Of a stretch of 64,000 bases of DNA, positions 1 to 64,000 are shown one piece after another. The DNA lies in contig WFTT01000088.1 in the NCBI GenBank assembly GCA_015485335.1, positions 1 to 64,000 on the forward strand, given 5' to 3'. Under the pieces are notes generated by a model. That model had not been told where the DNA came from and did no database searches. It saw only the letters and a program-made list of their open reading frames with translations. Source of the stretch: Robiginitomaculum sp. (GTDB lineage: Bacteria > Pseudomonadota > Alphaproteobacteria > Caulobacterales > Maricaulaceae). Each line of letters begins with the position of its first letter. The first letter of the stretch is position 1. The position numbers and the translations under genes are program-made.

Positions 1-939
1 CAGCCGATGGCACAATTGTTCCAGACTGACGCCCAAACGCCGGCGAAGACTTTCCAGATCATAACGCAAATCCTGCGCCGCCTTCAGGGTCTTGTCATAA
101 GGCATGATCAGCGCCCCGGCGAAATAATTGGCCAGCGCCAGCCGGTATAACCGGCGCGCCACCTTGGACGTCAGCCCGGTTTCCATCTCCATCTGGTCCA
201 GCAAATCACGCTGTTCCAGCAAGGCGATTTGCACGGCCAGTTGAAACAACCGCGCCGGCCCCTCCAGCAATTCATTGAGCATCAGTCGTTTTGAATGACG
301 GTCATAGCGGCGCAAGGCCCCGCGCATCACATCCAACGGCAATACACGGGTACGTACCCCATGCACCTGTAACAGGTAAGCCCGCATGCCTGCGCCCGGA
401 TCCGCCCGGTCCAGATGCGCCTCCTCGGCAAAAATTTCGGCGGCTTCTTCCAGTTCGGCAAAATAATTACTGTGTTCCTGCAATACGTCTCGCACCTGTT
501 GCAAGGGCTGTTCACCAGTATCGCCCCCGCCCTGACGATCATCAAAACGATCCGCCAAGGATGCCAAATCGCTGGCCGTACCGCGATGGCTCTGATGTAA
601 TTGGATCAGCGCCTGTGCCGCGCGCGGGTGGGCATCAGCCAGTTCTTTGAGATCCTGTACATCCAGACCGATATTCTCGACCGCCGGGTCCGCCGCCGCC
701 TCGCGCAGCGACAACAGCATGTTCTGATCCGCCGAAGCGGCAAAGGTCTTGAGATCAAATTCAAAGGTTTCGGCCAGCCGGATCAACACCCGGGCGCTTA
801 GCGGGCGCTGATTGCGCTCCATCAGGTTAAGATAACTGGCCGACACCCCCAGATCCGCCGCCATTTTAACCTGGGTTAGCCCCAGATCCTTGCGCAGTCG
901 TTTTAGCCGCGCCCCGGCAAAGAGTTTCTTTTCCGCCAT
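1..939 (-). CDS. XRE/ScfR (RamB-type) transcriptional regulator, C-terminus cut off
   Basis: An open reading frame starts with ATG at 939 and runs off the left edge; 313 residues are visible. Residues about 8-62 form a Cro/C1-type helix-turn-helix (LGLTQVKMAADLGVSASYLN). Residues about 165-220 resemble the IrrE-like domain of short-chain acyl-CoA regulators, but no HExxH zinc-peptidase motif is seen there. Proteins of this type (ScfR, RamB) sense acyl-CoA status and control acetate, propionate and glyoxylate-shunt genes. The gene diverges from isocitrate lyase across about 150 bp, which is the usual regulator-target arrangement. Control of aceA is inferred from that position. Confidence 0.85.
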   Translation of the reverse strand, partial: MAEKKLFAGARLKRLRKDLGLTQVKMAADLGVSASYLNLMERNQRPLSARVLIRLAETFEFDLKTFAASADQNMLLSLREAAADPAVENIGLDVQDLKELADAHPRAAQALIQLHQSHRGTASDLASLADRFDDRQGGGDTGEQPLQQVRDVLQEHSNYFAELEEAAEIFAEEAHLDRADPGAGMRAYLLQVHGVRTRVLPLDVMRGALRRYDRHSKRLMLNELLEGPARLFQLAVQIALLEQRDLLDQMEMETGLTSKVARRLYRLALANYFAGALIMPYDKTLKAAQDLRYDLESLRRRLGVSLEQLCHRL

Positions 940-1091
940 AATAATTTACATCTATTACATTTTTACAAATTATTATCACACATAAATGACACGTAAACCC
1001 TTATATTCTGTCATTTTTATCAAAAATAGCTCATATTTGTCATAGAAGTAAATTTTTACAGCCAAATTCATGCATGGCTATGGAGACAATC
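940..1091. promoter_or_regulatory. Divergent control region between the XRE regulator and aceA
   Basis: This AT-rich spacer carries five copies of the pentamer TTTAC or its complement GTAAA, at 945-949, 962-966, 993-997, 1048-1052 and 1055-1059. The last two form an inverted repeat, GTAAA-N2-TTTAC (1048-1059), just upstream of the aceA ribosome binding site. Such clustering fits operator sites for the divergent regulator, but the motif does not match the RamB consensus I remember, so the assignment is inference. Confidence 0.4.
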
Positions 1092-2384
1092 ATGAGCACC
1101 AACGGTTTTGAAACCCTCGTCCCAACTGCGCCTTCGGGCCGTTATGACGGCATTGAACGCAATTACACCCCCGAAGAAGTCAAAAAACTGCGCGGTTCCG
1201 TGCAGATTGCCTATACCCTGGCCGAACGTGGTGCCAACCGCCTTTGGGACTTGCTGCACGAAGAGCCCTATATCAATGCCCTTGGCGCCATGAGTGGCAA
1301 TCAGGCCATGCAAATGGTGCGCGCAGGCCTGAAAGCGATTTATCTTTCCGGCTGGCAGGTGGCCGCCGATGCCAATGTGGCCGGCGCCATGTATCCGGAC
1401 CAATCGCTCTACCCCGCCAATTCCGGGCCAGAACTGGCCAAGAAGATCAACCGCACTTTGCAGCGTGCCGACCAGATTGAATGCACCGAAGGCGGGGCGA
1501 CACGGGACTGGTTCGCCCCCATCGTTGCCGATGCCGAAGCCGGCTTTGGCGGCCCGCTAAACTGTTTTGAGATCATGAAGGCCTATATCGAGGCCGGGGC
1601 CGCAGGCGTACATTTCGAGGACCAATTGGCCTCGGAAAAGAAATGCGGGCATTTGGGCGGCAAGGTGTTGATCCCTACCAAGGCGCATGAGCGTAATTTA
1701 CAGGCCGCGCGCCTGGCCGCCGATGTGTGCGGCGTGCCGACTTTGGTGGTGGCCCGCACCGATGCGGAAAGCGCCAAATTGCTGACCTCGGATATTGATG
1801 AGCGCGATCACGAGTTTATCGATTATGACGCCGGGCGCACCCCCGAAGGCTTTTATCGCTTAAAAGGCAATGGGGTGGATCATTGCATCAAGCGCGGCCT
1901 GTCTTACGCCAAGGTGGCGGATTTACTGTGGTGGGAAACCTCCAAGCCGAACCTGGATGATGCGCGCCGCTTTGCCGAGGCCATTCACAAGGAGTTTCCC
2001 GGTAAATTGCTGGCCTATAACTGTTCGCCCAGCTTTAACTGGGAGGCCAATCTGGACAAGGACACCATCGCCAAATACCAGCGTGAGCTGGGTGCCATGG
2101 GCTATAAGTATCAGTTTGTCACCCTGGCCGGTTTCCACAATCTGAACCACGGCATGTTCGAACTGGCCCGTGGGTATAAGGATCGTGGCATGGCGGCCTA
2201 TTCCGAACTGCAACAGGCCGAATTTGCCTCAGAAAAAGACGGCTATACCGCCACGCGCCACCAGCGCGAAGTGGGCACGGGCTATTTTGATGCGGTGGCC
2301 AATGCGGTTTCAGGTGGTCAGTCCTCGACCACGGCGCTTGGCGAATCTACCGAAAGCGCGCAATTTAACGCTGCGGCGGAATAA
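1092..2384 (+). CDS. aceA: Isocitrate lyase
   Basis: Cleaves isocitrate to glyoxylate and succinate, the first step of the glyoxylate shunt, in the cytoplasm. The protein has 430 residues, the usual bacterial length, and carries the catalytic signature KKCGHLGGK near residue 180, the N-terminal ITPEE-like region ([13 protein letters not shown]) and the NCSPSFNW substrate motif. An in-frame ATG exists at 1074, but the ATG at 1092 has GGAGA five bases upstream and gives the expected N-terminus MSTNGFETL, so I chose it. Malate synthase follows 109 bp downstream on the same strand, and the two are probably co-expressed during growth on acetate or fatty acids. Confidence 0.97.
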
Positions 2385-2400
2385 ACAACCACGCTATAAT

Positions 2401-2456
2401 GCCTGGCGGGTGGGGCCCTGTTTGCAACAGGATTGACATGCCGCGCCCGCCAAGGC
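2401..2456 (+). other. Nested stem-loop between aceA and aceB
   Basis: The spacer can fold into an outer stem (GGCGGG at 2405-2410 with CCCGCC at 2446-2451, extended by GCCT/AGGC around a bulge) that encloses a six-pair hairpin, CCTGTT-TGC-AACAGG (2417-2431). No U-tract follows, so it is not a standard terminator. It could be an mRNA stability or processing element that sets different aceA and aceB levels; this is inference from the base pairing alone. Confidence 0.45.
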
Positions 2457-2493
2457 AAACGCGCAGGTTCAATGTTTTTTTGAGGGAAATTTC

Positions 2494-4095
2494 ATGACGG
2501 CGCCTTCTTTTTCATGCCCTGATGGCGTGACCATTACCGGTGCATATGCACCGGGCTTTGCCGATATTCTCAGCCCGGACGCGCTGGCGTTTCTGGCGGA
2601 TCTGCATCGGCGTTTCAATCCCGCCCGCGAAGCACTTTTGCAGGCCCGCCAAATTCGCCAGAAAGAACTGGATAACGGACAGGATCCTGGTTTTCGGGCT
2701 GAAACTGCAGACATTCGTGCCGGCGACTGGAAAGTACGCCCCGCCCCCGCCGACCTTCAGGATCGCCGGGTAGAGATCACCGGCCCGGTGGATCGCAAAA
2801 TGATCATTAATGCGCTCAATTGCGGCGCCAAATGCTTTATGGCGGACTTTGAAGATGCCTCCTCGCCATATTGGGAAAACATGGTGCAGGGGCAGATCAA
2901 TTTGCGGGATGCCAACACCCGCACCATTGATTTTGAAGATACTGCGCGGGGCAAAACCTATGCTCTGAACGCTGACCCGGCAGTCTTGCTGGTCCGTCCC
3001 CGGGGCTGGCACATGGTCGAGGCCCATATGCTGGTCGATGGGGAACCAATCAGCGCTTCTTTGTTTGATTTCGGCCTTTATCTTTTTCATAACCACGCCG
3101 CCAGAAAAGCCATGAACAGTGGCCCGTATTATTATCTGCCCAAGTTGGAAAATGCGGACGAAGCGCGGCTGTGGAACATGGTGATCCTGCATGCACAGGC
3201 GGCGCTGGGCCTGCCGGTGGGCACGGTACGCGCCACGGTGCTGATCGAAACCATTATGGCCAGCTTTGAGATTGATGAAATTCTCTATGCCCTACGCGAT
3301 CATATTGTGGGTTTAAACTGCGGGCGCTGGGATTATATCTTCAGTTATATCAAACGCTTTGCCAAACGCGCCAACCGCCTGTTGCCGGACCGCGCCGAAG
3401 TGACCATGGCCTCGCCTTTTATGCACGCCTATTCGCGCCTGGTGATTGAAACCTGTCATCGGCGCGGCGCCCATGCCATTGGCGGTATGGCGGCGCAAAT
3501 CCCGGTCAAGGGCGACAATGCCGCCAATGATGCGGCCTTTGCCAAAGTGCGCGCCGACAAGGAACGCGAGGTCAAGGATGGCCATGATGGCACTTGGGTG
3601 GCCCACCCTGGCATGGTGGCGCTGGCCATGGAGGTATTTGATAAATATATGCCCGCGGCCAATCAGATCGAACGGTTAAATGGTTACAGCGCCAGTGCCG
3701 ACCACCTTCTTACCCCCAGCACCGGGGCGATCACCCTTGGCGGGGTGCGCACCAATATCGAGGTGGGTATTTTGTATCTGGCCTCATGGCTGCGCGGACA
3801 GGGCGCCGCGCCCATCCATAATCTTATGGAAGATGCCGCCACCGCAGAAATATCGCGGGCGCAATTATGGCAATGGCGCGTTCACGGCGCCAAAATGGAT
3901 AATGGCACGGTCATTGACCGGGCGTTGTTACAGGCCGAATTTGCTCATGTGCTGGACGCGCTGAAGGCTCAGACCGGCGATGAAAGCTGGAATGACAGCC
4001 GCATTGAAGATGCCGCCAAGCTGATGCAAAGCCTGGTCTTTGATGATGAATTTGCCGAGTTCCTGACCCTGCCGGCCTATGAACTGATTAAATAA
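2494..4095 (+). CDS. aceB: Malate synthase A
   Basis: Condenses glyoxylate with acetyl-CoA to malate, the second glyoxylate-shunt enzyme. The protein is 533 residues, the length of classical AceB and shorter than the GlcB (G) form. Family motifs visible are MADFEDASSPYWENM near residue 110, VRATVLIETIMASFEIDEIL near 250 and LNCGRWDYIFSYIKR near 275. The start ATG at 2494 has TGAGGGAAATTTC upstream. It lies directly after aceA, separated by a structured spacer, and ends just before a strong hairpin terminator. Confidence 0.97.
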   Translation: MTAPSFSCPDGVTITGAYAPGFADILSPDALAFLADLHRRFNPAREALLQARQIRQKELDNGQDPGFRAETADIRAGDWKVRPAPADLQDRRVEITGPVDRKMIINALNCGAKCFMADFEDASSPYWENMVQGQINLRDANTRTIDFEDTARGKTYALNADPAVLLVRPRGWHMVEAHMLVDGEPISASLFDFGLYLFHNHAARKAMNSGPYYYLPKLENADEARLWNMVILHAQAALGLPVGTVRATVLIETIMASFEIDEILYALRDHIVGLNCGRWDYIFSYIKRFAKRANRLLPDRAEVTMASPFMHAYSRLVIETCHRRGAHAIGGMAAQIPVKGDNAANDAAFAKVRADKEREVKDGHDGTWVAHPGMVALAMEVFDKYMPAANQIERLNGYSASADHLLTPSTGAITLGGVRTNIEVGILYLASWLRGQGAAPIHNLMEDAATAEISRAQLWQWRVHGAKMDNGTVIDRALLQAEFAHVLDALKAQTGDESWNDSRIEDAAKLMQSLVFDDEFAEFLTLPAYELIK

Positions 4096-4130
4096 AAAAG
4101 GCGCTGTGCATTGTGCACAGCGCCTTTTCC
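4094..4130. terminator. Bidirectional rho-independent terminator
   Basis: An 11-bp perfect stem (GGCGCTGTGCA at 4100-4110, its complement at 4114-4124) with a three-base loop is flanked by A-rich sequence on the left and TTTT on the right. It can end transcription from aceB on the plus strand and from the TonB receptor gene on the minus strand. Confidence 0.9.
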
Positions 4131-4145
4131 TGACCGGTAGCCAGT

Positions 4146-6380
4146 TTATTGAATATCAAACTTCAGTTCGACACCAATGATCCGGCCCTTGTTCAATGGT
4201 GAGAAAGAACCACCGCCAAGGGTTGCCGGCAATTGCGTATCGCCGCCCTGGGTCACTTCATTAAGAAGGTTTTTGCCATAAAGCGAAACCGTGATGTCGT
4301 TGTCGGTGGTAAAGCTCAGATTGAGATCCAGAATATCCGCACCATTGAGCTCACCAAGGTTGTTATCCGTATAGAAGGAATGATCCCGGTGTGAATAATT
4401 GGTGCGCAATGACCATTCCCCAAGACCTGGAATTTCGCTGTTCAGGATGAAACCAACGCTGTAGGTCCAGGGCGCCAGCCGCGGAATTTTCAGGTTTTTG
4501 TCTGCGACGTTCAACGCTCCATCGCCGTTCAGGTCAAACAACACCTTGTCATAACTGCCATTGGTGTAACCGATGGAGCCAAGAAGGGTGATCATATCCA
4601 TGATGTTGACCTGGGCTTCGGACTCAAAGCCCCAAATGGTGGCATCGGCGGTGTTGCGGATAAACTGCACTACACCGGCCAGCGGGTCGGCAATGTTGAT
4701 TTCACGCTGCATATTCGAAATGTCATTATAGAAAACAGCCGAATTAATGCGGGTGATGGCATTGGGTTTGCCTTTGAAGCCCACTTCGAAAGAGCTGACT
4801 TTCTCTTCATTAAAGGGCTTGGGCAGGAAAACCGCCGAAGTATTGCGGAAGTTATACCCGCCGGAACGGAAACCCTGGGTCCAATGGCCATACACATTCC
4901 AGTCATCATTGGGTTCCCATGTCAGGCCAACTTTTGGTGAAAAGTTGGTCCAGGAATCACGGTCATTGAAATCAAACGGGCAAGTGCCGGTCACCACATC
5001 ACACGGGGTACGATTGAAAATCAGTGTTGCAATGCTGGCGCGTTTGGTTTCATGGGTATAGCGACCACCCAGAATAAACGAGACCTGATCAGTCAGATCA
5101 TAATCCCCCTGGATAAAGGCCCCATAGGTTTTCTGCCGCTGTTTGCCACCACCAAAGAAATTCAGGCGGCCAAAGGCGATATTACGGGTTTCCTGATAGG
5201 CGATGTCCTGTGTAAAGAAATACAGGCCCGTGGTGATATCCAGCTTGTCAGCAAAACGACCGGCATAGCGCAGCTCGTTGCTCCACTGTTGCTGATCGGT
5301 GGCAAAACTAGCGTGGAAGAGCGGCAGCGGAGTCGCATCAATATCACTGCGTCCTTCATTAACAAAATCACGAAAGCCAGCAATATTGGTGATAACGCCA
5401 TCGCCAAAGGGGACGTTCCAATTGGTTTCAAAAATCACCTGATCCCAATTGTTGTTATAGAACCCAACCTCGTCGATGGAGAAACCATCAGAATTGCGAT
5501 CAAAGCTGACAAAGGCATTGGGGAAGGTTCCATTACGCCCCGGGTGATTTTGCGCCGCCGGACCGTCGCCATTGCTGTCGCCATGTTCATAGCGGAGCGT
5601 GAATTCCAGATCGTCATTGGGTGTATATACCAAGGATGGGCGCACCAATACGGTTTCGGCCTGTCCAAAGACACTAAACGCATCGGGCTTGCCAAAACGC
5701 GGCCCACCCAGATAATTTTTGAAATAGCCATTGTCCTTGTTGTAATAGGCGGCGACCTTGGCTTTCAGCTTGTCTTGAACGATCGGGCCGGAAACTGACC
5801 CCATCAGATAATAATTGCCACCGGTATTTTTAAACCCGGATTCAGCGGCAGATTTGAAACTGGCCTTGAAGTCATCGGTTGGCTTCTTGGTGTTGATCAA
5901 GACTGCACCGCCGGTCACGTTGCGCCCAAACAGAATGCCTTGCGGACCACGCAGAACTTCGACGCTGTCCAGATCAAAAATATCCAGAACCACACCGCCA
6001 TTTACGCCCAGATACATGCCATCAACGAAAACACCAACCGTGGGGTCGATGGATGGGATAGAACTGTTAATCCCGAGGCCACGGATAGAGAAGTTTGCTA
6101 CACCGCGCGAGGTGCCAATATCTTCCAGCGACACGTTGGGGATGGAATAACTCAGCGTGTGCAAATCCGTGACATGCAGAACCTCAAGTTGTTTTTCCCC
6201 AAAGGCGGTAATGGCTACCGGCGCTTCTTGAATATTGACCCCTCCAGCTTTCTTGGTGGCGGTAACGATAATTTCGTCTTCCAGTATGCTGCCCGCACTT
6301 TGTGCGCTGGCCGTTCCGGCACTGCAAAGAGCGACAGACGAGGCCGCACACAGCATGGCGATTTTAATTGAATGTTTCAT
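4146..6380 (-). CDS. TonB-dependent receptor
   Basis: Outer-membrane beta-barrel transporter of 744 residues with a signal peptide (first 26 residues, cleavage near ASAQS). The plug domain begins with EIIVTATKKAGG and includes FSIRGLGIN, the DGMYLG segment and VEVLRGPQGILFGRNVTGG; the barrel ends with a typical aromatic-poor hydrophobic strand (GVELKFDIQ). The variety resembles the expanded receptors of sphingomonad-like bacteria that take up plant or aromatic compounds, but the substrate cannot be read from sequence. It is monocistronic, converges on aceB and shares its terminator. No FecI/FecR pair is adjacent. Confidence 0.93.
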   Translation of the reverse strand: MKHSIKIAMLCAASSVALCSAGTASAQSAGSILEDEIIVTATKKAGGVNIQEAPVAITAFGEKQLEVLHVTDLHTLSYSIPNVSLEDIGTSRGVANFSIRGLGINSSIPSIDPTVGVFVDGMYLGVNGGVVLDIFDLDSVEVLRGPQGILFGRNVTGGAVLINTKKPTDDFKASFKSAAESGFKNTGGNYYLMGSVSGPIVQDKLKAKVAAYYNKDNGYFKNYLGGPRFGKPDAFSVFGQAETVLVRPSLVYTPNDDLEFTLRYEHGDSNGDGPAAQNHPGRNGTFPNAFVSFDRNSDGFSIDEVGFYNNNWDQVIFETNWNVPFGDGVITNIAGFRDFVNEGRSDIDATPLPLFHASFATDQQQWSNELRYAGRFADKLDITTGLYFFTQDIAYQETRNIAFGRLNFFGGGKQRQKTYGAFIQGDYDLTDQVSFILGGRYTHETKRASIATLIFNRTPCDVVTGTCPFDFNDRDSWTNFSPKVGLTWEPNDDWNVYGHWTQGFRSGGYNFRNTSAVFLPKPFNEEKVSSFEVGFKGKPNAITRINSAVFYNDISNMQREINIADPLAGVVQFIRNTADATIWGFESEAQVNIMDMITLLGSIGYTNGSYDKVLFDLNGDGALNVADKNLKIPRLAPWTYSVGFILNSEIPGLGEWSLRTNYSHRDHSFYTDNNLGELNGADILDLNLSFTTDNDITVSLYGKNLLNEVTQGGDTQLPATLGGGSFSPLNKGRIIGVELKFDIQ

Positions 6381-6682
6381 GTTCTTGGTTTCCTCATTAT
6401 TCCTAGCGGATATGGCGTTTGATTTTTATTGCCCCCCCACAGGGTGTCTTTTCATACCTAAGTTTGTGAAATCTTGCTAATAAAACGGGGATTTGAACGC
6501 ACAAGGCTCTACAGAATTCTGCTTATGTGACAGTTATGCAACATTTTGGCGGATATAGGGGAATATGTGCCGCCATTTTACGCTATGTGACCCCTTAACC
6601 GCCCCCGGGCAATAACCATCATTGAAGCGCGCCCCGGCACGCCGTAAGTATTGCTTATCTTCCCTGTCCTCAAGGATTCTCC
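6381..6682. other. 302-bp spacer between divergent TonB receptor and permease genes
   Basis: No gene is seen here. The stretch holds the promoters of two divergent genes. One detail stands out: the octamer TATGTGAC occurs at 6524-6531 and again exactly 60 bp later at 6584-6591, in the same orientation. A GGCGG...CCGCC inverted pair lies between the copies. These could be regulator sites, but there is no further support. Confidence 0.3.
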
Positions 6683-7978
6683 ATGACCACAGCCTCCCCC
6701 CATCCTGTACGCAAGCTGGGCTTGATCGAACTGATTGCCATGGGCGTAGGTGGCATGATTGGTGGCGGGATTTTTTCTGTGCTGGGCCTGGCCGTTGGCA
6801 TTGCCGGCCATGCGGCCCCTCTTGCCTTCCTGATCGGGGCGATGATCGCCCTGGCCGGTGGGTATTCCTATGTGAAACTGGCCCTGACCTTTCGGGATGA
6901 CGGGGCCAGCTACACATATCTGGCACGTGCCTTTCCCCGGTTTCAGCTGATTGCCACGCTGGGCGGCTGGACGGTCATTGTCGGCTATGTGGGTACTCTG
7001 GCGCTGTATGCCTTTACCTTTGGCGCCTACGGGGCAGACTTGCTGGGCCATGGCACCGATCAACTGTTTCGCATGGGATTGTCGGCTCTGGTATTGCTGT
7101 TTTTCCTGGTGATTAATCTGCGTGGTACTGGCGATGCCGGCTTTGCCGAAGACCTGATCGTTTATACCAAAATTGCACTCCTTGGATTCTTTGCCATTGC
7201 CGGGGCGATTACGGTTAAGCCGGGCGACCTTTTCCCGGTACTGGATCGGGGCATTGCCTCGGTCTTTATGGCCGGGGCGCTGGTATTTGTGGCTTTCGAA
7301 GGGTTTCAGCTGATCACCAATGTGGTGACTGAAATGCGCAATCCAGACAAGAATCTGGCGCGCGGCATCTATGCTTCCATCGCCATCACCTCGATCATTT
7401 ATATCGTTCTGGCGATCGTAGGCGTTGGGAATCTGGGCGAAGCCCAGTTAATCGAAGCCAAGGAATATGCCCTGGCCGCCGCAGCACGCCCTGTACTGGG
7501 CGAAGCCGGGGTTGTGCTGGTCGGGGTCGCGGCCCTGTTGGCTACCTCCAGTGCCATTAACGCCACCACCTTTGGGGCGTCGCGGATGATGGCGCAAATG
7601 GCCACTGAAAAACGTATGCCCGTGGCCTTTACCCATCGAAATGCGCGCAACGCCCCCAATATGGCGGTGTATGCCCTGATCGGATTTGCAAGCCTTTTTA
7701 CCCTTGCCGGCGGACTGGAAGTAATCGCATCCTTTTCATCAATGACATTTTTACTGGTCTCCATTGGCGTATCTGCCGCCAATTTGAAACTCTACCGCAA
7801 AAGCCATTCCAGACTGGCTTTAATCGTTTTGGGGCTGGCCCTCATGGGAACAACGGTGGCGCTCTTGCTGGCGTATTTATGGGCCCACGACCGCCCCACC
7901 CTGTACATAATTTTTGCCCTTTATGCGACGGTCGGCAGCGCCGCCGCCCTCTATGAATTCACACGGAGATCTACATGA
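6683..7978 (+). CDS. APC-family amino acid/polyamine permease
   Basis: Integral membrane protein of 431 residues with about twelve hydrophobic segments. The N-terminus has the APC transmembrane-1 signature GVGGMIGGGIFSVLG, and segment 6 has the family pattern VFVAFEGFQLITN followed by EMRNPDKNLARGI. It probably imports an amino acid or related amine by proton symport. CAAGGA lies about nine bases upstream of ATG 6683. It is the first gene of a tight block in which each stop overlaps the next start as ATGA, so it is probably co-translated with the thioesterase. Substrate unknown. Confidence 0.9.
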   Translation: MTTASPHPVRKLGLIELIAMGVGGMIGGGIFSVLGLAVGIAGHAAPLAFLIGAMIALAGGYSYVKLALTFRDDGASYTYLARAFPRFQLIATLGGWTVIVGYVGTLALYAFTFGAYGADLLGHGTDQLFRMGLSALVLLFFLVINLRGTGDAGFAEDLIVYTKIALLGFFAIAGAITVKPGDLFPVLDRGIASVFMAGALVFVAFEGFQLITNVVTEMRNPDKNLARGIYASIAITSIIYIVLAIVGVGNLGEAQLIEAKEYALAAAARPVLGEAGVVLVGVAALLATSSAINATTFGASRMMAQMATEKRMPVAFTHRNARNAPNMAVYALIGFASLFTLAGGLEVIASFSSMTFLLVSIGVSAANLKLYRKSHSRLALIVLGLALMGTTVALLLAYLWAHDRPTLYIIFALYATVGSAAALYEFTRRST

Positions 7979-8448
7979 GTACTGATGAGTGGGATTATCC
8001 CGAACCGTTTATTCACCGGGTAACCGCCAAGCCAGAGCACATTGATGCCTTTGGCCATGTCAATAATGCGGTTTACAATACCTGGCTGGATGAAGCCGCC
8101 TGGGCCCATTGGAACAGTTTTGGTTTTGACAAGCAAAGCTGTGTTTCGGCACGGCGCGGCATGGCCGTCATTCATGCGGAAAGTGATTATCTGGCCGCCA
8201 GCTATGTTGGGGATGAACTGGATGTGGCGGTCTGGATTACCGCTACTGATAAGCGCCTGCGGGCCGAACGGCGCTATCAGATCCGCCACGCCGATTCCGG
8301 ACAAACCATCTTTCGCTCTCACTGGAAACTGGTATGCATCAATCTGGATACTGGCCGCCCGACCCGTATGAGCGCCGAACTGGTTGCACATTACGTCGTA
8401 AAAGACCAAGTTAGGGCCTGCATTGAGAAAGCCAAGACAACATCATGA
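7975..8448 (+). CDS. Acyl-CoA thioesterase, 4HBT hotdog family
   Basis: Small cytoplasmic hotdog-fold protein of 157 residues. The segment HIDAFGHVNNAVYNTWLDEA near residue 22 is the classic 4HBT/YbgC signature, with the aspartate and asparagines of the active site. It hydrolyses an acyl-CoA or a related thioester; the chain length cannot be predicted. The start overlaps the permease stop by four bases (ATGA), and its own stop overlaps the map start in the same way. Confidence 0.9.
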   Translation: MSTDEWDYPEPFIHRVTAKPEHIDAFGHVNNAVYNTWLDEAAWAHWNSFGFDKQSCVSARRGMAVIHAESDYLAASYVGDELDVAVWITATDKRLRAERRYQIRHADSGQTIFRSHWKLVCINLDTGRPTRMSAELVAHYVVKDQVRACIEKAKTTS

Positions 8449-9278
8449 TGACCTTTACCGAAGCCGATGAAGCCCCCGCCGGGCGCACCAATATGATCAA
8501 GCTGCATACTGAGGAAGATTTTGAGGGTATGCGCAAGGCGGGCCGCCTGGCCGCAGAATGTCTGGATATGTTGTGCGAATATATGCAGCCGGGCGTAGTT
8601 ACGGACAAGCTGGACCGGCTGGCGCGTGAGTTTATGCTGGATAATGGCTCGCAACCGGCCTGCCTGTATTATCGCGGCTATCCCAAAACCCTGTGCATTT
8701 CAGCCAATCACGTAGTGTGCCACGGCATTCCCGGCGAGAAAGTTCTCAAAGACGGCGATATCGTCAATATTGATGTGACGCTGATCCTGGATGGCTGGCA
8801 TGGGGATACCAGCCGCATGTTTGCATTGGGCAATGTAAAGCGCCGCGCTCGACGCCTGATCGATATTACCTATGAAGCCCTGCAACGGGGCATTGCCGAG
8901 GTGAAACCCGGCGCAACCCTGGGCGATATTGGTCACGCCATCCAGTCCTATGCCGAGGCGGAACGCTGTGCAGTGGTGCGTGATTTTTGTGGACATGGGC
9001 TTGGCCGGGTATTTCACGATGCGCCCAATGTGCTGCATTATGGCCAGCCCGGCACCGGAACGCAGCTGAAAGAGGGTATGTTTTTCACTATCGAGCCAAT
9101 GCTTAATCTGGGCAAACCCGCAGTGAAAATTCTTTCCGATGGCTGGACCGCGGTCACTCGGGATCGTTCACTATCGGCACAGTTTGAACACTCCATTGGC
9201 GTGACAGCCAAAGGGGCAGAGGTCTTTACTACCTCGCCAGCAGGTCTGCATAACCCGGCACAATCTCACGACGCATGA
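8445..9278 (+). CDS. map: Type I methionine aminopeptidase
   Basis: Removes the initiator methionine from new proteins. The 277-residue sequence contains all five metal ligands: Asp in [11 protein letters not shown], Asp in HGDTSRM, His in [13 protein letters not shown], Glu in FTIEPML and Glu in QFEHSIGV. An N-terminal extension of about 15 residues precedes the usual start ([17 protein letters not shown]); an internal ATG at 8493 is a possible alternative start, but the ATGA overlap with the upstream gene favours 8445. map-radC adjacency is common in alphaproteobacteria. Confidence 0.96.
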
Positions 9279-9967
9279 GCGAAACAAAAAAAACCAAACC
9301 ACATTATCACGGCCACCGCATGCGCCTGCGCGAACGCTTTGCCCAATCTGGTCCCGAAGCACTGGCCGATTACGAACTGCTAGAGCTGTTATTGTTTAGA
9401 GCCATTCCACGCCGGGACGTCAAAGAACTGGCCAAATCCCTGATTGAAACCTTTGGCGGCTTTGCCGAAGTGCTGGGGGCCGCTCCGGAGCGGCTGGCCG
9501 AATTGCCGGGCATGACCGATGGCATTGCGCGTGAGCTGAAAATCATCCATGCAGCCGCTTTGCGTCTTCACCAGGCTGGGGTGATGAACCGCCCCGTGGT
9601 TTCCAGCTGGAGCGCACTGTTGGATTATTGCCGCGCCGCGCTGGCCCAGGAAACCCGCGAACAGTTTCGGGTGTTCTATCTGGACCGGAAAAATCGCCTG
9701 ATCGCCGACGAAGTGCAAAACCACGGCACCGTTGACCACACCCCGGTTTATCCCCGGGAAGTTTTACGTCGGGCGCTGGAACTGGGCGCCTCGGCGGTCA
9801 TTCTGGTCCACAACCATCCCAGTGGCGACCCGACCCCTTCCAAAAGTGATATTGAAATGACCCGACAGGTGATCACCGCGGCCCGGGCCTTGAAAATCTC
9901 GGTGCATGATCACATCATTGTCGGCCGTCAAGACGTGATCAGCTTCAAGGCATTGGGATTGATATAA
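9275..9967 (+). CDS. radC: RadC family JAB/MPN-domain protein
   Basis: A 230-residue RadC/YeeS-type protein. The N-terminal part is a helix-hairpin-helix-like region ([15 protein letters not shown]), and the C-terminal JAMM domain shows the metal motif [19 protein letters not shown] and the DHIIVG segment. Although named for DNA repair, the family's biochemical role is unsettled; a metal-dependent hydrolase fold is what the sequence supports. The start overlaps the map stop (ATGA), and the gene ends the permease-thioesterase-map-radC block. Confidence 0.93.
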
Positions 9968-9997
9968 GCTGGTTTCTGCCCACAGGGACAATCAGAT

Positions 9998-10255
9998 CTA
10001 TTGCTCGTTCAACGAGTACTTTTCGGCCAGATTGGCCAACATGCACATCACGCCGGCGGCCTGTCTCAGCACCACAGCCAGATCCCCAAGCTTCTCATCA
10101 TTGACCCGCTTGCTAATCAGGGCACATTCATTCAGATGCGCCTTCAACTGTGCACGCAAATCTTCATCAGGCATGGCTCTGGTCTCGATCTGGTCAAGTT
10201 TGAATTGGCCCAGCTCAATGATCATAGCAGTATGCTTGTCTAGTTTCTGCCCCAT
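9998..10255 (-). CDS. Small helical protein of unknown function
   Basis: An 85-residue reading frame, predicted almost entirely helical, with hydrophobic heptad-like spacing (LRAQLKAHLNECALISKR) and no signal peptide or recognisable motif. GGGG lies about eight bases upstream of the ATG. It converges on radC with only 30 bp between them. An opposing 80-residue frame on the plus strand is less convincing because it lacks a ribosome binding site and has poor composition. I do not recognise a family. Confidence 0.5.
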   Translation of the reverse strand: MGQKLDKHTAMIIELGQFKLDQIETRAMPDEDLRAQLKAHLNECALISKRVNDEKLGDLAVVLRQAAGVMCMLANLAEKYSLNEQ

Positions 10256-10397
10256 GAATAGCCCCAGCGAATCACAACAGTTTAGTGATTAAGTAGTGAC
10301 GCCAGAATCGCTGTTTTGAAACCTGTAACTCCTAACAGGATGAAGGCAACGCATTGAATTAATTGTTGTTATTTTTTATCATAAAAGTGACAAATGC

Positions 10398-11165
10398 CTA
10401 GAGAATAATCTCGACATTGCGAATTGCCGTCAAAACCGCCTGCAAACGTGTGCTGGCGCCCAGTTTTGTTTTGGCATTTTTTATGTGAAAAACCACGGTG
10501 CGTTCGGAAATATCCAGCGACTCTGCTATCTCCCGGTCCGTCTTCCCCATGGCCACCCAGGTCAGGCATTCCCGTTCCCGCCCGGTAAGAGCATAGGTCT
10601 TGGGTGCAACAATAAGGTGCTCGACCCCGCCGTCCAGCGCACAAGCCCTGGAATAATACCCCGCCGCCAAACAGGATAGCAGCCAAATCTGGTATTCATC
10701 CAGAACATTGGGATCACCGGTCAAACTGACACCGGCAATACGATTGTAGCGGCCCTTAACGGGAAAAGAAATTCCAACAATTATACCAACGTCTCTGGCC
10801 TTTTCCCAGGCTTCACGCTCTCTGTCAGTAATGTTGGGATTGTTGATCAGATCGGCGGTGAGAAATGGAATGCCGCTGAGCTTGGTCTGGTGAATGATCG
10901 AAGAATCATAAGTGCGCCGATCACTCCAGAACTTTGCAATATACTCCTCAGGAAACGTACCAAGCACCAAATGTTGCTGCCAATGCGTGGCCTGGGGTAA
11001 AATTTCGAACAGGCAATGGCGATCCATGCCAAAGGATTTCACCACGTGGTCAAAGCTCTTCACCAGCTCTTCAATACTGGTGGCTTTAAAAAGCTCTTTA
11101 AAATGCGGCAGATATGGCATTTCATCCGCCGTCATCACACCTGCGCCCACATAAACCCACACCAT
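10398..11165 (-). CDS. Orphan LuxR-family regulator with autoinducer-binding-like domain
   Basis: A 255-residue protein with an N-terminal autoinducer-binding-like domain (about residues 30-165) and a C-terminal GerE/LuxR helix-turn-helix (LTGRERECLTWVAMGKTDRE, then SERTVVFHIKNAKTKLG). No luxI-type synthase is in the window. Comparing with TraR, the six ligand-site residues W57, Y61, D70, P71, W85 and G113 appear as Tyr, Phe, Asp, Ser, Thr and Gly, so the pocket is altered. The start is uncertain: ATG 11165 has no ribosome binding site, while the internal ATG at 11135 has AGG five bases upstream. The 217 bp upstream (11166-11382) is very AT-rich and holds no gene. Confidence 0.88.
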   Translation of the reverse strand: MVWVYVGAGVMTADEMPYLPHFKELFKATSIEELVKSFDHVVKSFGMDRHCLFEILPQATHWQQHLVLGTFPEEYIAKFWSDRRTYDSSIIHQTKLSGIPFLTADLINNPNITDREREAWEKARDVGIIVGISFPVKGRYNRIAGVSLTGDPNVLDEYQIWLLSCLAAGYYSRACALDGGVEHLIVAPKTYALTGRERECLTWVAMGKTDREIAESLDISERTVVFHIKNAKTKLGASTRLQAVLTAIRNVEIIL

Positions 11166-11382
11166 TCATTTTAAATAAACACAATAAATAATGCAGAAAA
11201 AATCATAAAAATGCAACACCTATAATAAAATAGAACCGACAACAAACTAAAATTTACATATTTCACAAACTTACTAAACTATAATTCCACTACATGTAAT
11301 ACATATGAGGTTTAAACATGAATAATTATTTCCTGACCAAGTATTTTCACAATATTGCAATGTATGATCGCAACCTTCGCCT

Positions 11383-12342
11383 TTACACCCGGCGCTTATG
11401 AGCATTGCCACCTTTTGGGTGTGCTTTGTCATAAATCTGTAATAGCGATTGTGCATCCACATCAGCATAGATTTGCGTTGATGATAAGCTTTCATGGCCC
11501 AATAATTCTTGCAACGCCCGCAAGTCCCCGCCGCCAGCCAACAAATGTGTGGCAAAGGAATGGCGCAGCGCGTGTGGCGTGGCGGTGTCTGGCAAGCCCA
11601 GCTGGGCCCGCAGCCCCTGCATCAGCTTCTGGGCGGCGCGAGGCCCCATGGCGCCCCCGCGGACACCTCGAAACAGGGGATGCTTTTGCTCTGTGGGCCA
11701 GGGGCAAAGCCGCACATACAGGCGCATTGCCTCTATGGTGGCCGGCAATAAGGGGACAAGACGGGTTTTATTGCCTTTGCCCACTATACGCAGCGTATCC
11801 CCAAAGGGGTAATCCGCACCGGTCAGGGACAGGGCCTCGGCAAGGCGCAAACCGGCACCATAGAGTAGGGTCAGCAAAGCTGCATCCCGGGCGGCAATCC
11901 ACGGCTCGCCCTTTGTTTTTGTCCGCGCGCTGGCCTGCAGGACTTCATCGGCGGCCTTGACCGACAAGGGCCGGGGAGTAGTGCGCGCCAGTTTAGGCCC
12001 CTCAATCAGAGACAACTGATCATTCTTGAGGCCCCAGCGCCGCTCTATAAACCGGTAAAAACTGCGAATGGAAGACAGAGCCCGGGCCAGCGAGCGTGAT
12101 GACAATGGCGTTGCGCCCCGTCGTCGTGCCGCCAGATAACTACGAAAGTCCTGGGCGTTGAGGTGACCCAACACCCCCAGATCAACCCCTTTTCCACCAT
12201 GGTCGCGGACATGGGCGAAAAAGGCATCCAGATCGCGCTCATAGGCTGCCAGTGTGTTGGGGCTGAGGCGTCGTTCCGCGCGCAAATGATTGATAAAAGC
12301 CCCCAGGGCTTCGTATGCGGGTATGTCTAAATCGGTGCCCAT
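11383..12342 (-). CDS. xerC: Tyrosine recombinase XerC
   Basis: Chromosome dimer resolution recombinase acting at dif with XerD. The 319 residues comprise an N-terminal SAM-like core-binding domain (LRAERRLSPNTLAAYERDL) and a catalytic domain with the expected residues: Arg in YGAGLRLAEAL, Lys in GKGNKTRLVPL, His and Arg in HALRHSFATHLL, His in LGHESLSS and the nucleophile Tyr in TQIYADV. The start overlaps the end of the DUF484 gene by 16 bases. The xerC-DUF484 pairing is conserved in proteobacteria, and no mobile element surrounds it, so this is the housekeeping enzyme. Confidence 0.94.
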   Translation of the reverse strand: MGTDLDIPAYEALGAFINHLRAERRLSPNTLAAYERDLDAFFAHVRDHGGKGVDLGVLGHLNAQDFRSYLAARRRGATPLSSRSLARALSSIRSFYRFIERRWGLKNDQLSLIEGPKLARTTPRPLSVKAADEVLQASARTKTKGEPWIAARDAALLTLLYGAGLRLAEALSLTGADYPFGDTLRIVGKGNKTRLVPLLPATIEAMRLYVRLCPWPTEQKHPLFRGVRGGAMGPRAAQKLMQGLRAQLGLPDTATPHALRHSFATHLLAGGGDLRALQELLGHESLSSTQIYADVDAQSLLQIYDKAHPKGGNAHKRRV

Positions 12343-12920
12343 GCGGCCACCAGCCGTTCAATGACCCGGGCCAGAAAAGCGGCCAGGTCTGTACCCTGAT
12401 CCGGGCGATAGGTCAGCCGGTCCCGACTGCCAAGGGCAAACAAACCCTCCCGGCCCCGCACCTGGATACGCAACAGCATTTCCGAACTCAGGCCCTCCGC
12501 CTCTTGTCCAAAAATATCGGCCGTATAGGGCTGGCACGGACCAAGACGTTCGCTATGGCCATCCAGCACGCGCAATACCAGGCCTTTGGGGGCCCCCATA
12601 ATGGCCCGTGTATTGTCGGGCGATTGCAAACCCTCCACCAGCACTCGCAACACATCTGCCCCCAGAGAATGGCGCACATGCCCGGCCAGACGCTGATCCA
12701 GCATACCCAGATCGCGGGCATCAACCAGCGCCAGAACAGCCCCGTGAATTTGTGCCGTGCTGGCATGATTGGTACGCATGGTCTGCACCAGGGCATCGCG
12801 TTCCATGGTCAGACGACGCACCTTGCCTTCCAGCCGCAGCTTGGCGGCGCTATCAAAATCTATGATGGATGCGCCCGGATCCTCACTCATGGCAGAATGC
12901 TTTGCCCCGTGCTTTCCCAA
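12327..12920 (-). CDS. DUF484 family protein
   Basis: A 197-residue cytoplasmic protein with an N-terminal coiled-coil-like segment ([20 protein letters not shown]) followed by a GAF-like domain typical of DUF484/YigA proteins. Its function is not established, but the gene is regularly found directly upstream of xerC, as here. It overlaps fsa by 34 bases upstream and xerC by 16 downstream, so the three are likely translationally coupled. Confidence 0.85.
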
Positions 12921-13546
12921 TCTGCCATAAAGGCCGCCAGCCCCTTATCCGTCAGCGGGTGCTTAACCAGCGCCTGCAACACATTGGCCGGAATAGTGGC
13001 CACATCCGCACCCAGCAAAGCCGATTGTTTGACATGCAGTACATTGCGAATTGAGGCTGCCAGAATTTGCGTATCCAGATCCGGGTAATTGTCATAAATG
13101 GTGCGAATTTCGCCGATCAGTTCCATACCGTCCGCGCCTGTATCATCAATACGGCCGATAAAGGGGGAAATATACGTGGCCCCGGCCTTGGCCGCGAGCA
13201 GGGCCTGATTGGCACTGAAACACAGGGTGACATTCACCGGGTGACCATTACCGCTAAGCACATGGGTGGCCTTTAGCCCTTCCCAGGTCAGCGGCACCTT
13301 GACGCAAACATTGTCGGCAATGTCGCGCAAAAACTCTCCTTCCTTGACCATACCCTCGGCATCGGTCGCGGTAACCTCGGCGCTGACCGGCCCCGTGGTC
13401 AGGGTACATATTTCCTTGATGGTCTGCACCAGATCGCGCCCGGACTTGGCAATCAATGACGGATTGGTGGTTACTCCGTCGACCAGCCCGGTGGCGGTCA
13501 TGGCCCTGATCTCGTCCACATTGGCGGTGTCGAGAAAAAACTGCAT
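12887..13546 (-). CDS. fsa: Fructose-6-phosphate aldolase / transaldolase-like protein
   Basis: Class I aldolase of the small transaldolase subfamily (MipB/TalC/FSA). At 219 residues it is about two-thirds the size of classical transaldolase. It begins [14 protein letters not shown], has [16 protein letters not shown] for substrate binding, and carries the Schiff-base lysine in [17 protein letters not shown]. Whether it works as transaldolase or fructose-6-phosphate aldolase in vivo cannot be told from sequence. First gene of fsa-DUF484-xerC, divergent from priA with about 90 bp between starts. Confidence 0.92.
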
Positions 13547-13637
13547 GATAATTGCCCTCTATAATGGTTCCTGTGAAAACTGATTCGCTCACTCTACCCT
13601 GTGCTCTACAGCCCTGCCAGACGAAGGTTAAATAAGC

Positions 13638-15815
13638 ATGTCTGCACCGCTTCTGGCTTCGGTATTGTTTCCGATGCCGGTCCCTGAACCTTTTGATTAT
13701 GAAATCCCGGACACCCTGTCTGTGGATCAAGGCTCCATTGTCTATGCGCCTTTGGGTGCGCGTATGGTTTGCGGCGTCGTGTGGAAGGTTTTTCGCGCTC
13801 AAGAAAAAGATCAGGAACGCACCCTCAAACCCATTGCCAATGTGGTCGACACCCCGCCCTTGCCGGTTTCCTGTCTTGAATTTGTAGATTTTGTCGCGCG
13901 CTATTGCTGTCATCGCCAGGGGGTAGTGTTGCGCATGGTGCTCAGCAGTCCAGAAGCCCTGAAACCTTCACCGGTGCAAACGCTTTATGCCCCCGCGACC
14001 ACCTTGCCTGAAAAAATGACCCCGGCGCGCGAAAAGGTTTTACAGGTCGTCCAAAATGGTTTTTTCAGCATTACCGAACTGGCCCGGCGCGCCCAGGTCA
14101 GCCCCGGAGTGATTACTGCCCTGGCCAAGGCTGGCGGGCTGATCGCCAAGACACAGCCCGTGGACCGGCCCTTTGCCCCGCCCAACCCCGAACGTACCGG
14201 CCTGAACCTAACCGCCTCGCAGCGCACCGCGGCCAGCGACCTGATCAGCCTGACCCGGCAAGACAGTTTTGCCCCGGCATTGCTGGATGGCGTCACCGGA
14301 TCGGGTAAAACGGAAGTTTATTTTGATGCCATTGCCGATGTGCTGTTGCGGGATCCATCGGCTCAGGTGCTGGTACTCTTGCCCGAAATTGCGCTGACCC
14401 AGGATGTCTTGGCGCGCTTTGAACGCCGTTTTGGTGCACCCCCGGCCGAATGGCATTCAGAACGCACAAACATGCAGCGCCGCCGGGTCTGGCGCGAAGT
14501 GACCAATGGGCGGGCGCGCATTGTGGTGGGGGCGCGCTCAGCCCTCTTTCTGCCTTTTGCCAATCTGCGCCTGATCGTTGTCGATGAAGAACATGACAGT
14601 TCCTACAAGCAGGAAGACGGAGTGTTGTATCATGCGCGCGACATGGCGGTGGCCCGCGCCAAATTTGCCGAGGCGGCTATTATTCTGGCCTCGGCAACCC
14701 CCTCCCTTGAAAGCATGCTAAACGCCCGTTCGGGCCGTTATGCCCATGTCCGGCTGCAGGCGCGCCCCGGTGCCGCCGTATTGCCCCCCATCTCAACCAT
14801 CGACATGCGCGAACACCCGCCCGCCACAGGTAACTGGCTGTCCCCCCCGCTGATCGAGGCCATCGAAGAGACCTTGCAACAAAAAGAGCAATGCCTGTTG
14901 TTTTTGAACCGGCGCGGTTATGCGCCCCTGACCATTTGCCGTCATTGCGGCGAACGCATGAAAGCGCCTGACAGCTCCACCTATCTGGTGGAACACCGTT
15001 ATAACGGGCGGCTGGTCTGTCATTTAACCGGCTATTCCATGCCCAAACCAAAGGCATGTCCGGCCTGTGGCACCCCCGACAGCCTGCACCCGGTGGGGCC
15101 AGGGGTTGAGCGCTTGCAGGAAGAGGTTGCAACGCGGTTTCCCGATGCATCGATTGAGATATTTTCCTCGGACAGCACCAAAAATGCCGAGGAGGTCCGC
15201 GCCCTGATTGCCCGCATGGAACAGGGCAAAATCGATATCCTGATCGGCACACAAATGGCCGCCAAGGGGCATAATTTTCCGGGCCTGACGCTGGTCGGGG
15301 TGGTGGATGCCGATATGGGTCTGCATGGAGCGGACATGCGGGCAGGGGAACGCACCTATCAGACGCTAATGCAAGTGGCCGGGCGCGCCGGGCGGGCAAG
15401 CCGGCCGGGCCGGGCCCTGCTGCAAACCCACCAACCGGATCACGAGGCGATATTGGCCTTGTGCTCGGGCGATCGGGAAACCTTTATCAGCGCCGAGCTG
15501 TCTTTGCGCGAAGACATGGGCTTTCCCCCCTTTGGTCGTCTGGCGGCCCTGGTGTTTTCGGCCCCCACCGAACCAGAGGCACAACGGGCAGCGCGTGATT
15601 TTGTGGCCATGGCGCCTCTGGTACAAGGGGTGGATATATGGGGGCCGACCGAGCCACCCCTTAGTCGGGTACGGGGACGTTGGCGGCAAAGATTATTATT
15701 GCGCGCAGAACGTCAGATTGACCTTTCGGCCATGATCAACGCCTGGCGCAGCCGGGTAAACCTGCCGCGCAACATACGCCTCAAAGTAGATATAGATCCG
15801 TATTCGTTTTTATGA
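13638..15815 (+). CDS. priA: Primosomal protein N' (PriA helicase) with a degenerate zinc site
   Basis: Replication-restart DNA helicase of 725 residues: N-terminal 3'-binding and winged-helix regions, DEAH-type helicase core with Walker A DGVTGSGKTEVY (near residue 218), Walker B VVDEEHDSSYK, and the C-terminal helicase lobe (GTQMAAKGHNFPGLTLV, VAGRAGR). The zinc region around residues 435-480 is unusual: the first CxxC (CRHC) and last CxxC (CPAC) are kept, but the second pair reads APDS and the third reads CHLT, so three of eight ligand cysteines are missing. By the known structure this removes one of two zinc sites. The reading frame is otherwise complete. Confidence 0.96.
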   Translation: MSAPLLASVLFPMPVPEPFDYEIPDTLSVDQGSIVYAPLGARMVCGVVWKVFRAQEKDQERTLKPIANVVDTPPLPVSCLEFVDFVARYCCHRQGVVLRMVLSSPEALKPSPVQTLYAPATTLPEKMTPAREKVLQVVQNGFFSITELARRAQVSPGVITALAKAGGLIAKTQPVDRPFAPPNPERTGLNLTASQRTAASDLISLTRQDSFAPALLDGVTGSGKTEVYFDAIADVLLRDPSAQVLVLLPEIALTQDVLARFERRFGAPPAEWHSERTNMQRRRVWREVTNGRARIVVGARSALFLPFANLRLIVVDEEHDSSYKQEDGVLYHARDMAVARAKFAEAAIILASATPSLESMLNARSGRYAHVRLQARPGAAVLPPISTIDMREHPPATGNWLSPPLIEAIEETLQQKEQCLLFLNRRGYAPLTICRHCGERMKAPDSSTYLVEHRYNGRLVCHLTGYSMPKPKACPACGTPDSLHPVGPGVERLQEEVATRFPDASIEIFSSDSTKNAEEVRALIARMEQGKIDILIGTQMAAKGHNFPGLTLVGVVDADMGLHGADMRAGERTYQTLMQVAGRAGRASRPGRALLQTHQPDHEAILALCSGDRETFISAELSLREDMGFPPFGRLAALVFSAPTEPEAQRAARDFVAMAPLVQGVDIWGPTEPPLSRVRGRWRQRLLLRAERQIDLSAMINAWRSRVNLPRNIRLKVDIDPYSFL

Positions 15816-15825
15816 AAAGCGTGGA

Positions 15826-17766
15826 TCAGCCGTTCGCTGCACAATACGGGGTCGGTTCATTGGCAGCCTGACTATGGCTGTTCAGCGCCCCCTTCATGGC
15901 CGCATAGAGACGTTGTGGCTCGATAGGTTTGGCCACATGGTCATCCATGCCGGCGGCCAGATATTCCTGGCGCTGGTGCGGCATGGCATTGGCCGTCACC
16001 GCCACAATCGGCGTTTTGGGCTTTTGCTCGCTGGCTTCGATCTGACGGATTGCCTGGGTGGCCTCGACCCCGTTCATATGGGGCATCTGGATATCCATCA
16101 GTACCAGATCAAAGGGTTGTGCCTGCCAGGTTTTCACGGCTTCTTGGCCGTCCTCAACAAAGGTAACCTCTGCCTTGGCATGGCTGAGAATCGCCTTGAT
16201 CACCATGCGGTTGGTGGGATTGTCTTCGGCAACCAGAATGCGCAAAGCCCGCTTTGCCTTTTTCTCTGCACCGGCTTTATCGGTACTGCTATCTTCAGAA
16301 ACCTGCATATTTTCGGCTTTTTTTACAGAAACAAAAAAGCAGAACTTGGACCCCTTGCCCGGCTCGCTCTTGAGATTGATTTCACCATCCATGCGTTCGA
16401 CCAATTCCTTGCAGATGGCCAGCCCCAGTCCCGTTCCCTGGTGTTCACGGCTCAGCGAGCTGTCAACCTGGGTAAAGCGATCAAAAATACTTTTTTGCGC
16501 CAACAGGGGAATCCCCGCGCCGGTGTCCATTACCGAAACGCTTAGATAGGTTGTTTGCTCATTGTCCGTCTCTTCGGACAGGAATACCTTGATACCGCCT
16601 TTTTGCGTAAACTTTACTGCATTCGACAAAAGGTTGTTCAACACCTGCCGGATCCGGGCCGCATCACCAATAAAGCGCATATTTTCATCAATATTGGTTT
16701 GCACATCAAAGGTCAGCCCCTTGGAACGGGCCGCATGGCCGAACATTTCCAGCGAGGAATGAGAGATTTCACGGATCGTAAATTCAGTATCATGCAGCTT
16801 GAACTCACCAGCCTCGATTTTCGACATATCCAGCACATCGTTTAAAATCGTCAACAAGGCGGCTCCCGATTGCTCGACCACTTCCAGCATATCGCTTTGC
16901 TCTTCAGAAACTTCACTTTGGCCGAGGGCCTTGGTCATGCCCAAAATACCGTTTAGGGGCGTACGAATTTCATGGCTCATCACCGCCAGAAATTCGGATT
17001 TGGCTTTGCTGGCACTTTCCGCCGTATCGCGGGCTTTTTTAAGGGCCTGGGTACGTTCACGTACCCGTTGTTCCAACTTGTCGCGATAGGCCAAAAGCTC
17101 TGCCTGTGCAACGGCCAGCGCCTTGCCGCGTTTTTGCGCATCGCGCAAAATGGCATACCAGATCATGCTGAGCACAATCAGCACCACTACCGCCCCGATC
17201 AACGCCATGCGCGTTGTTTTCTGGGCCGCCACGCGTTGTTGCTCTACATGTGTCCATGTGGCACTCAGCAAATCATCCACGGCTTTGTTATAGGCATCGG
17301 CATTGGCAATATAACGGGGGTCATTGATAATATGGCTTGCCTTGACCGCATTGCCTTTGCGAATTTCGGCAAAAGCCTGGGATTCTGATTGTGCCACCCG
17401 TTGACGCAGTGCACTGGCCCGTGCAGCAGCGGCCTTGACCACCGGGCTGACCGCCAGCTCGCTGGCATCATGAAGGCGCTTTTCCAGTTGTGCACCCAAA
17501 GAACGATAACGGCTTTCCCAACGCCGGTCGCCGCTTTCCTTGGCAGCCCGGATCACAAAACCGCGCTCGCGGTTGATGGAAACCAGATCCCCATGCACCT
17601 GTGCCAGTTGGGCACTGGTATGGGAGGCATCAGCGATATTGATGGCCGCTTTACGTACAGTCAGCCCCAACCCAGCAACCATGGCTATGGTCAAGGTAAC
17701 CGCAAGTACAACCAACGCAGTGCGTGATCGAAATACCGCCAGCTCTGTAATCCGTATGGGAGACAT
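15826..17766 (-). CDS. Hybrid sensor histidine kinase/response regulator
   Basis: Membrane sensor of about 646 residues. A first transmembrane helix lies near residues 10-35, a helical periplasmic region of about 150 residues follows, and a second membrane helix (MALIGAVVVLIVLSMIWYAI) leads into a coiled coil. Then come HisKA with phospho-acceptor in VMSHEIRTPLNGILG, a HATPase domain (DTGAGIP, GTGLGLAI) and a receiver domain with phospho-acceptor Asp in LVLMDIQMPHMNG. An in-frame start at 17820 exists, but ATG 17766 has AGG six bases upstream. No separate partner regulator is adjacent, so the output route is unknown. The gene converges on priA. Confidence 0.92.
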   Translation of the reverse strand: MSPIRITELAVFRSRTALVVLAVTLTIAMVAGLGLTVRKAAINIADASHTSAQLAQVHGDLVSINRERGFVIRAAKESGDRRWESRYRSLGAQLEKRLHDASELAVSPVVKAAAARASALRQRVAQSESQAFAEIRKGNAVKASHIINDPRYIANADAYNKAVDDLLSATWTHVEQQRVAAQKTTRMALIGAVVVLIVLSMIWYAILRDAQKRGKALAVAQAELLAYRDKLEQRVRERTQALKKARDTAESASKAKSEFLAVMSHEIRTPLNGILGMTKALGQSEVSEEQSDMLEVVEQSGAALLTILNDVLDMSKIEAGEFKLHDTEFTIREISHSSLEMFGHAARSKGLTFDVQTNIDENMRFIGDAARIRQVLNNLLSNAVKFTQKGGIKVFLSEETDNEQTTYLSVSVMDTGAGIPLLAQKSIFDRFTQVDSSLSREHQGTGLGLAICKELVERMDGEINLKSEPGKGSKFCFFVSVKKAENMQVSEDSSTDKAGAEKKAKRALRILVAEDNPTNRMVIKAILSHAKAEVTFVEDGQEAVKTWQAQPFDLVLMDIQMPHMNGVEATQAIRQIEASEQKPKTPIVAVTANAMPHQRQEYLAAGMDDHVAKPIEPQRLYAAMKGALNSHSQAANEPTPYCAANG

Positions 17767-17955
17767 TATTCCTGCCCTTTCCCCGCCAAGGGAGGAAAGC
17801 TGACACAAAGATATTAACATTGGGTGGAGCCTGACGATTTATTCTATCTATGCAGTTTCACAGGCCGTTAGTGCAATGCACAGGCAATCATGCTGCCCTG
17901 ACTATCTTGCCCCCCCCTAAAGGGCGTGCTATGCCCCCGCCGGGCTGTGGGAATA

Positions 17956-17977
17956 AGCAAGAATTCTAGATTTTGCT
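17956..17977. other. Inverted repeat in the leader region of the atp operon
   Basis: AGCAAGA (17956-17962) and TTTTGCT (17971-17977) form a near-perfect inverted repeat with one mismatch around an eight-base centre, about 80 bp upstream of the atpH start. The 17767-18058 spacer otherwise holds no gene; it contains the atp promoter region, which I could not place with confidence. Confidence 0.3.
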
Positions 17978-18058
17978 ACCCCCACAAACCAGAGTGAAAT
18001 CAATGTGTTAACCTTCTGCGATACGACAGCAGGCGAATTTGACGACAGGTGGAAAAGA

Positions 18059-18616
18059 GTGTCAGGCCAGGATGTAAAAACTTCCGGTGCGGCGGACCGC
18101 TACGCCAGAGCGCTGTTTGAATTGGCACAGGATGCCAAAAATACCGATGTTCTTGAAAAAGAATTATCTGTACTCAAAAGCACGCTGGATGAAAATACAG
18201 AGCTGATGCAGGTTCTGGCTTCCCCCATTGTGGGCAGCACAGAAAAAGCGTCCGTTATTACGGCCATCGCCCAAAAAGCGGGCTTTTCCAAACTTGCCAT
18301 TAATTTTGTAGGTGCGGTTGCCATGGCTGGTCGGGCAGGCGAACTGTCACAAATGACAGATCATTTTGCCTTCCTGTGTGCGCAGGCACGCGGTGCGGTT
18401 CAGGCCGAGGCCACCACTGCACAGCCCATGAGCGCAAAACAGGAAAAAGATCTGGTCAGTACCCTGAAAAAAGTACTGGGTCAGGATGTTAAGGTTGAAA
18501 CGCGGGTTGATCCCGCAATGCTGGGCGGGCTGATTGTAAAAATCGGATCCCGTATGTTTGATAGCTCCCTCAAATCCAAACTCGAGGGACTAACGATGGT
18601 AATGAAAGAGAGCTAG
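18059..18616 (+). CDS. atpH: F1 ATP synthase delta subunit
   Basis: Stator subunit that links F1 to the peripheral stalk (OSCP-type). Starting from GTG 18059 the protein has 185 residues and the usual alphaproteobacterial N-terminus [34 protein letters not shown] lies directly upstream. An earlier GTG at 18005 would add 18 unconserved residues and has no clear ribosome binding site. The C-terminal segment [26 protein letters not shown] is the family signature. First gene of the F1 cluster; the Fo genes are not in this window. Confidence 0.93.
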
Positions 18617-18621
18617 GCGTC

Positions 18622-20151
18622 ATGGATATCCGTGCGGCGGAAGTTTCTGCAATCCTCAAAAAACAAATTAAAGGCTATGGCACCAAGGCGAAAGTCTCGG
18701 ACGTTGGCCAGGTGCTGTCCGTAGGGGATGGCATTGCCCGGGTTTATGGCCTGGACGAAGTACAAGCCGGGGAAATGGTTGAATTTCCCGGTGGCATTAA
18801 AGGCATGGCGCTGAACCTGGAAAGCGACAATGTTGGCGTCGTGATCTTTGGCGAAGACCGTAGCATTCGCGAAGGCGATACGGTTAAGCGCCTTGGTGAG
18901 ATTGTGGACGTGCCGGTGGGCAAGGAATTGCTGGGCCGCGTCGTAAACGCACTGGGCGAGCCGATTGACGGCAAAGGCCCGATCAAAACCAAAAAACGCG
19001 CCCGTGTGGACGTCAAGGCCCCGGGCATTATCCCCCGGAAATCTGTGCACGAGCCAATGGCAACCGGCATCAAGGCCATTGATGCCCTGATCCCCATTGG
19101 CCGTGGTCAGCGCGAGCTGATCATTGGTGACCGCCAGACCGGTAAAACCGCCATCGCCATTGACGCTATTTTGAACCAAAAAGAAGTCAATCAGAGCGAT
19201 GATGAGAGCAAGAAGCTCTATTGTATCTATGTAGCCATCGGCCAGAAACGCTCTACCGTGGCGCAGATTGTAAAAACTCTCGAAGAAAATGGCGCCATGG
19301 AATATTCCATCGTTGTGGCCGCCACCGCCTCCGAGCCGGCACCACTGCAATATCTGGCACCATTTACCGGTTGCGCCATGGGCGAGTTTTTCCGCGACAA
19401 TGGTATGCACGCTTTGATCGTTTATGATGATCTGTCCAAACAGGCCGTGGCCTATCGCCAGATGTCATTGTTGCTGCGTCGTCCGCCAGGCCGTGAAGCC
19501 TATCCCGGTGATGTGTTCTATCTGCATTCCCGTCTTCTGGAACGCGCCGCCAAGCTCAGCGACGAGCACGGTGGTGGTTCGCTGACCGCATTGCCAATTA
19601 TTGAAACCCAGGCCAATGACGTATCCGCCTATATCCCGACCAATGTGATTTCGATCACCGACGGTCAGATCTTTCTGGAAACCGACCTGTTCTATCAGGG
19701 CATTCGCCCGGCGGTGAATGTCGGCCTGTCGGTTAGTCGGGTGGGTTCATCCGCACAGACCAAGATCATGAAAAAAGTGGCCGGCCCAGTTAAGGGTGAA
19801 TTGGCGCAATATCGTGAAATGGCCGCCTTTGCCAAATTTGGTTCTGATCTTGATGCTTCGACCCAGGCCATGCTGGCCCGGGGTGAGCGCCTCACCGAAC
19901 TGCTGAAGCAGCCGCAATTCTCGCCGCTCTCCATGGCCGAAGAATCCTGCATGATCTATGCGGGTACACGGGGTTATCTGGATGGCATCGAAGTGGCGGA
20001 CGTTCAGCGCTATGAGGAAGAACTGCTTTTGAACCTGCATGCCGACCACAAGGATCTGTTGGATGAAATCACCAAGGAACTGGCCCTGACCGACAGCATT
20101 GAGAGTAAACTCAAAGCCGCCCTTGAGGCCTTCACCAAGCGCTTTGCATAA
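18622..20151 (+). CDS. atpA: F1 ATP synthase alpha subunit
   Basis: Non-catalytic nucleotide-binding subunit of the F1 head, 509 residues. It shows the N-terminal [16 protein letters not shown], the P-loop [13 protein letters not shown] and the alpha signature [10 protein letters not shown] ([13 protein letters not shown]). It begins five bases after the atpH stop and belongs to the atpHAGDC transcript. Confidence 0.98.
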
Positions 20152-20176
20152 TCTCAGGGTATAAAGGAAGAGTCCC

Positions 20177-21064
20177 ATGGCGAGTTTGAAGGAATTCCGC
20201 GATCGTATTGATAGCGTGAAATCCATTCAGAAAATTACCAAGGCCATGCAGATGGTGGCCGCGGCCAAATTGCGCCGGGCGCAAGAGGCCGTAGAGGCTG
20301 CCCGGCCCTATGCCGCGCGGATGAGCGCGGTTGTGGGTAATCTGTCATCGGCCATGGACGGACGCCCAGGCGCGCCTGAACTGTTGGTGGGAACCGGCAA
20401 GAGCGATGTGCACCTGCTGGTGGTGGCCAGTGCAGATCGTGGTTTGTGCGGCGGCTTTAACAGCCAGATTGCCCGCCATGCCCGCACCGAAGTTTCCCGC
20501 TTGGTCCAGGAAGGCAAGACGGTCAAAATTCTCTGTGTCGGTGTAAAAGCCGCTGATCAACTGAAACGGATTTATGAAGACAAGATCATTGATGTGATTT
20601 CGCTGCGCGAACACAAGGACATAGACAGCACGGTTGCCGCCGATATATCGGCACGCATTCTGCGCATGTTCGAAGCCGGTGAATTTGATGTCTGTACCCT
20701 AGTCTTCTCGCGCTTCAAATCTGTGATTTCACAAATCCCGACCGCGCAAACCCTGATCCCGGCTATGCAATCGCTGGACGAAGATGCCACCGCCCCCGAT
20801 CTTGGCGGCGCGGCCTATGATTATGAGCCGGACGAAGAAGATATCTTAAAAGTTCTGCTGCCCCGGAACCTGACCACACAAATTTTTCAGGCTTTACTGG
20901 AAAATGTGGCCGGTGAAATGGGCGCAAAAATGTCGGCCATGGATAACTCCACCCGCAATGCTGGTGAAATGATCGACAAATTATCGCTGCAATACAACCG
21001 CAAACGCCAGAGCATGATCACCACTGAACTGATCGAAATTATTGCCGGCGCCGAAGCCGTATAG
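20177..21064 (+). CDS. atpG: F1 ATP synthase gamma subunit
   Basis: Central rotor shaft of F1, 295 residues. N- and C-terminal helices that form the coiled coil are visible ([20 protein letters not shown] and [18 protein letters not shown], then [17 protein letters not shown]). AAGGAAGAG precedes the ATG. Located 25 bp after atpA, in the standard order. Confidence 0.98.
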
Positions 21065-22567
<1,503 letters not shown>

Positions 22568-22771
22568 ATGGCGGTTGCTGATCAAAAGCTGGACCTGGCG
22601 GACTGCATCAATGATGTCTGTCCCTGGTCCGGCGATCCGGTCAGCAAAGATGCCTTGAGTACTTATCGCGGCCACGTGGTTGGCTTTTGCAACCCCGGAT
22701 GCCGCGACAAATTTGAAAAGGCCACGCGCCTTTTTGAGACCAAGTTAAAGCGTGCGAAAGCACAAGGGTAA
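22568..22771 (+). CDS. Small cysteine-rich (YHS/TRASH-like) protein inserted between atpD and atpC
   Basis: A 67-residue protein whose ATG directly follows the atpD stop (TAAATG) and whose stop is six bases before the atpC start. It contains three cysteines in a YHS/TRASH-like arrangement: CPWSGDPVSKDAL, then GFCNPGCRDKFEKA, a pattern associated with metal (copper or zinc) binding, plus one extra upstream cysteine (ADCIND). No signal peptide or membrane segment. Position implies co-translation with the ATP synthase subunits. Homologues, if present in databases, are likely named vaguely; I do not know an established function. Confidence 0.75.
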   Translation: MAVADQKLDLADCINDVCPWSGDPVSKDALSTYRGHVVGFCNPGCRDKFEKATRLFETKLKRAKAQG

Positions 22772-22776
22772 GCGCA

Positions 22777-23178
22777 ATGGCGGCTAAATTAAAATTCTCA
22801 CTGGTTTCCCCGGAAAAAGAGCTGTTTTCCGGTGAAGTGGATGGCGTGGATGTACCCGGCGAAGAGGGCGATTTTGGCGTTCTGCCCAATCATGCCCCGG
22901 TTATGACCACCATTCGTATGGGCACCATTGCCATCAAAGATGGTAGTGACACCCGGCGCATGTTTTTGCGCGGCGGTTTTGCCGATGTCACCCCCGATGG
23001 GCTGATTATTCTGGCTGAAGAGGCCGTGGATATTGCCGATCTGGATGCAGAAAAGCTGTCCATCGATCTGCGAAATGCCGAAGAAGACTTAGCCGATGCC
23101 AAAACCGATGAAAAGCGTGCCGCCGCCAGTGATCGGCTGGAATATATACGCGGTCTTACCGAAGCGCTGGCCAGCTAA
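22777..23178 (+). CDS. atpC: F1 ATP synthase epsilon subunit
   Basis: Rotor-stalk subunit and intrinsic ATPase inhibitor, 133 residues. The N-terminal beta-sandwich is clear (KFSLVSPEKELFSGEVDGVDVPGEEGDFGVLPNHAPVM split across the first 45 residues) and the C-terminal two-helix region runs from LDAEKLSIDLRNAEEDLADAK. Last gene of the F1 cluster. Downstream, GGGCCTGA at 23184-23191 and TCAGGCCC at 23221-23228 could form a long-loop hairpin between the convergent genes. Confidence 0.96.
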   Translation: MAAKLKFSLVSPEKELFSGEVDGVDVPGEEGDFGVLPNHAPVMTTIRMGTIAIKDGSDTRRMFLRGGFADVTPDGLIILAEEAVDIADLDAEKLSIDLRNAEEDLADAKTDEKRAAASDRLEYIRGLTEALAS

Positions 23179-23221
23179 AACTGGGCCTGACTATCATTTT
23201 ATGGTCATCTGTTTTGCCCAA

Positions 23222-24376
23222 TCAGGCCCCTTGGAAGATTTCAATCTCTGTGGGGTGCGCCATCGCGGCTCCAAAATAGTCCGTCTGTAAACCGCCCTGC
23301 CCGTCCAGGCGGTGCAGCTTGATCAATTGCTCTTGTCCCTGGGCATAATCCGGCAAGTCTTCATCCGTGCGCGGCATTTCAAATTCCACCCATAAACAAT
23401 CTTTGTCTGCCCATGGGCCGTTAAAGACCGCCCCGATGGCATGGCGCAAAGCGGCATAATGGTCATCGTCCAGATAACAGCTGGCCACCGTGTTGAACAA
23501 AACCACCATGGGCGTGTCGGCAAAGCTTCGCGCGGATAAATGCTTTACGCAGGCCACCATATCACCGCGCTCAAAGCATAAATCATACTGGTCTTGCGTT
23601 TTGATTGCGGCGCGCAGACGGGCAAGACGCGGCGCATTATCTGGCCAGATCAGAGCCTCCAGAATACGTTTCTGGTTTTCCTGCCTGCAATCAAGCGGAT
23701 TAAGATCACAGCCAATACGCGCCCTTATGGCGGCACTTAACGCTGGCATATCGGCCAGCAATGCCAAGGCATGGTCTGCGCCGGGCCCGCACAGCGCAAC
23801 CTCAAATTTCGGATCCCCCTCCTGCGCCCAGATCTGTTCTGACGGGCCGTGCACCCGATAACCATAACCATCGGCCACCAGCCCCAGCCCCGCGCTGCAC
23901 CCCAGCTCGATCAGCGTCACCGCCGGGCGTGCCTTTTGCCAATGGGTGAGCAGCGGCAACAGCCATGCCAGACCACGGGAGGTCTCGTTGGTCTGGATTG
24001 TCTCTTGCGATAAAAACGGCACCATTGCCCGGTGTCGTTCCCTCAGCACCTGACGAACCGCCTGGCCATAGGCATTGCTTTGGGAGGGAGAAAAAAAACC
24101 ACCGCAGCTGGCATAAAAAGGGCTTAGCGCCGGCGCATGCCCCCAAAGTGCCTGTTCGTGCAAGGCCCCGGCCAGCAAAAGCGGACGCTCGAACCAGGCG
24201 GTAAAGCGGCGCCCACCCCAGCATTGATCCACCGTTTCAAAAAAACCCTGCAGGTCCGGATCTGCCCGCCCATCGGCACGGTCCTGATAAAGAGCGGCCA
24301 AATATGTATAGAGAGCCGCGTAAAGCGGGGACGTTTTCTGACAATAATCAGCCTGTAAACGCAGGTCGTCGATCAT
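23222..24376 (-). CDS. DUF2332 family protein
   Basis: About 384 residues. The sequence carries LIELGCSAGLGLVADGYGY near residue 155, a glycine-rich motif resembling the SAM-binding loop of methyltransferases, which is typical of DUF2332, and IGCDLNPLD further on. Function is uncharacterised; a Rossmann-like methyltransferase fold is an inference. Two ATGs lie close together; the second (24376) has GGAG at proper spacing, whereas the first (24382) is too close to it. It converges on atpC and follows the nitroreductase gene on the same strand with a 30-bp gap. Confidence 0.85.
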   Translation of the reverse strand: MIDDLRLQADYCQKTSPLYAALYTYLAALYQDRADGRADPDLQGFFETVDQCWGGRRFTAWFERPLLLAGALHEQALWGHAPALSPFYASCGGFFSPSQSNAYGQAVRQVLRERHRAMVPFLSQETIQTNETSRGLAWLLPLLTHWQKARPAVTLIELGCSAGLGLVADGYGYRVHGPSEQIWAQEGDPKFEVALCGPGADHALALLADMPALSAAIRARIGCDLNPLDCRQENQKRILEALIWPDNAPRLARLRAAIKTQDQYDLCFERGDMVACVKHLSARSFADTPMVVLFNTVASCYLDDDHYAALRHAIGAVFNGPWADKDCLWVEFEMPRTDEDLPDYAQGQEQLIKLHRLDGQGGLQTDYFGAAMAHPTEIEIFQGA

Positions 24377-24406
24377 GATCATTCTCCATCATGCTCACTC
24401 CCTACG

Positions 24407-25087
24407 TTATTTAAATTCGGCGATTTCTTCGAGCGCCTTGCGGGTAATGTCCGGTACCATAGCATGATCATCCGGATAGCCGGCAACGATAATCATGACG
24501 GCGCGTTCGTTTTTTGGCCGACTCAACAGGTCACGCAGAAAGTTCATCGGGCTGGGGGTATGGGTCAGGGTGGCCAGACCCGCATGGTGCAGACTGGCAA
24601 TCAGCAGGCCACAGGCCAGACCGACGCTTTCATGAATATAATAGTTTTTGCTGCGTTTGCCGGTATCGGGATTGATGGCGTAATTTTGCTGGAATACCAC
24701 AATCAGCCACGGCGCCGTTTCTAAAAACGGCTTGTGTTCGTCGGTGCCAAGGTGTGCCAGATCGCGCAGCCATTCCTCGCCAGCCTTGCCCGCATAAAAG
24801 GCTTTTTCCTCTTTTTCAGCGGCAATACGAATTTTTTCTTTGGTCTTCGAATCATTGATCGCCACAAAAAACCAGGGCTGTTTATTGGCACCTGAAGGGG
24901 CACTACCGGCGGTGCGAATGGCATATTCGATAATCTTTTGTGGTATGGCCGTGTCGGAAAATTCTCGTACCGTTCGCCGTGATCGCATCTCTTCATAGAA
25001 GGCCCGCGCCCGTTCCTCCATGGTTTGAACATCTCTGTGCGGTGGTTTTTCCAGCGGGACAAAGTGTGCATGAGGTATTGATTGCAA
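24407..25087 (-). CDS. Nitroreductase-family flavoprotein, IYD (iodotyrosine deiodinase)-like
   Basis: FMN-dependent reductase of 226 residues. FMN-binding RSRRTVREFSD and APSGANKQPWFFVAI motifs are seen, plus the lid region typical of the IYD branch (EEKAFYAGKAGEEWLRDL, HKPFLETAPWLIVVFQQNY, LATLTHTPSPMNFL). The IYD branch performs reductive dehalogenation of halotyrosines in characterised members, but the bacterial substrate here is unknown. The start is TTG at 25087, supported by GGAG seven bases upstream; an internal ATG at residue 22 would cut into the conserved N-terminal helix. Confidence 0.88.
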   Translation of the reverse strand: MQSIPHAHFVPLEKPPHRDVQTMEERARAFYEEMRSRRTVREFSDTAIPQKIIEYAIRTAGSAPSGANKQPWFFVAINDSKTKEKIRIAAEKEEKAFYAGKAGEEWLRDLAHLGTDEHKPFLETAPWLIVVFQQNYAINPDTGKRSKNYYIHESVGLACGLLIASLHHAGLATLTHTPSPMNFLRDLLSRPKNERAVMIIVAGYPDDHAMVPDITRKALEEIAEFK

Positions 25088-25119
25088 AGAGATTTCTCCG
25101 TTAATTGTATGAAGATCGG

Positions 25120-25168
25120 TTAACCATATTTACGTGATCTTAACGCTATCAGCGCATTTGTTAACCAA
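25120..25168 (+). promoter_or_regulatory. CtrA-type half-sites upstream of the PodJ-like gene
   Basis: TTAACCAT at 25120-25127 matches the alphaproteobacterial CtrA half-site, and TTAACCAA follows at 25161-25168. An ACACC-N7-GGTGT inverted repeat lies at 25238-25254. The 205-bp spacer (25088-25292) otherwise holds no gene. Cell-cycle control of the polar protein downstream would be expected from other alphaproteobacteria, but binding here is inferred from motif match only. Confidence 0.4.
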
Positions 25169-25292
25169 GATTGACGAGGGGTTACCAGGGTATGTCCGAT
25201 GGTATTGCCCGTATATTGTGTGTCTTACCGCATATTTACACCTTATCTAGGTGTGACTAACTTAAGACTTATGGAATAGGGGAGTGATTCGG

Positions 25293-28200
25293 ATGGCCAC
25301 CGGCCCGTGGAGCGTTAAAGGCATTGATCCGCGCGCGCGCGAAGCTGCCAAAGCCGCTGCCCAGCGCGAGGGCCTGACCTTGGGCGAATGGATGAACCAG
25401 CGCCTGCTAACCGAAAACCCAACAGATGATCACAGCCAGTATGAGCCCGCCCACCCTAATGGTCAGTCCTATGACCGTTCCCGCTTTGGCGCCCCCAATG
25501 CCTTGTCCATTTTTAACGGCACCAGCGAACACCGTGATCTGCATGGCATTGTAGAAGAACTGACCGCCCGACTGGAAGCGGCCGAACGGCGCAGCACCCT
25601 GGCCATTACCGGCATTGATCAATCTGTACTGGGCATGTTGACCCGTCTGGAAAGCGTGGAAAAAGTAAATGGTGAACTATCCAGCAAACTAGACAGCTCG
25701 CTGGAAACACTGGAAGCCGTGGTAACAAAATCACGCAACGAAATTGACCGCGTAGTGAACAAGGTTGATCGCGCCACCGAGGATACTGCCCGGCGCATTG
25801 ATACGGTTGCCGAACACACAGAATTACAATTGGGCCGCGCCCGCCACGAGCTTTCCAAGGAACTGGAACTGGTCAATACGCGCTCTGACGAGCTGAGCCA
25901 GCGCCTTGGGGCCGCCGAACGTATGACCGATAATGCGGTTCGCACGCTGGAGGCCAGTTTTGCCTCGGTGGATGAACGGCTACGCAGCACTGAAAAGAAA
26001 CTCGAAGAGAACAGCGCCGCCGGATTGTCGGAAACTTTTAACCGGCGGTTCAAGAGCCTCAGCGAAGAGCTGATCCAGGTGGTGGCTCAGACCCGCGGTC
26101 AATTGGCCGCCCAGATCGAGGCCCAGGCCGCAGCCCCGCGTATGGAACAATTCGAAGCCTCCTTGCGTGAAGTTCGCGGTCATATCGCCACTTCTGAACG
26201 TCGCCATGCCGACACACTGGAACGCATTGCCAGAGAAGTCGGCAAGCTGGGCGGTGCCATTGATCACCGTTTTTCAGAAGCCGAACGCAATACCGCGATC
26301 AGTCTGGATAAAATGCTGGATGCCCGCTTTAGAGACTTTCAGAATGATCACGCCACGGCTATCGACAAAATTGGTGATGGCATGACCGGCGCCATCACCC
26401 GTCTGGAAGAAAAGTTCAACACGCTGGAAACACAACGCAGCACAGAAGACAGCCTGGAGGCACGCATTCTTGCCTCCGAAGAACGCACTGCCAAAATGGT
26501 CGAAGATGCCCTGCAGCGTCTGCAAGACCGTTTGGACAGCAATGCGAAACAGGAACAGGAAGAAGATTCCCCAGTGCAGAAAGCCATGCTGGCACTGGCC
26601 ACGCGTCTGGAGGCCCTGGAAAGTGCCAATCAGGCTCCCCCACCGTTTGACCCCACGGGAAATACCGAGGCCGCGGCCAGCGACGAGACGGCCAGCCCTG
26701 ATATAAACCCTGCACTGGAAGAAGTGTTACGCCCACCCCACCATTTTGCCGAAGATGCTCCACCCTCTTTGCCACCACTTTCAACAGAAGCGCCCCAACA
26801 GATTGATGGCGGCCTTGGTGAAATGCTGGACCAGGACTTTTCTTCAATGCCCGACGGTATTGATGAGTCTGTAATTTCTCCGATCTATGGCCCTGATGAC
26901 AGTGGCCAGTATGCCCCAGCCGGTGCCACGGCAGATGCCCATTTTGTGGCGGCAGCCAGACGATCTGTACGCATGCCCGGGGCGGAAACTGCGCCAGCTC
27001 ATGAAAACCGCCCCCCTACTCCCGGCAGTTCTCGCAAATTGCTGATGGCGGCCAGTTTTATAGCCATTATCGCCATCATCAGTGTGGCAGGCGGCATTAC
27101 ATTTTTGGAATTTGGGAAAAATACCAATGGCGATGCCTCCAGCGGAGCCGCATCTGCCAATCTGGGTTGGGATGCCCTGATTGATGGAACAGAAGCCCCC
27201 GTACAAAACGCTCGGAATGATGTACCGGCTCCGGCAGATGAGACATCAGGCGCAGGCAATGATGCCGCCGATACCCTTGATGGACCGGCATATGCCTCTC
27301 AGCCTGTGAATATGGCCAAGGCCGATACCAGCGCCAAGCGTCCCAAGGCCCAGGTCAAACCCACTGTACAACATAAACCAGTACGCCCCACAGTGCGAAG
27401 CCCCGCCCCGACACGTCAGGCCGCTAATCAACCCCGCAGTACCCGCCCCAAACCACAGCCCACCACACCGGTTAGCGTGGCCCCGCTGGAACAACAGACC
27501 AAAACCGCTGCTGCTTCCAGATCCGCATCTGCACGCCCGCAAATAACCAATATCAGCGCAACTGGGCGCCTTAGCATTCAACAGGCCGCCGCCAATGGTG
27601 ATCCCATTGCCCAATTTCAACTGGCCTCAGCCAAGCTGGACGCCGGCGAGACAAAAGATGGCGTTGCCCTGATGCGTCAGGCCGCCAATCGGGGTCTGCC
27701 CATTGCGCAATATCGTCTGGGCAAGCTGTATGAAGAAGGCACCGGCGTGCCAAAAGATATGAACGAAAGCCGCCGCTGGACAGAACGGGCCGCCAATGGT
27801 GGCAACCGCCGAGCCATGCATAATCTGGCCATGATGTATGCCGAAGGCAACAGCGTGCCGCAAAGTTATGAAACCGCCGCCAAATGGTTTCAGGAAGCAG
27901 CACGTATGGGCCTGACCAATTCACAGTACAATCTGGCGTTTTTGTATGAACAAGGCCTTGGCGTTCCCGAATCCCTGGCCCAGGCTTATGCTTGGTATTC
28001 CATCGCCGCCAAGGCCGGGGATAAAGGTGCCAAGGAACGGGCCGACGAGATTGGGGCCACCCTGTCCAGCAGCGCAAAAAATGAGGCCAGCACTATTATT
28101 GCCAGTTTCCGACCCCGGCCACTGGATCTGGCGGCCAATGGTGTCTTTCGCAATGTAAGCTGGGCCCGCCCCCAACTTAACACCGCCCCCAATATTGCGC

Positions 28201-28373
28201 GCGCACAGGTTCTGCTGGCCCGTCTAGGCTATAAGCCCGGCCCCGCTGACGGCAATCCGGGCAAGGCCACCCGCAATGCTATTATTGCTTATGAGCGTGA
28301 TCAGGGACTGGCACAGACCGGCCGGATTGATTCTGCCCTGTTGGCCAAGCTGGAAAACTCCGCCATCAATTAG
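25293..28373 (+). CDS. PodJ-like polar localization protein with SEL1 repeats and peptidoglycan-binding domain
   Basis: About 1026 residues. Order of parts: a short basic N-terminal motif (GPWSVKGIDPRAREAAKAAA) common to PodJ-like proteins; about 400 residues of coiled coil; an acidic, proline-rich linker; one membrane helix (LLMAASFIAIIAIISVAGGI, near residue 580-600); a Pro/Lys/Thr-rich periplasmic linker; four SEL1-like repeats (for example AQYRLGKLYEEGTGVPKD); and a C-terminal PG_binding_1 domain (ARLGYKPGPADGNPGKATRN). The layout puts the coiled coil in the cytoplasm and the SEL1/peptidoglycan part in the periplasm. ATG 25293 is preferred over GTG 25284 because GGGGAG is correctly spaced for it. 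Such proteins mark a cell pole and recruit division or motility factors; the exact role here is inferred. Confidence 0.88.
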   Translation: MATGPWSVKGIDPRAREAAKAAAQREGLTLGEWMNQRLLTENPTDDHSQYEPAHPNGQSYDRSRFGAPNALSIFNGTSEHRDLHGIVEELTARLEAAERRSTLAITGIDQSVLGMLTRLESVEKVNGELSSKLDSSLETLEAVVTKSRNEIDRVVNKVDRATEDTARRIDTVAEHTELQLGRARHELSKELELVNTRSDELSQRLGAAERMTDNAVRTLEASFASVDERLRSTEKKLEENSAAGLSETFNRRFKSLSEELIQVVAQTRGQLAAQIEAQAAAPRMEQFEASLREVRGHIATSERRHADTLERIAREVGKLGGAIDHRFSEAERNTAISLDKMLDARFRDFQNDHATAIDKIGDGMTGAITRLEEKFNTLETQRSTEDSLEARILASEERTAKMVEDALQRLQDRLDSNAKQEQEEDSPVQKAMLALATRLEALESANQAPPPFDPTGNTEAAASDETASPDINPALEEVLRPPHHFAEDAPPSLPPLSTEAPQQIDGGLGEMLDQDFSSMPDGIDESVISPIYGPDDSGQYAPAGATADAHFVAAARRSVRMPGAETAPAHENRPPTPGSSRKLLMAASFIAIIAIISVAGGITFLEFGKNTNGDASSGAASANLGWDALIDGTEAPVQNARNDVPAPADETSGAGNDAADTLDGPAYASQPVNMAKADTSAKRPKAQVKPTVQHKPVRPTVRSPAPTRQAANQPRSTRPKPQPTTPVSVAPLEQQTKTAAASRSASARPQITNISATGRLSIQQAAANGDPIAQFQLASAKLDAGETKDGVALMRQAANRGLPIAQYRLGKLYEEGTGVPKDMNESRRWTERAANGGNRRAMHNLAMMYAEGNSVPQSYETAAKWFQEAARMGLTNSQYNLAFLYEQGLGVPESLAQAYAWYSIAAKAGDKGAKERADEIGATLSSSAKNEASTIIASFRPRPLDLAANGVFRNVSWARPQLNTAPNIARAQVLLARLGYKPGPADGNPGKATRNAIIAYERDQGLAQTGRIDSALLAKLENSAIN

Positions 28374-28740
28374 TGTTGTCTGAAACCGCGTTTTTAGGCC
28401 TGTGTACAGACTGCGCATAGTCCAGCGCTCTTTGCCCCCATTGGCAAGCTTCATCAGGATCATCCAACGCGCTTTGGGGCATGGACCAATAGCCGTTCAT
28501 CGGGCGTGGTCCCTGATCATCCTTGCCAAAATCCACCATAAAAGGACCACAGTCCAACTTTGCCAAGTCGATTTTTAGCGCCTCATCAATCTTTATATAA
28601 AGCGTATCATCCGCAATCAGGGCAAACATTACCCCGTCACAATAAAGCCCAGCCCCGCCAAACATGGACCGGGCGTTAATCAGGCCAAGGCCGGAAAACA
28701 AGTCACATATGAATGTCTTGAATTGTGATGATACCGCCAT
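28366..28740 (-). CDS. TfoX N-terminal domain protein
   Basis: A 124-residue protein consisting of the TfoX_N domain (ARSMFGGAGLYCDGVMFALI, then YIKIDEALKID and the WSMPQSALDD segment) without the C-terminal TfoX domain found in enteric competence regulators. Stand-alone TfoX_N proteins are widespread and of unknown function. ATG 28740 with GAGG upstream is preferred to a longer frame from 28800. It converges with the PodJ-like gene and overlaps its end by eight bases. Confidence 0.85.
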   Translation of the reverse strand: MAVSSQFKTFICDLFSGLGLINARSMFGGAGLYCDGVMFALIADDTLYIKIDEALKIDLAKLDCGPFMVDFGKDDQGPRPMNGYWSMPQSALDDPDEACQWGQRALDYAQSVHRPKNAVSDNTN

Positions 28741-28820
28741 GAACCGCCTCTTTTCCCACCAAGATTTAACACCACGCCAAGATAGAGTTACCCATATCAT
28801 CAGAAAAAATAGAAAATATA

Positions 28821-28849
28821 TTGACTAATTCGTTCGTACGAATTATTTA
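28821..28849 (+). promoter_or_regulatory. Promoter with embedded TetR operator
   Basis: A TTGACT -35 box (28821-28826) and a weak TATTTA -10 box (28844-28849) are separated by 17 bp. Between and partly within them lies an inverted repeat, TAATTCGT-N4-ACGAATTA (28826-28845), with eight-base perfect arms. The geometry is that of an autoregulated TetR-family promoter, where bound repressor blocks RNA polymerase. Confidence 0.65.
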
Positions 28850-28866
28850 TAGAAACAGGAAGAATA

Positions 28867-29493
28867 ATGATGTCACTGGTAAAATCAAAAAAGGCACAGG
28901 AAACCAAACTCCATATCCTTGAAGCGGCCAGACAAGCGCTACTTGAAAAGGGATATGCCGGCCTAACCACCCGCAGTGTGGCCACCATGGCACAGGTTCC
29001 AATGAGCCAGATTCAGTATCATTTTGGCTCCAAGGAAGGCATGGTTCTGGCGCTGTTTTCCCATATGAATGTCCAGTTATTGCAACGCCAGTCTGATATG
29101 TTTTCGGACCAAACCCTGACCCTTTCCCAAAAGTGGGAACTGGCCTGTGATTATCTTGATGACGATCTGGCCTCTGGTTATGTGCGGGTATTGCAGGAAT
29201 TGTGGGCGGCGGGCTGGTCTAATCCTGAAATTGGAAAAAAAGTCAAAGAGGGCGTACGCCACTGGCAGAACCTTCTGACTGATATTGCCCGCCAGGCCCA
29301 GCAAACCTACGGATCACTTGGCCCGTTTGAACCGGAGGATATATCTGCGCTTGTGGGTTCAGTTTTTATCGGAGCAGAAGCATTTTTATTGCTTGGCTAT
29401 GACGAACACACCATGCCACTTCGCCGGGCGTTGCGCCGTCTGGGGACATTGATCCAGGTCTTTGAACAGCAAGAAAAGGCCGAGGCCAGATAA
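28867..29493 (+). CDS. TetR-family transcriptional regulator
   Basis: A 208-residue repressor-type protein. The N-terminal helix-turn-helix is clear (ILEAARQALLEKGYAGLTT, RSVATMAQVPMSQIQYHFGSK split over residues 18-57). The C-terminal ligand domain has no match I recognise. It sits 18 bp after a promoter with a matching palindrome, so it probably represses itself and the downstream genes. Its stop codon overlaps the ATG of the following (broken) gene as TAATG, which indicates an ancestral operon. Confidence 0.92.
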   Translation: MMSLVKSKKAQETKLHILEAARQALLEKGYAGLTTRSVATMAQVPMSQIQYHFGSKEGMVLALFSHMNVQLLQRQSDMFSDQTLTLSQKWELACDYLDDDLASGYVRVLQELWAAGWSNPEIGKKVKEGVRHWQNLLTDIARQAQQTYGSLGPFEPEDISALVGSVFIGAEAFLLLGYDEHTMPLRRALRRLGTLIQVFEQQEKAEAR

Positions 29494-31621
29494 TGCGTGC
29501 AAAATTTCCAGATCATTAAGGGTGGGCAAAGCGAAACGGCATCTCGCTGCACTATGAAGTCTTTGGCCAGGGCGATCATACCATTCTATTTATCCCGCCC
29601 TGGTGGCCCTTTACCACCTTGCGGTGTTTCAAATCACAAATTCCATATTTTTCCAAACACTATCGCTGTATTGCCTATGACCCGCTGGGTAATGGCCAGT
29701 CAGACCGGTCCTTAAACCCTGATCATTACGACGCCGATAATCATATCAACAATGCACTGGCCATTCTGGATAACACCAACACAGACACTGCCATCCTGTT
29801 TGGCTATTCATGCAGCGGCTCGGTATGTGCGGCATTGGCGGCACGGCATCCGGAACGGATAGAGGCGATCATAACCATCAGCACAACCTCCCCGCTGGCG
29901 GCGCCTCATGCTTACAGACCCCTGATGATTTTGACCGGAAATTTGACCACCCCACAGGTTGGCAAAAGTATAACAGGCATCATTGGGAACATGAATATGC
30001 AGATTTTGTTGACTTTTTTTGCCATCAGATTTTTACCGAAGCCCATTCAACCAAACAGATAGAAGATACCATAGGCTGGGCATCTCTGATCAAGGGTGAG
30101 GCATTGATTATTGCCAACGATGAGGCCGCCAGAAACGGTCCCTTTATGAGCAAAACCGATTATGAAAAAATATGCTGCCCAACCCTGCAAATTCATGGCG
30201 CCGAAGATGCGGTTATTCCGGTGGCCAGTTCCAGGGCCGTTGCCAAGGCAACCAAAGGCGAGCTGTATATTATCCCCGGCGCAGGCCATGCGGCCCATGC
30301 CCGTTATCCAGCGCTGGTCAACACCGTTATGCGTGATTTTCTAAGACGCCATGGTCTGCCCAAAGAGGCCCCAAAGCCCCTTTCTGATGCATCGTTCTCT
30401 GCTATTCATAAACCCAGACGGTCTAAAAAAGTACTCTATCTTTCCTCTCCAATTGGCCTGGGCCATGTGCGCCGCGACCTGGCCATCAGCCGGGAATTAC
30501 GACACCTGCACCCAAGTCTGGAGATAGATTGGTTATCGCAGGCCCCGGTGACACATTTCCTGACAGACCAGCAAGAGCATGTGCACCCGGCTAGTCGCCG
30601 ACTGGCCAGCGAATCCTCACATATCGAAAGCGAGGCCGGCGAACATGATCTGAACGCGTTTCAGGCCCTGCGCAATATGGATGAGATCCTCATCGCCAAT
30701 TTCATGGTGTTTCAGGAAGCCGTCGAGGATGGCAATTATGACCTCGTTATTGCTGATGAGGCCTGGGATGTGGATCATTTCTGGCATGAACACCCCCAGC
30801 TTAAAAAATCACAAATCGCCTGGCTGACCGATTTTGTCGGCTTTGTTCCCATGCCCGAAAACGGCGAGGCCGAAGCCTGGTTAACCACCGATTACAATGC
30901 TGAAATGATCCAGCACATAGAGCACAACCCCGGCGTACGGGACCGGTCAATTTTTGTTGGTAATCCTTGTGATGTTATTGAACACAGCTTTGGCAAAGAC
31001 CTGCCCAATATGCGCGACTGGGTGTCTCAACATTTTGATTTTTGCGGTTATGTTTTAGGTGATCACCCCGATGAATTTGGCAATATGGACGAGCTACGTG
31101 CCGCCTTGGGCTATCGGGAAGACGAGACCGTCTGTCTGGTCACTGTGGGTGGCTCTGGCGTAGGTGGAGCGCTGATCCGGCGCATCCTTGCCGCCTACCC
31201 CCTTGCCAAACACCATATCCCATCTTTGCGTATGATTATGGTTTTGGGGCCCCGCCTAGATCCCGCGACCTTTAACCCGGCAGACGGTGTTGAGATGCGC
31301 GGGTTTGTGCCGGATCTGGATCGTCATCTGGCCGCGTGTGATCTGGCGCTGGTACAGGGTGGCCTGACCACTTCGATGGAGCTGGCCGCCGCCGGCACAC
31401 CATTTTTATATTTTCCGCTGAACAATCATTTTGAGCAAAATTTTCATGTGGCACATCGGCTGGCGCAATACGGCGCCGGCAAAAAAATGCCGTTCAGTCA
31501 AAGTGAGCCGGACGTCATTGCCCAGGTCATGGTGGATGCGCTGTCCCGGCATAAAAGCTTCAAACCTGTGGAGAACGATGGTGCCCGGCGGGCGGCACAA
31601 TTGATTTCAGATTTACTGTAA
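29493..31621 (+). pseudogene. Broken alpha/beta-hydrolase-glycosyltransferase fusion gene
   Basis: Two lesions interrupt one reading frame. From ATG 29493 the frame reads MRAKFPDH, hits TAA at 29517-29519, then continues in frame with the expected hydrolase N-terminus (NGISLHYEVFGQGDHTI). At about 29911-29922 the hydrolase frame must shift by -1: before it lies FGYSCSGSVCAALAARHPE (nucleophile elbow), after it TPDDFDRKFDHPTGW and EDTIGWASLIKGEALI, followed by the catalytic Asp/His region (HGAEDAVIP, PGAGHAAHA). From about residue 300 a complete MurG/UGT-like glycosyltransferase follows (SSPIGLGHVRRDLAIS, VTVGGSGVGGALIRR, ALVQGGLTTSMELAAAGTP). The 3' part is an uninterrupted frame from 29810 to 31621, so a glycosyltransferase could still be made from an internal start. 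I recall similar full-length fusions in actinobacteria. A sequencing error could explain one lesion, less easily both. Confidence 0.8.
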
Positions 31622-31646
31622 ATTTCAATCTCTAAGGGGGGATATT

Positions 31647-32693
31647 ATGGACGAAGATAAATTCAACATATTATTTGGCAAAGTACTGGGCGATGTTGGT
31701 GGCGCAGTCGGTTTGTTAATGGCCTATATGGGCGATCAGGCCGGGGTTTATAAAGTCATGGAGGATACCGGGCCGTCCACCTGCGATGAACTGGCAAAAA
31801 AATCCGGTGTGGACGCACGCTATCTGCGCGAATGGTTATCCTCTAATGCGGCGACAGGCTATGTCGATTATGATTCAGACAATGATCGGTTCAGCCTGTC
31901 GCCGGAACAGGCGGCTCTATTTTCTCATGAGGGCGAGCCGACCTGTATGCAGGGTTTTTTCCAGGCCGTGGTGGCCCAATATGAAGCCCATGAAACCGCC
32001 GTCGATGTTTTTAAAACCGGCCGTGCCCGCCCGTGGTCCGAGCATACAGCCTGTTGTTTTTGTGGCACTGACCGTTTTTTCCGACCCGGTTATGCGGCCA
32101 ATCTGGTGCAAAACTGGATCCCCGCCCTGGACGGTGTGGAGGATAAATTAAAGGCTGGTGCCAAAATTGCCGATATAGGGTGCGGACTGGGTTCATCATC
32201 CATATTGATGGCACAAACCTATCCAAAGTCCACTGTGCATGGGTTTGATTTTCATGGCCCTTCTATTGAAAAGGCCAAGGCAAAAGCCGCCGAGGCAGGC
32301 CTTGGCAATATTGAGTTTCACGAGGTTGCCGCCAAGGATTTTATCGGCAAAGATTATGACTTTGCCTGCATTTTTGATGCCCTGCACGATATGGGGGATC
32401 CGGTCGGGGCGACCGCCCATATCAAGAAAAGTCTTAAAAAGGATGGTACCTTTATGGTGGTCGAGCCTGCCGCCGCTGACAATCTGGGCGACAATCTCAA
32501 CTTGCTGTCTAGTATATTTTATGGATTTTCGACCACCATATGTGTACCAACGTCAAAGGCACAAGAAGTGGGGCTGATGCTAGGGGCACAAGCTGGTGAA
32601 AAGCGCATCACTGATGTTCTCAAAAAAGGCGGGTTTACCCGCGTACGCCGGGCCACTGAAACGCCGACCAATATGGTCCTGGAAGCACAGTAA
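31647..32693 (+). CDS. Class I SAM-dependent methyltransferase with winged-helix N-terminus (Rv2258c-like)
   Basis: A 348-residue protein. Residues about 15-90 form a winged-helix-like dimerisation region (STCDELAKKSGVDARYLREW), followed by a Rossmann methyltransferase with SAM motif I ADIGCGLGSSSILMA near residue 175 and acidic loop VHGFDFHGPSIEKAK. The same architecture occurs in a family of small-molecule methyltransferases of unknown substrate. A very strong ribosome binding site (AAGGGGGG) precedes the ATG. It lies 25 bp after the fusion gene and is probably under the same TetR control. Confidence 0.88.
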   Translation: MDEDKFNILFGKVLGDVGGAVGLLMAYMGDQAGVYKVMEDTGPSTCDELAKKSGVDARYLREWLSSNAATGYVDYDSDNDRFSLSPEQAALFSHEGEPTCMQGFFQAVVAQYEAHETAVDVFKTGRARPWSEHTACCFCGTDRFFRPGYAANLVQNWIPALDGVEDKLKAGAKIADIGCGLGSSSILMAQTYPKSTVHGFDFHGPSIEKAKAKAAEAGLGNIEFHEVAAKDFIGKDYDFACIFDALHDMGDPVGATAHIKKSLKKDGTFMVVEPAAADNLGDNLNLLSSIFYGFSTTICVPTSKAQEVGLMLGAQAGEKRITDVLKKGGFTRVRRATETPTNMVLEAQ

Positions 32694-32738
32694 TCGTTCG
32701 CTTCACCAAAATTTTTTGTAAAAAGGGGAGGAATACTT

Positions 32739-33308
32739 ATGTTAATTTTTAAATCAAAACACTTTGGTGCCCGGGCGATTGCGACCTCAATCTTATGTCT
32801 GGGTATGGCGGCAAGCGTTTCTGCGCACGCCACAGAATCGGCGGACACCAAAATCAAACGCGCCATGTCGGCGGCTCCGGCATCCATTAGCGCCAAAGCC
32901 ACCATTATGGACACCGATGGCACCATATTGCGCCAGGGCAGCAATGAGTGGACCTGCCTGCCTGGTGTCATGCTCATTCCCGGGGACAAACATCCAATGT
33001 GTAATGACGATCCATGGATGAAGTGGATGGCTGCTGCCGCCGCGGGAGCGGCCTTCTCTACGGATGTAGTGGGAACGTCCTATATGTTACAGGGTGACGC
33101 ACTGGTAAATAATGATGATCCAACGGCGACAGATCCCAATGATGGCGGGGTATGGGTCCAGGAAGGCCCGCATTTGATGATGCTTTATCCGACAAAGGAA
33201 ATGTATGCCAACCTGCCCCGTGATCCCGATGCCGGTGGCCCCTATGTCATGTGGGATAACACCCCTATGGTACATGTCATGGTCCCCATTGCCGCGCGTG
33301 ACAATTAA
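32739..33308 (+). CDS. Exported protein of unknown function
   Basis: A 189-residue protein with a cleavable signal peptide (hydrophobic stretch AIATSILCLGMAASVSAHA). The mature part carries IMDTDGTILRQGSNEWTCLPG, HPMCNDDPWMKWM, VQEGPHLMMLYP and GGPYVMWDNTPMVHVMVP, features I recognise as recurring in a conserved hypothetical exported family in proteobacteria; two cysteines could form a disulfide. GGGGAGGA supports the ATG. Third readable gene of the TetR-led block; function unknown. Confidence 0.8.
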   Translation: MLIFKSKHFGARAIATSILCLGMAASVSAHATESADTKIKRAMSAAPASISAKATIMDTDGTILRQGSNEWTCLPGVMLIPGDKHPMCNDDPWMKWMAAAAAGAAFSTDVVGTSYMLQGDALVNNDDPTATDPNDGGVWVQEGPHLMMLYPTKEMYANLPRDPDAGGPYVMWDNTPMVHVMVPIAARDN

Positions 33309-33425
33309 CTCCTGACGGGTGCTTATGGCATCACGCAACAATGCCATAAGCATTCACCGAATAAAAAAGCTGGTTTGGTCCCTATACTCTGTGCACAATA
33401 TCAATGGCACAGGGGGGACCAGACC

Positions 33426-33851
33426 ATGCAGGATACATTATCACGGCTGTATATCGCGGTGGGGCGCGTGTTGCTGGCTTTGTATTTCCTGTTGCCCGGT
33501 ATCGCCAAATTAATCGTACCGGCCAGCCAGATATCACTAATGGAGCACCATGGCGTCCCTTATGCAGGCACGCTTTTGATCGTTGCCGGCATTGCCCAAA
33601 TATTTGGTGCCCTGGCGCTGATCACCAATCGTCATGTGCGTTTGGCCTGCCTTGGTTTTGTACTCTACATAGTGGTAATTAATGTAACCATGCATGATTT
33701 TTGGCACTTCACCGGCGAGGAAGCCGCCCATGAAACACAAAATTTCATCAAGAATCTTGGCATCCTTGCCGGCCTGCTGGTGTTGGCCGGTATCAGCCCA
33801 AAGCGGCGCTTTGGGCTGAAAGAGTTTTACCGCAACGACCGGGCCTTCTAG
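33426..33851 (+). CDS. DoxX-family membrane protein
   Basis: A 141-residue membrane protein with four hydrophobic helices. The opening [18 protein letters not shown] followed by [19 protein letters not shown] is the DoxX/DoxD pattern. Members are found with redox and stress functions, but the role of this one is unknown. ATG 33426, preceded by GGGG about ten bases upstream, is chosen over an earlier frame start at 33375 that adds 17 unconserved residues. It overlaps the convergent thiolase by four bases. Confidence 0.85.
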
Positions 33852-35050
33852 TAAACCTCAAAGAGGCCTGCCGCGCCCATACCACCACCAACACACATGG
33901 TGCAAACCACATATTTGGCACCGCGGCGCTTACCTTCGATCAGCGCGTGGCCAACCATGCGTGCACCGGACATGCCATAGGGATGGCCAATGGAAATGGC
34001 GCCGCCATCAACGTTCAGCAATTCATCTGGAATGCCCAGCTTGTCACGGCAATAAAGCACCTGAACGGCAAAAGCCTCGTTCAGCTCCCAAAGACCAATA
34101 TCATCCATGGTCAAGCCATTGGCCGCCAAGAGTTTTGGTACCGCGGCAACCGGTCCAATACCCATTTCATCAGGATGAACGCCCGCCGCCCAAATACCAC
34201 GATAAGCCCCCAGAGGCTCCAGTCCGCGCCGGGAGGCCTCTTTGGCCTCCATCACCACGACGGCCGAAGCTCCATCGGAAAGTTGCGAGGCATTACCCGC
34301 CGTAATGTACTTGCCTTCCTTGATGACCATGCCGTCTTTGAACACGGGTTTCAGATTGGCCAGCGCCTCAGCGGTGGTCCCCGGGCGATTACCTTCGTCT
34401 TTTTCCAGTGTCACCGGCACATCGGAAACTTCCTTGGTCTCGCGGTCCATAACCTTCATGATCGAAGGCAGGGCCACAATTTCATCATCAAAACGCCCTG
34501 CCGCTTGTGCCGCCGCAGTGCGAGCCTGGGATTGGGCGGCATATTCGTCCTGGGCTTCGCGGGAAATTCCATAACGATCGGCAACAATCTCGGCGGTTTC
34601 CAACATGGACATATAAAGGTTAGGCACATGTTCCTGAATCCAGGGGTCCAGGCGGCGATAATTGTTCATGTGCTCGTTCTGCACCAGTGAAATACTTTCA
34701 CCACCGCCGCCAACCGTAATGTTCATGCCATCGCACAAAACCTGTTTAGCAGCGATGGCAATACCCATCATGCCCGAAGCACACTGGCGATCCACACTCA
34801 TACCGGCAACACTGTCCGGGATACCGCCACGGATTAACATCTGTCGGGCCGGGTTTTGCCCGCCCGAGCCCTGTTGCATGGCGCAACCCATAATCACGTC
34901 ATCGACCTCGGGCCCTTCCAGCCCCGCCCGGGCAATGGCATGTTTGATCGCATGCCCGCCAAGCTCCTGTAATTGGGTATTATTAAAGGCACCACGATAG
35001 GCTTTGCCTATGGGGGTACGTACCGTAGAAACGATGACCGCTTCGCGCAT
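33848..35050 (-). CDS. Acetyl-CoA C-acyltransferase (thiolase)
   Basis: Thiolase of 400 residues for beta-oxidation or acetoacetyl-CoA metabolism. The three catalytic regions are visible: nucleophilic Cys in [12 protein letters not shown] near residue 89, the histidine loop [19 protein letters not shown] near 350 and the second Cys in [16 protein letters not shown] near 385. Typical length. No FadB-type partner is adjacent, so the substrate chain length remains open. GGAGAGCAAT lies upstream of the ATG. Confidence 0.95.
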
Positions 35051-35132
35051 ATTGCTCTCCTTGCGTCGCTGAATCTTTTTGCTGTGGAAACGTAACCGTG
35101 TTCACCCCCAAAGTGCAAACTTTTACCGCGCG

Positions 35133-35140
35133 TTAACCAT
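35133..35140 (+). promoter_or_regulatory. CtrA-type half-site TTAACCAT
   Basis: An exact TTAACCAT octamer lies 38 bases before the ATG of the exported TPR protein, in the 128-bp divergent spacer with the thiolase. It matches the CtrA half-site; a second half-site was not found, so support is modest. Confidence 0.3.
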
Positions 35141-35178
35141 AGCCCGGTCAGATAGCACTATGCCCGGAGACCCCGTTC

Positions 35179-36279
35179 ATGCGTTGCCTGAACCTTGCCC
35201 TTGCCCTAAGCCTTATCTGCGCCCTGCCCGCTTATGCCGGATTGCGTGATGCGGTATTGGGTGTTGAAGGCAATGCGGCTCTGAGCCTGATAGGCTTTGA
35301 CCGACAACCGCAAAATGTGACCGTACACACCAGTCCCGCAGGGGTGGAAATGGTGATCCAGGGGGTCAGTGCAAAAACCGCCAGAATTACGCCGCCTGAT
35401 TCTCATCTCGTCTCTGCCATAGATGTTAATCCGATCGATGGCGGTGTGCGGCTGGTCTATTATTTCAAAACTGCCCCCATTAAGGGCAATGCCGAAGTCT
35501 ATGACCATGCCGTCATGTTAAGGGTGAATTTTGATCATCCCCCGCATGAACAAAACGCCCGTCTGGAATATACCGCCCCGCCTCCTTCGGATCCCGTGCA
35601 AAGGGCAAGCCCTGCCCATCACCGCCAGAGTGCCAGTCTTCAGGCCGATCACCAGTCTGATATGGCGGCCACGGCCGCACAAAGTGCACCTCATGAGGCC
35701 GCCGGCACAGCACATGATCAGGCCTCGGCTTCTCCGACAGAGGCAAAAAATGGGAACCCTACTTCGGCATCCCCACCTTCATCGCTAGCATCCGCATCAC
35801 AGGCAGCGCCTGCTTCTGACCATCATATGCCTTCTGGTTCAAACGCTCATACTGAAGAGAAGAAACCGCTGCATGATGGTGATATAACCACACCACCAAA
35901 AGGGCAAAACGTTTACGGCACTGGTATGATCCGCGATGCTTCGGCAAGGCACATGGCCAAGGGCCTGGATGCCGCCTCCTGTGAAGCGGCCCAACAGGCC
36001 ATCGAGGATGATCCATGGGCGCTGGACAAACTGTCTGTCTACGGGGCCTGTATCGCCAAGGAAGGCCGCAAGGATGAGGCCAAGGAAGTCTTTGAACGCC
36101 TCCTTACCTTTGATCCAGATATGATCTCAGCCTATATGGGGTTGGGGGCCATTGCCCAGGATAGTGGCGATATAACCGCCGCCAGAAAATATTACCAACA
36201 GGCTCTTAAAGCCGGTGGGTCCGATGCCCAGGCGGCCCAGATACGCGCCTTATTGGGCACGCTGGACGAAAAGCACTAA
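35179..36279 (+). CDS. Exported TPR protein with AMIN-like N-terminal region
   Basis: A 366-residue protein. The signal peptide is CLNLALALSLICALPAYAG. Residues 25-115 are beta-rich and resemble an AMIN-type domain (VTVHTSPAGVEMVIQG, GGVRLVYYFKT). Residues 120-240 are a low-complexity Ala/Ser/Pro/His linker. The C-terminal 90 residues contain two TPR-like units (GRKDEAKEVFERLLTFDPD and GDITAARKYYQQALKAGG). The plan suggests a periplasmic adaptor that touches the cell wall, possibly during division; this is inference. Confidence 0.75.
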   Translation: MRCLNLALALSLICALPAYAGLRDAVLGVEGNAALSLIGFDRQPQNVTVHTSPAGVEMVIQGVSAKTARITPPDSHLVSAIDVNPIDGGVRLVYYFKTAPIKGNAEVYDHAVMLRVNFDHPPHEQNARLEYTAPPPSDPVQRASPAHHRQSASLQADHQSDMAATAAQSAPHEAAGTAHDQASASPTEAKNGNPTSASPPSSLASASQAAPASDHHMPSGSNAHTEEKKPLHDGDITTPPKGQNVYGTGMIRDASARHMAKGLDAASCEAAQQAIEDDPWALDKLSVYGACIAKEGRKDEAKEVFERLLTFDPDMISAYMGLGAIAQDSGDITAARKYYQQALKAGGSDAQAAQIRALLGTLDEKH

Positions 36280-36289
36280 GCTTGTCGCT

Positions 36290-37753
36290 TTACAAAACTT
36301 CGTAATCTGCAAAATCCGGCCGGGCCATCAAGCGTCTGAATACCGCCGTAGAATGCGGCCATAGGGTCGGAATGGATCCGTCTTCGGCCTGATACCAGCT
36401 ATGACAGCCAGATGCCCAGACCATGTTTTCAAGATCATCGGCAATGGTTTCATTATACCGTTTTTCCGCTTCTTCACACACATTCAGCACCCCCGAACCA
36501 GCATGATCGATCGCTTTGAGTATATAATCAATCTGTGCCTCGATCATCAGAATAATAGAGGTATGCCCAAGGCCTGTATTGGGGCCCAACAGGGTAAAAA
36601 GGTTCGGAAATCCTGCATAGGAAGATCCGCGATACGCACTCATGCGCTGGGAAAAACGTTCGTGCAGATCACACCCGCCAAGGCCTGTCACCTTTAATCC
36701 GGCAAGAAAATTAGTGGCCTCAAAACCGGTGGCCAGCACAATCACATCCGCCGGCACATCCTGGCCGGTTTTTGTAATAATAGCATTCTTTTCCACCCGC
36801 TCTATGCCATCAGTAACCAGGTTTACATGGCCGCGTAAAAGCGTCTGGTAATAATCATCCGAAAGCAAAATACGCTTGCACCCCAACGTATAATTCGGGG
36901 TAAGCTTGGCGCGCAATTCCGGGTCGTGCACAATCTCCTGCATGGATTTGATGGCACCTCTGGCCATGAATCTTGCCAAAAAGCTGTTCTTGTGGAACAT
37001 GCGAAAACTGAAATAATCGCGAACCAGATCCATATAGGCACGCTTGATTCTCAACAGAAAGGGAAAGCGCCGCCACAAGGCCTTCTCCCATGGCTGATAC
37101 GCCCGATCTCGACGCGGCACAATATAATTGGCGGTACGTTGGAAAATGGTCAGATTTTCCACCTCATCTGCAATGGCCGGGGCAATCTGTACGGTACTGG
37201 CGGCACTGCCGATAATGGCTACATTTTTATCTTTCAAAGACAAATCCTTAGGCCAGCGCGCCGAATGAAAGGCCTTGCCTTCAAAATCACTCAGCCCTTT
37301 TATGGGTGGGATCAGCGGGACGCTGAGCGGACCGGTGGCAGTAACGACAAAGCGGGCCTGAACCTGATCACCCTTGGCAGTGCGTACATTCCACAAACCG
37401 GCTTTTTCGTCGAACTGGATTTCTTCCACCGCTGTATTCAGTCGGATATTACCGGTTATGCCATAACGCTGGGCACAGTTTTCCACATAGGCCTTGATTT
37501 CATGCTGACGCGAATACACATGGCCCCAGTCCGGGTTTGGCTCGAAGGAATAACAATAAAGGTGAGAAGGCACATCACACCCGGCCCCAGGATAGATATT
37601 GTCATGCCAGGTACCACTCAAGCCATCGGTTTTTTCAAAAATAATAAAGTTATCTATGCCGGCACGCTTCAGACCGATCCCCATACCGATCCCGGAAAAC
37701 CCGGCCCCGATAATGGCCACATCCAATACGTCTTTTTCAGGTTTGGTTGTCAT
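36290..37753 (-). CDS. Flavin-containing monooxygenase (Baeyer-Villiger type)
   Basis: FAD/NADPH-dependent monooxygenase of 487 residues. The FAD Rossmann motif GAGFSGIGMG sits near residue 16, the Baeyer-Villiger fingerprint FxGxxxHxxxWP appears as FEGKAFHSARWP near 155, and the NADPH Rossmann motif is IGSAASTVQIAP. Such enzymes oxidise ketones to esters or hydroxylate heteroatoms; the substrate is not predictable. Its start overlaps the end of cutA by four bases (ATGA on the minus strand). Confidence 0.92.
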   Translation of the reverse strand: MTTKPEKDVLDVAIIGAGFSGIGMGIGLKRAGIDNFIIFEKTDGLSGTWHDNIYPGAGCDVPSHLYCYSFEPNPDWGHVYSRQHEIKAYVENCAQRYGITGNIRLNTAVEEIQFDEKAGLWNVRTAKGDQVQARFVVTATGPLSVPLIPPIKGLSDFEGKAFHSARWPKDLSLKDKNVAIIGSAASTVQIAPAIADEVENLTIFQRTANYIVPRRDRAYQPWEKALWRRFPFLLRIKRAYMDLVRDYFSFRMFHKNSFLARFMARGAIKSMQEIVHDPELRAKLTPNYTLGCKRILLSDDYYQTLLRGHVNLVTDGIERVEKNAIITKTGQDVPADVIVLATGFEATNFLAGLKVTGLGGCDLHERFSQRMSAYRGSSYAGFPNLFTLLGPNTGLGHTSIILMIEAQIDYILKAIDHAGSGVLNVCEEAEKRYNETIADDLENMVWASGCHSWYQAEDGSIPTLWPHSTAVFRRLMARPDFADYEVL

Positions 37754-38070
37754 GGTTGTGTCTCTTCTTTAATCCAGTTTACAAAGGGGAGGTGACTGAG
37801 TTTGGTATCGATGGGCAAAACACTGAACGCAGGCAGGTCATAAGGGTGCAGGGCCAGAACCCTTTTCTTCACCTCACCCACCCGGTCCCTGGCGGTCTTC
37901 ATCAGCATGATGACTTCACTTTCCGTACAGACTTTGCCCTGCCAGTGATATACAGAGCGCCCCATGGGCATCAGGTTTGCACACGCAATTAAATGCTCAG
38001 CCACCAGCACATTGGCTGCATCCAATGCACTTCTTTCATCCGGCCAATTTGTGTAAACAAGTACGGTCAT
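37750..38070 (-). CDS. cutA: Divalent-cation tolerance protein CutA
   Basis: Small trimeric PII-like protein of 106 residues with the CutA pattern LVAEHLIACANLMPMGRSVYHWQGKV and EVIMLMKT. Its link to copper tolerance is historical and the biochemical role is uncertain. A longer frame from 38139 lacks conservation before MTVLVYTNWPD, so ATG 38070 is used. Followed with an ATGA overlap by the monooxygenase gene; divergent from queC. Confidence 0.93.
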   Translation of the reverse strand: MTVLVYTNWPDERSALDAANVLVAEHLIACANLMPMGRSVYHWQGKVCTESEVIMLMKTARDRVGEVKKRVLALHPYDLPAFSVLPIDTKLSHLPFVNWIKEETQP

Positions 38071-38121
38071 TAATTTTGCGCCCTTCCCCAAATAGTGAAC
38101 AGCGTTTACGAGGTTTTGACA

Positions 38122-38826
38122 ATGCAAAAAAATAACCACGCTCTGGTGCTGTTTTCCGGTGGCCAGGACAGCGCCTTATGCCTCGTTTGGGCACTAAAAC
38201 GTTTTGACCATGTAGAAACCATTGGTTTTGATTACGGCCAGCGGCACCATGTGGAATTGCGGGTGCGGCAATCTTTTTTAAGCGAAATCAAAACCACCCT
38301 GCCTGCCTTATCCAAAAATCTGGGAGAGGACCATTGCGTGGATCTGGCCGGCTTTGGCGCGTTGGCAGATTGTTCCCTAACCCGTGAACGGGCCATTGTC
38401 TTTAGCGAAAACGGCCTGCCAGATACCTTTGTTCCCGGACGTAATCTGATGTTTTTTACTGCGGCGGCGGCATTGGGCTATCGGCGCAATCTGATGCATC
38501 TGGTCGGCGGCATGTGTGAAACCGATTATTCGGGCTATCCCGATTGCCGCCAGAACACCCTTGATGCCATGCAGGAAACCCTGCACCTAGGCATGGAGGC
38601 GGATTTTACCATCCACACCCCGCTTATGTGTCTGGACAAGGCACAAAGCTGGCAAATGGGCCAGGATATGGGCGGGCAAGACCTGATTGACCTGATGATA
38701 GAACACACCCACACCTGTTATCTTGGCACACGGGACAAGCGCCATGACTGGGGCTATGGCTGTGGCACCTGTCCGGCCTGTGACCTGCGTGCCAGAGGTT
38801 GGGCGCAATGGCAGGCCAGCTCATGA
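38122..38826 (+). CDS. queC: 7-cyano-7-deazaguanine synthase QueC
   Basis: Converts 7-carboxy-7-deazaguanine to preQ0 in the queuosine pathway. The 234 residues contain the PP-loop SGGQDSALCL at the N-terminus and the zinc cluster GCGTCPACDLRARGW at the C-terminus. ATG 38122 with GAGG eight bases upstream is chosen over GTG 38095. The stop overlaps the queE start (ATGA), so queC-queE-queD form an operon. Confidence 0.95.
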   Translation: MQKNNHALVLFSGGQDSALCLVWALKRFDHVETIGFDYGQRHHVELRVRQSFLSEIKTTLPALSKNLGEDHCVDLAGFGALADCSLTRERAIVFSENGLPDTFVPGRNLMFFTAAAALGYRRNLMHLVGGMCETDYSGYPDCRQNTLDAMQETLHLGMEADFTIHTPLMCLDKAQSWQMGQDMGGQDLIDLMIEHTHTCYLGTRDKRHDWGYGCGTCPACDLRARGWAQWQASS

Positions 38827-39452
38827 CCTATTCCGTCAAGGAAATGTTTCTGACTTTGCAAGGCGAAGGCGCCCAGGCCGGGCGCCCGGCGGTGTTTGTG
38901 CGCTTTACCGGTTGTAATCTCTGGTCCGGGCGCGAGGTGGATCGCCATAAGGCCCAGTGCCAGTTTTGCGATACCGAATTTGTCGGCATGGATGGGGAAA
39001 ATGGTGGTCAGTTTATCGGCCCCGCTGATCTTGCCAACGCCGCATGGAAGCTCTGGCCCGGGGGCGGTAAGCCCTATGTGGTTTGCACCGGGGGCGAGCC
39101 GTTATTGCAACTGGACCCGCCGCTGATTGCGGCCCTGCACAAGGTGGGCTTTGAAATCGCCGTGGAAACCAATGGCACCATAGCGGCACCGGCGGGCATA
39201 GACTGGCTGTGCGTCAGCCCCAAAGCCGGCACGGCCCTGGTACAAAAAAGTGGCGACGAATTGAAACTGGTTTATCCGCAACCGGGACATGACCCGGCCG
39301 ATTTTGAACATCTGGATTTTTGCCGTTTTGTGTTGCAGCCCATGGACGGACCCGATTTGGTGGAATATACGCGCAGCGCCGTAGAGTATTGTCTTTCACA
39401 CCCCCGTTGGGGTCTTAGCCTGCAGACGCACAAATGGATCGGAATTTCTTAA
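38823..39452 (+). CDS. queE: 7-carboxy-7-deazaguanine synthase QueE (radical SAM)
   Basis: Radical SAM enzyme that rearranges 6-carboxytetrahydropterin to 7-carboxy-7-deazaguanine. The 4Fe-4S cysteine motif has the expanded form C-X14-C-X2-C (first Cys in FTGCNLW, last two in QCQFCDTEF) rather than CX3CX2C, as in several proteobacterial QueE proteins. Also visible: MFLTLQGEGAQAGRPAVFVR and CTGGEPLLQLD. ATG 38823 overlaps the queC stop; the frame extends 24 bases further upstream but GGCAGG supports this start. The 3' end overlaps queD. Confidence 0.94.
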   Translation: MTYSVKEMFLTLQGEGAQAGRPAVFVRFTGCNLWSGREVDRHKAQCQFCDTEFVGMDGENGGQFIGPADLANAAWKLWPGGGKPYVVCTGGEPLLQLDPPLIAALHKVGFEIAVETNGTIAAPAGIDWLCVSPKAGTALVQKSGDELKLVYPQPGHDPADFEHLDFCRFVLQPMDGPDLVEYTRSAVEYCLSHPRWGLSLQTHKWIGIS

Positions 39453-39841
39453 AATCACTGGAAGCGATGAAGCAGCGCCCCGCCAGCATCAGCCGGGCCG
39501 CCTGGTTCGAGGCTGCACATCATCTGGCCGAATGCAAGGATGGCCAGGGCTATACCCATATGCACGGCCATTCCTTTCGCGTGCAGTTGACCGTGACCGG
39601 TGTACCCGATGGACCCAATGGCTGGGTCGAGGATCTGGCCAATCTGAAGGCGGCGCTGGACAAGGTACGCGCCACGCTGGACCATGCCTGTTTGAACGAT
39701 ATTGAGGGTTTGCAAAAACCGTCACTGGAACGGCTATGCGCCTGGATTGCCGCCAAGGTACAGCCGGAGTTGCCAAGTCTTAGTGCAGTCGAGGTGTCAC
39801 GGCCTTCGTTAAATGAAAGCTGTACGTTAAGCTTGGGCTAG
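39434..39841 (+). CDS. queD: 6-carboxy-5,6,7,8-tetrahydropterin synthase QueD, with a displaced cysteine
   Basis: First dedicated step of queuosine synthesis from dihydroneopterin triphosphate. The 135 residues hold the zinc histidines (EAAHHL, and HMHGHSF), the Asp-His pair in DHACLND and the C-terminal glutamate region SRPSLNESCTL. The catalytic Cys expected four residues before HGH (CxxxHGH) is Tyr here (YTHMHGH); a cysteine lies six residues earlier. The start at 39434 overlaps queE and lacks a clear ribosome binding site; ATG 39467 with GGAAG just upstream is an alternative. Confidence 0.88.
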   Translation: MDRNFLKSLEAMKQRPASISRAAWFEAAHHLAECKDGQGYTHMHGHSFRVQLTVTGVPDGPNGWVEDLANLKAALDKVRATLDHACLNDIEGLQKPSLERLCAWIAAKVQPELPSLSAVEVSRPSLNESCTLSLG

Positions 39842-40875
39842 GTGCCCAGCGCCCGGGCTTCGGCAAACGAGACCATTCTTTTTGCCTTTTCATCCCACAA
39901 TCCCAGACGGACACAGCCAAGACTCTGCCACAGGGTCAGGCGTTTCAGGGCCGCCAGTTCCGGATGGTCACGCAAGACCTTTTGCAGGCGATAATAGGGG
40001 ATACGGCTGCATAAATGGTGCACATGGTGCACACCGATATTGGCAGTAAACCAGCGCAACACCCCCGGCAGATCATAATGCGAGCTGCCATAAAGCGCGG
40101 CATCTTGTACTTTCCAGTCTTCGCCCCTGGCCCAGATCGTTCCTTCGAACTGATGCTGTACATAAAACAGCCACACCCCGATTGAGGCCGCCACAATGGC
40201 AATGGGCAAATGTACCAGCAAAAACGGCCCAATGCCGATGAAATAAATAACGGCTATGGCCAAACCAATCATCACCATATTAGTGCCCATGGCGCTAAGC
40301 CAATAGCGCCAGCCGGCCCGCATAAAGCCCAGGGGAAGACGCTGGCGCAGTAAAAAGTTATACGCCGGGCCGATGCCAAAGAGCACCAGCGGATGGCGAT
40401 AAAGGCGATAACCAAGACGGCCCATGCGCGACAAATTCTGATATTCCTCAACGGTCAGCGTATCAATATCCCCATAACCGCGCCGGTCCAGATTGCCCGA
40501 AGTGGCATGGTGCATGGCATGGGCTCGTCGCCAGACATAATAGGGGGTCAGGGTGAACACCCCCAATATCCGGCCAATCCAGTCGTTAAAGACCTTCTTT
40601 TTGAAAAACGCCCCATGACCACAATCATGCTGGATCAGAAACAGACGCACCATAAAGGCACCGGCCGGAATGCTGATTGCCAGAGACAGCCAATAACTGA
40701 TCGACAAGGCCCACCAAGCCGCCGCCCATAGCAGGATAAAGGGTGCCCCGGTTATGATCAGTTCGATTATGGAACGAAGGACGCTTGGTTCCCAATACCG
40801 ACCTAAAATCGGTAACCATTCCCGTGCTGAAATTGTGGTGGAGGTGGGTTGGGCCTGTTGGCGCGCAGAACTCAT
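39838..40875 (-). CDS. Fatty acid desaturase
   Basis: Membrane di-iron desaturase of 345 residues. All three histidine boxes are present: HDCGHGAFF near residue 89, HAMHH near 124 and HHVHHL near 280; hydrophobic helices lie between them. It likely introduces double bonds into membrane acyl chains, though a hydroxylase cannot be excluded. It converges on queD with a four-base overlap. No ferredoxin or reductase gene is adjacent. Confidence 0.93.
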   Translation of the reverse strand: MSSARQQAQPTSTTISAREWLPILGRYWEPSVLRSIIELIITGAPFILLWAAAWWALSISYWLSLAISIPAGAFMVRLFLIQHDCGHGAFFKKKVFNDWIGRILGVFTLTPYYVWRRAHAMHHATSGNLDRRGYGDIDTLTVEEYQNLSRMGRLGYRLYRHPLVLFGIGPAYNFLLRQRLPLGFMRAGWRYWLSAMGTNMVMIGLAIAVIYFIGIGPFLLVHLPIAIVAASIGVWLFYVQHQFEGTIWARGEDWKVQDAALYGSSHYDLPGVLRWFTANIGVHHVHHLCSRIPYYRLQKVLRDHPELAALKRLTLWQSLGCVRLGLWDEKAKRMVSFAEARALGT

Positions 40876-41031
40876 ACAAATACGAGCCTTCTTATTGTGA
40901 TCGGTAACTTCTGTTTAGAACCAATATAGCAGTTCACCAATATCGCAACCACCCTGGCCAATCTGCACACATGTGCGCAAGCGCACTTTGCTATGGCTCT
41001 TGGGAAATGGCTCTGCTAAATCCATAATCAT

Positions 41032-41108
41032 GGTCCCGTAGCTCAGTTGGATAGAGCACCAGATTCCTAATCTGGGGGTCGCGCGTTCGAATCGCGCCGG
41101 GATCACCA
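41032..41108 (+). tRNA. tRNA-Arg (anticodon CCT)
   Basis: A complete 77-base cloverleaf with encoded CCA. Acceptor stem GGTCCCG pairs with CGGGATC (one G-U). The anticodon arm is CCAGA-TTCCTAA-TCTGG, giving CCT, which reads AGG codons. The T arm contains GTTCGAATC. A repeat-bearing gene-free stretch follows on its 3' side. Confidence 0.95.
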
Positions 41109-41116
41109 TATTTAGC

Positions 41117-41250
41117 GCCCTATCGCGATCCTGACGCTTAGCGTTGAGTACGGGTCAGGGCCCTCTTCATCCACGGCCTTTGCCGAGGCAGGCTCTGAGG
41201 TGCGGCGACGCAGCCTCAAAGGACGCGACGGCAAGCCTCGGGATATGAGG
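41117..41250 (+). repeat. Degenerate copies of a tRNA-linked repeat
   Basis: Positions 41224-41249 read CGCGACGGCAAGC, then CTCG, two variable bases and ATATGAG, which matches the minus-strand form of the 45-bp tandem repeat at 59667-59756 (CGCGACGGCAAGC-TTCG-N2-ATATGAG). A weaker second copy may start at 41120 (CTATCGCGA, later GCTTAGC and TGAGTAC). Both lie 3' of tRNA-Arg in the same orientation relative to the tRNA as the copies beside tRNA-Thr. The 41109-41259 spacer holds no gene. Confidence 0.5.
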
Positions 41251-41259
41251 GTGCGTATC

Positions 41260-41889
41260 TTATTTTTTCGCCTGCGCGATCAAACCTTTGATAACGCCAG
41301 ATACCAGCACGTTCGGGCTGGCCCAGTTCATTTCCGGTATGGTCACCAATGAATGGCTTACCCCGTGCAGTACGCATAACCATTGCTGACAAACCGTTGA
41401 CACGCCTTGTGCCGAAACCCCCGCTCTTTCTAGCAATGTCTGAACAAAGCTCAATTCATCGCGCACCAGTTCACTTTGCGCGAAAAATCCCTCGGCTTTG
41501 CCGGGAGTATCAATCTCTCCATAAATCATGAGGTAATGTTCTGGATTATCAATCCAGTACATGACAAAGCAAATTCCATAGGCTTCTAATTGGGCCGCTG
41601 GATCCATATCCGGTCGTATGCACTGTCGGCATTTGGCAAATACCTTTTGGAAAACATCTGCCCAGATATGTATGAGAATGGCCCGTTTGTTTGCAAAATA
41701 TCGATACAGAGACATTGGCGACATGTTCGCCTCATCAGCAAGACGCCGCATTGAAACGCCCTGATAGCCTTTTTGCGCAAACAACCGGTTGGCTGCCCTC
41801 AGGATTTCCTGCTGCCTGGCCTTATATTGCAAGGCAGTAATGCTTTTTCTACCTCTTGTTTTTTGTGCCAATCCAGCCGCCTCCATCAT
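41260..41889 (-). CDS. TetR-family transcriptional regulator
   Basis: A 209-residue regulator. The HTH is at residues about 28-73 (ILRAANRLFAQKGYQGVSMR, LADEANMSPMSLYRYFANK). The C-terminal domain resembles the TetR_C_33-like group by position but I cannot name a ligand. It is divergent from a DAO-type oxidoreductase across a 75-bp spacer with a perfect 16-bp palindrome, so it probably controls both genes. Confidence 0.92.
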   Translation of the reverse strand: MMEAAGLAQKTRGRKSITALQYKARQQEILRAANRLFAQKGYQGVSMRRLADEANMSPMSLYRYFANKRAILIHIWADVFQKVFAKCRQCIRPDMDPAAQLEAYGICFVMYWIDNPEHYLMIYGEIDTPGKAEGFFAQSELVRDELSFVQTLLERAGVSAQGVSTVCQQWLCVLHGVSHSLVTIPEMNWASPNVLVSGVIKGLIAQAKK

Positions 41890-41932
41890 CTATCCGTGAA
41901 AATTATTTATTGACCTCTACAAAATTTTATAA

Positions 41933-41948
41933 AATATACGCGTATATT
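41933..41948. promoter_or_regulatory. Perfect 16-bp palindrome, likely TetR operator
   Basis: AATATACG-CGTATATT is a perfect palindrome in the divergent TetR/oxidoreductase spacer. A TTGACC -35-like box at 41910-41915 places the palindrome over the -10 region of the oxidoreductase promoter, suitable for repression. Confidence 0.65.
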
Positions 41949-41964
41949 AAATGATGGCTGGTCA

Positions 41965-43341
41965 ATGTCTATGGATAGTTCAAAACCCGTTATGACGCAA
42001 AGTGCGGTTTCGTTTTGGCAATATCAGCAAAAGGAAGCTCCCCAAAGCGAACCCTTGAAAGAAGACGTAGAGGTCGATGTTGCCATTATTGGCGGCGGCT
42101 TTACCGGTCTTTCTGCAGCAAGAGAGATTCGGAAGGATGAACCTTCCCACCGCGTAACTGTGCTTGAAGCCAATATGGTGGGCTATGGTGCCTCTGGGCG
42201 TAATGGCGGGTTTAACATGTCGCTCTTTGGGCTTGAACCAGAGGTAACCTTGGTACGCTGGGGCAAACAAAAAACGATCGATGCCCAGCACTATATGATT
42301 AAAGCCGTAGATTACGTTCGAAATCTGGTGGATGAATACGACCTTCCCTCAGACTATGAACACCCTGGCATGGTCCGGGTTGCCTATTCAGACAGACAGC
42401 GGCACCGGCTGGAAGACAGCCTGGAACTCTTTGAAAAGCTGGGTTTACGCCAACACTACCAGTTTAAAAATGCTCGTGAAATTCAGGAGAGCATCCATTC
42501 TCCCAGATTCCAGGCCGGGCTATTTGAACAAAACAGCGGGATTTTAAACCCCTACAAACACGTGCGAGCCTTAAAAAAACTGGCCCAATCCGTTGGCGCC
42601 AATGTGTATGAAAACACACCCGTCACCCACATCACCCACCATAAAGATAAAATCACCCTTTTCACACCTCAAGGTTCAATCCGCTGTGACAAGCTGATCA
42701 TTGCGGTCAATGCCTGGGCCAGCCAGATACGGGGACTGCCGCGCATTCGCAGCCGTCAGGCCCCGGTGTGGACCGCTCAGGTTGTCACCGCTCCGTTAAG
42801 CGAACAGCAATGGCAGGATATTGGCTGGAGCGAGAGAGAATCGATCGAAGACAACCGCCAGCTTCTCCATTATTTCCGGCGCACTGTTTGTGGCCGCTTT
42901 ACGATGGGTGGTGGGGCCATTGCTTTTCCGCAAAACAATGCATTGGGGCAAATGGAAACCCAAAATATATGGGACAATCTGGAAACGCACATTCAATGGT
43001 TATTCCCGCAACTCAAAGGCATTGCCATCGATTACCGATGGGGCGGCCCCGTTTCCATTAATATGGATATGACCCCGGAAATCGGGTTTATTGGGGATGA
43101 GCGGATTATTTACGCGACTGGGTGCATGGGGCACGGCGTATCCCTTACCCAACTGAATGGCAGGACCATCGCGGATCTGGTCCTGGAGAAAAAAACAGAG
43201 CTGACGGATTTCTGGATCATCAACCGCAAGGCCATTCCCTGGCCACCGGGTCTGTTGGGCCAAGCCATTGCCCATACCATTGCTGGCGGACTTAAGCTTT
43301 GGGATAAATTTGAAGAACGCTCTCTTAAACGGCACCTCTAA
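41965..43341 (+). CDS. FAD-dependent oxidoreductase, DAO family (PuuB-like)
   Basis: A 458-residue flavoprotein of the D-amino acid oxidase fold. The FAD-binding motif VDVAIIGGGFTGLSAARE lies near residue 35, followed by VGYGASGRNGGFN, and near the C-terminus YATGCMGHGVSLTQLNGR closes the FAD site. The pattern resembles gamma-glutamylputrescine oxidase and related amine oxidases; the true substrate is unknown. Divergent from its likely TetR regulator and followed 19 bp later by an HD-domain gene. Confidence 0.9.
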   Translation: MSMDSSKPVMTQSAVSFWQYQQKEAPQSEPLKEDVEVDVAIIGGGFTGLSAAREIRKDEPSHRVTVLEANMVGYGASGRNGGFNMSLFGLEPEVTLVRWGKQKTIDAQHYMIKAVDYVRNLVDEYDLPSDYEHPGMVRVAYSDRQRHRLEDSLELFEKLGLRQHYQFKNAREIQESIHSPRFQAGLFEQNSGILNPYKHVRALKKLAQSVGANVYENTPVTHITHHKDKITLFTPQGSIRCDKLIIAVNAWASQIRGLPRIRSRQAPVWTAQVVTAPLSEQQWQDIGWSERESIEDNRQLLHYFRRTVCGRFTMGGGAIAFPQNNALGQMETQNIWDNLETHIQWLFPQLKGIAIDYRWGGPVSINMDMTPEIGFIGDERIIYATGCMGHGVSLTQLNGRTIADLVLEKKTELTDFWIINRKAIPWPPGLLGQAIAHTIAGGLKLWDKFEERSLKRHL

Positions 43342-43360
43342 GAACATTATCGGTGACTTT

Positions 43361-43900
43361 ATGAAAATCGACAAAACCCTGCCCCTCCTGGAAACCATCC
43401 TTGCGGACTGGAAGGATCTGATTGGTTCCCAGTATACGGGCTATAGAAACCACGTTTACAGGATGGTGCATTGCTGTTTTGCCCTGCAAGACTGCAGCGA
43501 AGAAGACCGACATAAAATAATGATTGCCGGCGCCTTTCATGACCTTGGCATCTGGATTGAAAACACGCTGGATTATATTCCGCCCTCCCTTCCCCCTGCC
43601 CTTGCCTATCTCAGGAGAATTGGCAGAGAAGACTGGTCAGAAGAAATCTGCCTGATGATTACAGAGCATCATAAATTTAGGCCCTATACAGAAAAGTCCC
43701 ATTTGTTGGTTGAATTGTTCCGAAAAGGCGACCTGGTTGATTTCTCTTTGGGTATTTTCAAATTTGGCCTCAAAAGCACTAAGATCAAATCGCTGAAAAA
43801 GGCCTTTCCCAATGCAGGGTTTCACAAGAATCTGGCAAAAAGAGTCGTGCATAGAATTTTCAGACATCCCTTCAATCCTGCGCCCATGATGAAATGGTAG
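43361..43900 (+). CDS. HD-domain protein
   Basis: A 179-residue protein with an HD phosphohydrolase-like core: His in YRNHVYRMVHC, the His-Asp doublet in AGAFHDLGIWIENTLDY, and a later EHHKFRPY. Probably metal-dependent; substrate unknown. A longer frame from 43268 would overlap the oxidoreductase, so ATG 43361 is preferred, with GGTGA upstream. Likely co-transcribed with the oxidoreductase. Confidence 0.82.
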   Translation: MKIDKTLPLLETILADWKDLIGSQYTGYRNHVYRMVHCCFALQDCSEEDRHKIMIAGAFHDLGIWIENTLDYIPPSLPPALAYLRRIGREDWSEEICLMITEHHKFRPYTEKSHLLVELFRKGDLVDFSLGIFKFGLKSTKIKSLKKAFPNAGFHKNLAKRVVHRIFRHPFNPAPMMKW

Positions 43901-44023
43901 ATTAAAGCTGTTGACGTCAGCCGTATCATTGCCAACAAGATTTCGGGTACGATCTACGATCATAGACTTTAGGGTTTGCTTGCGCTACTCCCATCGTCCC
44001 GAAAAACAGAGAAACAGAACCCC

Positions 44024-44362
44024 ATGAGTGACCTGCCCCCCTGCCCCCAATGCCAATCCATTTACACCTATGAAGATGGCAGTCTGTTGGTCTGCCCCGA
44101 ATGCGCCCACGAGTGGACCGCCGGCGACGCTGGCCCGGCAGAAGGCGACAAGACCATCAAAGATGCCAATGGCAATCCGCTGGCCGATGGCGACACCATT
44201 ACCGTGATCAAGGATTTGAAGGTCAAGGGTACATCTTTGGTGGTCAAGGTTGGCACCAAGATCAAAAACATCCGCCTGGTGGATGGCGATCACGATATTG
44301 ATTGCAAGATCCCGGGCATCGGGGCGATGAAGTTAAAATCTGAGTTTGTCAAAAAGATTTAA
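44024..44362 (+). CDS. yjdM: Zinc ribbon protein YjdM (PhnA family)
   Basis: A 112-residue protein with an N-terminal zinc ribbon ([15 protein letters not shown] then VCPECAHEW) and the PhnA beta-barrel C-terminal part ([32 protein letters not shown]). Despite its old name it is not the phosphonoacetate hydrolase; function unknown. The frame opens earlier at 43976 but conservation starts at MSDLPPCP. Its TAA overlaps the ATG of the AraC regulator by one base. Confidence 0.92.
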
Positions 44363-45165
44363 TGGCATCTGGCCCTTCATCCTTGCCCATAACCACACAG
44401 CATTACCTCCCTCAGGTGCATAGACTGGAGGCATTTTTTAACGGCAACGCCTATGCGCCCCACCGTCATGACACCTATGCCATCGGCATCACCATGCAGG
44501 GGGTGCAATGTTTTGATTACCGGGGTGAGACCCGCAATGCCTTGCCCGGTAATGTCGTTGTTCTGCACCCCGATGAAGTGCATGATGGCCGCGCTGGCAC
44601 CAAGGCCGGGTTTCGCTATCGTACTCTCTATATAGAACCTTCGCTCATACAGAGTGTGCTTGGTGGCAAACCATTGCCCTTTATCAAGGATGGCATTTCG
44701 CTGGACCCCAGACTGTATGCGGTGGTTTTACCCTTGCTGGAAAATCTGGATCGTCCATTGGAAACGCTGGAATGTCAGGATGCAGTCTATGACCTGGCCA
44801 TGGTTATGGACCAGATTACCAACGATCAGAAACCACTGAAACGCCATGCCAGTCAGGCGGCGGAATTGGCCCGGCAATTTATCCACGATCATATGGATGA
44901 AGAAATTACACTGGATGTGCTGGAAAGCATTTCAGATTGCGATCGTTGGGAATTATCACGAAATTTCAGAGCCATGTTTGGCACCAGCCCCTACCGCTAT
45001 CTGGTTATGCGAAGGCTGGACAAGGCACGGATGATGATGATTTCGGGCAATTCAATTGCACAAACGGCCATCGCCTGCACATTTTCTGACCAAAGCCATT
45101 TTACCCGCCACTTCAAAAAGGCCTATGGCCTGACTCCCAAACAATGGACCGCCAACTTCGCTTGA
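44362..45165 (+). CDS. AraC-family transcriptional regulator
   Basis: A 267-residue regulator with an N-terminal cupin ligand domain (HRHDTYAIGITMQGVQ, PGNVVVLHPDEVHDG) and a C-terminal two-HTH AraC domain (FIHDHMDEEITLDVLE, FGTSPYRYLVMRRLDKAR, FSDQSHFTRHFKKAYG). Start overlaps the yjdM stop (TAATG). Targets unknown; the CPBP gene downstream is 101 bp away. Confidence 0.92.
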   Translation: MASGPSSLPITTQHYLPQVHRLEAFFNGNAYAPHRHDTYAIGITMQGVQCFDYRGETRNALPGNVVVLHPDEVHDGRAGTKAGFRYRTLYIEPSLIQSVLGGKPLPFIKDGISLDPRLYAVVLPLLENLDRPLETLECQDAVYDLAMVMDQITNDQKPLKRHASQAAELARQFIHDHMDEEITLDVLESISDCDRWELSRNFRAMFGTSPYRYLVMRRLDKARMMMISGNSIAQTAIACTFSDQSHFTRHFKKAYGLTPKQWTANFA

Positions 45166-45266
45166 GCCGAACGCGCACAATCGTTCAATACCCCCCTGCC
45201 ACCCTGTGCCACATTGAAGCTCAGAAGCATATGAGCGTGTAGTTTGCGCGTCTTTTTTTGTGAGAT

Positions 45267-45980
45267 ATGATGCCCGATACCCTAAAATCAGAAAAGCTGA
45301 TTGCCTTGATTGAGGTGATCGGCTTTGTTGCCTTCGCCCTTATACTCAAACGGGTTCTGGACCCGCTCATCTGGCGTTTTGCGGGACCGGTTTCGCTCAT
45401 CACCGTTTTGGTTATCCTGACAGGATATATGCGCTTTCGTGGACTAAGCTGGTCAGAAATGGGCCTGCGGCCCCTACCCGGGATCAAGGCCAAACTGATG
45501 GTAATCCCCCAGGCCTTTCTTGTTTTTCTGGCCTTTGGAGCCACGGTCGCGCCCATTCTTCTGATCAGCAAAGTGCTGGGTCTGACCTTCATGACCGAAA
45601 TACCCGCCGGCATTGAAGAGCGCTGGGGCGATATAGCCGGCAGTCTGCCCCATTATCTCCTGTGGATGGGCATCGTCTGGACCGCGGCGGCCTTTGGCGA
45701 GGAAATGTTCTTTCGTGGGTTTCTGATCACCCGTTTGCAAACCGCCTTCAAGGGCCTGCCCATGGCCAGTGTTTTGGCGGTTCTCCTGCCGGCGCTTTTG
45801 TTTGGTTATGCGCACATGTATTATCAGGGTTTGCGCGGCTTTATTGTGACCGGTGCCATCGCCTTGTCCTTTGGTACCATGTTCTTGGTGTTCAAGCGCA
45901 ATTTGTGGCCAATTATCCTGTTGCACGGCGTCATTGATTCCATCGGCATGACCTCCCGATATATGGGCTGGGATACCTAA
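45267..45980 (+). CDS. CPBP-family intramembrane metalloprotease
   Basis: A 237-residue polytopic membrane protein of the Abi/CAAX prenyl protease-like family. The metal and catalytic motifs are GEEMFFRGFL (EExxxR), FGYAHMYYQG and LLHGVIDSIG (HxxxD). Roles range from prenyl-protein processing to bacteriocin self-immunity; none can be assigned here. Confidence 0.88.
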   Translation: MMPDTLKSEKLIALIEVIGFVAFALILKRVLDPLIWRFAGPVSLITVLVILTGYMRFRGLSWSEMGLRPLPGIKAKLMVIPQAFLVFLAFGATVAPILLISKVLGLTFMTEIPAGIEERWGDIAGSLPHYLLWMGIVWTAAAFGEEMFFRGFLITRLQTAFKGLPMASVLAVLLPALLFGYAHMYYQGLRGFIVTGAIALSFGTMFLVFKRNLWPIILLHGVIDSIGMTSRYMGWDT

Positions 45981-46043
45981 GCCATAATGGCCGGCGTTCG
46001 GCAGAGTTGAATTAAGCCCCATTCCCGTGCACCCTTATTGGCA

Positions 46044-46850
46044 ATGGGCATGCAATCAAAAACTCCGATGTCGCGACGCACCATGCTGGGTAGTGTGATG
46101 GCGCTGGCCAGTGGTGTTCCGACATGGGCAAAAAAGAAGAAAACAGCGATTTCCCCTGGACGCGTGGCGCGGGTAATCAGCGGGCAGAGCTTTACTTTAC
46201 AAGATGGGCGCACCGTGCGCCTTGGCAGCATTGACGCCCCGCGTATGGCTTATCAGGACATCCACGCCGAACCTTTGGCGAAGGCTGCGCGCAACGCCTT
46301 GGCATTTCTGATACAGGACCGGCCCTTACATTTTGAAGAGGCTGCGCCAGACCGCTATGACCGCCTCAAAGCACAGGTTTATGCACAGATAGATCAGGGC
46401 GAAAAACCAGTGTGGATACAAGGGGCCATGATCCAACAAGGGTATGCCCGGGTGCATACCTGGCCTGATAACAAGGCCCACGCCACCACATTATTACGCA
46501 TGGAAGACCAGGCCAGAGCCGCCCGGCGTGGCATCTGGGCAGAGGCGTATTATGCGGTGCGTAATCCGCAAACGGTTGGCGCTTCGGTCGGCTCGTTTCA
46601 GATTGTACAGGGGCGCATTGTCGATGCCGCCGTCGTCCGCAAACGAGTATATCTGAACTTTGGTGCCGACTGGCGAGAGGACTTTACCATTAGCATCGCC
46701 CCCAAAGATATTCGGGCCTTTGAACGGGCCGGGATCCATTTGCCCGGGCTATCCGGCGTTTCAGTGCGGGCGCGCGGTCTGATCCGTACTCTGAACGGCC
46801 CCATTTTGTATCTGGATCACCCCGAAGCACTGGAGATTTTATCAGACTAA
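46044..46850 (+). CDS. Exported staphylococcal-nuclease-fold protein with altered active site
   Basis: About 268 residues. The N-terminus has a Tat-like twin-arginine segment, MSRRTMLGSVMALASG, though no lipobox. Residues 45-160 form an SNase (OB-fold) domain with VARVISGQSFTLQDGRTVRL, and a C-terminal extension of about 100 residues follows. Catalytic Arg35 and Asp40 equivalents are present in RLGSIDAPRM, but the catalytic Glu43 position (DTPE in nuclease) is Arg. Arg87 seems kept in DRYDRLKAQVY. The start is uncertain (46044, 46050 or 46068). Probably exported; activity doubtful. Confidence 0.8.
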   Translation: MGMQSKTPMSRRTMLGSVMALASGVPTWAKKKKTAISPGRVARVISGQSFTLQDGRTVRLGSIDAPRMAYQDIHAEPLAKAARNALAFLIQDRPLHFEEAAPDRYDRLKAQVYAQIDQGEKPVWIQGAMIQQGYARVHTWPDNKAHATTLLRMEDQARAARRGIWAEAYYAVRNPQTVGASVGSFQIVQGRIVDAAVVRKRVYLNFGADWREDFTISIAPKDIRAFERAGIHLPGLSGVSVRARGLIRTLNGPILYLDHPEALEILSD

Positions 46851-46867
46851 CGCCGGGGTCTGGATAC

Positions 46868-46900
46868 AAAAAACCCGGCATCGTGAAATGCCGGGTCATT
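46868..46900. terminator. Bidirectional rho-independent terminator
   Basis: A nine-base perfect stem, ACCCGGCAT (46873-46881) and ATGCCGGGT (46888-46896), with a six-base loop, preceded by an A-run. It lies between the convergent nuclease-like gene and carD and can end both transcripts. Confidence 0.8.
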
Positions 46901-46918
46901 TGAAACAATCACTGGATT

Positions 46919-47449
46919 CTAAGCAGCAGCAGTTGCGCTAACCGCCTTGGCCACCAAGGTTTTTGATAATTTGTCAAAGGCGGCATCGCGTTCGATTTTT
47001 TCCACCGCAGCCACTTCACGAGCCATGCGGTCAATGGCTGATTCGTACAACTGGCGCTCGGAATAGGATTGTTCAGGCTGATCGGCATTACGGTGCAGAT
47101 CCCGAACCACTTCGGCAATAAAAATCAGATCGCCAGAATTGATCTTGGCTTCATATTCCTGTGCCCGGCGGCTCCACATGGTACGCTTGATCCGCGGGCG
47201 CCCTTTGAGAGTTTTCATGGCATTCTGGACAATGCTGGGCTCTGACAGGGCGCGCATACCGCCGCTTTCGGCGCGCGGCACCGGCACCCGCAGGACCATT
47301 TTGTCCTGATCGAACTGGATCACATACACTTCGAGTTCCATATCGGCCACGGTCTGGACCTCAACAGCGGAAATCCGACCCACGCCGTGAGCAGGATAAA
47401 CGATGTAATCATTGATCTTGAATTTTTTAGCAGAACTGGTTTTTGCCAT
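46919..47449 (-). CDS. CarD-family transcription regulator
   Basis: RNA-polymerase-binding regulator of 176 residues. The N-terminal Tudor-like RNAP-interaction domain is seen in FKINDYIVYPAHGVGRI, followed by the helical DNA-interacting domain (RRAQEYEAKINSGDLIFIAEV, QSYSERQLYESAIDRM). In mycobacteria CarD stabilises open promoter complexes at rRNA promoters; CdnL does similarly in myxobacteria and alphaproteobacteria. Downstream of fdxA on the same strand, but separated by a terminator. Confidence 0.93.
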   Translation of the reverse strand: MAKTSSAKKFKINDYIVYPAHGVGRISAVEVQTVADMELEVYVIQFDQDKMVLRVPVPRAESGGMRALSEPSIVQNAMKTLKGRPRIKRTMWSRRAQEYEAKINSGDLIFIAEVVRDLHRNADQPEQSYSERQLYESAIDRMAREVAAVEKIERDAAFDKLSKTLVAKAVSATAAA

Positions 47450-47645
47450 GGGTAATCTTCACTCGCTGTTGTTTCACACATTAATTTTGGCACAAACAAA
47501 ACCGGTCCACCCTGCGGTGACATTTTCCCGTTTTCTGTGCCCTTAAATTTTCGTTCCGTTCTGGCGGTCCGGCTTACCGGAGTGCGCACACCTATACGTT
47601 TATAGCCGCATGGATGACGCCTATGCCGAACCTTATAGCACAAAA

Positions 47646-47681
47646 ATGAGGGTTTTCAAAGGCTTTGATCAAAACCCTCGG
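47646..47681 (-). terminator. Rho-independent terminator of fdxA
   Basis: On the minus strand, GAGGGTTTT and AAAACCCTC (47648-47656 and 47671-47679) frame an inner TCAAAG/CTTTGA pair, followed by a short T-tract. The 47450-47689 spacer holds this hairpin and the carD promoter region; no gene is seen. Confidence 0.75.
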
Positions 47682-47689
47682 CAGAGGGC

Positions 47690-48031
47690 TTAATCCCCCT
47701 CTCCCGGCTTTTCCGAAAAGTACTTTTCAAACTTGTTGGTTTCGTTGGCTTTGGCGTCCGCATCGGGCGGTGCCGGCTTCATCAAGGTGATGTTTGGCCA
47801 GATCTCGGCAAATTTGGTGTTCAGGGCCAGCCATTTGCCATCGGGATCATCTTCGGTATCCGGCTTGATAGCCTCTACCGGGCATTCTGGCTCGCACACG
47901 CCGCAATCAATACACTCGTCCGGATGAATGACGAGAAAGTTCTCGCCCTCGTAAAAGCAGTCCACCGGGCAGACTTCGACACAATCAGTATATTTACAGG
48001 CGATGCAGGCATCGGTGACAATATAGGTCAT
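47690..48031 (-). CDS. fdxA: 7Fe ferredoxin
   Basis: A 113-residue ferredoxin of the 3Fe-4S/4Fe-4S type. The cysteine arrangement [20 protein letters not shown] and [17 protein letters not shown] is that of FdxA from alphaproteobacteria. A C-terminal extension of about 40 residues follows. It transfers electrons in unspecified redox reactions. Near carD, TerB and S4 genes, a frequent order in this class. Confidence 0.95.
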
Positions 48032-48085
48032 CTTGGAAATTCCATTGAAAAAGCGGGCCTGTATGTGGTCGTCCCGGCCAGATTG

Positions 48086-48544
48086 TCAACCGCCTTCCCT
48101 GCGGCCAAGCGACGCTTTTTTGGCTTCGGCGCGTTCATGATCAGTAACCGCCAGCAATGAGGCCACCCGGCGGATCAGGCTGTCTTCAAACGGGCTTTCC
48201 TCACCATCGGCATAGGTCACATCCCACAACTGACCAATCAGGGCCACCCGTTCGGATTTGGGCATGTGCTTTTTGATAACATTGGTAAAGGCATAATGGT
48301 CCACCGCCATTTCAGCGCGCAGTTCGGCCGCTTCCAGCAGGGCCGAGGCCGCTTCCTCGTCCATAGAGAAACTCTCGCGAATGATATTTTTGATCATATC
48401 CTGTTCGATATCCGCATAAATCCCGTCCGACAGCGCCGCCTCGACCAGCAAAGCGATTGCACATTCGCGCGCCTCGGCACCATCACAGACCTCATCGGCT
48501 TTCTCCGATGCACCGCCAAAAATCTTCTTGATCGCCTCAAACAT
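48086..48544 (-). CDS. TerB-family protein
   Basis: A 152-residue helical protein of the TerB/DUF533 type: EAALSDGIYADIEQDMIKNII and WDVTYADGEESPFEDSLIRRVA contain the acidic DG/DGE turns typical of the family. Linked by family name to tellurite resistance, but housekeeping copies have no known function. ATG 48544 has GGAGG at proper spacing and is preferred over an upstream in-frame start. Overlaps the S4 gene by eight bases. Confidence 0.88.
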   Translation of the reverse strand: MFEAIKKIFGGASEKADEVCDGAEARECAIALLVEAALSDGIYADIEQDMIKNIIRESFSMDEEAASALLEAAELRAEMAVDHYAFTNVIKKHMPKSERVALIGQLWDVTYADGEESPFEDSLIRRVASLLAVTDHERAEAKKASLGRREGG

Positions 48545-48830
48545 GCTTTTCCTCCAGGGGTTCATAGCATAGCACCGCTTCAACCGCCGGGCCACGGCGT
48601 TCGGGCATAGCCAACACCTTGATCATGATGATCCTTTGTTTTTGGGCAAAGGTCAAAATATCATCTGCCAACACCTGTACGGCACCATTTTTTGCCCGAC
48701 GGACCGAACCAAATCGGCTGATCCGTATCTTGCCCTTGGCGGCAAAGGCCGTAGCCCGCGTGCGGGTTTTGAAAAACCGGGTACGATACAGCCACAGATC
48801 CAGACGAAGAGAGCAAGTTGCCTCACTCAT
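48537..48830 (-). CDS. S4-domain RNA-binding protein (Hsp15-like)
   Basis: A 97-residue protein made almost wholly of an S4 domain: LRLDLWLYRTRFFKTRTRAT and KGKIRISRF, with the expected Arg and Lys contacts, then a short tail. Similar to Hsp15, which binds stalled 50S subunits carrying peptidyl-tRNA. It overlaps the helicase gene by four bases upstream and TerB by eight downstream. Confidence 0.92.
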   Translation of the reverse strand: MSEATCSLRLDLWLYRTRFFKTRTRATAFAAKGKIRISRFGSVRRAKNGAVQVLADDILTFAQKQRIIMIKVLAMPERRGPAVEAVLCYEPLEEKHV

Positions 48831-51352
48831 TTAAGGGCCTGCAAAACCGCAAAAGGCGAGTTGGGATCAACCTTGGTCTTGGGGGCTGGTTTTTTCTTTT
48901 TTGCCGGTTTTTTACGACCCATACGCGCCGGGGCCCAGGTTTCGCCCTTGCCCGCATCATCCATTTTGGTCTTGCGCTTGTATTTCAGGGCAATCAGGAT
49001 TTTAGCCAGATCATCATGAGAGCACCCCAACAGGGACAGCATGGCTTCGTTGGGCGCAAAAACACCGCCCTTGTGGGCCTTTTGCGCTTCGCGGATCAGA
49101 TCGGCCAACCGCTCCAGAATATCAATGCGCACCAAACGGCGCGAAAAAAGCGCATAGCCGGCTTTGCGCGCCGCCTCGGCCGATACCGCTTCCTGGGTGA
49201 CATAGGCCGTCAGGCCCGGACGCGGCAAAAATGCCTTGGTATTTTCATCTGCATTTAGCACATACAACAAAGAGAGCAGGCGCGCCGGAGCAGGCCTAAT
49301 CAAGGCTGGCATAAATACATGAAAGGCCCCAAAGCGTACCCCGCATTGGCGAAGCGAATGACGACTGGGTTGATCCAGATCGCGCAACTCCTCGGCAATC
49401 TGCGCCCGCGGCAAAGAGCCCATAGCCTCAATCAGGCGAAAGCCCAGCCCGCGACCAAGGCCCGTTATCACCCCTTCATCTACCTTGGCCCGCAACCCCA
49501 TTAACGGCTTCAATTCGCGGGCAACCATGGCATCGAGCCAGTTTTGCACCCGCCCTTCAGCCTTGCTCAGCGCCGCATCATGGCCCAATTGCCCACCGAT
49601 CAGAGCAATTTTGGGAAAAAGAGCATCACTGCCGCCTTTCAGCCGGGCAATGGCCGCCCCCTCCCATTGGATGGCCCCCTCATCATCCAACATAAAGGCA
49701 TCGTCCCCGGCCGCCTCGATGGCCGCCAGCCGGCGATTGATCTCGGGGGCCAGGCCGGCGCTGGCCACCATGCGCAGGGTCTTGCCCGCCAGATCCCGGG
49801 CCGCAGAGCCAGGACGAAACGAAAGTCCTTCCAACTGCCCGATGGTATGGTCCAGCACCTTGACCTCGCCCCCCGGCAGCACCACTGCATCAGCCTCTTC
49901 GCCGGCATTCAGCGCCCGGGCCAGAACAGAGGTCCGCTGGTCAACAAAGCGCTGTAACAGATGATCATGCAAGGCATCCGACAGGCGCTCTTCCAGCGCT
50001 GAGGCGCGGGACTGCCAATGCACTGCATCGCCCACCCAGTCGGCACGATGGGTGCAATACGCCCAGGTGCGCACGTGGGCCAGACGTGAGGAAATGGCAT
50101 CCACCCCGCCTTTTAAATGATCAAGGCTTTTTAACTTTCCGGCCAGCCAGTCTTCATCCAGCCGTCCGCGAGGGCCGCTGAGCTGTGCAAAGATATCGCC
50201 CAGCAGGCGCGCATGAGCATCGGACCCGCTTTTGCGAAAATCAGGGATCTGGCATACCTGCCACAGACGCCGCACCCCGTCGGGCGTACCCAAATAGGTG
50301 GCGAATTCAGGTTGTTCCGCCAAGACACCCAACACCTGTTCGTCAATGGCGTGGCTAACCCGCACCAGGCCTTCACGAGGGGCCGGTTCCTGCAAAGAGC
50401 GGATAAGCGCCTGCGGTGTTGAAAAATCCAGTATCCGGTTGCGCCAATAGAGCATACGTACGCGGTCATAGTCATGCTCTTCCAGACGGCGGGCCATGAC
50501 ATCATCAAAGGGTGGCGCACTGGCGGTAGTGCCAAAGGTGCCATCACGCTGATAGCGCCCGGCGCGCCCGGCAATCTGGCCCAGTTCATCCGCGCGTAAA
50601 GGCCGGCGACGCTGGCCATCAAATTTGGTCACAGCGGCAAAGGCCACATGGTCCACATCCATGTTCAGGCCCATGCCAATGGCGTCGGTGGCCACCAGAT
50701 AATCCACATCGCCAGACTGAAACAATTCGGCCTGGGCATTGCGGGTGCGCGGGCTTAAACTACCCATCACCACGGCGGCACCGCCATGGCGGCGACGTAA
50801 CAGTTCGGCTATGGCGTAAACATCCTCGGCTGAAAACGCGATCACCGCGCTACGCCTGGGCAGGCGGGACAATTTGGTGGCCCCGGTACAGCTGAGCTGT
50901 GAAAAGCGTTCCCGGGGTTCGATCTGATCTGCATTGGTCAGACCATTTAGCACGCCGCGCATGGTGGCGGCCCCCAGCACCAGGGTTTCTTCACTGCCCC
51001 GGCTGTGCAGCAGATGGTTGGTGAACACATGGCCCCGTTCGGGATCGGCACACAACTGCACTTCGTCAATGGCCATAAAACAAAACGGGCGGCCGCGAAA
51101 ATGCGTCGGCATGGCCTCGGCTGTGCAGGCAAAATAACGTGCACTCTTGGGTACGATGCGTTCCTCGCCCGTGACCAGGGCGGCTTGTTCAACGCCTTTT
51201 TCGCGTACAATGCGGTCATAAACCTCGCGCGCCAAAAGGCGCAAAGGCAGACCAATCACCCCATCGGCATGGGCCAGCATGCGGGTCACCGCCAAATAGG
51301 TTTTGCCGGTATTGGTCGGGCCAAGCGCGGCACTAAGATCAGGGGTTGTCAT
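48827..51352 (-). CDS. Suv3-like RNA helicase (Ski2-like superfamily 2)
   Basis: A 841-residue helicase. Walker A is LGPTNTGKTYLAVTR near residue 10, motif II is AIDEVQLC, motif III-like LVLGAATM follows, and the second RecA-like lobe has DYLVATDAIGMGLNMDVDHVAF and QIAGRAGRYQRDGTFG. The C-terminal half carries the Suv3 C-terminal domain and a Lys/Pro-rich tail. Mitochondrial Suv3 works in RNA turnover; in alphaproteobacteria the role is presumed similar. First gene of helicase-S4-TerB. Confidence 0.9.
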   Translation of the reverse strand: MTTPDLSAALGPTNTGKTYLAVTRMLAHADGVIGLPLRLLAREVYDRIVREKGVEQAALVTGEERIVPKSARYFACTAEAMPTHFRGRPFCFMAIDEVQLCADPERGHVFTNHLLHSRGSEETLVLGAATMRGVLNGLTNADQIEPRERFSQLSCTGATKLSRLPRRSAVIAFSAEDVYAIAELLRRRHGGAAVVMGSLSPRTRNAQAELFQSGDVDYLVATDAIGMGLNMDVDHVAFAAVTKFDGQRRRPLRADELGQIAGRAGRYQRDGTFGTTASAPPFDDVMARRLEEHDYDRVRMLYWRNRILDFSTPQALIRSLQEPAPREGLVRVSHAIDEQVLGVLAEQPEFATYLGTPDGVRRLWQVCQIPDFRKSGSDAHARLLGDIFAQLSGPRGRLDEDWLAGKLKSLDHLKGGVDAISSRLAHVRTWAYCTHRADWVGDAVHWQSRASALEERLSDALHDHLLQRFVDQRTSVLARALNAGEEADAVVLPGGEVKVLDHTIGQLEGLSFRPGSAARDLAGKTLRMVASAGLAPEINRRLAAIEAAGDDAFMLDDEGAIQWEGAAIARLKGGSDALFPKIALIGGQLGHDAALSKAEGRVQNWLDAMVARELKPLMGLRAKVDEGVITGLGRGLGFRLIEAMGSLPRAQIAEELRDLDQPSRHSLRQCGVRFGAFHVFMPALIRPAPARLLSLLYVLNADENTKAFLPRPGLTAYVTQEAVSAEAARKAGYALFSRRLVRIDILERLADLIREAQKAHKGGVFAPNEAMLSLLGCSHDDLAKILIALKYKRKTKMDDAGKGETWAPARMGRKKPAKKKKPAPKTKVDPNSPFAVLQALK

Positions 51353-51495
51353 AAAAAATTTCCTGCGATGACTTTAGCGCACATTATCGGATTGATTTTC
51401 TGTCTCAAGGTCAATCGTCACTTGGTAATGCATGTAAACGAACCCCCTGATCGCATATTATATGGCATATGCCTGCCTAAAGCCTGTAACAGTGC

Positions 51496-51524
51496 TTGAC
51501 GGAAGGCATAGCCTTTTGTATCTG
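51496..51524 (+). promoter_or_regulatory. Candidate sigma-70 promoter of rpmB
   Basis: TTGACG (51496-51501), a 17-bp spacer, then TATCTG (51519-51524). The -35 box matches the consensus in five of six positions; the -10 match is weak. It lies 56 bp before the rpmB ATG. The rest of 51353-51580 holds no gene. Confidence 0.35.
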
Positions 51525-51580
51525 ACGCGCCTTGCGCGGACTCTACCGTCCTGCACTCAAGAGATATAAGGATTAAGACA

Positions 51581-51883
51581 ATGGCGCGATGCTGTGAACT
51601 GACCGGCACTGGTGTTATGACCGGCAATAATGTTAGCCATGCGAACAACCGCACCCGTCGGCGCTTTTTGCCAAACCTGTGCAAAGTAACCCTCAGCTCC
51701 GAAGCACTGGGTCGTTCCTACAAGTTCCGCATCACCGCGGCGGCTTTGCGTTCGGTTGATCATAATGGCGGCCTGGACGGGTTTCTGGTCAAGGCAAAAG
51801 ACGACAAGCTGTCGGCCAATGCCCTGAAAATCAAAAAAGAACTGAAAAAGAAACTGGCAGAAAATGCAGAAGCCAGCGCCTAA
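51581..51883 (+). CDS. rpmB: 50S ribosomal protein L28
   Basis: Large-subunit ribosomal protein of 100 residues: [20 protein letters not shown] and [15 protein letters not shown] are diagnostic. It has the C-terminal extension usual in alphaproteobacteria. A clear terminator follows at once, so it is monocistronic. Confidence 0.97.
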
Positions 51884-51907
51884 ATCCGGTGCGGTTATCA
51901 GGTTTTT

Positions 51908-51936
51908 AAGGCGGTCCAACGGGGCCGCCTTTTTTA
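51908..51936 (+). terminator. Rho-independent terminator of rpmB
   Basis: AAGGCGG (51908-51914) and CCGCCTT (51925-51931) form a stem followed by a T-run (51930-51935). Its position before the amidohydrolase start supports placing that start at 51981 rather than at an earlier in-frame ATG. Confidence 0.85.
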
Positions 51937-51980
51937 TTGCGCCAGATGGGCGTAAGATGGGGCAAAGCGTGGGGTGCGTC

Positions 51981-53639
51981 ATGTACAGATATCTATTAAT
52001 TTCTCTTTTTGCGCTGGTACTCAGCGGGTGCAATGCCAAGGAAGCGGCCGACACGCTCTACAGCAATGGCACCATACATACGGGTCTGGACGGCGAACCC
52101 ACGGTCGAGGCCGTGGTGGTCACAAATGGCCGTATTGTTTTTGCCGGCTCTCAGCAGGGGGCCAACCATTATCAGGTCACCGAAAAAATCAATCTGGAAG
52201 GGGCGCATCTTTACCCCGGCTTTACCGATGCCCATGCGCACCTTTATGGGATTGGACGGCGCGAAACCACGCTTAATCTGGAAGGCACACCTTCACTGGA
52301 AGCCCTGGTACAGCGCCTTGCCGCCGAGGCCAAACGTCAAACCACCGGTGCCATTATCGGGCGTGGATGGATTGAAACCGGCTGGGTAGAGGGGCGCTTT
52401 CCCAACCGTTTTGATCTGGACCGGGCTGCGCCTGGGCGCATCGTATTGCTGCGCCGCGCCGATGGTCATGCGCTGGTTGCTTCCAGCAAGGCCCTGGAAG
52501 CCTCTGGGGTTGGTCCGGATACCCCCGAAGTGGATGGTGGCCGTATCGAGCGCGACGAAGAAGGCATGCCCACCGGGATGTTGATTGATAATGCCATGAA
52601 TCTGGTGGCCCAGTTGGCTGCAGATTTGAAAGGCGATGAGCGTCGCCCCGCCCTGATGATGGGGGCCAAGGTAATGAACGCCTATGGCTGGACAGGGGTG
52701 CACAATATGTCGGTAAATGCCGACGATGTGCAATTGCTGGAAAATATGGCCGATCAAGGCGAACTGCCCTTGCGGGTCTATAATGCGGTGGATGAAAATG
52801 TCATGCGTCTGTTGGCCAAGGGGCCACGGCGTGCCGGGGACGACCGGGCCATCACCCGGGCCGTAAAAATATATGCCGACGGGGCCCTGGGCTCTCGCGG
52901 GGCAGCCATGCTGGCCCCCTACAATGACGAGCCGGAAACCTCTGGCCTGATGATGCGTGGCCCCGAAGAAACCCGCACCCTGATGGCGCGCGCCCTTCGC
53001 GACGGGGTACAGATCTGTGTCCATGCCATTGGCGATCGGGCCAATCGCGAAGTGCTGGGCTGGATGGAAGCGGCCTTTAATGACGTGCCCGTAGAAGAGC
53101 GCCGTATCGCCAAGCCTCGCTGGCGGATTGAGCATTCACAGATGATCAACCCGGCCGATATTCCCCGTTTTGCCGAACTGGGGGTGATCCCCTCTATGCA
53201 GCCAAGCCACGCCATTGGTGATCTGCACTTTGCCCGCGCCCGCGTAGGCAAAGACCGCCTGAAAGGCGCCTATGCATGGCACTCCCTGATCAAGGCTGGC
53301 TCTATTGTTCCCGGTGGCTCGGATGCCCCGGTGGAGCGCGGCGATCCGCGAATCGAATTTTACGCCGCGGTTTCGCGCCATGACCTGAAAGGCTATCAGG
53401 GCAAGGACTGGCACCCCGAAGAAGCCGTAGACCGGGTAACGGCGTTAAAAATGTTTACCATCTGGCCGGCCTATGCCTCGTTTCGCGAAGATGAGCTAGG
53501 CACCATCGAGCCCGGCAAGCGCGCCGATTTCACTGTCTTTGCCGATGACATCATGACCATCCCCGAAATGGATATTCTGAGCACCAAAATCGTCATGACC
53601 GTGGTCGATGGCGACGTGGTATTTAAGGCCGAGAAATAA
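51981..53639 (+). CDS. Amidohydrolase-3 (YtcJ-like) lipoprotein
   Basis: A 552-residue metal-dependent hydrolase. The N-terminus is a lipoprotein signal (YRYLLISLFALVLSGCNAKE), so it is probably anchored in the periplasm. The amidohydrolase fold shows the metal pair in YPGFTDAHAHLYGIG, IHAIGDRANREVLGW-type segments (CVHAIGDRANREV) with later His ligands, RWRIEHSQMI and GGSDAPVE. YtcJ relatives hydrolyse formamides or similar amides; substrate unknown. An in-frame ATG at 51864 would run through the rpmB terminator and hide the signal, so 51981 is used. Confidence 0.9.
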   Translation: MYRYLLISLFALVLSGCNAKEAADTLYSNGTIHTGLDGEPTVEAVVVTNGRIVFAGSQQGANHYQVTEKINLEGAHLYPGFTDAHAHLYGIGRRETTLNLEGTPSLEALVQRLAAEAKRQTTGAIIGRGWIETGWVEGRFPNRFDLDRAAPGRIVLLRRADGHALVASSKALEASGVGPDTPEVDGGRIERDEEGMPTGMLIDNAMNLVAQLAADLKGDERRPALMMGAKVMNAYGWTGVHNMSVNADDVQLLENMADQGELPLRVYNAVDENVMRLLAKGPRRAGDDRAITRAVKIYADGALGSRGAAMLAPYNDEPETSGLMMRGPEETRTLMARALRDGVQICVHAIGDRANREVLGWMEAAFNDVPVEERRIAKPRWRIEHSQMINPADIPRFAELGVIPSMQPSHAIGDLHFARARVGKDRLKGAYAWHSLIKAGSIVPGGSDAPVERGDPRIEFYAAVSRHDLKGYQGKDWHPEEAVDRVTALKMFTIWPAYASFREDELGTIEPGKRADFTVFADDIMTIPEMDILSTKIVMTVVDGDVVFKAEK

Positions 53640-53660
53640 AGAGAAGCCCTTGGGTTTCTA

Positions 53661-53806
53661 CATCCTTCGAGGCTCGGCTTTGCCTCGCACCTCAGGATGA
53701 GGATGTTATTTTATTGAAACCTCATCCTGAGCTTGTCGAAGGATAAAGAGAAAAAGTACGTACACCAGCCTCATCCTGAGGTGGCGCGAAGCGCCCTCGA
53801 AGGATG
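53661..53806. repeat. Three copies of a CCTCATCCTGAG palindromic repeat
   Basis: Copy A (53661-53702) is inverted relative to copies B (53720-53744) and C (53769-53806). Copies share CCTCATCCTGAG and CGAAGGAT; A and C have a hairpin-like middle. CTCAGGATGAGG (53691-53702) and CCTCATCCTGAG (53720-53731) form a perfect 12-bp stem with a 17-base loop that could act as a terminator. This repeat type is widespread between genes in alphaproteobacteria. The 53640-53903 spacer holds no gene. Confidence 0.7.
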
Positions 53807-53836
53807 GATGAATACCAAAAAGGTTTTCGCCGTGTC

Positions 53837-53859
53837 ATCACCCGGCTTACCCGGGTGAT
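53837..53859. repeat. Hairpin element ATCACCCGG-N5-CCGGGTGAT
   Basis: A nine-base perfect stem with a five-base loop, embedded in the TGTCATCACCCGG...CCGGGTGATCCAG context that I recognise as a second dispersed intergenic repeat of alphaproteobacteria. It lies about 45 bp after the cobT stop codon on the minus strand and could serve as its terminator or mRNA 3' end. Confidence 0.55.
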
Positions 53860-53903
53860 CCAGTCTTGTTTTTCTTCACACCCTCTCATCCCGACCTTCT
53901 CCC

Positions 53904-55754
53904 CTAGGCAGAAGGAGCAGCCCGCCGCCGGCGCGGCTCGACCGGTTTTTCATCAAATAGCGCGGCCAGTTGTTCGGTGATGGCACCGCCCAGCTGTTCC
54001 GCATCGGTTAGCGTCACCGCACGGGAATACCAGCGGGTGACATCGTGGCCAATGCCGATGGCGATCAATTGAACATCGGAATAATTTTCAATCTCGTGGA
54101 TCACTTCGCGTAAATGCGCCTCCAGATACCCGCCGGGATTATGGGACTGGGTGGTGTCATCCACCGGCGCTCCATCGGAGATCACCATCAAAATCCGGCG
54201 CGCCTCGGGCCGGGCCTGAAGCCGCGTATGCGCCCAGAGCAGCGCCTCGCCGTCGATATTTTCTTTCAAGAGGCCTTCGCGCATCATCAGGCCCAGATTG
54301 TTCTTGGCCCGGCGCATGGGTACATCGGCGGCCTTGTAAATAATATGACGCAGATCGTTCAGTCGGCCGGGGTTTAGTGGCTTGCCAGCGGCCAACCAGT
54401 CTTCCTTGGACTGACCGCCCTTCCAGGCGCGGGTGGTAAAGCCCAGGATTTCCACCTTCACACCGCACCGCTCCAGCGTGCGGGCCAATATGTCCGCCGT
54501 CAGCGCGGCAATCATGATGGGGCGGCCACGCATGGAGCCGGAATTATCAAGGAGTAGCGTCACCACGGTGTCGCGAAAATCGGTCTCGGTTTCTTCCTTG
54601 AACGACAAGGGCGCCAGCGGGTCGGTAATCACCCGGGTCAGGCGCGCCGGGTCCAGTACCCCTTCTTCCAGATCAAAAATCCACGAGCGCTGTTGCTGTG
54701 CCATCAGGCGGCGTTGCAATTTATTGGCCAGGCGCGCCACCGCACCGCGCAGTTTGTCGAGCTGGCGATCCAGATAACCACGCAGGCGTGTTAGCTCTGG
54801 CGTTTCGCACAGATCCTCAGCGCGCACTTCTTCGTCGTGCTTGGTGGTAAACACATGATAACGCGCCCCATCGCCGCCCATGGGCTGGTAATTGGGACGC
54901 ACCGGCAAATCCTCGCCGGCCCCATCCTGGGTATCGCCGACATCACTTTCATCGTCCAGCAGTTCGGCCTGTTGTTCTGATTCATCCCCCTCCCCCTGAT
55001 CGGTGGCCCCATCGGGGGTGGTGTCTTCGCCTTCGCCGGGGTTTTCCTCGCCATCCTGGGCGCTGGGATTGCCTTCGCCCTCTTCGGATTTTTCTTCCTC
55101 TTCCTTTTGTTCGGGCAGAGATTGCATATCGCCCAGATCAAGATCATCCAGCAAGACCTTGGCCAGTTCCGCAAAGGCACTCTGGTCCTCCAGACCGGTA
55201 TGCAATTCGGCCAGCGCCGCCCGGCCCTTTTCCTCAATTTCGCCACGCCATAATGCCAACAACCCTTCGGCTTCCTTGGGGGCCGGCACGCCGGTAATAT
55301 GTTCACGCGCAATCAGCGCCACCGCCTCGGCCAAGGGGGCGGCTTCGCGCTCATTCACATTGGCAAAACCGCGTTTGGCACAGCGCTCGGCCAGCGCCAT
55401 TTGCATGTTTTCGCCGGCGCCTTTCAAGGCACTGGCCCCCAGTGCCTCGCATCGCACCTGTTCCAGCGCCTCAAAAACTTCGCGGCCCTGGGCATTGCCC
55501 GGCGACAATCGCGCATGGGTTTTGGCATTATGATGGGCCAGACGCAAAGCCAGCGCATCGGCCTTGCCACGGGCCGAGGCAATGGCCCGGGCGCTGGGCT
55601 TGGCCGCCGGTACCGGCAGCATGATCGCGTCCTCGACAACTGCTGCCTGTTCACCACCAAAACGCACATCCAGCGCACGCTTGCCCGACAGCGCCCGGGT
55701 GGTGGCCCCCAAAGCGCGCTTGAACGTATCGGTGCGGGATTCGCGTGTCGTCAT
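53904..55754 (-). CDS. cobT: Cobaltochelatase subunit CobT
   Basis: Chaperone-like subunit of the aerobic cobaltochelatase CobNST, which inserts cobalt into hydrogenobyrinic acid a,c-diamide. The 616 residues contain a central, very acidic stretch (Glu/Asp-rich, near residues 215-275) and a C-terminal von Willebrand A domain with MIDAS motif [13 protein letters not shown]. It follows cobS by nine bases. cobN is not in the window, and CobS/CobT copies may also serve other AAA+/VWA functions. Confidence 0.93.
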
Positions 55755-55763
55755 GCTGTGCCC

Positions 55764-56756
55764 TTAGGCAACTTGTACGCGGGCGGCGCTTTCGGGCAGG
55801 TCCGCGGCAAAGGCGCGCTGGTAAAATTCGGAAATCACCGGGCGTTCCATTTCATCGCACTTGTTCAGGAACGTCAGACGGAAGGCCTCGGCGGTATCTC
55901 CATCAAAGATTTGCGTATTTTCCGCCCAGGTCAGCACCGTACGCGGGCTCATGACGGTGGAAATATCGCCATTCATAAAGGCATTACGGGTCATATCGGC
56001 AACCCGCACCATGGCCTTGATGATCTCTTTGCCTTCGGGGGTTTGCATGCCCGGCATTTTAGCCAGAATAATCTCTTCTTCGACATCATGGTCCAGATAA
56101 TTCAGCGTGGCGACGATCGACCAGCGGTCCATCTGCCCCTGATTGAGCTGTTGCGTGCCATGATACAGACCGGTCGCATCGCCAAGGCCCACGGTGTTGG
56201 TGGTGGCGAACAGGCGAAAATGCGGGTTGGCGCGGATCACCTTGTTCTGGTCCAGCAAGGTCAGCTTGCCCGAGACCTCCAGCACGCGCTGGATCACAAA
56301 CATCACGTCGGGGCGACCGGCATCATATTCATCAAACACCAAAGCCACCGGGCGCTGTAATGCCCATGGGAGAAGGCCTTCGCGAAATTCGGTCACTTGC
56401 TGGCCGTCTTTGAGCACGATGGCGTCCTTGCCCACCAAATCAATCCGGCTGATATGGCTGTCCAGATTAACCCGCACCATGGGCCAATTCAGCCTGGCTG
56501 CCACCTGTTCGATATGGGTGGATTTGCCGGTACCGTGATAGCCTTGGACCATTACCCGCCGGTTATGGGAAAAGCCCGCCAAGATCGCCCGTGTGGTCAG
56601 GGGATCAAATTTATAGGCCGGATCCATATCCGGGACATATTCATTAGGTGTGGAAAAGGCAGGTACCTTGTCCTTGCTGTCAAAGCCAAAGGTATCGGCG
56701 ACGCTGACTTCGGTATCAGGGGCCCAGATCGGAAATGCGGGATCGTGTTCAGACAT
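55764..56756 (-). CDS. cobS: Cobaltochelatase subunit CobS (AAA+)
   Basis: AAA+ ATPase of 330 residues forming the ring with CobT. Walker A is [14 protein letters not shown] near residue 75 and Walker B is [15 protein letters not shown] near 140, with the CobS N-terminal zinc-less segment typical of the family. Leading gene of cobS-cobT, with the J-domain gene just upstream on the same strand, an order found across alphaproteobacteria. Confidence 0.94.
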
Positions 56757-56810
56757 AATGATTACTCGTTTTGTGTATAGCGCCCTCTATGCGCCAGCAT
56801 TAGGTTGGCT

Positions 56811-57410
56811 TCAAGCCAAGCGTGACGTTTTCAGAACCTGATAGGCGCGAATCACCTGTTGCAGGCGCTCTTCGGTAGAGCGATCGCCCTTATTGGCATC
56901 AGGGTGAAATTGTTTGACCAGCTTCAGATACCGGGCGCGCACAATCTTTGGGCTCGAATCATATTCAAGGCCCAGCGTATCCATGGCCAAGCTTTGCAAA
57001 CGCCCAAGACGGCGTTTGGGCGCATCCACCTCAGCAGAAACCTTTTCACCCATAATGCCAAATGTATCGGTAAAGCGCGCGCCCTTGGCGTGCACCCCCT
57101 TGCCATCCAGATTACGGTTCATGTTCCAGGTCGGGCGATTGCCGGTGGCCTGGTCGGCCTGATAAGCGCGCACGGCGCCATCGCTCATGCCATGGAAAAA
57201 GTTCCAGGTTTTATTGTACTGGGCGGCGTGTTTTTTACAAAAGTAAAAAAACTCGTTGATCTTGTCCGGGGATTGCGGAGCCTTGCAATCGCCCTTGGTG
57301 ACACATCCATCCCACTCGCACTCACGCTCGCCTTTCTTGGCGTCGTCCTTGCCCGGCGGTTTGACCCGTATGTCAAAAAGCTTGGGCTCGTATTCAAAAT
57401 CATCATCCAT
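56811..57410 (-). CDS. J-domain protein (DnaJ-like, C-terminal J domain)
   Basis: A 199-residue co-chaperone-like protein. The J domain is at the C-terminus (about residues 140-195) with the HPD tripeptide in VKQFHPDANKGDR. The N-terminal part has CEWDGCVTKGDCKAP and YFCKKHAAQYNK, a Cys/His pattern that may bind zinc. It regularly accompanies cobS and bolA in this class; function unknown. Divergent from bolA by 51 bp. Confidence 0.9.
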   Translation of the reverse strand: MDDDFEYEPKLFDIRVKPPGKDDAKKGERECEWDGCVTKGDCKAPQSPDKINEFFYFCKKHAAQYNKTWNFFHGMSDGAVRAYQADQATGNRPTWNMNRNLDGKGVHAKGARFTDTFGIMGEKVSAEVDAPKRRLGRLQSLAMDTLGLEYDSSPKIVRARYLKLVKQFHPDANKGDRSTEERLQQVIRAYQVLKTSRLA

Positions 57411-57461
57411 GCCCCCATATTATCAAAGAGCTTTTACAAACGTCTATGGGGCAAAACACAT

Positions 57462-57734
57462 ATGAGTGCGATGGCAGCAGCAATTGAGACAAAATTACGT
57501 AAGGCCTTTGCGCCGCAAAGCCTGATTGTGCGCGATGTATCGCACCAACATGCGGGTCATGCGGGGGCCCGGCCCGGCGGTCAAACCCATTTCGAGGTCG
57601 AAATCACCTCCAGCGCCTTTAACGGGCTAAACCGCCTTGCCATCCACCGGGCCGTGATGGGCCAATTGGATGACGAATTCGCCGGCTCCCTTCATGCCTT
57701 GAATATCAAGGCAAAAGGTGTGAGTGAAGACTAG
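57462..57734 (+). CDS. bolA: BolA-family protein
   Basis: A 90-residue protein with the BolA signature: THFEVEITSSAFNGLNRLAIHRAV containing the conserved FxG and H-R residues, ending LHALNIKAKGV. BolA proteins work with monothiol glutaredoxins in iron-sulfur handling. The frame is open for 200 codons further upstream, but that region is the reverse of the J-domain gene; conservation begins at ATG 57462. Confidence 0.94.
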   Translation: MSAMAAAIETKLRKAFAPQSLIVRDVSHQHAGHAGARPGGQTHFEVEITSSAFNGLNRLAIHRAVMGQLDDEFAGSLHALNIKAKGVSED

Positions 57735-57767
57735 CCTTCATCCATTAACGAGCCCAAGAGAACCCCC

Positions 57768-59666
57768 ATGACGCAGGATCGCGCAGGCGAAACCCATCAA
57801 GACGTGCCGCGCGCCCAGGTCGATGTGGATCGTGGATCGTCCTTTGCCGCCGAGCTGGAACAGGATCGAGAGCACCGGGCCAAGGCGCGAACGGCCAAAC
57901 CCCTGCGCCGATTGTTCCCGTTTATCCTGAAATACCCCGGCCTGTTGATAGCCTTTGTCATTTTTCTGATCCTGGCATCGGGATTGACCCTGTTATTACC
58001 CGCCGCCTTTCGGCTGGTGGTGGATTGTGGCTTCTCCGGGGCCAGCACCTCGGCCATCTGTACGCAATTTGCCTTTGGCGACCGGATTGCGGGTTACTTT
58101 GCCGCCGGCATGGTCTTGGCACTGTTACTGGGCCTGGCCTCATCCTTGCGATATTATTTCATCAGCCGCCTTGGCGAACGGGTGGTCGCCGATCTGCGCC
58201 GCACAGTGTATGATCACCTGCTGACCCTCAGTCCCGGTTATTACGCCCATGTGCGTACCGGCGAAGTTTTATCACGTCTGACCACCGATACCGCGCTTAT
58301 CCAAACCGTGGTTGGCTCGTCCATTTCTGTGGCGGCGCGCACCATTGCCACCACGGTTGGCGCGCTGGTCCTGATGGTGATTGTCAGCTGGAAATTGGCT
58401 TTGTTAATGCTGGCCGTGGGGCCCATCATTCTGGGCCCGATTTTCTTTTTTGGGCGCCGTGTGCAACGGCTTTCCCGTTCCAGTCAGGACAGTCTGGCCG
58501 AGGCCTCGGCCCGAGCCAGCGAAAGCCTGCGCGCCATTGAGACCGTGCAGGCCTTTACCCGCGAGAACGAGGAACGGGCCAATTTCGCCCACGCCGTAGA
58601 GGACACCTTCAGCGTCGCCTTGCGGCGCATTCGCGTGCGCGCCTTGATGACCGGCATTATTTCCACCTTTGTGTTATCGGGATTGATTGCAGTGTTGTGG
58701 TTTGGCGCGGTGCAGGTACGCAGCGGCGCCATTACACCGGGGGCCATGACACAGTTTGTCATGTATGCCTTTGTCGCCGTCATGGGGGTGGGGGTAATGA
58801 CCGAAACCTATGCCGAGATTATGCGTGCCGCCGGGGCCACTGAACGATTGATGGAATTGCTGACCGCCGTACCAGACATTGCCAGGCCCAAAAGCCCGGT
58901 CACAAACCTGAGCAATATTCGCGGCGAACTAGCCTTTGCGGACGTTGATTTTTACTATCCGGCCCGGCCTGAAATTGCCGCCCTGAAAGAGGTTTCCTTC
59001 ACCGCCGCGCCGCGCCAGACCATTGCCCTGGTAGGGCCATCGGGGGCCGGCAAAAGCACTATATTTCAACTAATCCTTCGCTTTTATGACCCGCAGGCCG
59101 GCATGGTCAGCCTGGATGGGGTGGATATCAAACAACTGGGCCCGGCCCAATTGCGCCGCGCCATTTCCATTGTGCAACAAAATGCCCCGCTGTTTTCCGG
59201 CTCGGTGGCGGACAATATCCGGTTTGGCAAACCCGGGGCCAGTGACGAGGATATCCGCGCCGCGGCCCGGGCCGCCAATGCCCATGAGTTCATCATGGCC
59301 ATGCCTCAGGGCTATGATACGCCAGTGGGCGAAAACGCCACCATGCTATCTGGTGGCCAACGCCAACGTCTGGCCATTGCCCGGGCGGTATTGCGCAATG
59401 CGCCGATCCTGCTCTTGGACGAAGCCACCAGCGCGTTGGATTCCGAAAATGAACGCGCCATCCAACAGGCGTTCGAGACCATATCCAAAGATCGTACCAC
59501 CATCGTGATTGCCCACCGGTTGGCGACGATTTTGCGCGCCGATAGCATTATCGTCATGGATAAGGGCCGCATTATTGATCAGGGTACCCATAGCGAACTA
59601 CTGGCGCGCGGTGGTCTTTATGCCCGCCTGGCCGAACTGCAATTTGGGGATTCTGCACACAAATAA
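57768..59666 (+). CDS. ABC exporter, fused membrane and ATPase domains
   Basis: A 632-residue half-transporter. Residues about 45-345 form a six-helix ABC membrane domain; the ATPase domain carries Walker A VGPSGAGKSTIFQ near residue 427, signature LSGGQRQRLAIARAV near 528 and Walker B ILLLDEATSALDSEN near 548, with the H-loop VIAHRLAT. Works as a homodimer or heterodimer exporting lipid or drug-like molecules; MsbA- or MDR-like. It starts 33 bp after bolA and ends at a tandem repeat. Confidence 0.93.
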   Translation: MTQDRAGETHQDVPRAQVDVDRGSSFAAELEQDREHRAKARTAKPLRRLFPFILKYPGLLIAFVIFLILASGLTLLLPAAFRLVVDCGFSGASTSAICTQFAFGDRIAGYFAAGMVLALLLGLASSLRYYFISRLGERVVADLRRTVYDHLLTLSPGYYAHVRTGEVLSRLTTDTALIQTVVGSSISVAARTIATTVGALVLMVIVSWKLALLMLAVGPIILGPIFFFGRRVQRLSRSSQDSLAEASARASESLRAIETVQAFTRENEERANFAHAVEDTFSVALRRIRVRALMTGIISTFVLSGLIAVLWFGAVQVRSGAITPGAMTQFVMYAFVAVMGVGVMTETYAEIMRAAGATERLMELLTAVPDIARPKSPVTNLSNIRGELAFADVDFYYPARPEIAALKEVSFTAAPRQTIALVGPSGAGKSTIFQLILRFYDPQAGMVSLDGVDIKQLGPAQLRRAISIVQQNAPLFSGSVADNIRFGKPGASDEDIRAAARAANAHEFIMAMPQGYDTPVGENATMLSGGQRQRLAIARAVLRNAPILLLDEATSALDSENERAIQQAFETISKDRTTIVIAHRLATILRADSIIVMDKGRIIDQGTHSELLARGGLYARLAELQFGDSAHK

Positions 59667-59756
59667 GTGCTCATATAGCGAAGCTTGCCGTCGCGATAGC
59701 ACAAACAAAAAGTGCTCATATAGCGAAGCTTGCCGTCGCGATAGCACAAACAAAAA
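59667..59756. repeat. Two tandem copies of a 45-bp repeat beside tRNA-Thr
   Basis: Copy 1 (59667-59711) and copy 2 (59712-59756) are identical. Each contains GTGCT...AGCAC and GCGA...TCGC inverted pairs and ends with an A-rich tail (T-rich on the strand of the tRNA). The array starts at the first base after the ABC gene stop codon and ends four bases before tRNA-Thr. The same element, degenerate, occurs 3' of tRNA-Arg. Confidence 0.85.
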
Positions 59757-59760
59757 AAAA

Positions 59761-59836
59761 TGGTGCCGCATAGGTGACTCGAACACCTGACCCCGTCATT
59801 ACGAATGACGTGCTCTACCAACTGAGCTAATGCGGC
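59761..59836 (-). tRNA. tRNA-Thr (anticodon CGT)
   Basis: A complete 76-base cloverleaf with encoded CCA. Acceptor stem GCCGCAT pairs with ATGCGGC. The anticodon arm CGTCA-TTCGTAA-TGACG gives CGT, reading ACG. The T arm contains GTTCGAGTC. A T-tract directly follows the CCA end. Confidence 0.95.
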
Positions 59837-59972
59837 CAAAAGCCTGATAATCGCAGGCCCTTTGTTGGGCGCGCACGCTAGCGGTTTGGTACTCCGTGAG
59901 CAAGGGGAGTATGCATGAAATTTCACAGCTATCGGCACGACCTATCGCTGGCCAACCTTTGCCGGTTTTGAA

Positions 59973-60293
59973 TTATTTGGCTATGTGATGGGGCTCGTCA
60001 CAGGCGTCAGCAGGGGTGCCGCATTTTTCGCACCATTGTACGTCTTTGGAACGTGGCTCAACCTTGGGCATCACCACTTTTGAGGAATAACGGTGGAACA
60101 GCCACACCCGTATGGCACTGGCCAGACCGCTTTTCTCCTGTCGGGACTCGCGGGCTTTATCAATTTCTGCCACCAGCGCCGCCAAGGATTTGTCTTCCTC
60201 ACTGGCCGCAAGAATGAGCGCAGACCAGAATTCGGCCTCCAGCGCCAGAGAGGTCCGGTGGCCAGATATCGAAAGTGATCTTTTAATAAGCAT
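59973..60293 (-). CDS. Ribbon-helix-helix domain protein (RHH_4)
   Basis: A 106-residue protein beginning with a ribbon-helix-helix segment of the alphaproteobacterial RHH_4 type (KRSLSISGHRTSLALEAEFW, SLAALVAEIDKAR). The C-terminal part has WCEKCGTPADACDEPHH, four cysteine/histidine residues that may bind zinc. Probably DNA-binding; targets unknown. Confidence 0.85.
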   Translation of the reverse strand: MLIKRSLSISGHRTSLALEAEFWSALILAASEEDKSLAALVAEIDKARESRQEKSGLASAIRVWLFHRYSSKVVMPKVEPRSKDVQWCEKCGTPADACDEPHHIAK

Positions 60294-60619
60294 TACACAG
60301 CCTCCGGACAGATCTTTAACAACACCTGCGAACTATTATCAACCATAAACAGAAAAATAATACCAATGCGGTAACTCATTAAGTAAAGTAGACTAAGAAA
60401 TAACCGTCGCCACATTAAACAACGGTAATGCTTTAAGTAATCACTATGTTCATACTTTGTCATTTATTTCTAGCCGCATGCTGGATCGTCTTGATCCTTG
60501 GAATATAGAGTTTGTTAGATTCCTCTAACTCTTCCTGCAATTATTAAGTAGTGACTTGCACGTTGTGATTGAAGTGCCAATATGCCACATGGGCGGCAAA
60601 AGAAATATTATGAAATCTC
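60294..60619. other. 326-bp gene-free AT-rich spacer
   Basis: No reading frame, RNA gene or strong hairpin is convincing here. The sequence is noticeably more AT-rich than its neighbours. It holds the promoter of the RHH gene and the 3' end of folA transcription; I see nothing else. Confidence 0.4.
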
Positions 60620-61144
60620 TTACAAGCGATTGTAAACTTTAAGCCTATATGGGAATTCATCTTCCGGTTCGCTCGCGCCCCAATGAGTTGAATCAAGAGA
60701 CCAATTGGCCTCATCCAGATCCTTGAAATGGACATCGCCTGTAACATCAGCATCAATTTCTGTCAGATATATTCGGCGGGCAAAAGGCATGGCCAGCGCA
60801 TACAACATGGCCCCGCCGATTACTATCATTTCACTTACCCCACCGTCTCGGGCCAAGGCCGCCCCGTGCGCCCGCATGGCTTCAAAAGCTGTAAAACACT
60901 GTGCCCCTTTGGCCTGAAAGGTCGGGTCTCGTGACAGCACCAGATTGGCACGGCCAGGCAGGGGTTGCACGTGCAGGGAATCCCAGGTCTTTCGCCCCAT
61001 CAATACCGGCTTGCCCAGGGTTGTGCGTTTGAAGTGAGCCAGCTCGGACGGAATGCGCCAGGGCATTTTTCCCTGGTAACCAATCACCCCATTGCGAGCG
61101 CGCGCCACAATCAGCGAGAGAAGGATTTCATCTTGAGCATTCAT
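60620..61144 (-). CDS. folA: Dihydrofolate reductase
   Basis: NADPH-dependent reduction of dihydrofolate to tetrahydrofolate. The 174 residues show IVARARNGVIGYQGKMPWRI with the conserved Trp, the substrate Glu in PSELAHFKRTT, GKPVLMGRKTWDSL and GGAMLYALAMP. thyA lies upstream on the same strand, but a transporter gene in the opposite orientation separates them. Confidence 0.95.
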   Translation of the reverse strand: MNAQDEILLSLIVARARNGVIGYQGKMPWRIPSELAHFKRTTLGKPVLMGRKTWDSLHVQPLPGRANLVLSRDPTFQAKGAQCFTAFEAMRAHGAALARDGGVSEMIVIGGAMLYALAMPFARRIYLTEIDADVTGDVHFKDLDEANWSLDSTHWGASEPEDEFPYRLKVYNRL

Positions 61145-61193
61145 CGGTTAGGCTCTTCGCGCTTTAGGATATGAACTCACATACAGGGTCAAT

Positions 61194-61718
61194 ATGACAT
61201 CTCTTATCACGCGCCTGGGCGCCTATAAATGGACCCTGATTTATATCGCCATTATCCCGTTGGTGAACTGGTCTTTTACATGGGCCCCCAATTTTACGCT
61301 GATGGCGGGCTGGTCATTCAATCCGGTAACAGTGGTGACCGGTCTGGTGCTGGTTGTGCGCGACTTTGCCCAGCGCGAGATTGGCCACCGGGTGCTTTTT
61401 GCCATGGCGGTGGCGCTGGTCCTGACGGTCTGGCTGGCCGGACCGCAATTGGCGCTGGCATCGGGGGCCGCCTTTGCCATTGCCGAACTGGTTGATTGGG
61501 CGATCTTTACCTTTACCAAATGGCCGCTCTCGCGCCGGGTGTTTGTTTCCAGCCTGATTGCCGCGCCCATCGACAGTGTGGCGTTTCTCTATGGGGCGAA
61601 TTTTTTGCGCGCCGGCTCGTTCACCCTTGCCAATGTTATCATGTCGATTGCCGGCAAAATGGTGGGCGCGGTGGTGGTCGCCTGGGTGGTGTGGCGCGCC
61701 GAGAGGCGCAAAAGCTAA
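61194..61718 (+). CDS. VUT-family (YhhQ-like) putative queuosine-precursor transporter
   Basis: A 174-residue protein with about six hydrophobic helices. [25 protein letters not shown] is the VUT/YhhQ signature. Characterised relatives import preQ0/preQ1. It is placed on the plus strand between folA and thyA (both minus) and overlaps the thyA end by four bases. The complete queC-queE-queD pathway elsewhere in the window makes a salvage role plausible but not certain. Confidence 0.85.
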
Positions 61719-62509
61719 ACCGCGACTTTGGCGGCGATATGGGCCTGTGGCTCATAGCCTTGCAATTCAAAATCATCATAAGTGAAATCAAAAAGACTAT
61801 GCACGTCCGGGTTCAGGGCCATCGTAGGCAAAGCCTGGGGCGTGCGTGATAATTGCTCTTTGGCCTGATCCAGATGGTTCAGATAAAGATGTAGATCGCC
61901 AAAACTGTGCACAAATTCACCGGGCCGTAGCCCCGTCACCTGCGCCATCATCAAAGTCAGCAGCGCATAGGAAGCAATATTAAACGGCACGCCCAGAAAA
62001 ATATCGGCCGAGCGCTGGTAAAGCTGGCAGGACAGCTTGCCATCCGCCACAAAAAACTGAAACAAACAATGGCATGGCGGCAGCGCCATATCGTCTACAT
62101 CGGCGGGGTTCCAGGCCGAAACAATAATCCGCCGCGAGTGTGGGTTATCACGAATCTGGGTGATGGCCTTGCTGATCTGGTCGATTACGCGCCCGTCCGG
62201 CGCGGCCCAGGAACGCCATTGCTTGCCATATACCGGGCCCAGCTCGCCATCTTCATCGGCCCAGTCATCCCAGATACGCACACCGTTATCGCGCAGATAC
62301 GCCACATTGGTACTGCCTTGCAGGAACCACAAAAGCTCATGCACGATGGATTTCAGATGCAGTTTTTTGGTGGTCAGCACCGGAAAGCCAGCCCCCAGAT
62401 CAAAACGGATTTGCCGACCAAACACCCCGCGCGTTCCTACGCCGGTGCGATCACCGCGCTCTACCCCGTGGTCATAAACATCGCGCAATAAATCCAGATA
62501 AGCCTGCAT
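61715..62509 (-). CDS. thyA: Thymidylate synthase
   Basis: Methylates dUMP with methylene-tetrahydrofolate. The 264 residues equal the E. coli length. The catalytic Cys is in [11 protein letters not shown], with [12 protein letters not shown] at the N-terminus, [11 protein letters not shown] and [23 protein letters not shown] 62509 has AGGAG eight bases upstream; the in-frame GTG six bases earlier is too close to it. Confidence 0.97.
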
Positions 62510-62626
62510 GATCACTCTCCTGTCCGGTTGATAGACTGATTCCGATCACCCGATCCAGCCGAGCTGTGCTTGTTCGCGGCCATGAATGGCCATAGACTGC
62601 TTACCCGCAAGGCAGGGTCAGGATTC

Positions 62627-63688
62627 ATGACAATTCATCTAGACGATCTGGCTGAATTTGGCTGGAATTCTTTTTTCAGCGTTCAACTTGATCCGGATGA
62701 TCTTCACCGGGCCGTGGCGGCGCGGGTTATGGCGGTACACCGCAATGCGCTGGAGGTTGCCGGCCCCGGCCTTGCCCGAAAAATCCCCCCCTATTTTCTG
62801 GATGAAGCCGGCGAACCGGACAATGCCACCGTCGGTGACTGGCTGTTGCTGGACCCGGACACCTTGCGCCCCTATCGGCGCCTGCAACGCAAAAGTCTGT
62901 TCCAACGCCGGGCCGCCGGCACCCAGAACAAGTCACAGCTCATCGCCGCCAACATTGATACTTTGTTTATCGTCACCTCCTGCAATCAGGATTTTAACAT
63001 CGCCCGGCTGGAGCGGTATCTGGTGATGGCCCGCGAGGCCGATGTCACCCCGGTGATCATCATCACCAAGGTCGATCTGGTGGATAATGCGCAAGACTAT
63101 GTACAGGCGGCGGCAAAATTGCTGCCGGGCCTGATGGTCGAGGCCTTAAATGCCCGTGATCCGCAATGCACGGATCATCTGGCCCCCTGGTGCGCAAAGG
63201 GACAGACTGTGGCCATGATCGGCTCGTCCGGGGTTGGTAAATCCACATTGGTCAACACCTTGTCCGGCACCCGGAAAATCACCACACAGGGCATTCGCGA
63301 AGACGATGCCAAAGGGCGGCACACCACGTCGGGGCGTACCTTGTACCGCCTGCCGGGCGGTGGCTGGGTCATGGACACGCCGGGCATGCGTGAATTGCAA
63401 TTGACCGATGTAAAAGCCGGTATTGAGACGGTTTTTGCTGATATTCTTGACCTGCAAAGCCAGTGTAAATTCAATGACTGCCAACACGAAAGTGAACCGG
63501 GATGTGCAGTTTTGGCCGCATTGGAAAATGGCGATCTGGATGCCGAGCGCTATAAGCGCTGGAAAAAACTGGCAGCCGAAGAAGCGTTTAACACCTCCAC
63601 CCAGATCGAGCGCCGAAGCCGGGACCGCCATTTTGGCAAACAAGTCAAAAATGCTCTCAAAGACAAGCGAAAACGCAGCAAGGAATAG
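62627..63688 (+). CDS. rsgA: Ribosome small subunit-dependent GTPase A
   Basis: Circularly permuted GTPase that helps mature the 30S subunit. The 353 residues have an N-terminal OB fold, then G4 (IITKVDLV), G1 (IGSSGVGKSTLVN) and G3 (MDTPGMREL) in that permuted order, and a C-terminal zinc motif CKFNDCQHESEPGCAV. The frame starts earlier (62570), but AGG before ATG 62627 and conservation favour the later start. Confidence 0.95.
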   Translation: MTIHLDDLAEFGWNSFFSVQLDPDDLHRAVAARVMAVHRNALEVAGPGLARKIPPYFLDEAGEPDNATVGDWLLLDPDTLRPYRRLQRKSLFQRRAAGTQNKSQLIAANIDTLFIVTSCNQDFNIARLERYLVMAREADVTPVIIITKVDLVDNAQDYVQAAAKLLPGLMVEALNARDPQCTDHLAPWCAKGQTVAMIGSSGVGKSTLVNTLSGTRKITTQGIREDDAKGRHTTSGRTLYRLPGGGWVMDTPGMRELQLTDVKAGIETVFADILDLQSQCKFNDCQHESEPGCAVLAALENGDLDAERYKRWKKLAAEEAFNTSTQIERRSRDRHFGKQVKNALKDKRKRSKE

Positions 63689-63793
63689 CCTTTGGCTGAC
63701 CGCAAATAATCATTATGGCCAAAATGACCCCGTATGGCCTCATGACGAACGCCTTTGTGTTGGTTATACTGAGGACAATAAAGGGGGATTGCC

Positions 63794-64000
63794 ATGACTG
63801 CGCCTGCACCGGCCAATGCCGACGCCGCAACTGTTTCACAAAAAAACCAGAACCCGTTTACCGGGCTGGATTATCTGGTACTGGCCATTATTGGCGCCCT
63901 ATCCGGCATCGCCTTAAAGCTGGCCCTGGACGAGGGTTTTATTGTCGAAACCCTGCAGGCACCTCTCATTGCCTTTATCATGACCTTTGCTGCCGGCACG
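63794..64000 (+). CDS. Membrane protein, N-terminus only
   Basis: From ATG 63794, preceded by AAGGGGG, a frame of 69 codons is open to the window end. A short polar N-terminus (about 24 residues) is followed by the hydrophobic segment YLVLAIIGALSGIALKLAL and another starting near the edge (LIAFIMTFAAG). The family cannot be decided from this fragment; a DUF4153-like protein is one possibility. Confidence 0.65.
   Translation, partial: MTAPAPANADAATVSQKNQNPFTGLDYLVLAIIGALSGIALKLALDEGFIVETLQAPLIAFIMTFAAGT

Follow-up and report, generated by a model that had tools for sequence, protein, structure and literature searches.

One of the two zinc sites in the cysteine-rich region (CRR) of the replication restart helicase PriA has probably given way, long ago and lastingly, to a metal-free core in a group of Alphaproteobacteria that includes Robiginitomaculum sp., the source of the 64,000-nucleotide stretch analysed here ("the window"). 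Judged by the sequences read, the loss of three middle cysteines of the CRR marks a clade, that of Caulobacter and related bacteria. All eight cysteines had so far been counted as belonging to the core of the enzyme; the Caulobacter-containing clade has lost one set of them and carries a matching substitute. The hundreds of PriA sequences in nature that would do without this zinc make its long-assumed need in unwinding testable, and suggest that a metal-pinned part of a protein can hold together without its metal. No description of such a PriA was found in search listings that cover an open-licence part of the literature.

All the whole-protein features of PriA that were tested are present in the window protein, the product of a single open frame (Table 1). 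It matches the NCBIfam models TIGR00595 (591 bits, cut-off 230.35) and NF004070 (1041.3 bits, cut-off 921), and stays below the own cut-offs of the other NF0040xx subtype models. The Pfam domains PriA_3primeBD, DEAD, Helicase_C and PriA_C all score above cut-off, with 68.0 bits for the 3' DNA-binding domain PF17764 (cut-off 22.7) and 66.7 bits for the C-terminal domain PF18074 (cut-off 26.9). In a 70-sequence alignment headed by the window protein, G221, G223, K224 and T225 of the Walker A motif are invariant and S222 almost so, and the DEEH residues are likewise invariant or nearly so. The genome (98.97% complete, 146 contigs) yields one PriA match, that of the window. On one side, priA is flanked by a gene presumed to be fsa; on the other, ATP synthase genes lie beyond a hybrid histidine kinase gene, these being named by inspection. 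The window protein is a genuine PriA, the CRR of which fails the two-site definition PF18319 (10.6 bits against a cut-off of 26). This model also fails on six of six further proteins with the same loss, and passes on four of four other PriA, one of them lacking a single cysteine.

Table 1. Features of the priA locus in the window, with residue numbers of the window PriA.
Feature	Positions	Strand	Remarks
fsa (presumed gene name)	12887-13546	-	one side of priA
priA	13638..15815	+	725 aa, replication restart helicase PriA (primosomal protein N'); single open frame
Walker A part GSGKT, residues 221-225	14298..14312	+	helicase ATPase motif, kept
CRR, residues 434-477	14937..15068	+	aligns to the E. 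coli PriA CRR without gap
First cysteine pair C434, C437	14937..14948	+	retained; codons from 14937 and 14946; intact in 168/168 loss-type sequences
Second pair, A443-P-D-S446 for C-P-x-C	14964..14975	+	lost; A443 at 14964, S446 at 14973
Beta-hairpin between lost pairs, residues 448-462	14979..15023	+	candidate strand-separation wedge; AlphaFold2 strands 451-453, 458-460
Third pair, C461-H-L-T464 for C-H-x-C	15018..15029	+	lost, C461 kept; C461 at 15018, T464 at 15027
Replacement segment T-G-Y-S-M-P-K-P, residues 464-471	15027..15050	+	conserved in loss type only
Last cysteine pair C474, C477	15057..15068	+	retained; codons from 15057 and 15066; intact in 168/168 loss-type sequences
Hybrid histidine kinase gene	15826-17820	-	between priA and ATP synthase genes; named by inspection

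The CRR of the window PriA reads CRHC...APDS...CHLT...CPAC, a pattern given by an earlier sequence-only reading and confirmed here residue by residue. Among the middle four cysteines, C461 alone remains, and the outer four are all present. In the crystal structure of PriA, one zinc is held by the outer pairs and the second by the middle ones; this pairing agrees with a loss that strikes the middle set together and spares the rest. The earlier proposal that one whole four-cysteine site is lost and the other intact is supported. The losses are all confined to the middle two pairs and the outer four cysteines are intact in all 168 sequences of this kind, which goes beyond chance. Its claim of a gapless flanking alignment also stands: phmmer aligns the CRR without gap to the PriA chains 8fak, 9zbu and 4nl4 of the PDB, with 'apds' under 'cprc' and 'chlt' under 'chhc'.

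The term "loss type" is used for PriA that lack three of the four middle cysteines or, in one family, all four. The class sample comprised 385 alphaproteobacterial genomes, 380 of them with a PriA match, and a part of these matches was fetched and read. In a first reading of 180 loci, 176 were readable (L150, L178, L179 and L180, without a readable region, were dropped); 154 show the full set of eight cysteines, 14 are of the loss type and 8 show an odd single position. A further 16 PriA of the class all have eight cysteines. PriA matches are found in 119 of 120 genomes of the window's order, and the 114 that were read (five were not fetched) are without exception of the loss type, lacking the same three cysteines; the losses thus do define a clade, which is the check that the sequence-only reading had asked for. 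Sorted by family code, the genomes of the class that were read number 301, from 160 families: eight families are loss-type, five of them of the window's order and the others f6, f93 and f118, and none is mixed. In a phylum-wide sample, 40 of 40 PriA have eight cysteines (35 families; 36 genomes from outside the class). Among the best 80 of 587 named records, retrieved with search patterns that favoured the loss type, 45 are loss-type and 35 eight-cysteine. The former include, within these best 80, Robiginitomaculum, Caulobacter, Brevundimonas, Phenylobacterium, Asticcacaulis, Hyphomonas, Henriciella, Oceanicaulis, Parvularcula and Marinicaulis, and the PriA of Robiginitomaculum is the nearest named one to that of the window (97%). 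From these names, the window's order is taken to be Caulobacterales. Loci L290-L305 and L306-L385 were hand-picked from lists. The 168 loss-type and 205 eight-cysteine PriA compared below are sequences, not species, as named records and the numbered G genomes may overlap, and eight sequences with one odd cysteine stand outside both classes.

Other departures were encountered in the course of this reading. In family f42 (L019, L058, L086, L087), four of four PriA lack the third cysteine alone and have an Arg there, within R-[DE]-N-C; the acidic neighbour of this Arg might be a substitute ligand. L165, L149, L115 and L146 each depart at a single position: one has Gly for the third cysteine, one has Asp for the fourth together with a long insert, and two are without the last cysteine. 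In L176 (G304:C3:62198-64645), a single open frame of 829 aa gives four separate PriA matches, which looks like the effect of several insertions.

The loss type may have one to a few origins. A FastTree phylogeny of 256 PriA, computed with the CRR removed, requires three changes, and a more careful tree of 57 rows, also without the CRR, requires four; none of 200 bootstrap trees has a single change. With PriA, one clade of the loss type is rejected (AU p 0.016), and p is 0.456 when the eight-cysteine family f7 is placed inside it. The window's order forms one clade (98/98), with f93, f118 and f6 separate, and f6 is sister to f7 (98/96), a grouping that is weaker in RpoB (85). In a quick RpoB tree of 59 rows, one loss-type clade without f7 has a likelihood 24.7 above that of the free search (p 0.818), and one with f7 25.7 above it (p 0.826), so RpoB does not separate the two arrangements. 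A single origin is compatible with RpoB, and PriA itself suggests at least two changes. All nine sequences of f6, f93 and f118 carry the replacement segment, which favours a common origin, although a shared constraint could also produce the segment. The history may consist of one loss, of two or more, or of one loss and a return in f7, perhaps by recombination. The f7 PriA (L052, L290, L291), grouping with those of f6, may represent such a return or a transfer of the full zinc site. The metagenome-like assembly G220 has two full-length rpoB matches (L389, L415) and is possibly a mixture.

The residues that stand in place of the lost cysteines are narrowly defined. Position 443 is Ala, Ser or Thr in all 168 loss-type sequences. 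At position 446, 159 of them have Thr or Ser, 8 have Ala and 1 has Val; at position 464, 164 have Thr and 4 have Ser. Between 464 and 474, the loss type has fixed G465, an aromatic residue at 466, S467, M/I468, K/R470 and P471; P444, E452 and V/I460 are likewise fixed. The weighted frequencies in this segment are 0.95 for S467, 0.87 for M468 (I 0.13), 0.81 for K470 (R 0.13) and 1.00 for P471; in PriA with eight cysteines, the residues at 467, 468 and 470 are close to random. The combination of [ST]467, [MI]468 and [KR]470 occurs in 159 of 168 loss-type sequences versus 6 of 205 eight-cysteine ones. When sites are ranked by their difference between the two types, the three lost ligands come first, and many of the others in the top 35 lie within the same 45 residues.

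Some residues of the region might themselves hold a metal. The second site might have been re-formed with C/D461, H462, H453 and E452 as ligands, perhaps with weaker binding or a different metal: of the 168 loss-type sequences, 165 have Cys at position 461 and the other 3 have Asp, both possible ligands, H453 and H462 are invariant, and E452 is found in 165, its weighted frequency rising from 0.72 to 0.98. However, the two histidines H453 and H462 are just as invariant where PriA has eight cysteines (0.98 and 0.99) and thus need no new role, and near the lost pairs there is no further invariant column of Cys, His, Asp or Glu, positions 445 and 447 being variable. A re-formed site is therefore unlikely, and the metal-free core is preferred.

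The AlphaFold2 model of the window PriA, built on 70 sequences, has a mean pLDDT of 90.1, with values of 81-92 per 10-residue block between 431 and 480, a good model being weak evidence here since AlphaFold2 draws zinc sites as if they were filled. The AlphaFold model of the eight-cysteine L226 is lower over the same blocks (59-82), with 31 sequences against 70; at such unequal depths, this comparison carries no weight. In fold searches, the nine best Foldseek rows are PriA chains (4nl4, TM 0.84), the five best VIA rows are PriA as well (Z 34.4, 679 aligned, rmsd 3.4), and beyond PriA other SF2 helicases alone are retrieved. In the AlphaFold2 model, the two lost pairs bracket the short hairpin listed in Table 1. 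Unwinding by E. coli PriA cannot do without a hairpin in its CRR, which is proposed to act as a wedge (PMC10175261); a figure legend in PMC4129139 also puts the putative wedge in the CRR. The hairpin of the window PriA would be the counterpart of this E. coli wedge hairpin.

With a metal-free core, loss-type PriA would bind one zinc instead of two, and the lost site would be the one at the foot of the strand-separating hairpin. There, the two former knuckles may be held together by hydrogen bonds of Ser/Thr and by packing of the aromatic-S-M/I-x-K/R-P segment. Single cysteine-to-glycine changes in this region reportedly gave a helicase-deficient E. coli PriA, going by the title of a 1993 work by Zavitz and Marians. 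Given that deficiency, full helicase function of the loss type is an assumption, under which it would still be a working restart helicase, operating without PriB, PriC or DnaT. Zinc-binding folds can lose their zinc and be stabilised otherwise, as described in PMC4999995. Salmonella PriA, a zinc metalloprotein, is S-nitrosylated (PMC6094482), and if three thiols and one zinc next to the wedge are gone, restart might be hardened. The larger picture, of a half-zinc PriA with its wedge on a metal-free core, of single origin, kept all through a Caulobacterales-like history, with restart hardened against nitrosative and oxidative attack, is doubtful as a whole.

The sequence-only reading had attributed to the missing site a part in primosome contacts, so that partner use might differ, and this is not supported. 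The PriB-docking residues in the E. coli PriA/PriB/fork structure are Asp438, Ser481, Thr482 and His483 (PMC10175261), and the phmmer alignment places them within the first cysteine pair and directly behind the last, both of which are retained. With the E. coli proteins matched as controls, 115 genomes of the class gave no match for PriC, none above cut-off for PriB (six weak ones below it) and one for DnaT; the window's genome (G000) is among those without a match for PriB, DnaT and PriC, though a strongly diverged protein could escape such a search. Partner loss was rejected as a cause: it cannot alone explain a trait of few families, since these proteins are undetected, or nearly so, across a class in which most families have eight cysteines. 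A change of partner at restart, by which the clade would assemble its primosome differently, might draw on the E. coli system, where the whole CRR docks PriB and gates DnaT (PMC10175261 and PMC13377028), and on a review that connects zinc fingers to partner binding. With PriB contacts that flank a retained pair, and with no match above cut-off for PriB, PriC and DnaT in 115, 115 and 114 of the 115 genomes, mostly of eight-cysteine families, it is nonetheless quite improbable. In Caulobacter, DciA has been shown to be the loader, and joint action with PriA has been suggested (PMC9825169).

A general sparing of zinc in oligotrophs, with zinc sites shed genome-wide, is very improbable, even if many of the named loss-type members, among the best 80 of 587 records, belong to aquatic genera. 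The other PriA site is kept in 168 of 168 sequences, and the N-terminal Cys4 motif of RpoC, presumably a zinc ligand set, is intact in 20 of 20 loss-type genomes, the comparison covering the PriA and RpoC sites. On these two sites, both kept, a genome-wide loss was rejected. Four of the 60 RpoC loci had no match. In one non-loss genome (L435, G060), the RpoC start reads EFLCGKY against the usual E-C-x-C-GKY, without the first cysteine.

The CRR itself is well conserved in the loss type. At 60-65% helicase identity, its identity minus the ligand positions is 0.646 in loss-type pairs and 0.550 in eight-cysteine pairs, and it is higher in the loss type in six of seven helicase-identity bins, the pairs being non-independent and partly confounded because one order supplies most of the loss-type rows; in the 80-90% bin, which has 10 eight-cysteine pairs only, there is no difference (0.852 vs 0.853). 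Between the window and L181, a separate record with 97% PriA identity, the 45 CRR codons show eight synonymous and no non-synonymous changes. Between the window and L261, there are 3 non-synonymous to 23 synonymous changes in the CRR and 61 to 152 in the helicase domains. These codon comparisons show the CRR of the loss type to be under purifying selection. The higher conservation in six of seven bins and the mostly synonymous changes argue for replacement and against decay, so that neutral drift of a dispensable second site can hardly be credited, even with Asp in place of C461 in one family (L004, L013, L030). Base errors and misalignment, the former named by the sequence-only reading as what would speak against it, and a second intact PriA elsewhere were rejected and have negligible probability: L181 has identical residues, all 114 PriA read in the order are alike, the alignment is gapless and the genome has a single PriA match.

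In the order of its domains, its helicase motifs, its outer cysteine pairs, the hairpin between the middle pairs and the gapless CRR, the window PriA resembles the eight-cysteine PriA of E. coli and Klebsiella (8fak, 6dgd, 4nl4); it differs from them by the absence of three of the four middle cysteines and the gain of a conserved S-[MI]-x-[KR]-P. A parallel is offered by the U-box, which originated from the RING domain. In the U-box as compared with RING, and in other treble-clef members, zinc ligands have been replaced and the fold is presumably held otherwise, as would be the case in loss-type PriA (PMC4999995). The PriA domain is, however, unrelated to these, one of its two sites is converted, and the conversion is known here from sequence and model. 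The PriA of Deinococcus radiodurans is a pseudohelicase (PMC4504706), and like the loss type it represents a lineage-wide departure from canonical PriA. There, the helicase/ATPase residues were lost, whereas the window PriA keeps those covered by the 70-sequence alignment and has lost a metal site instead.
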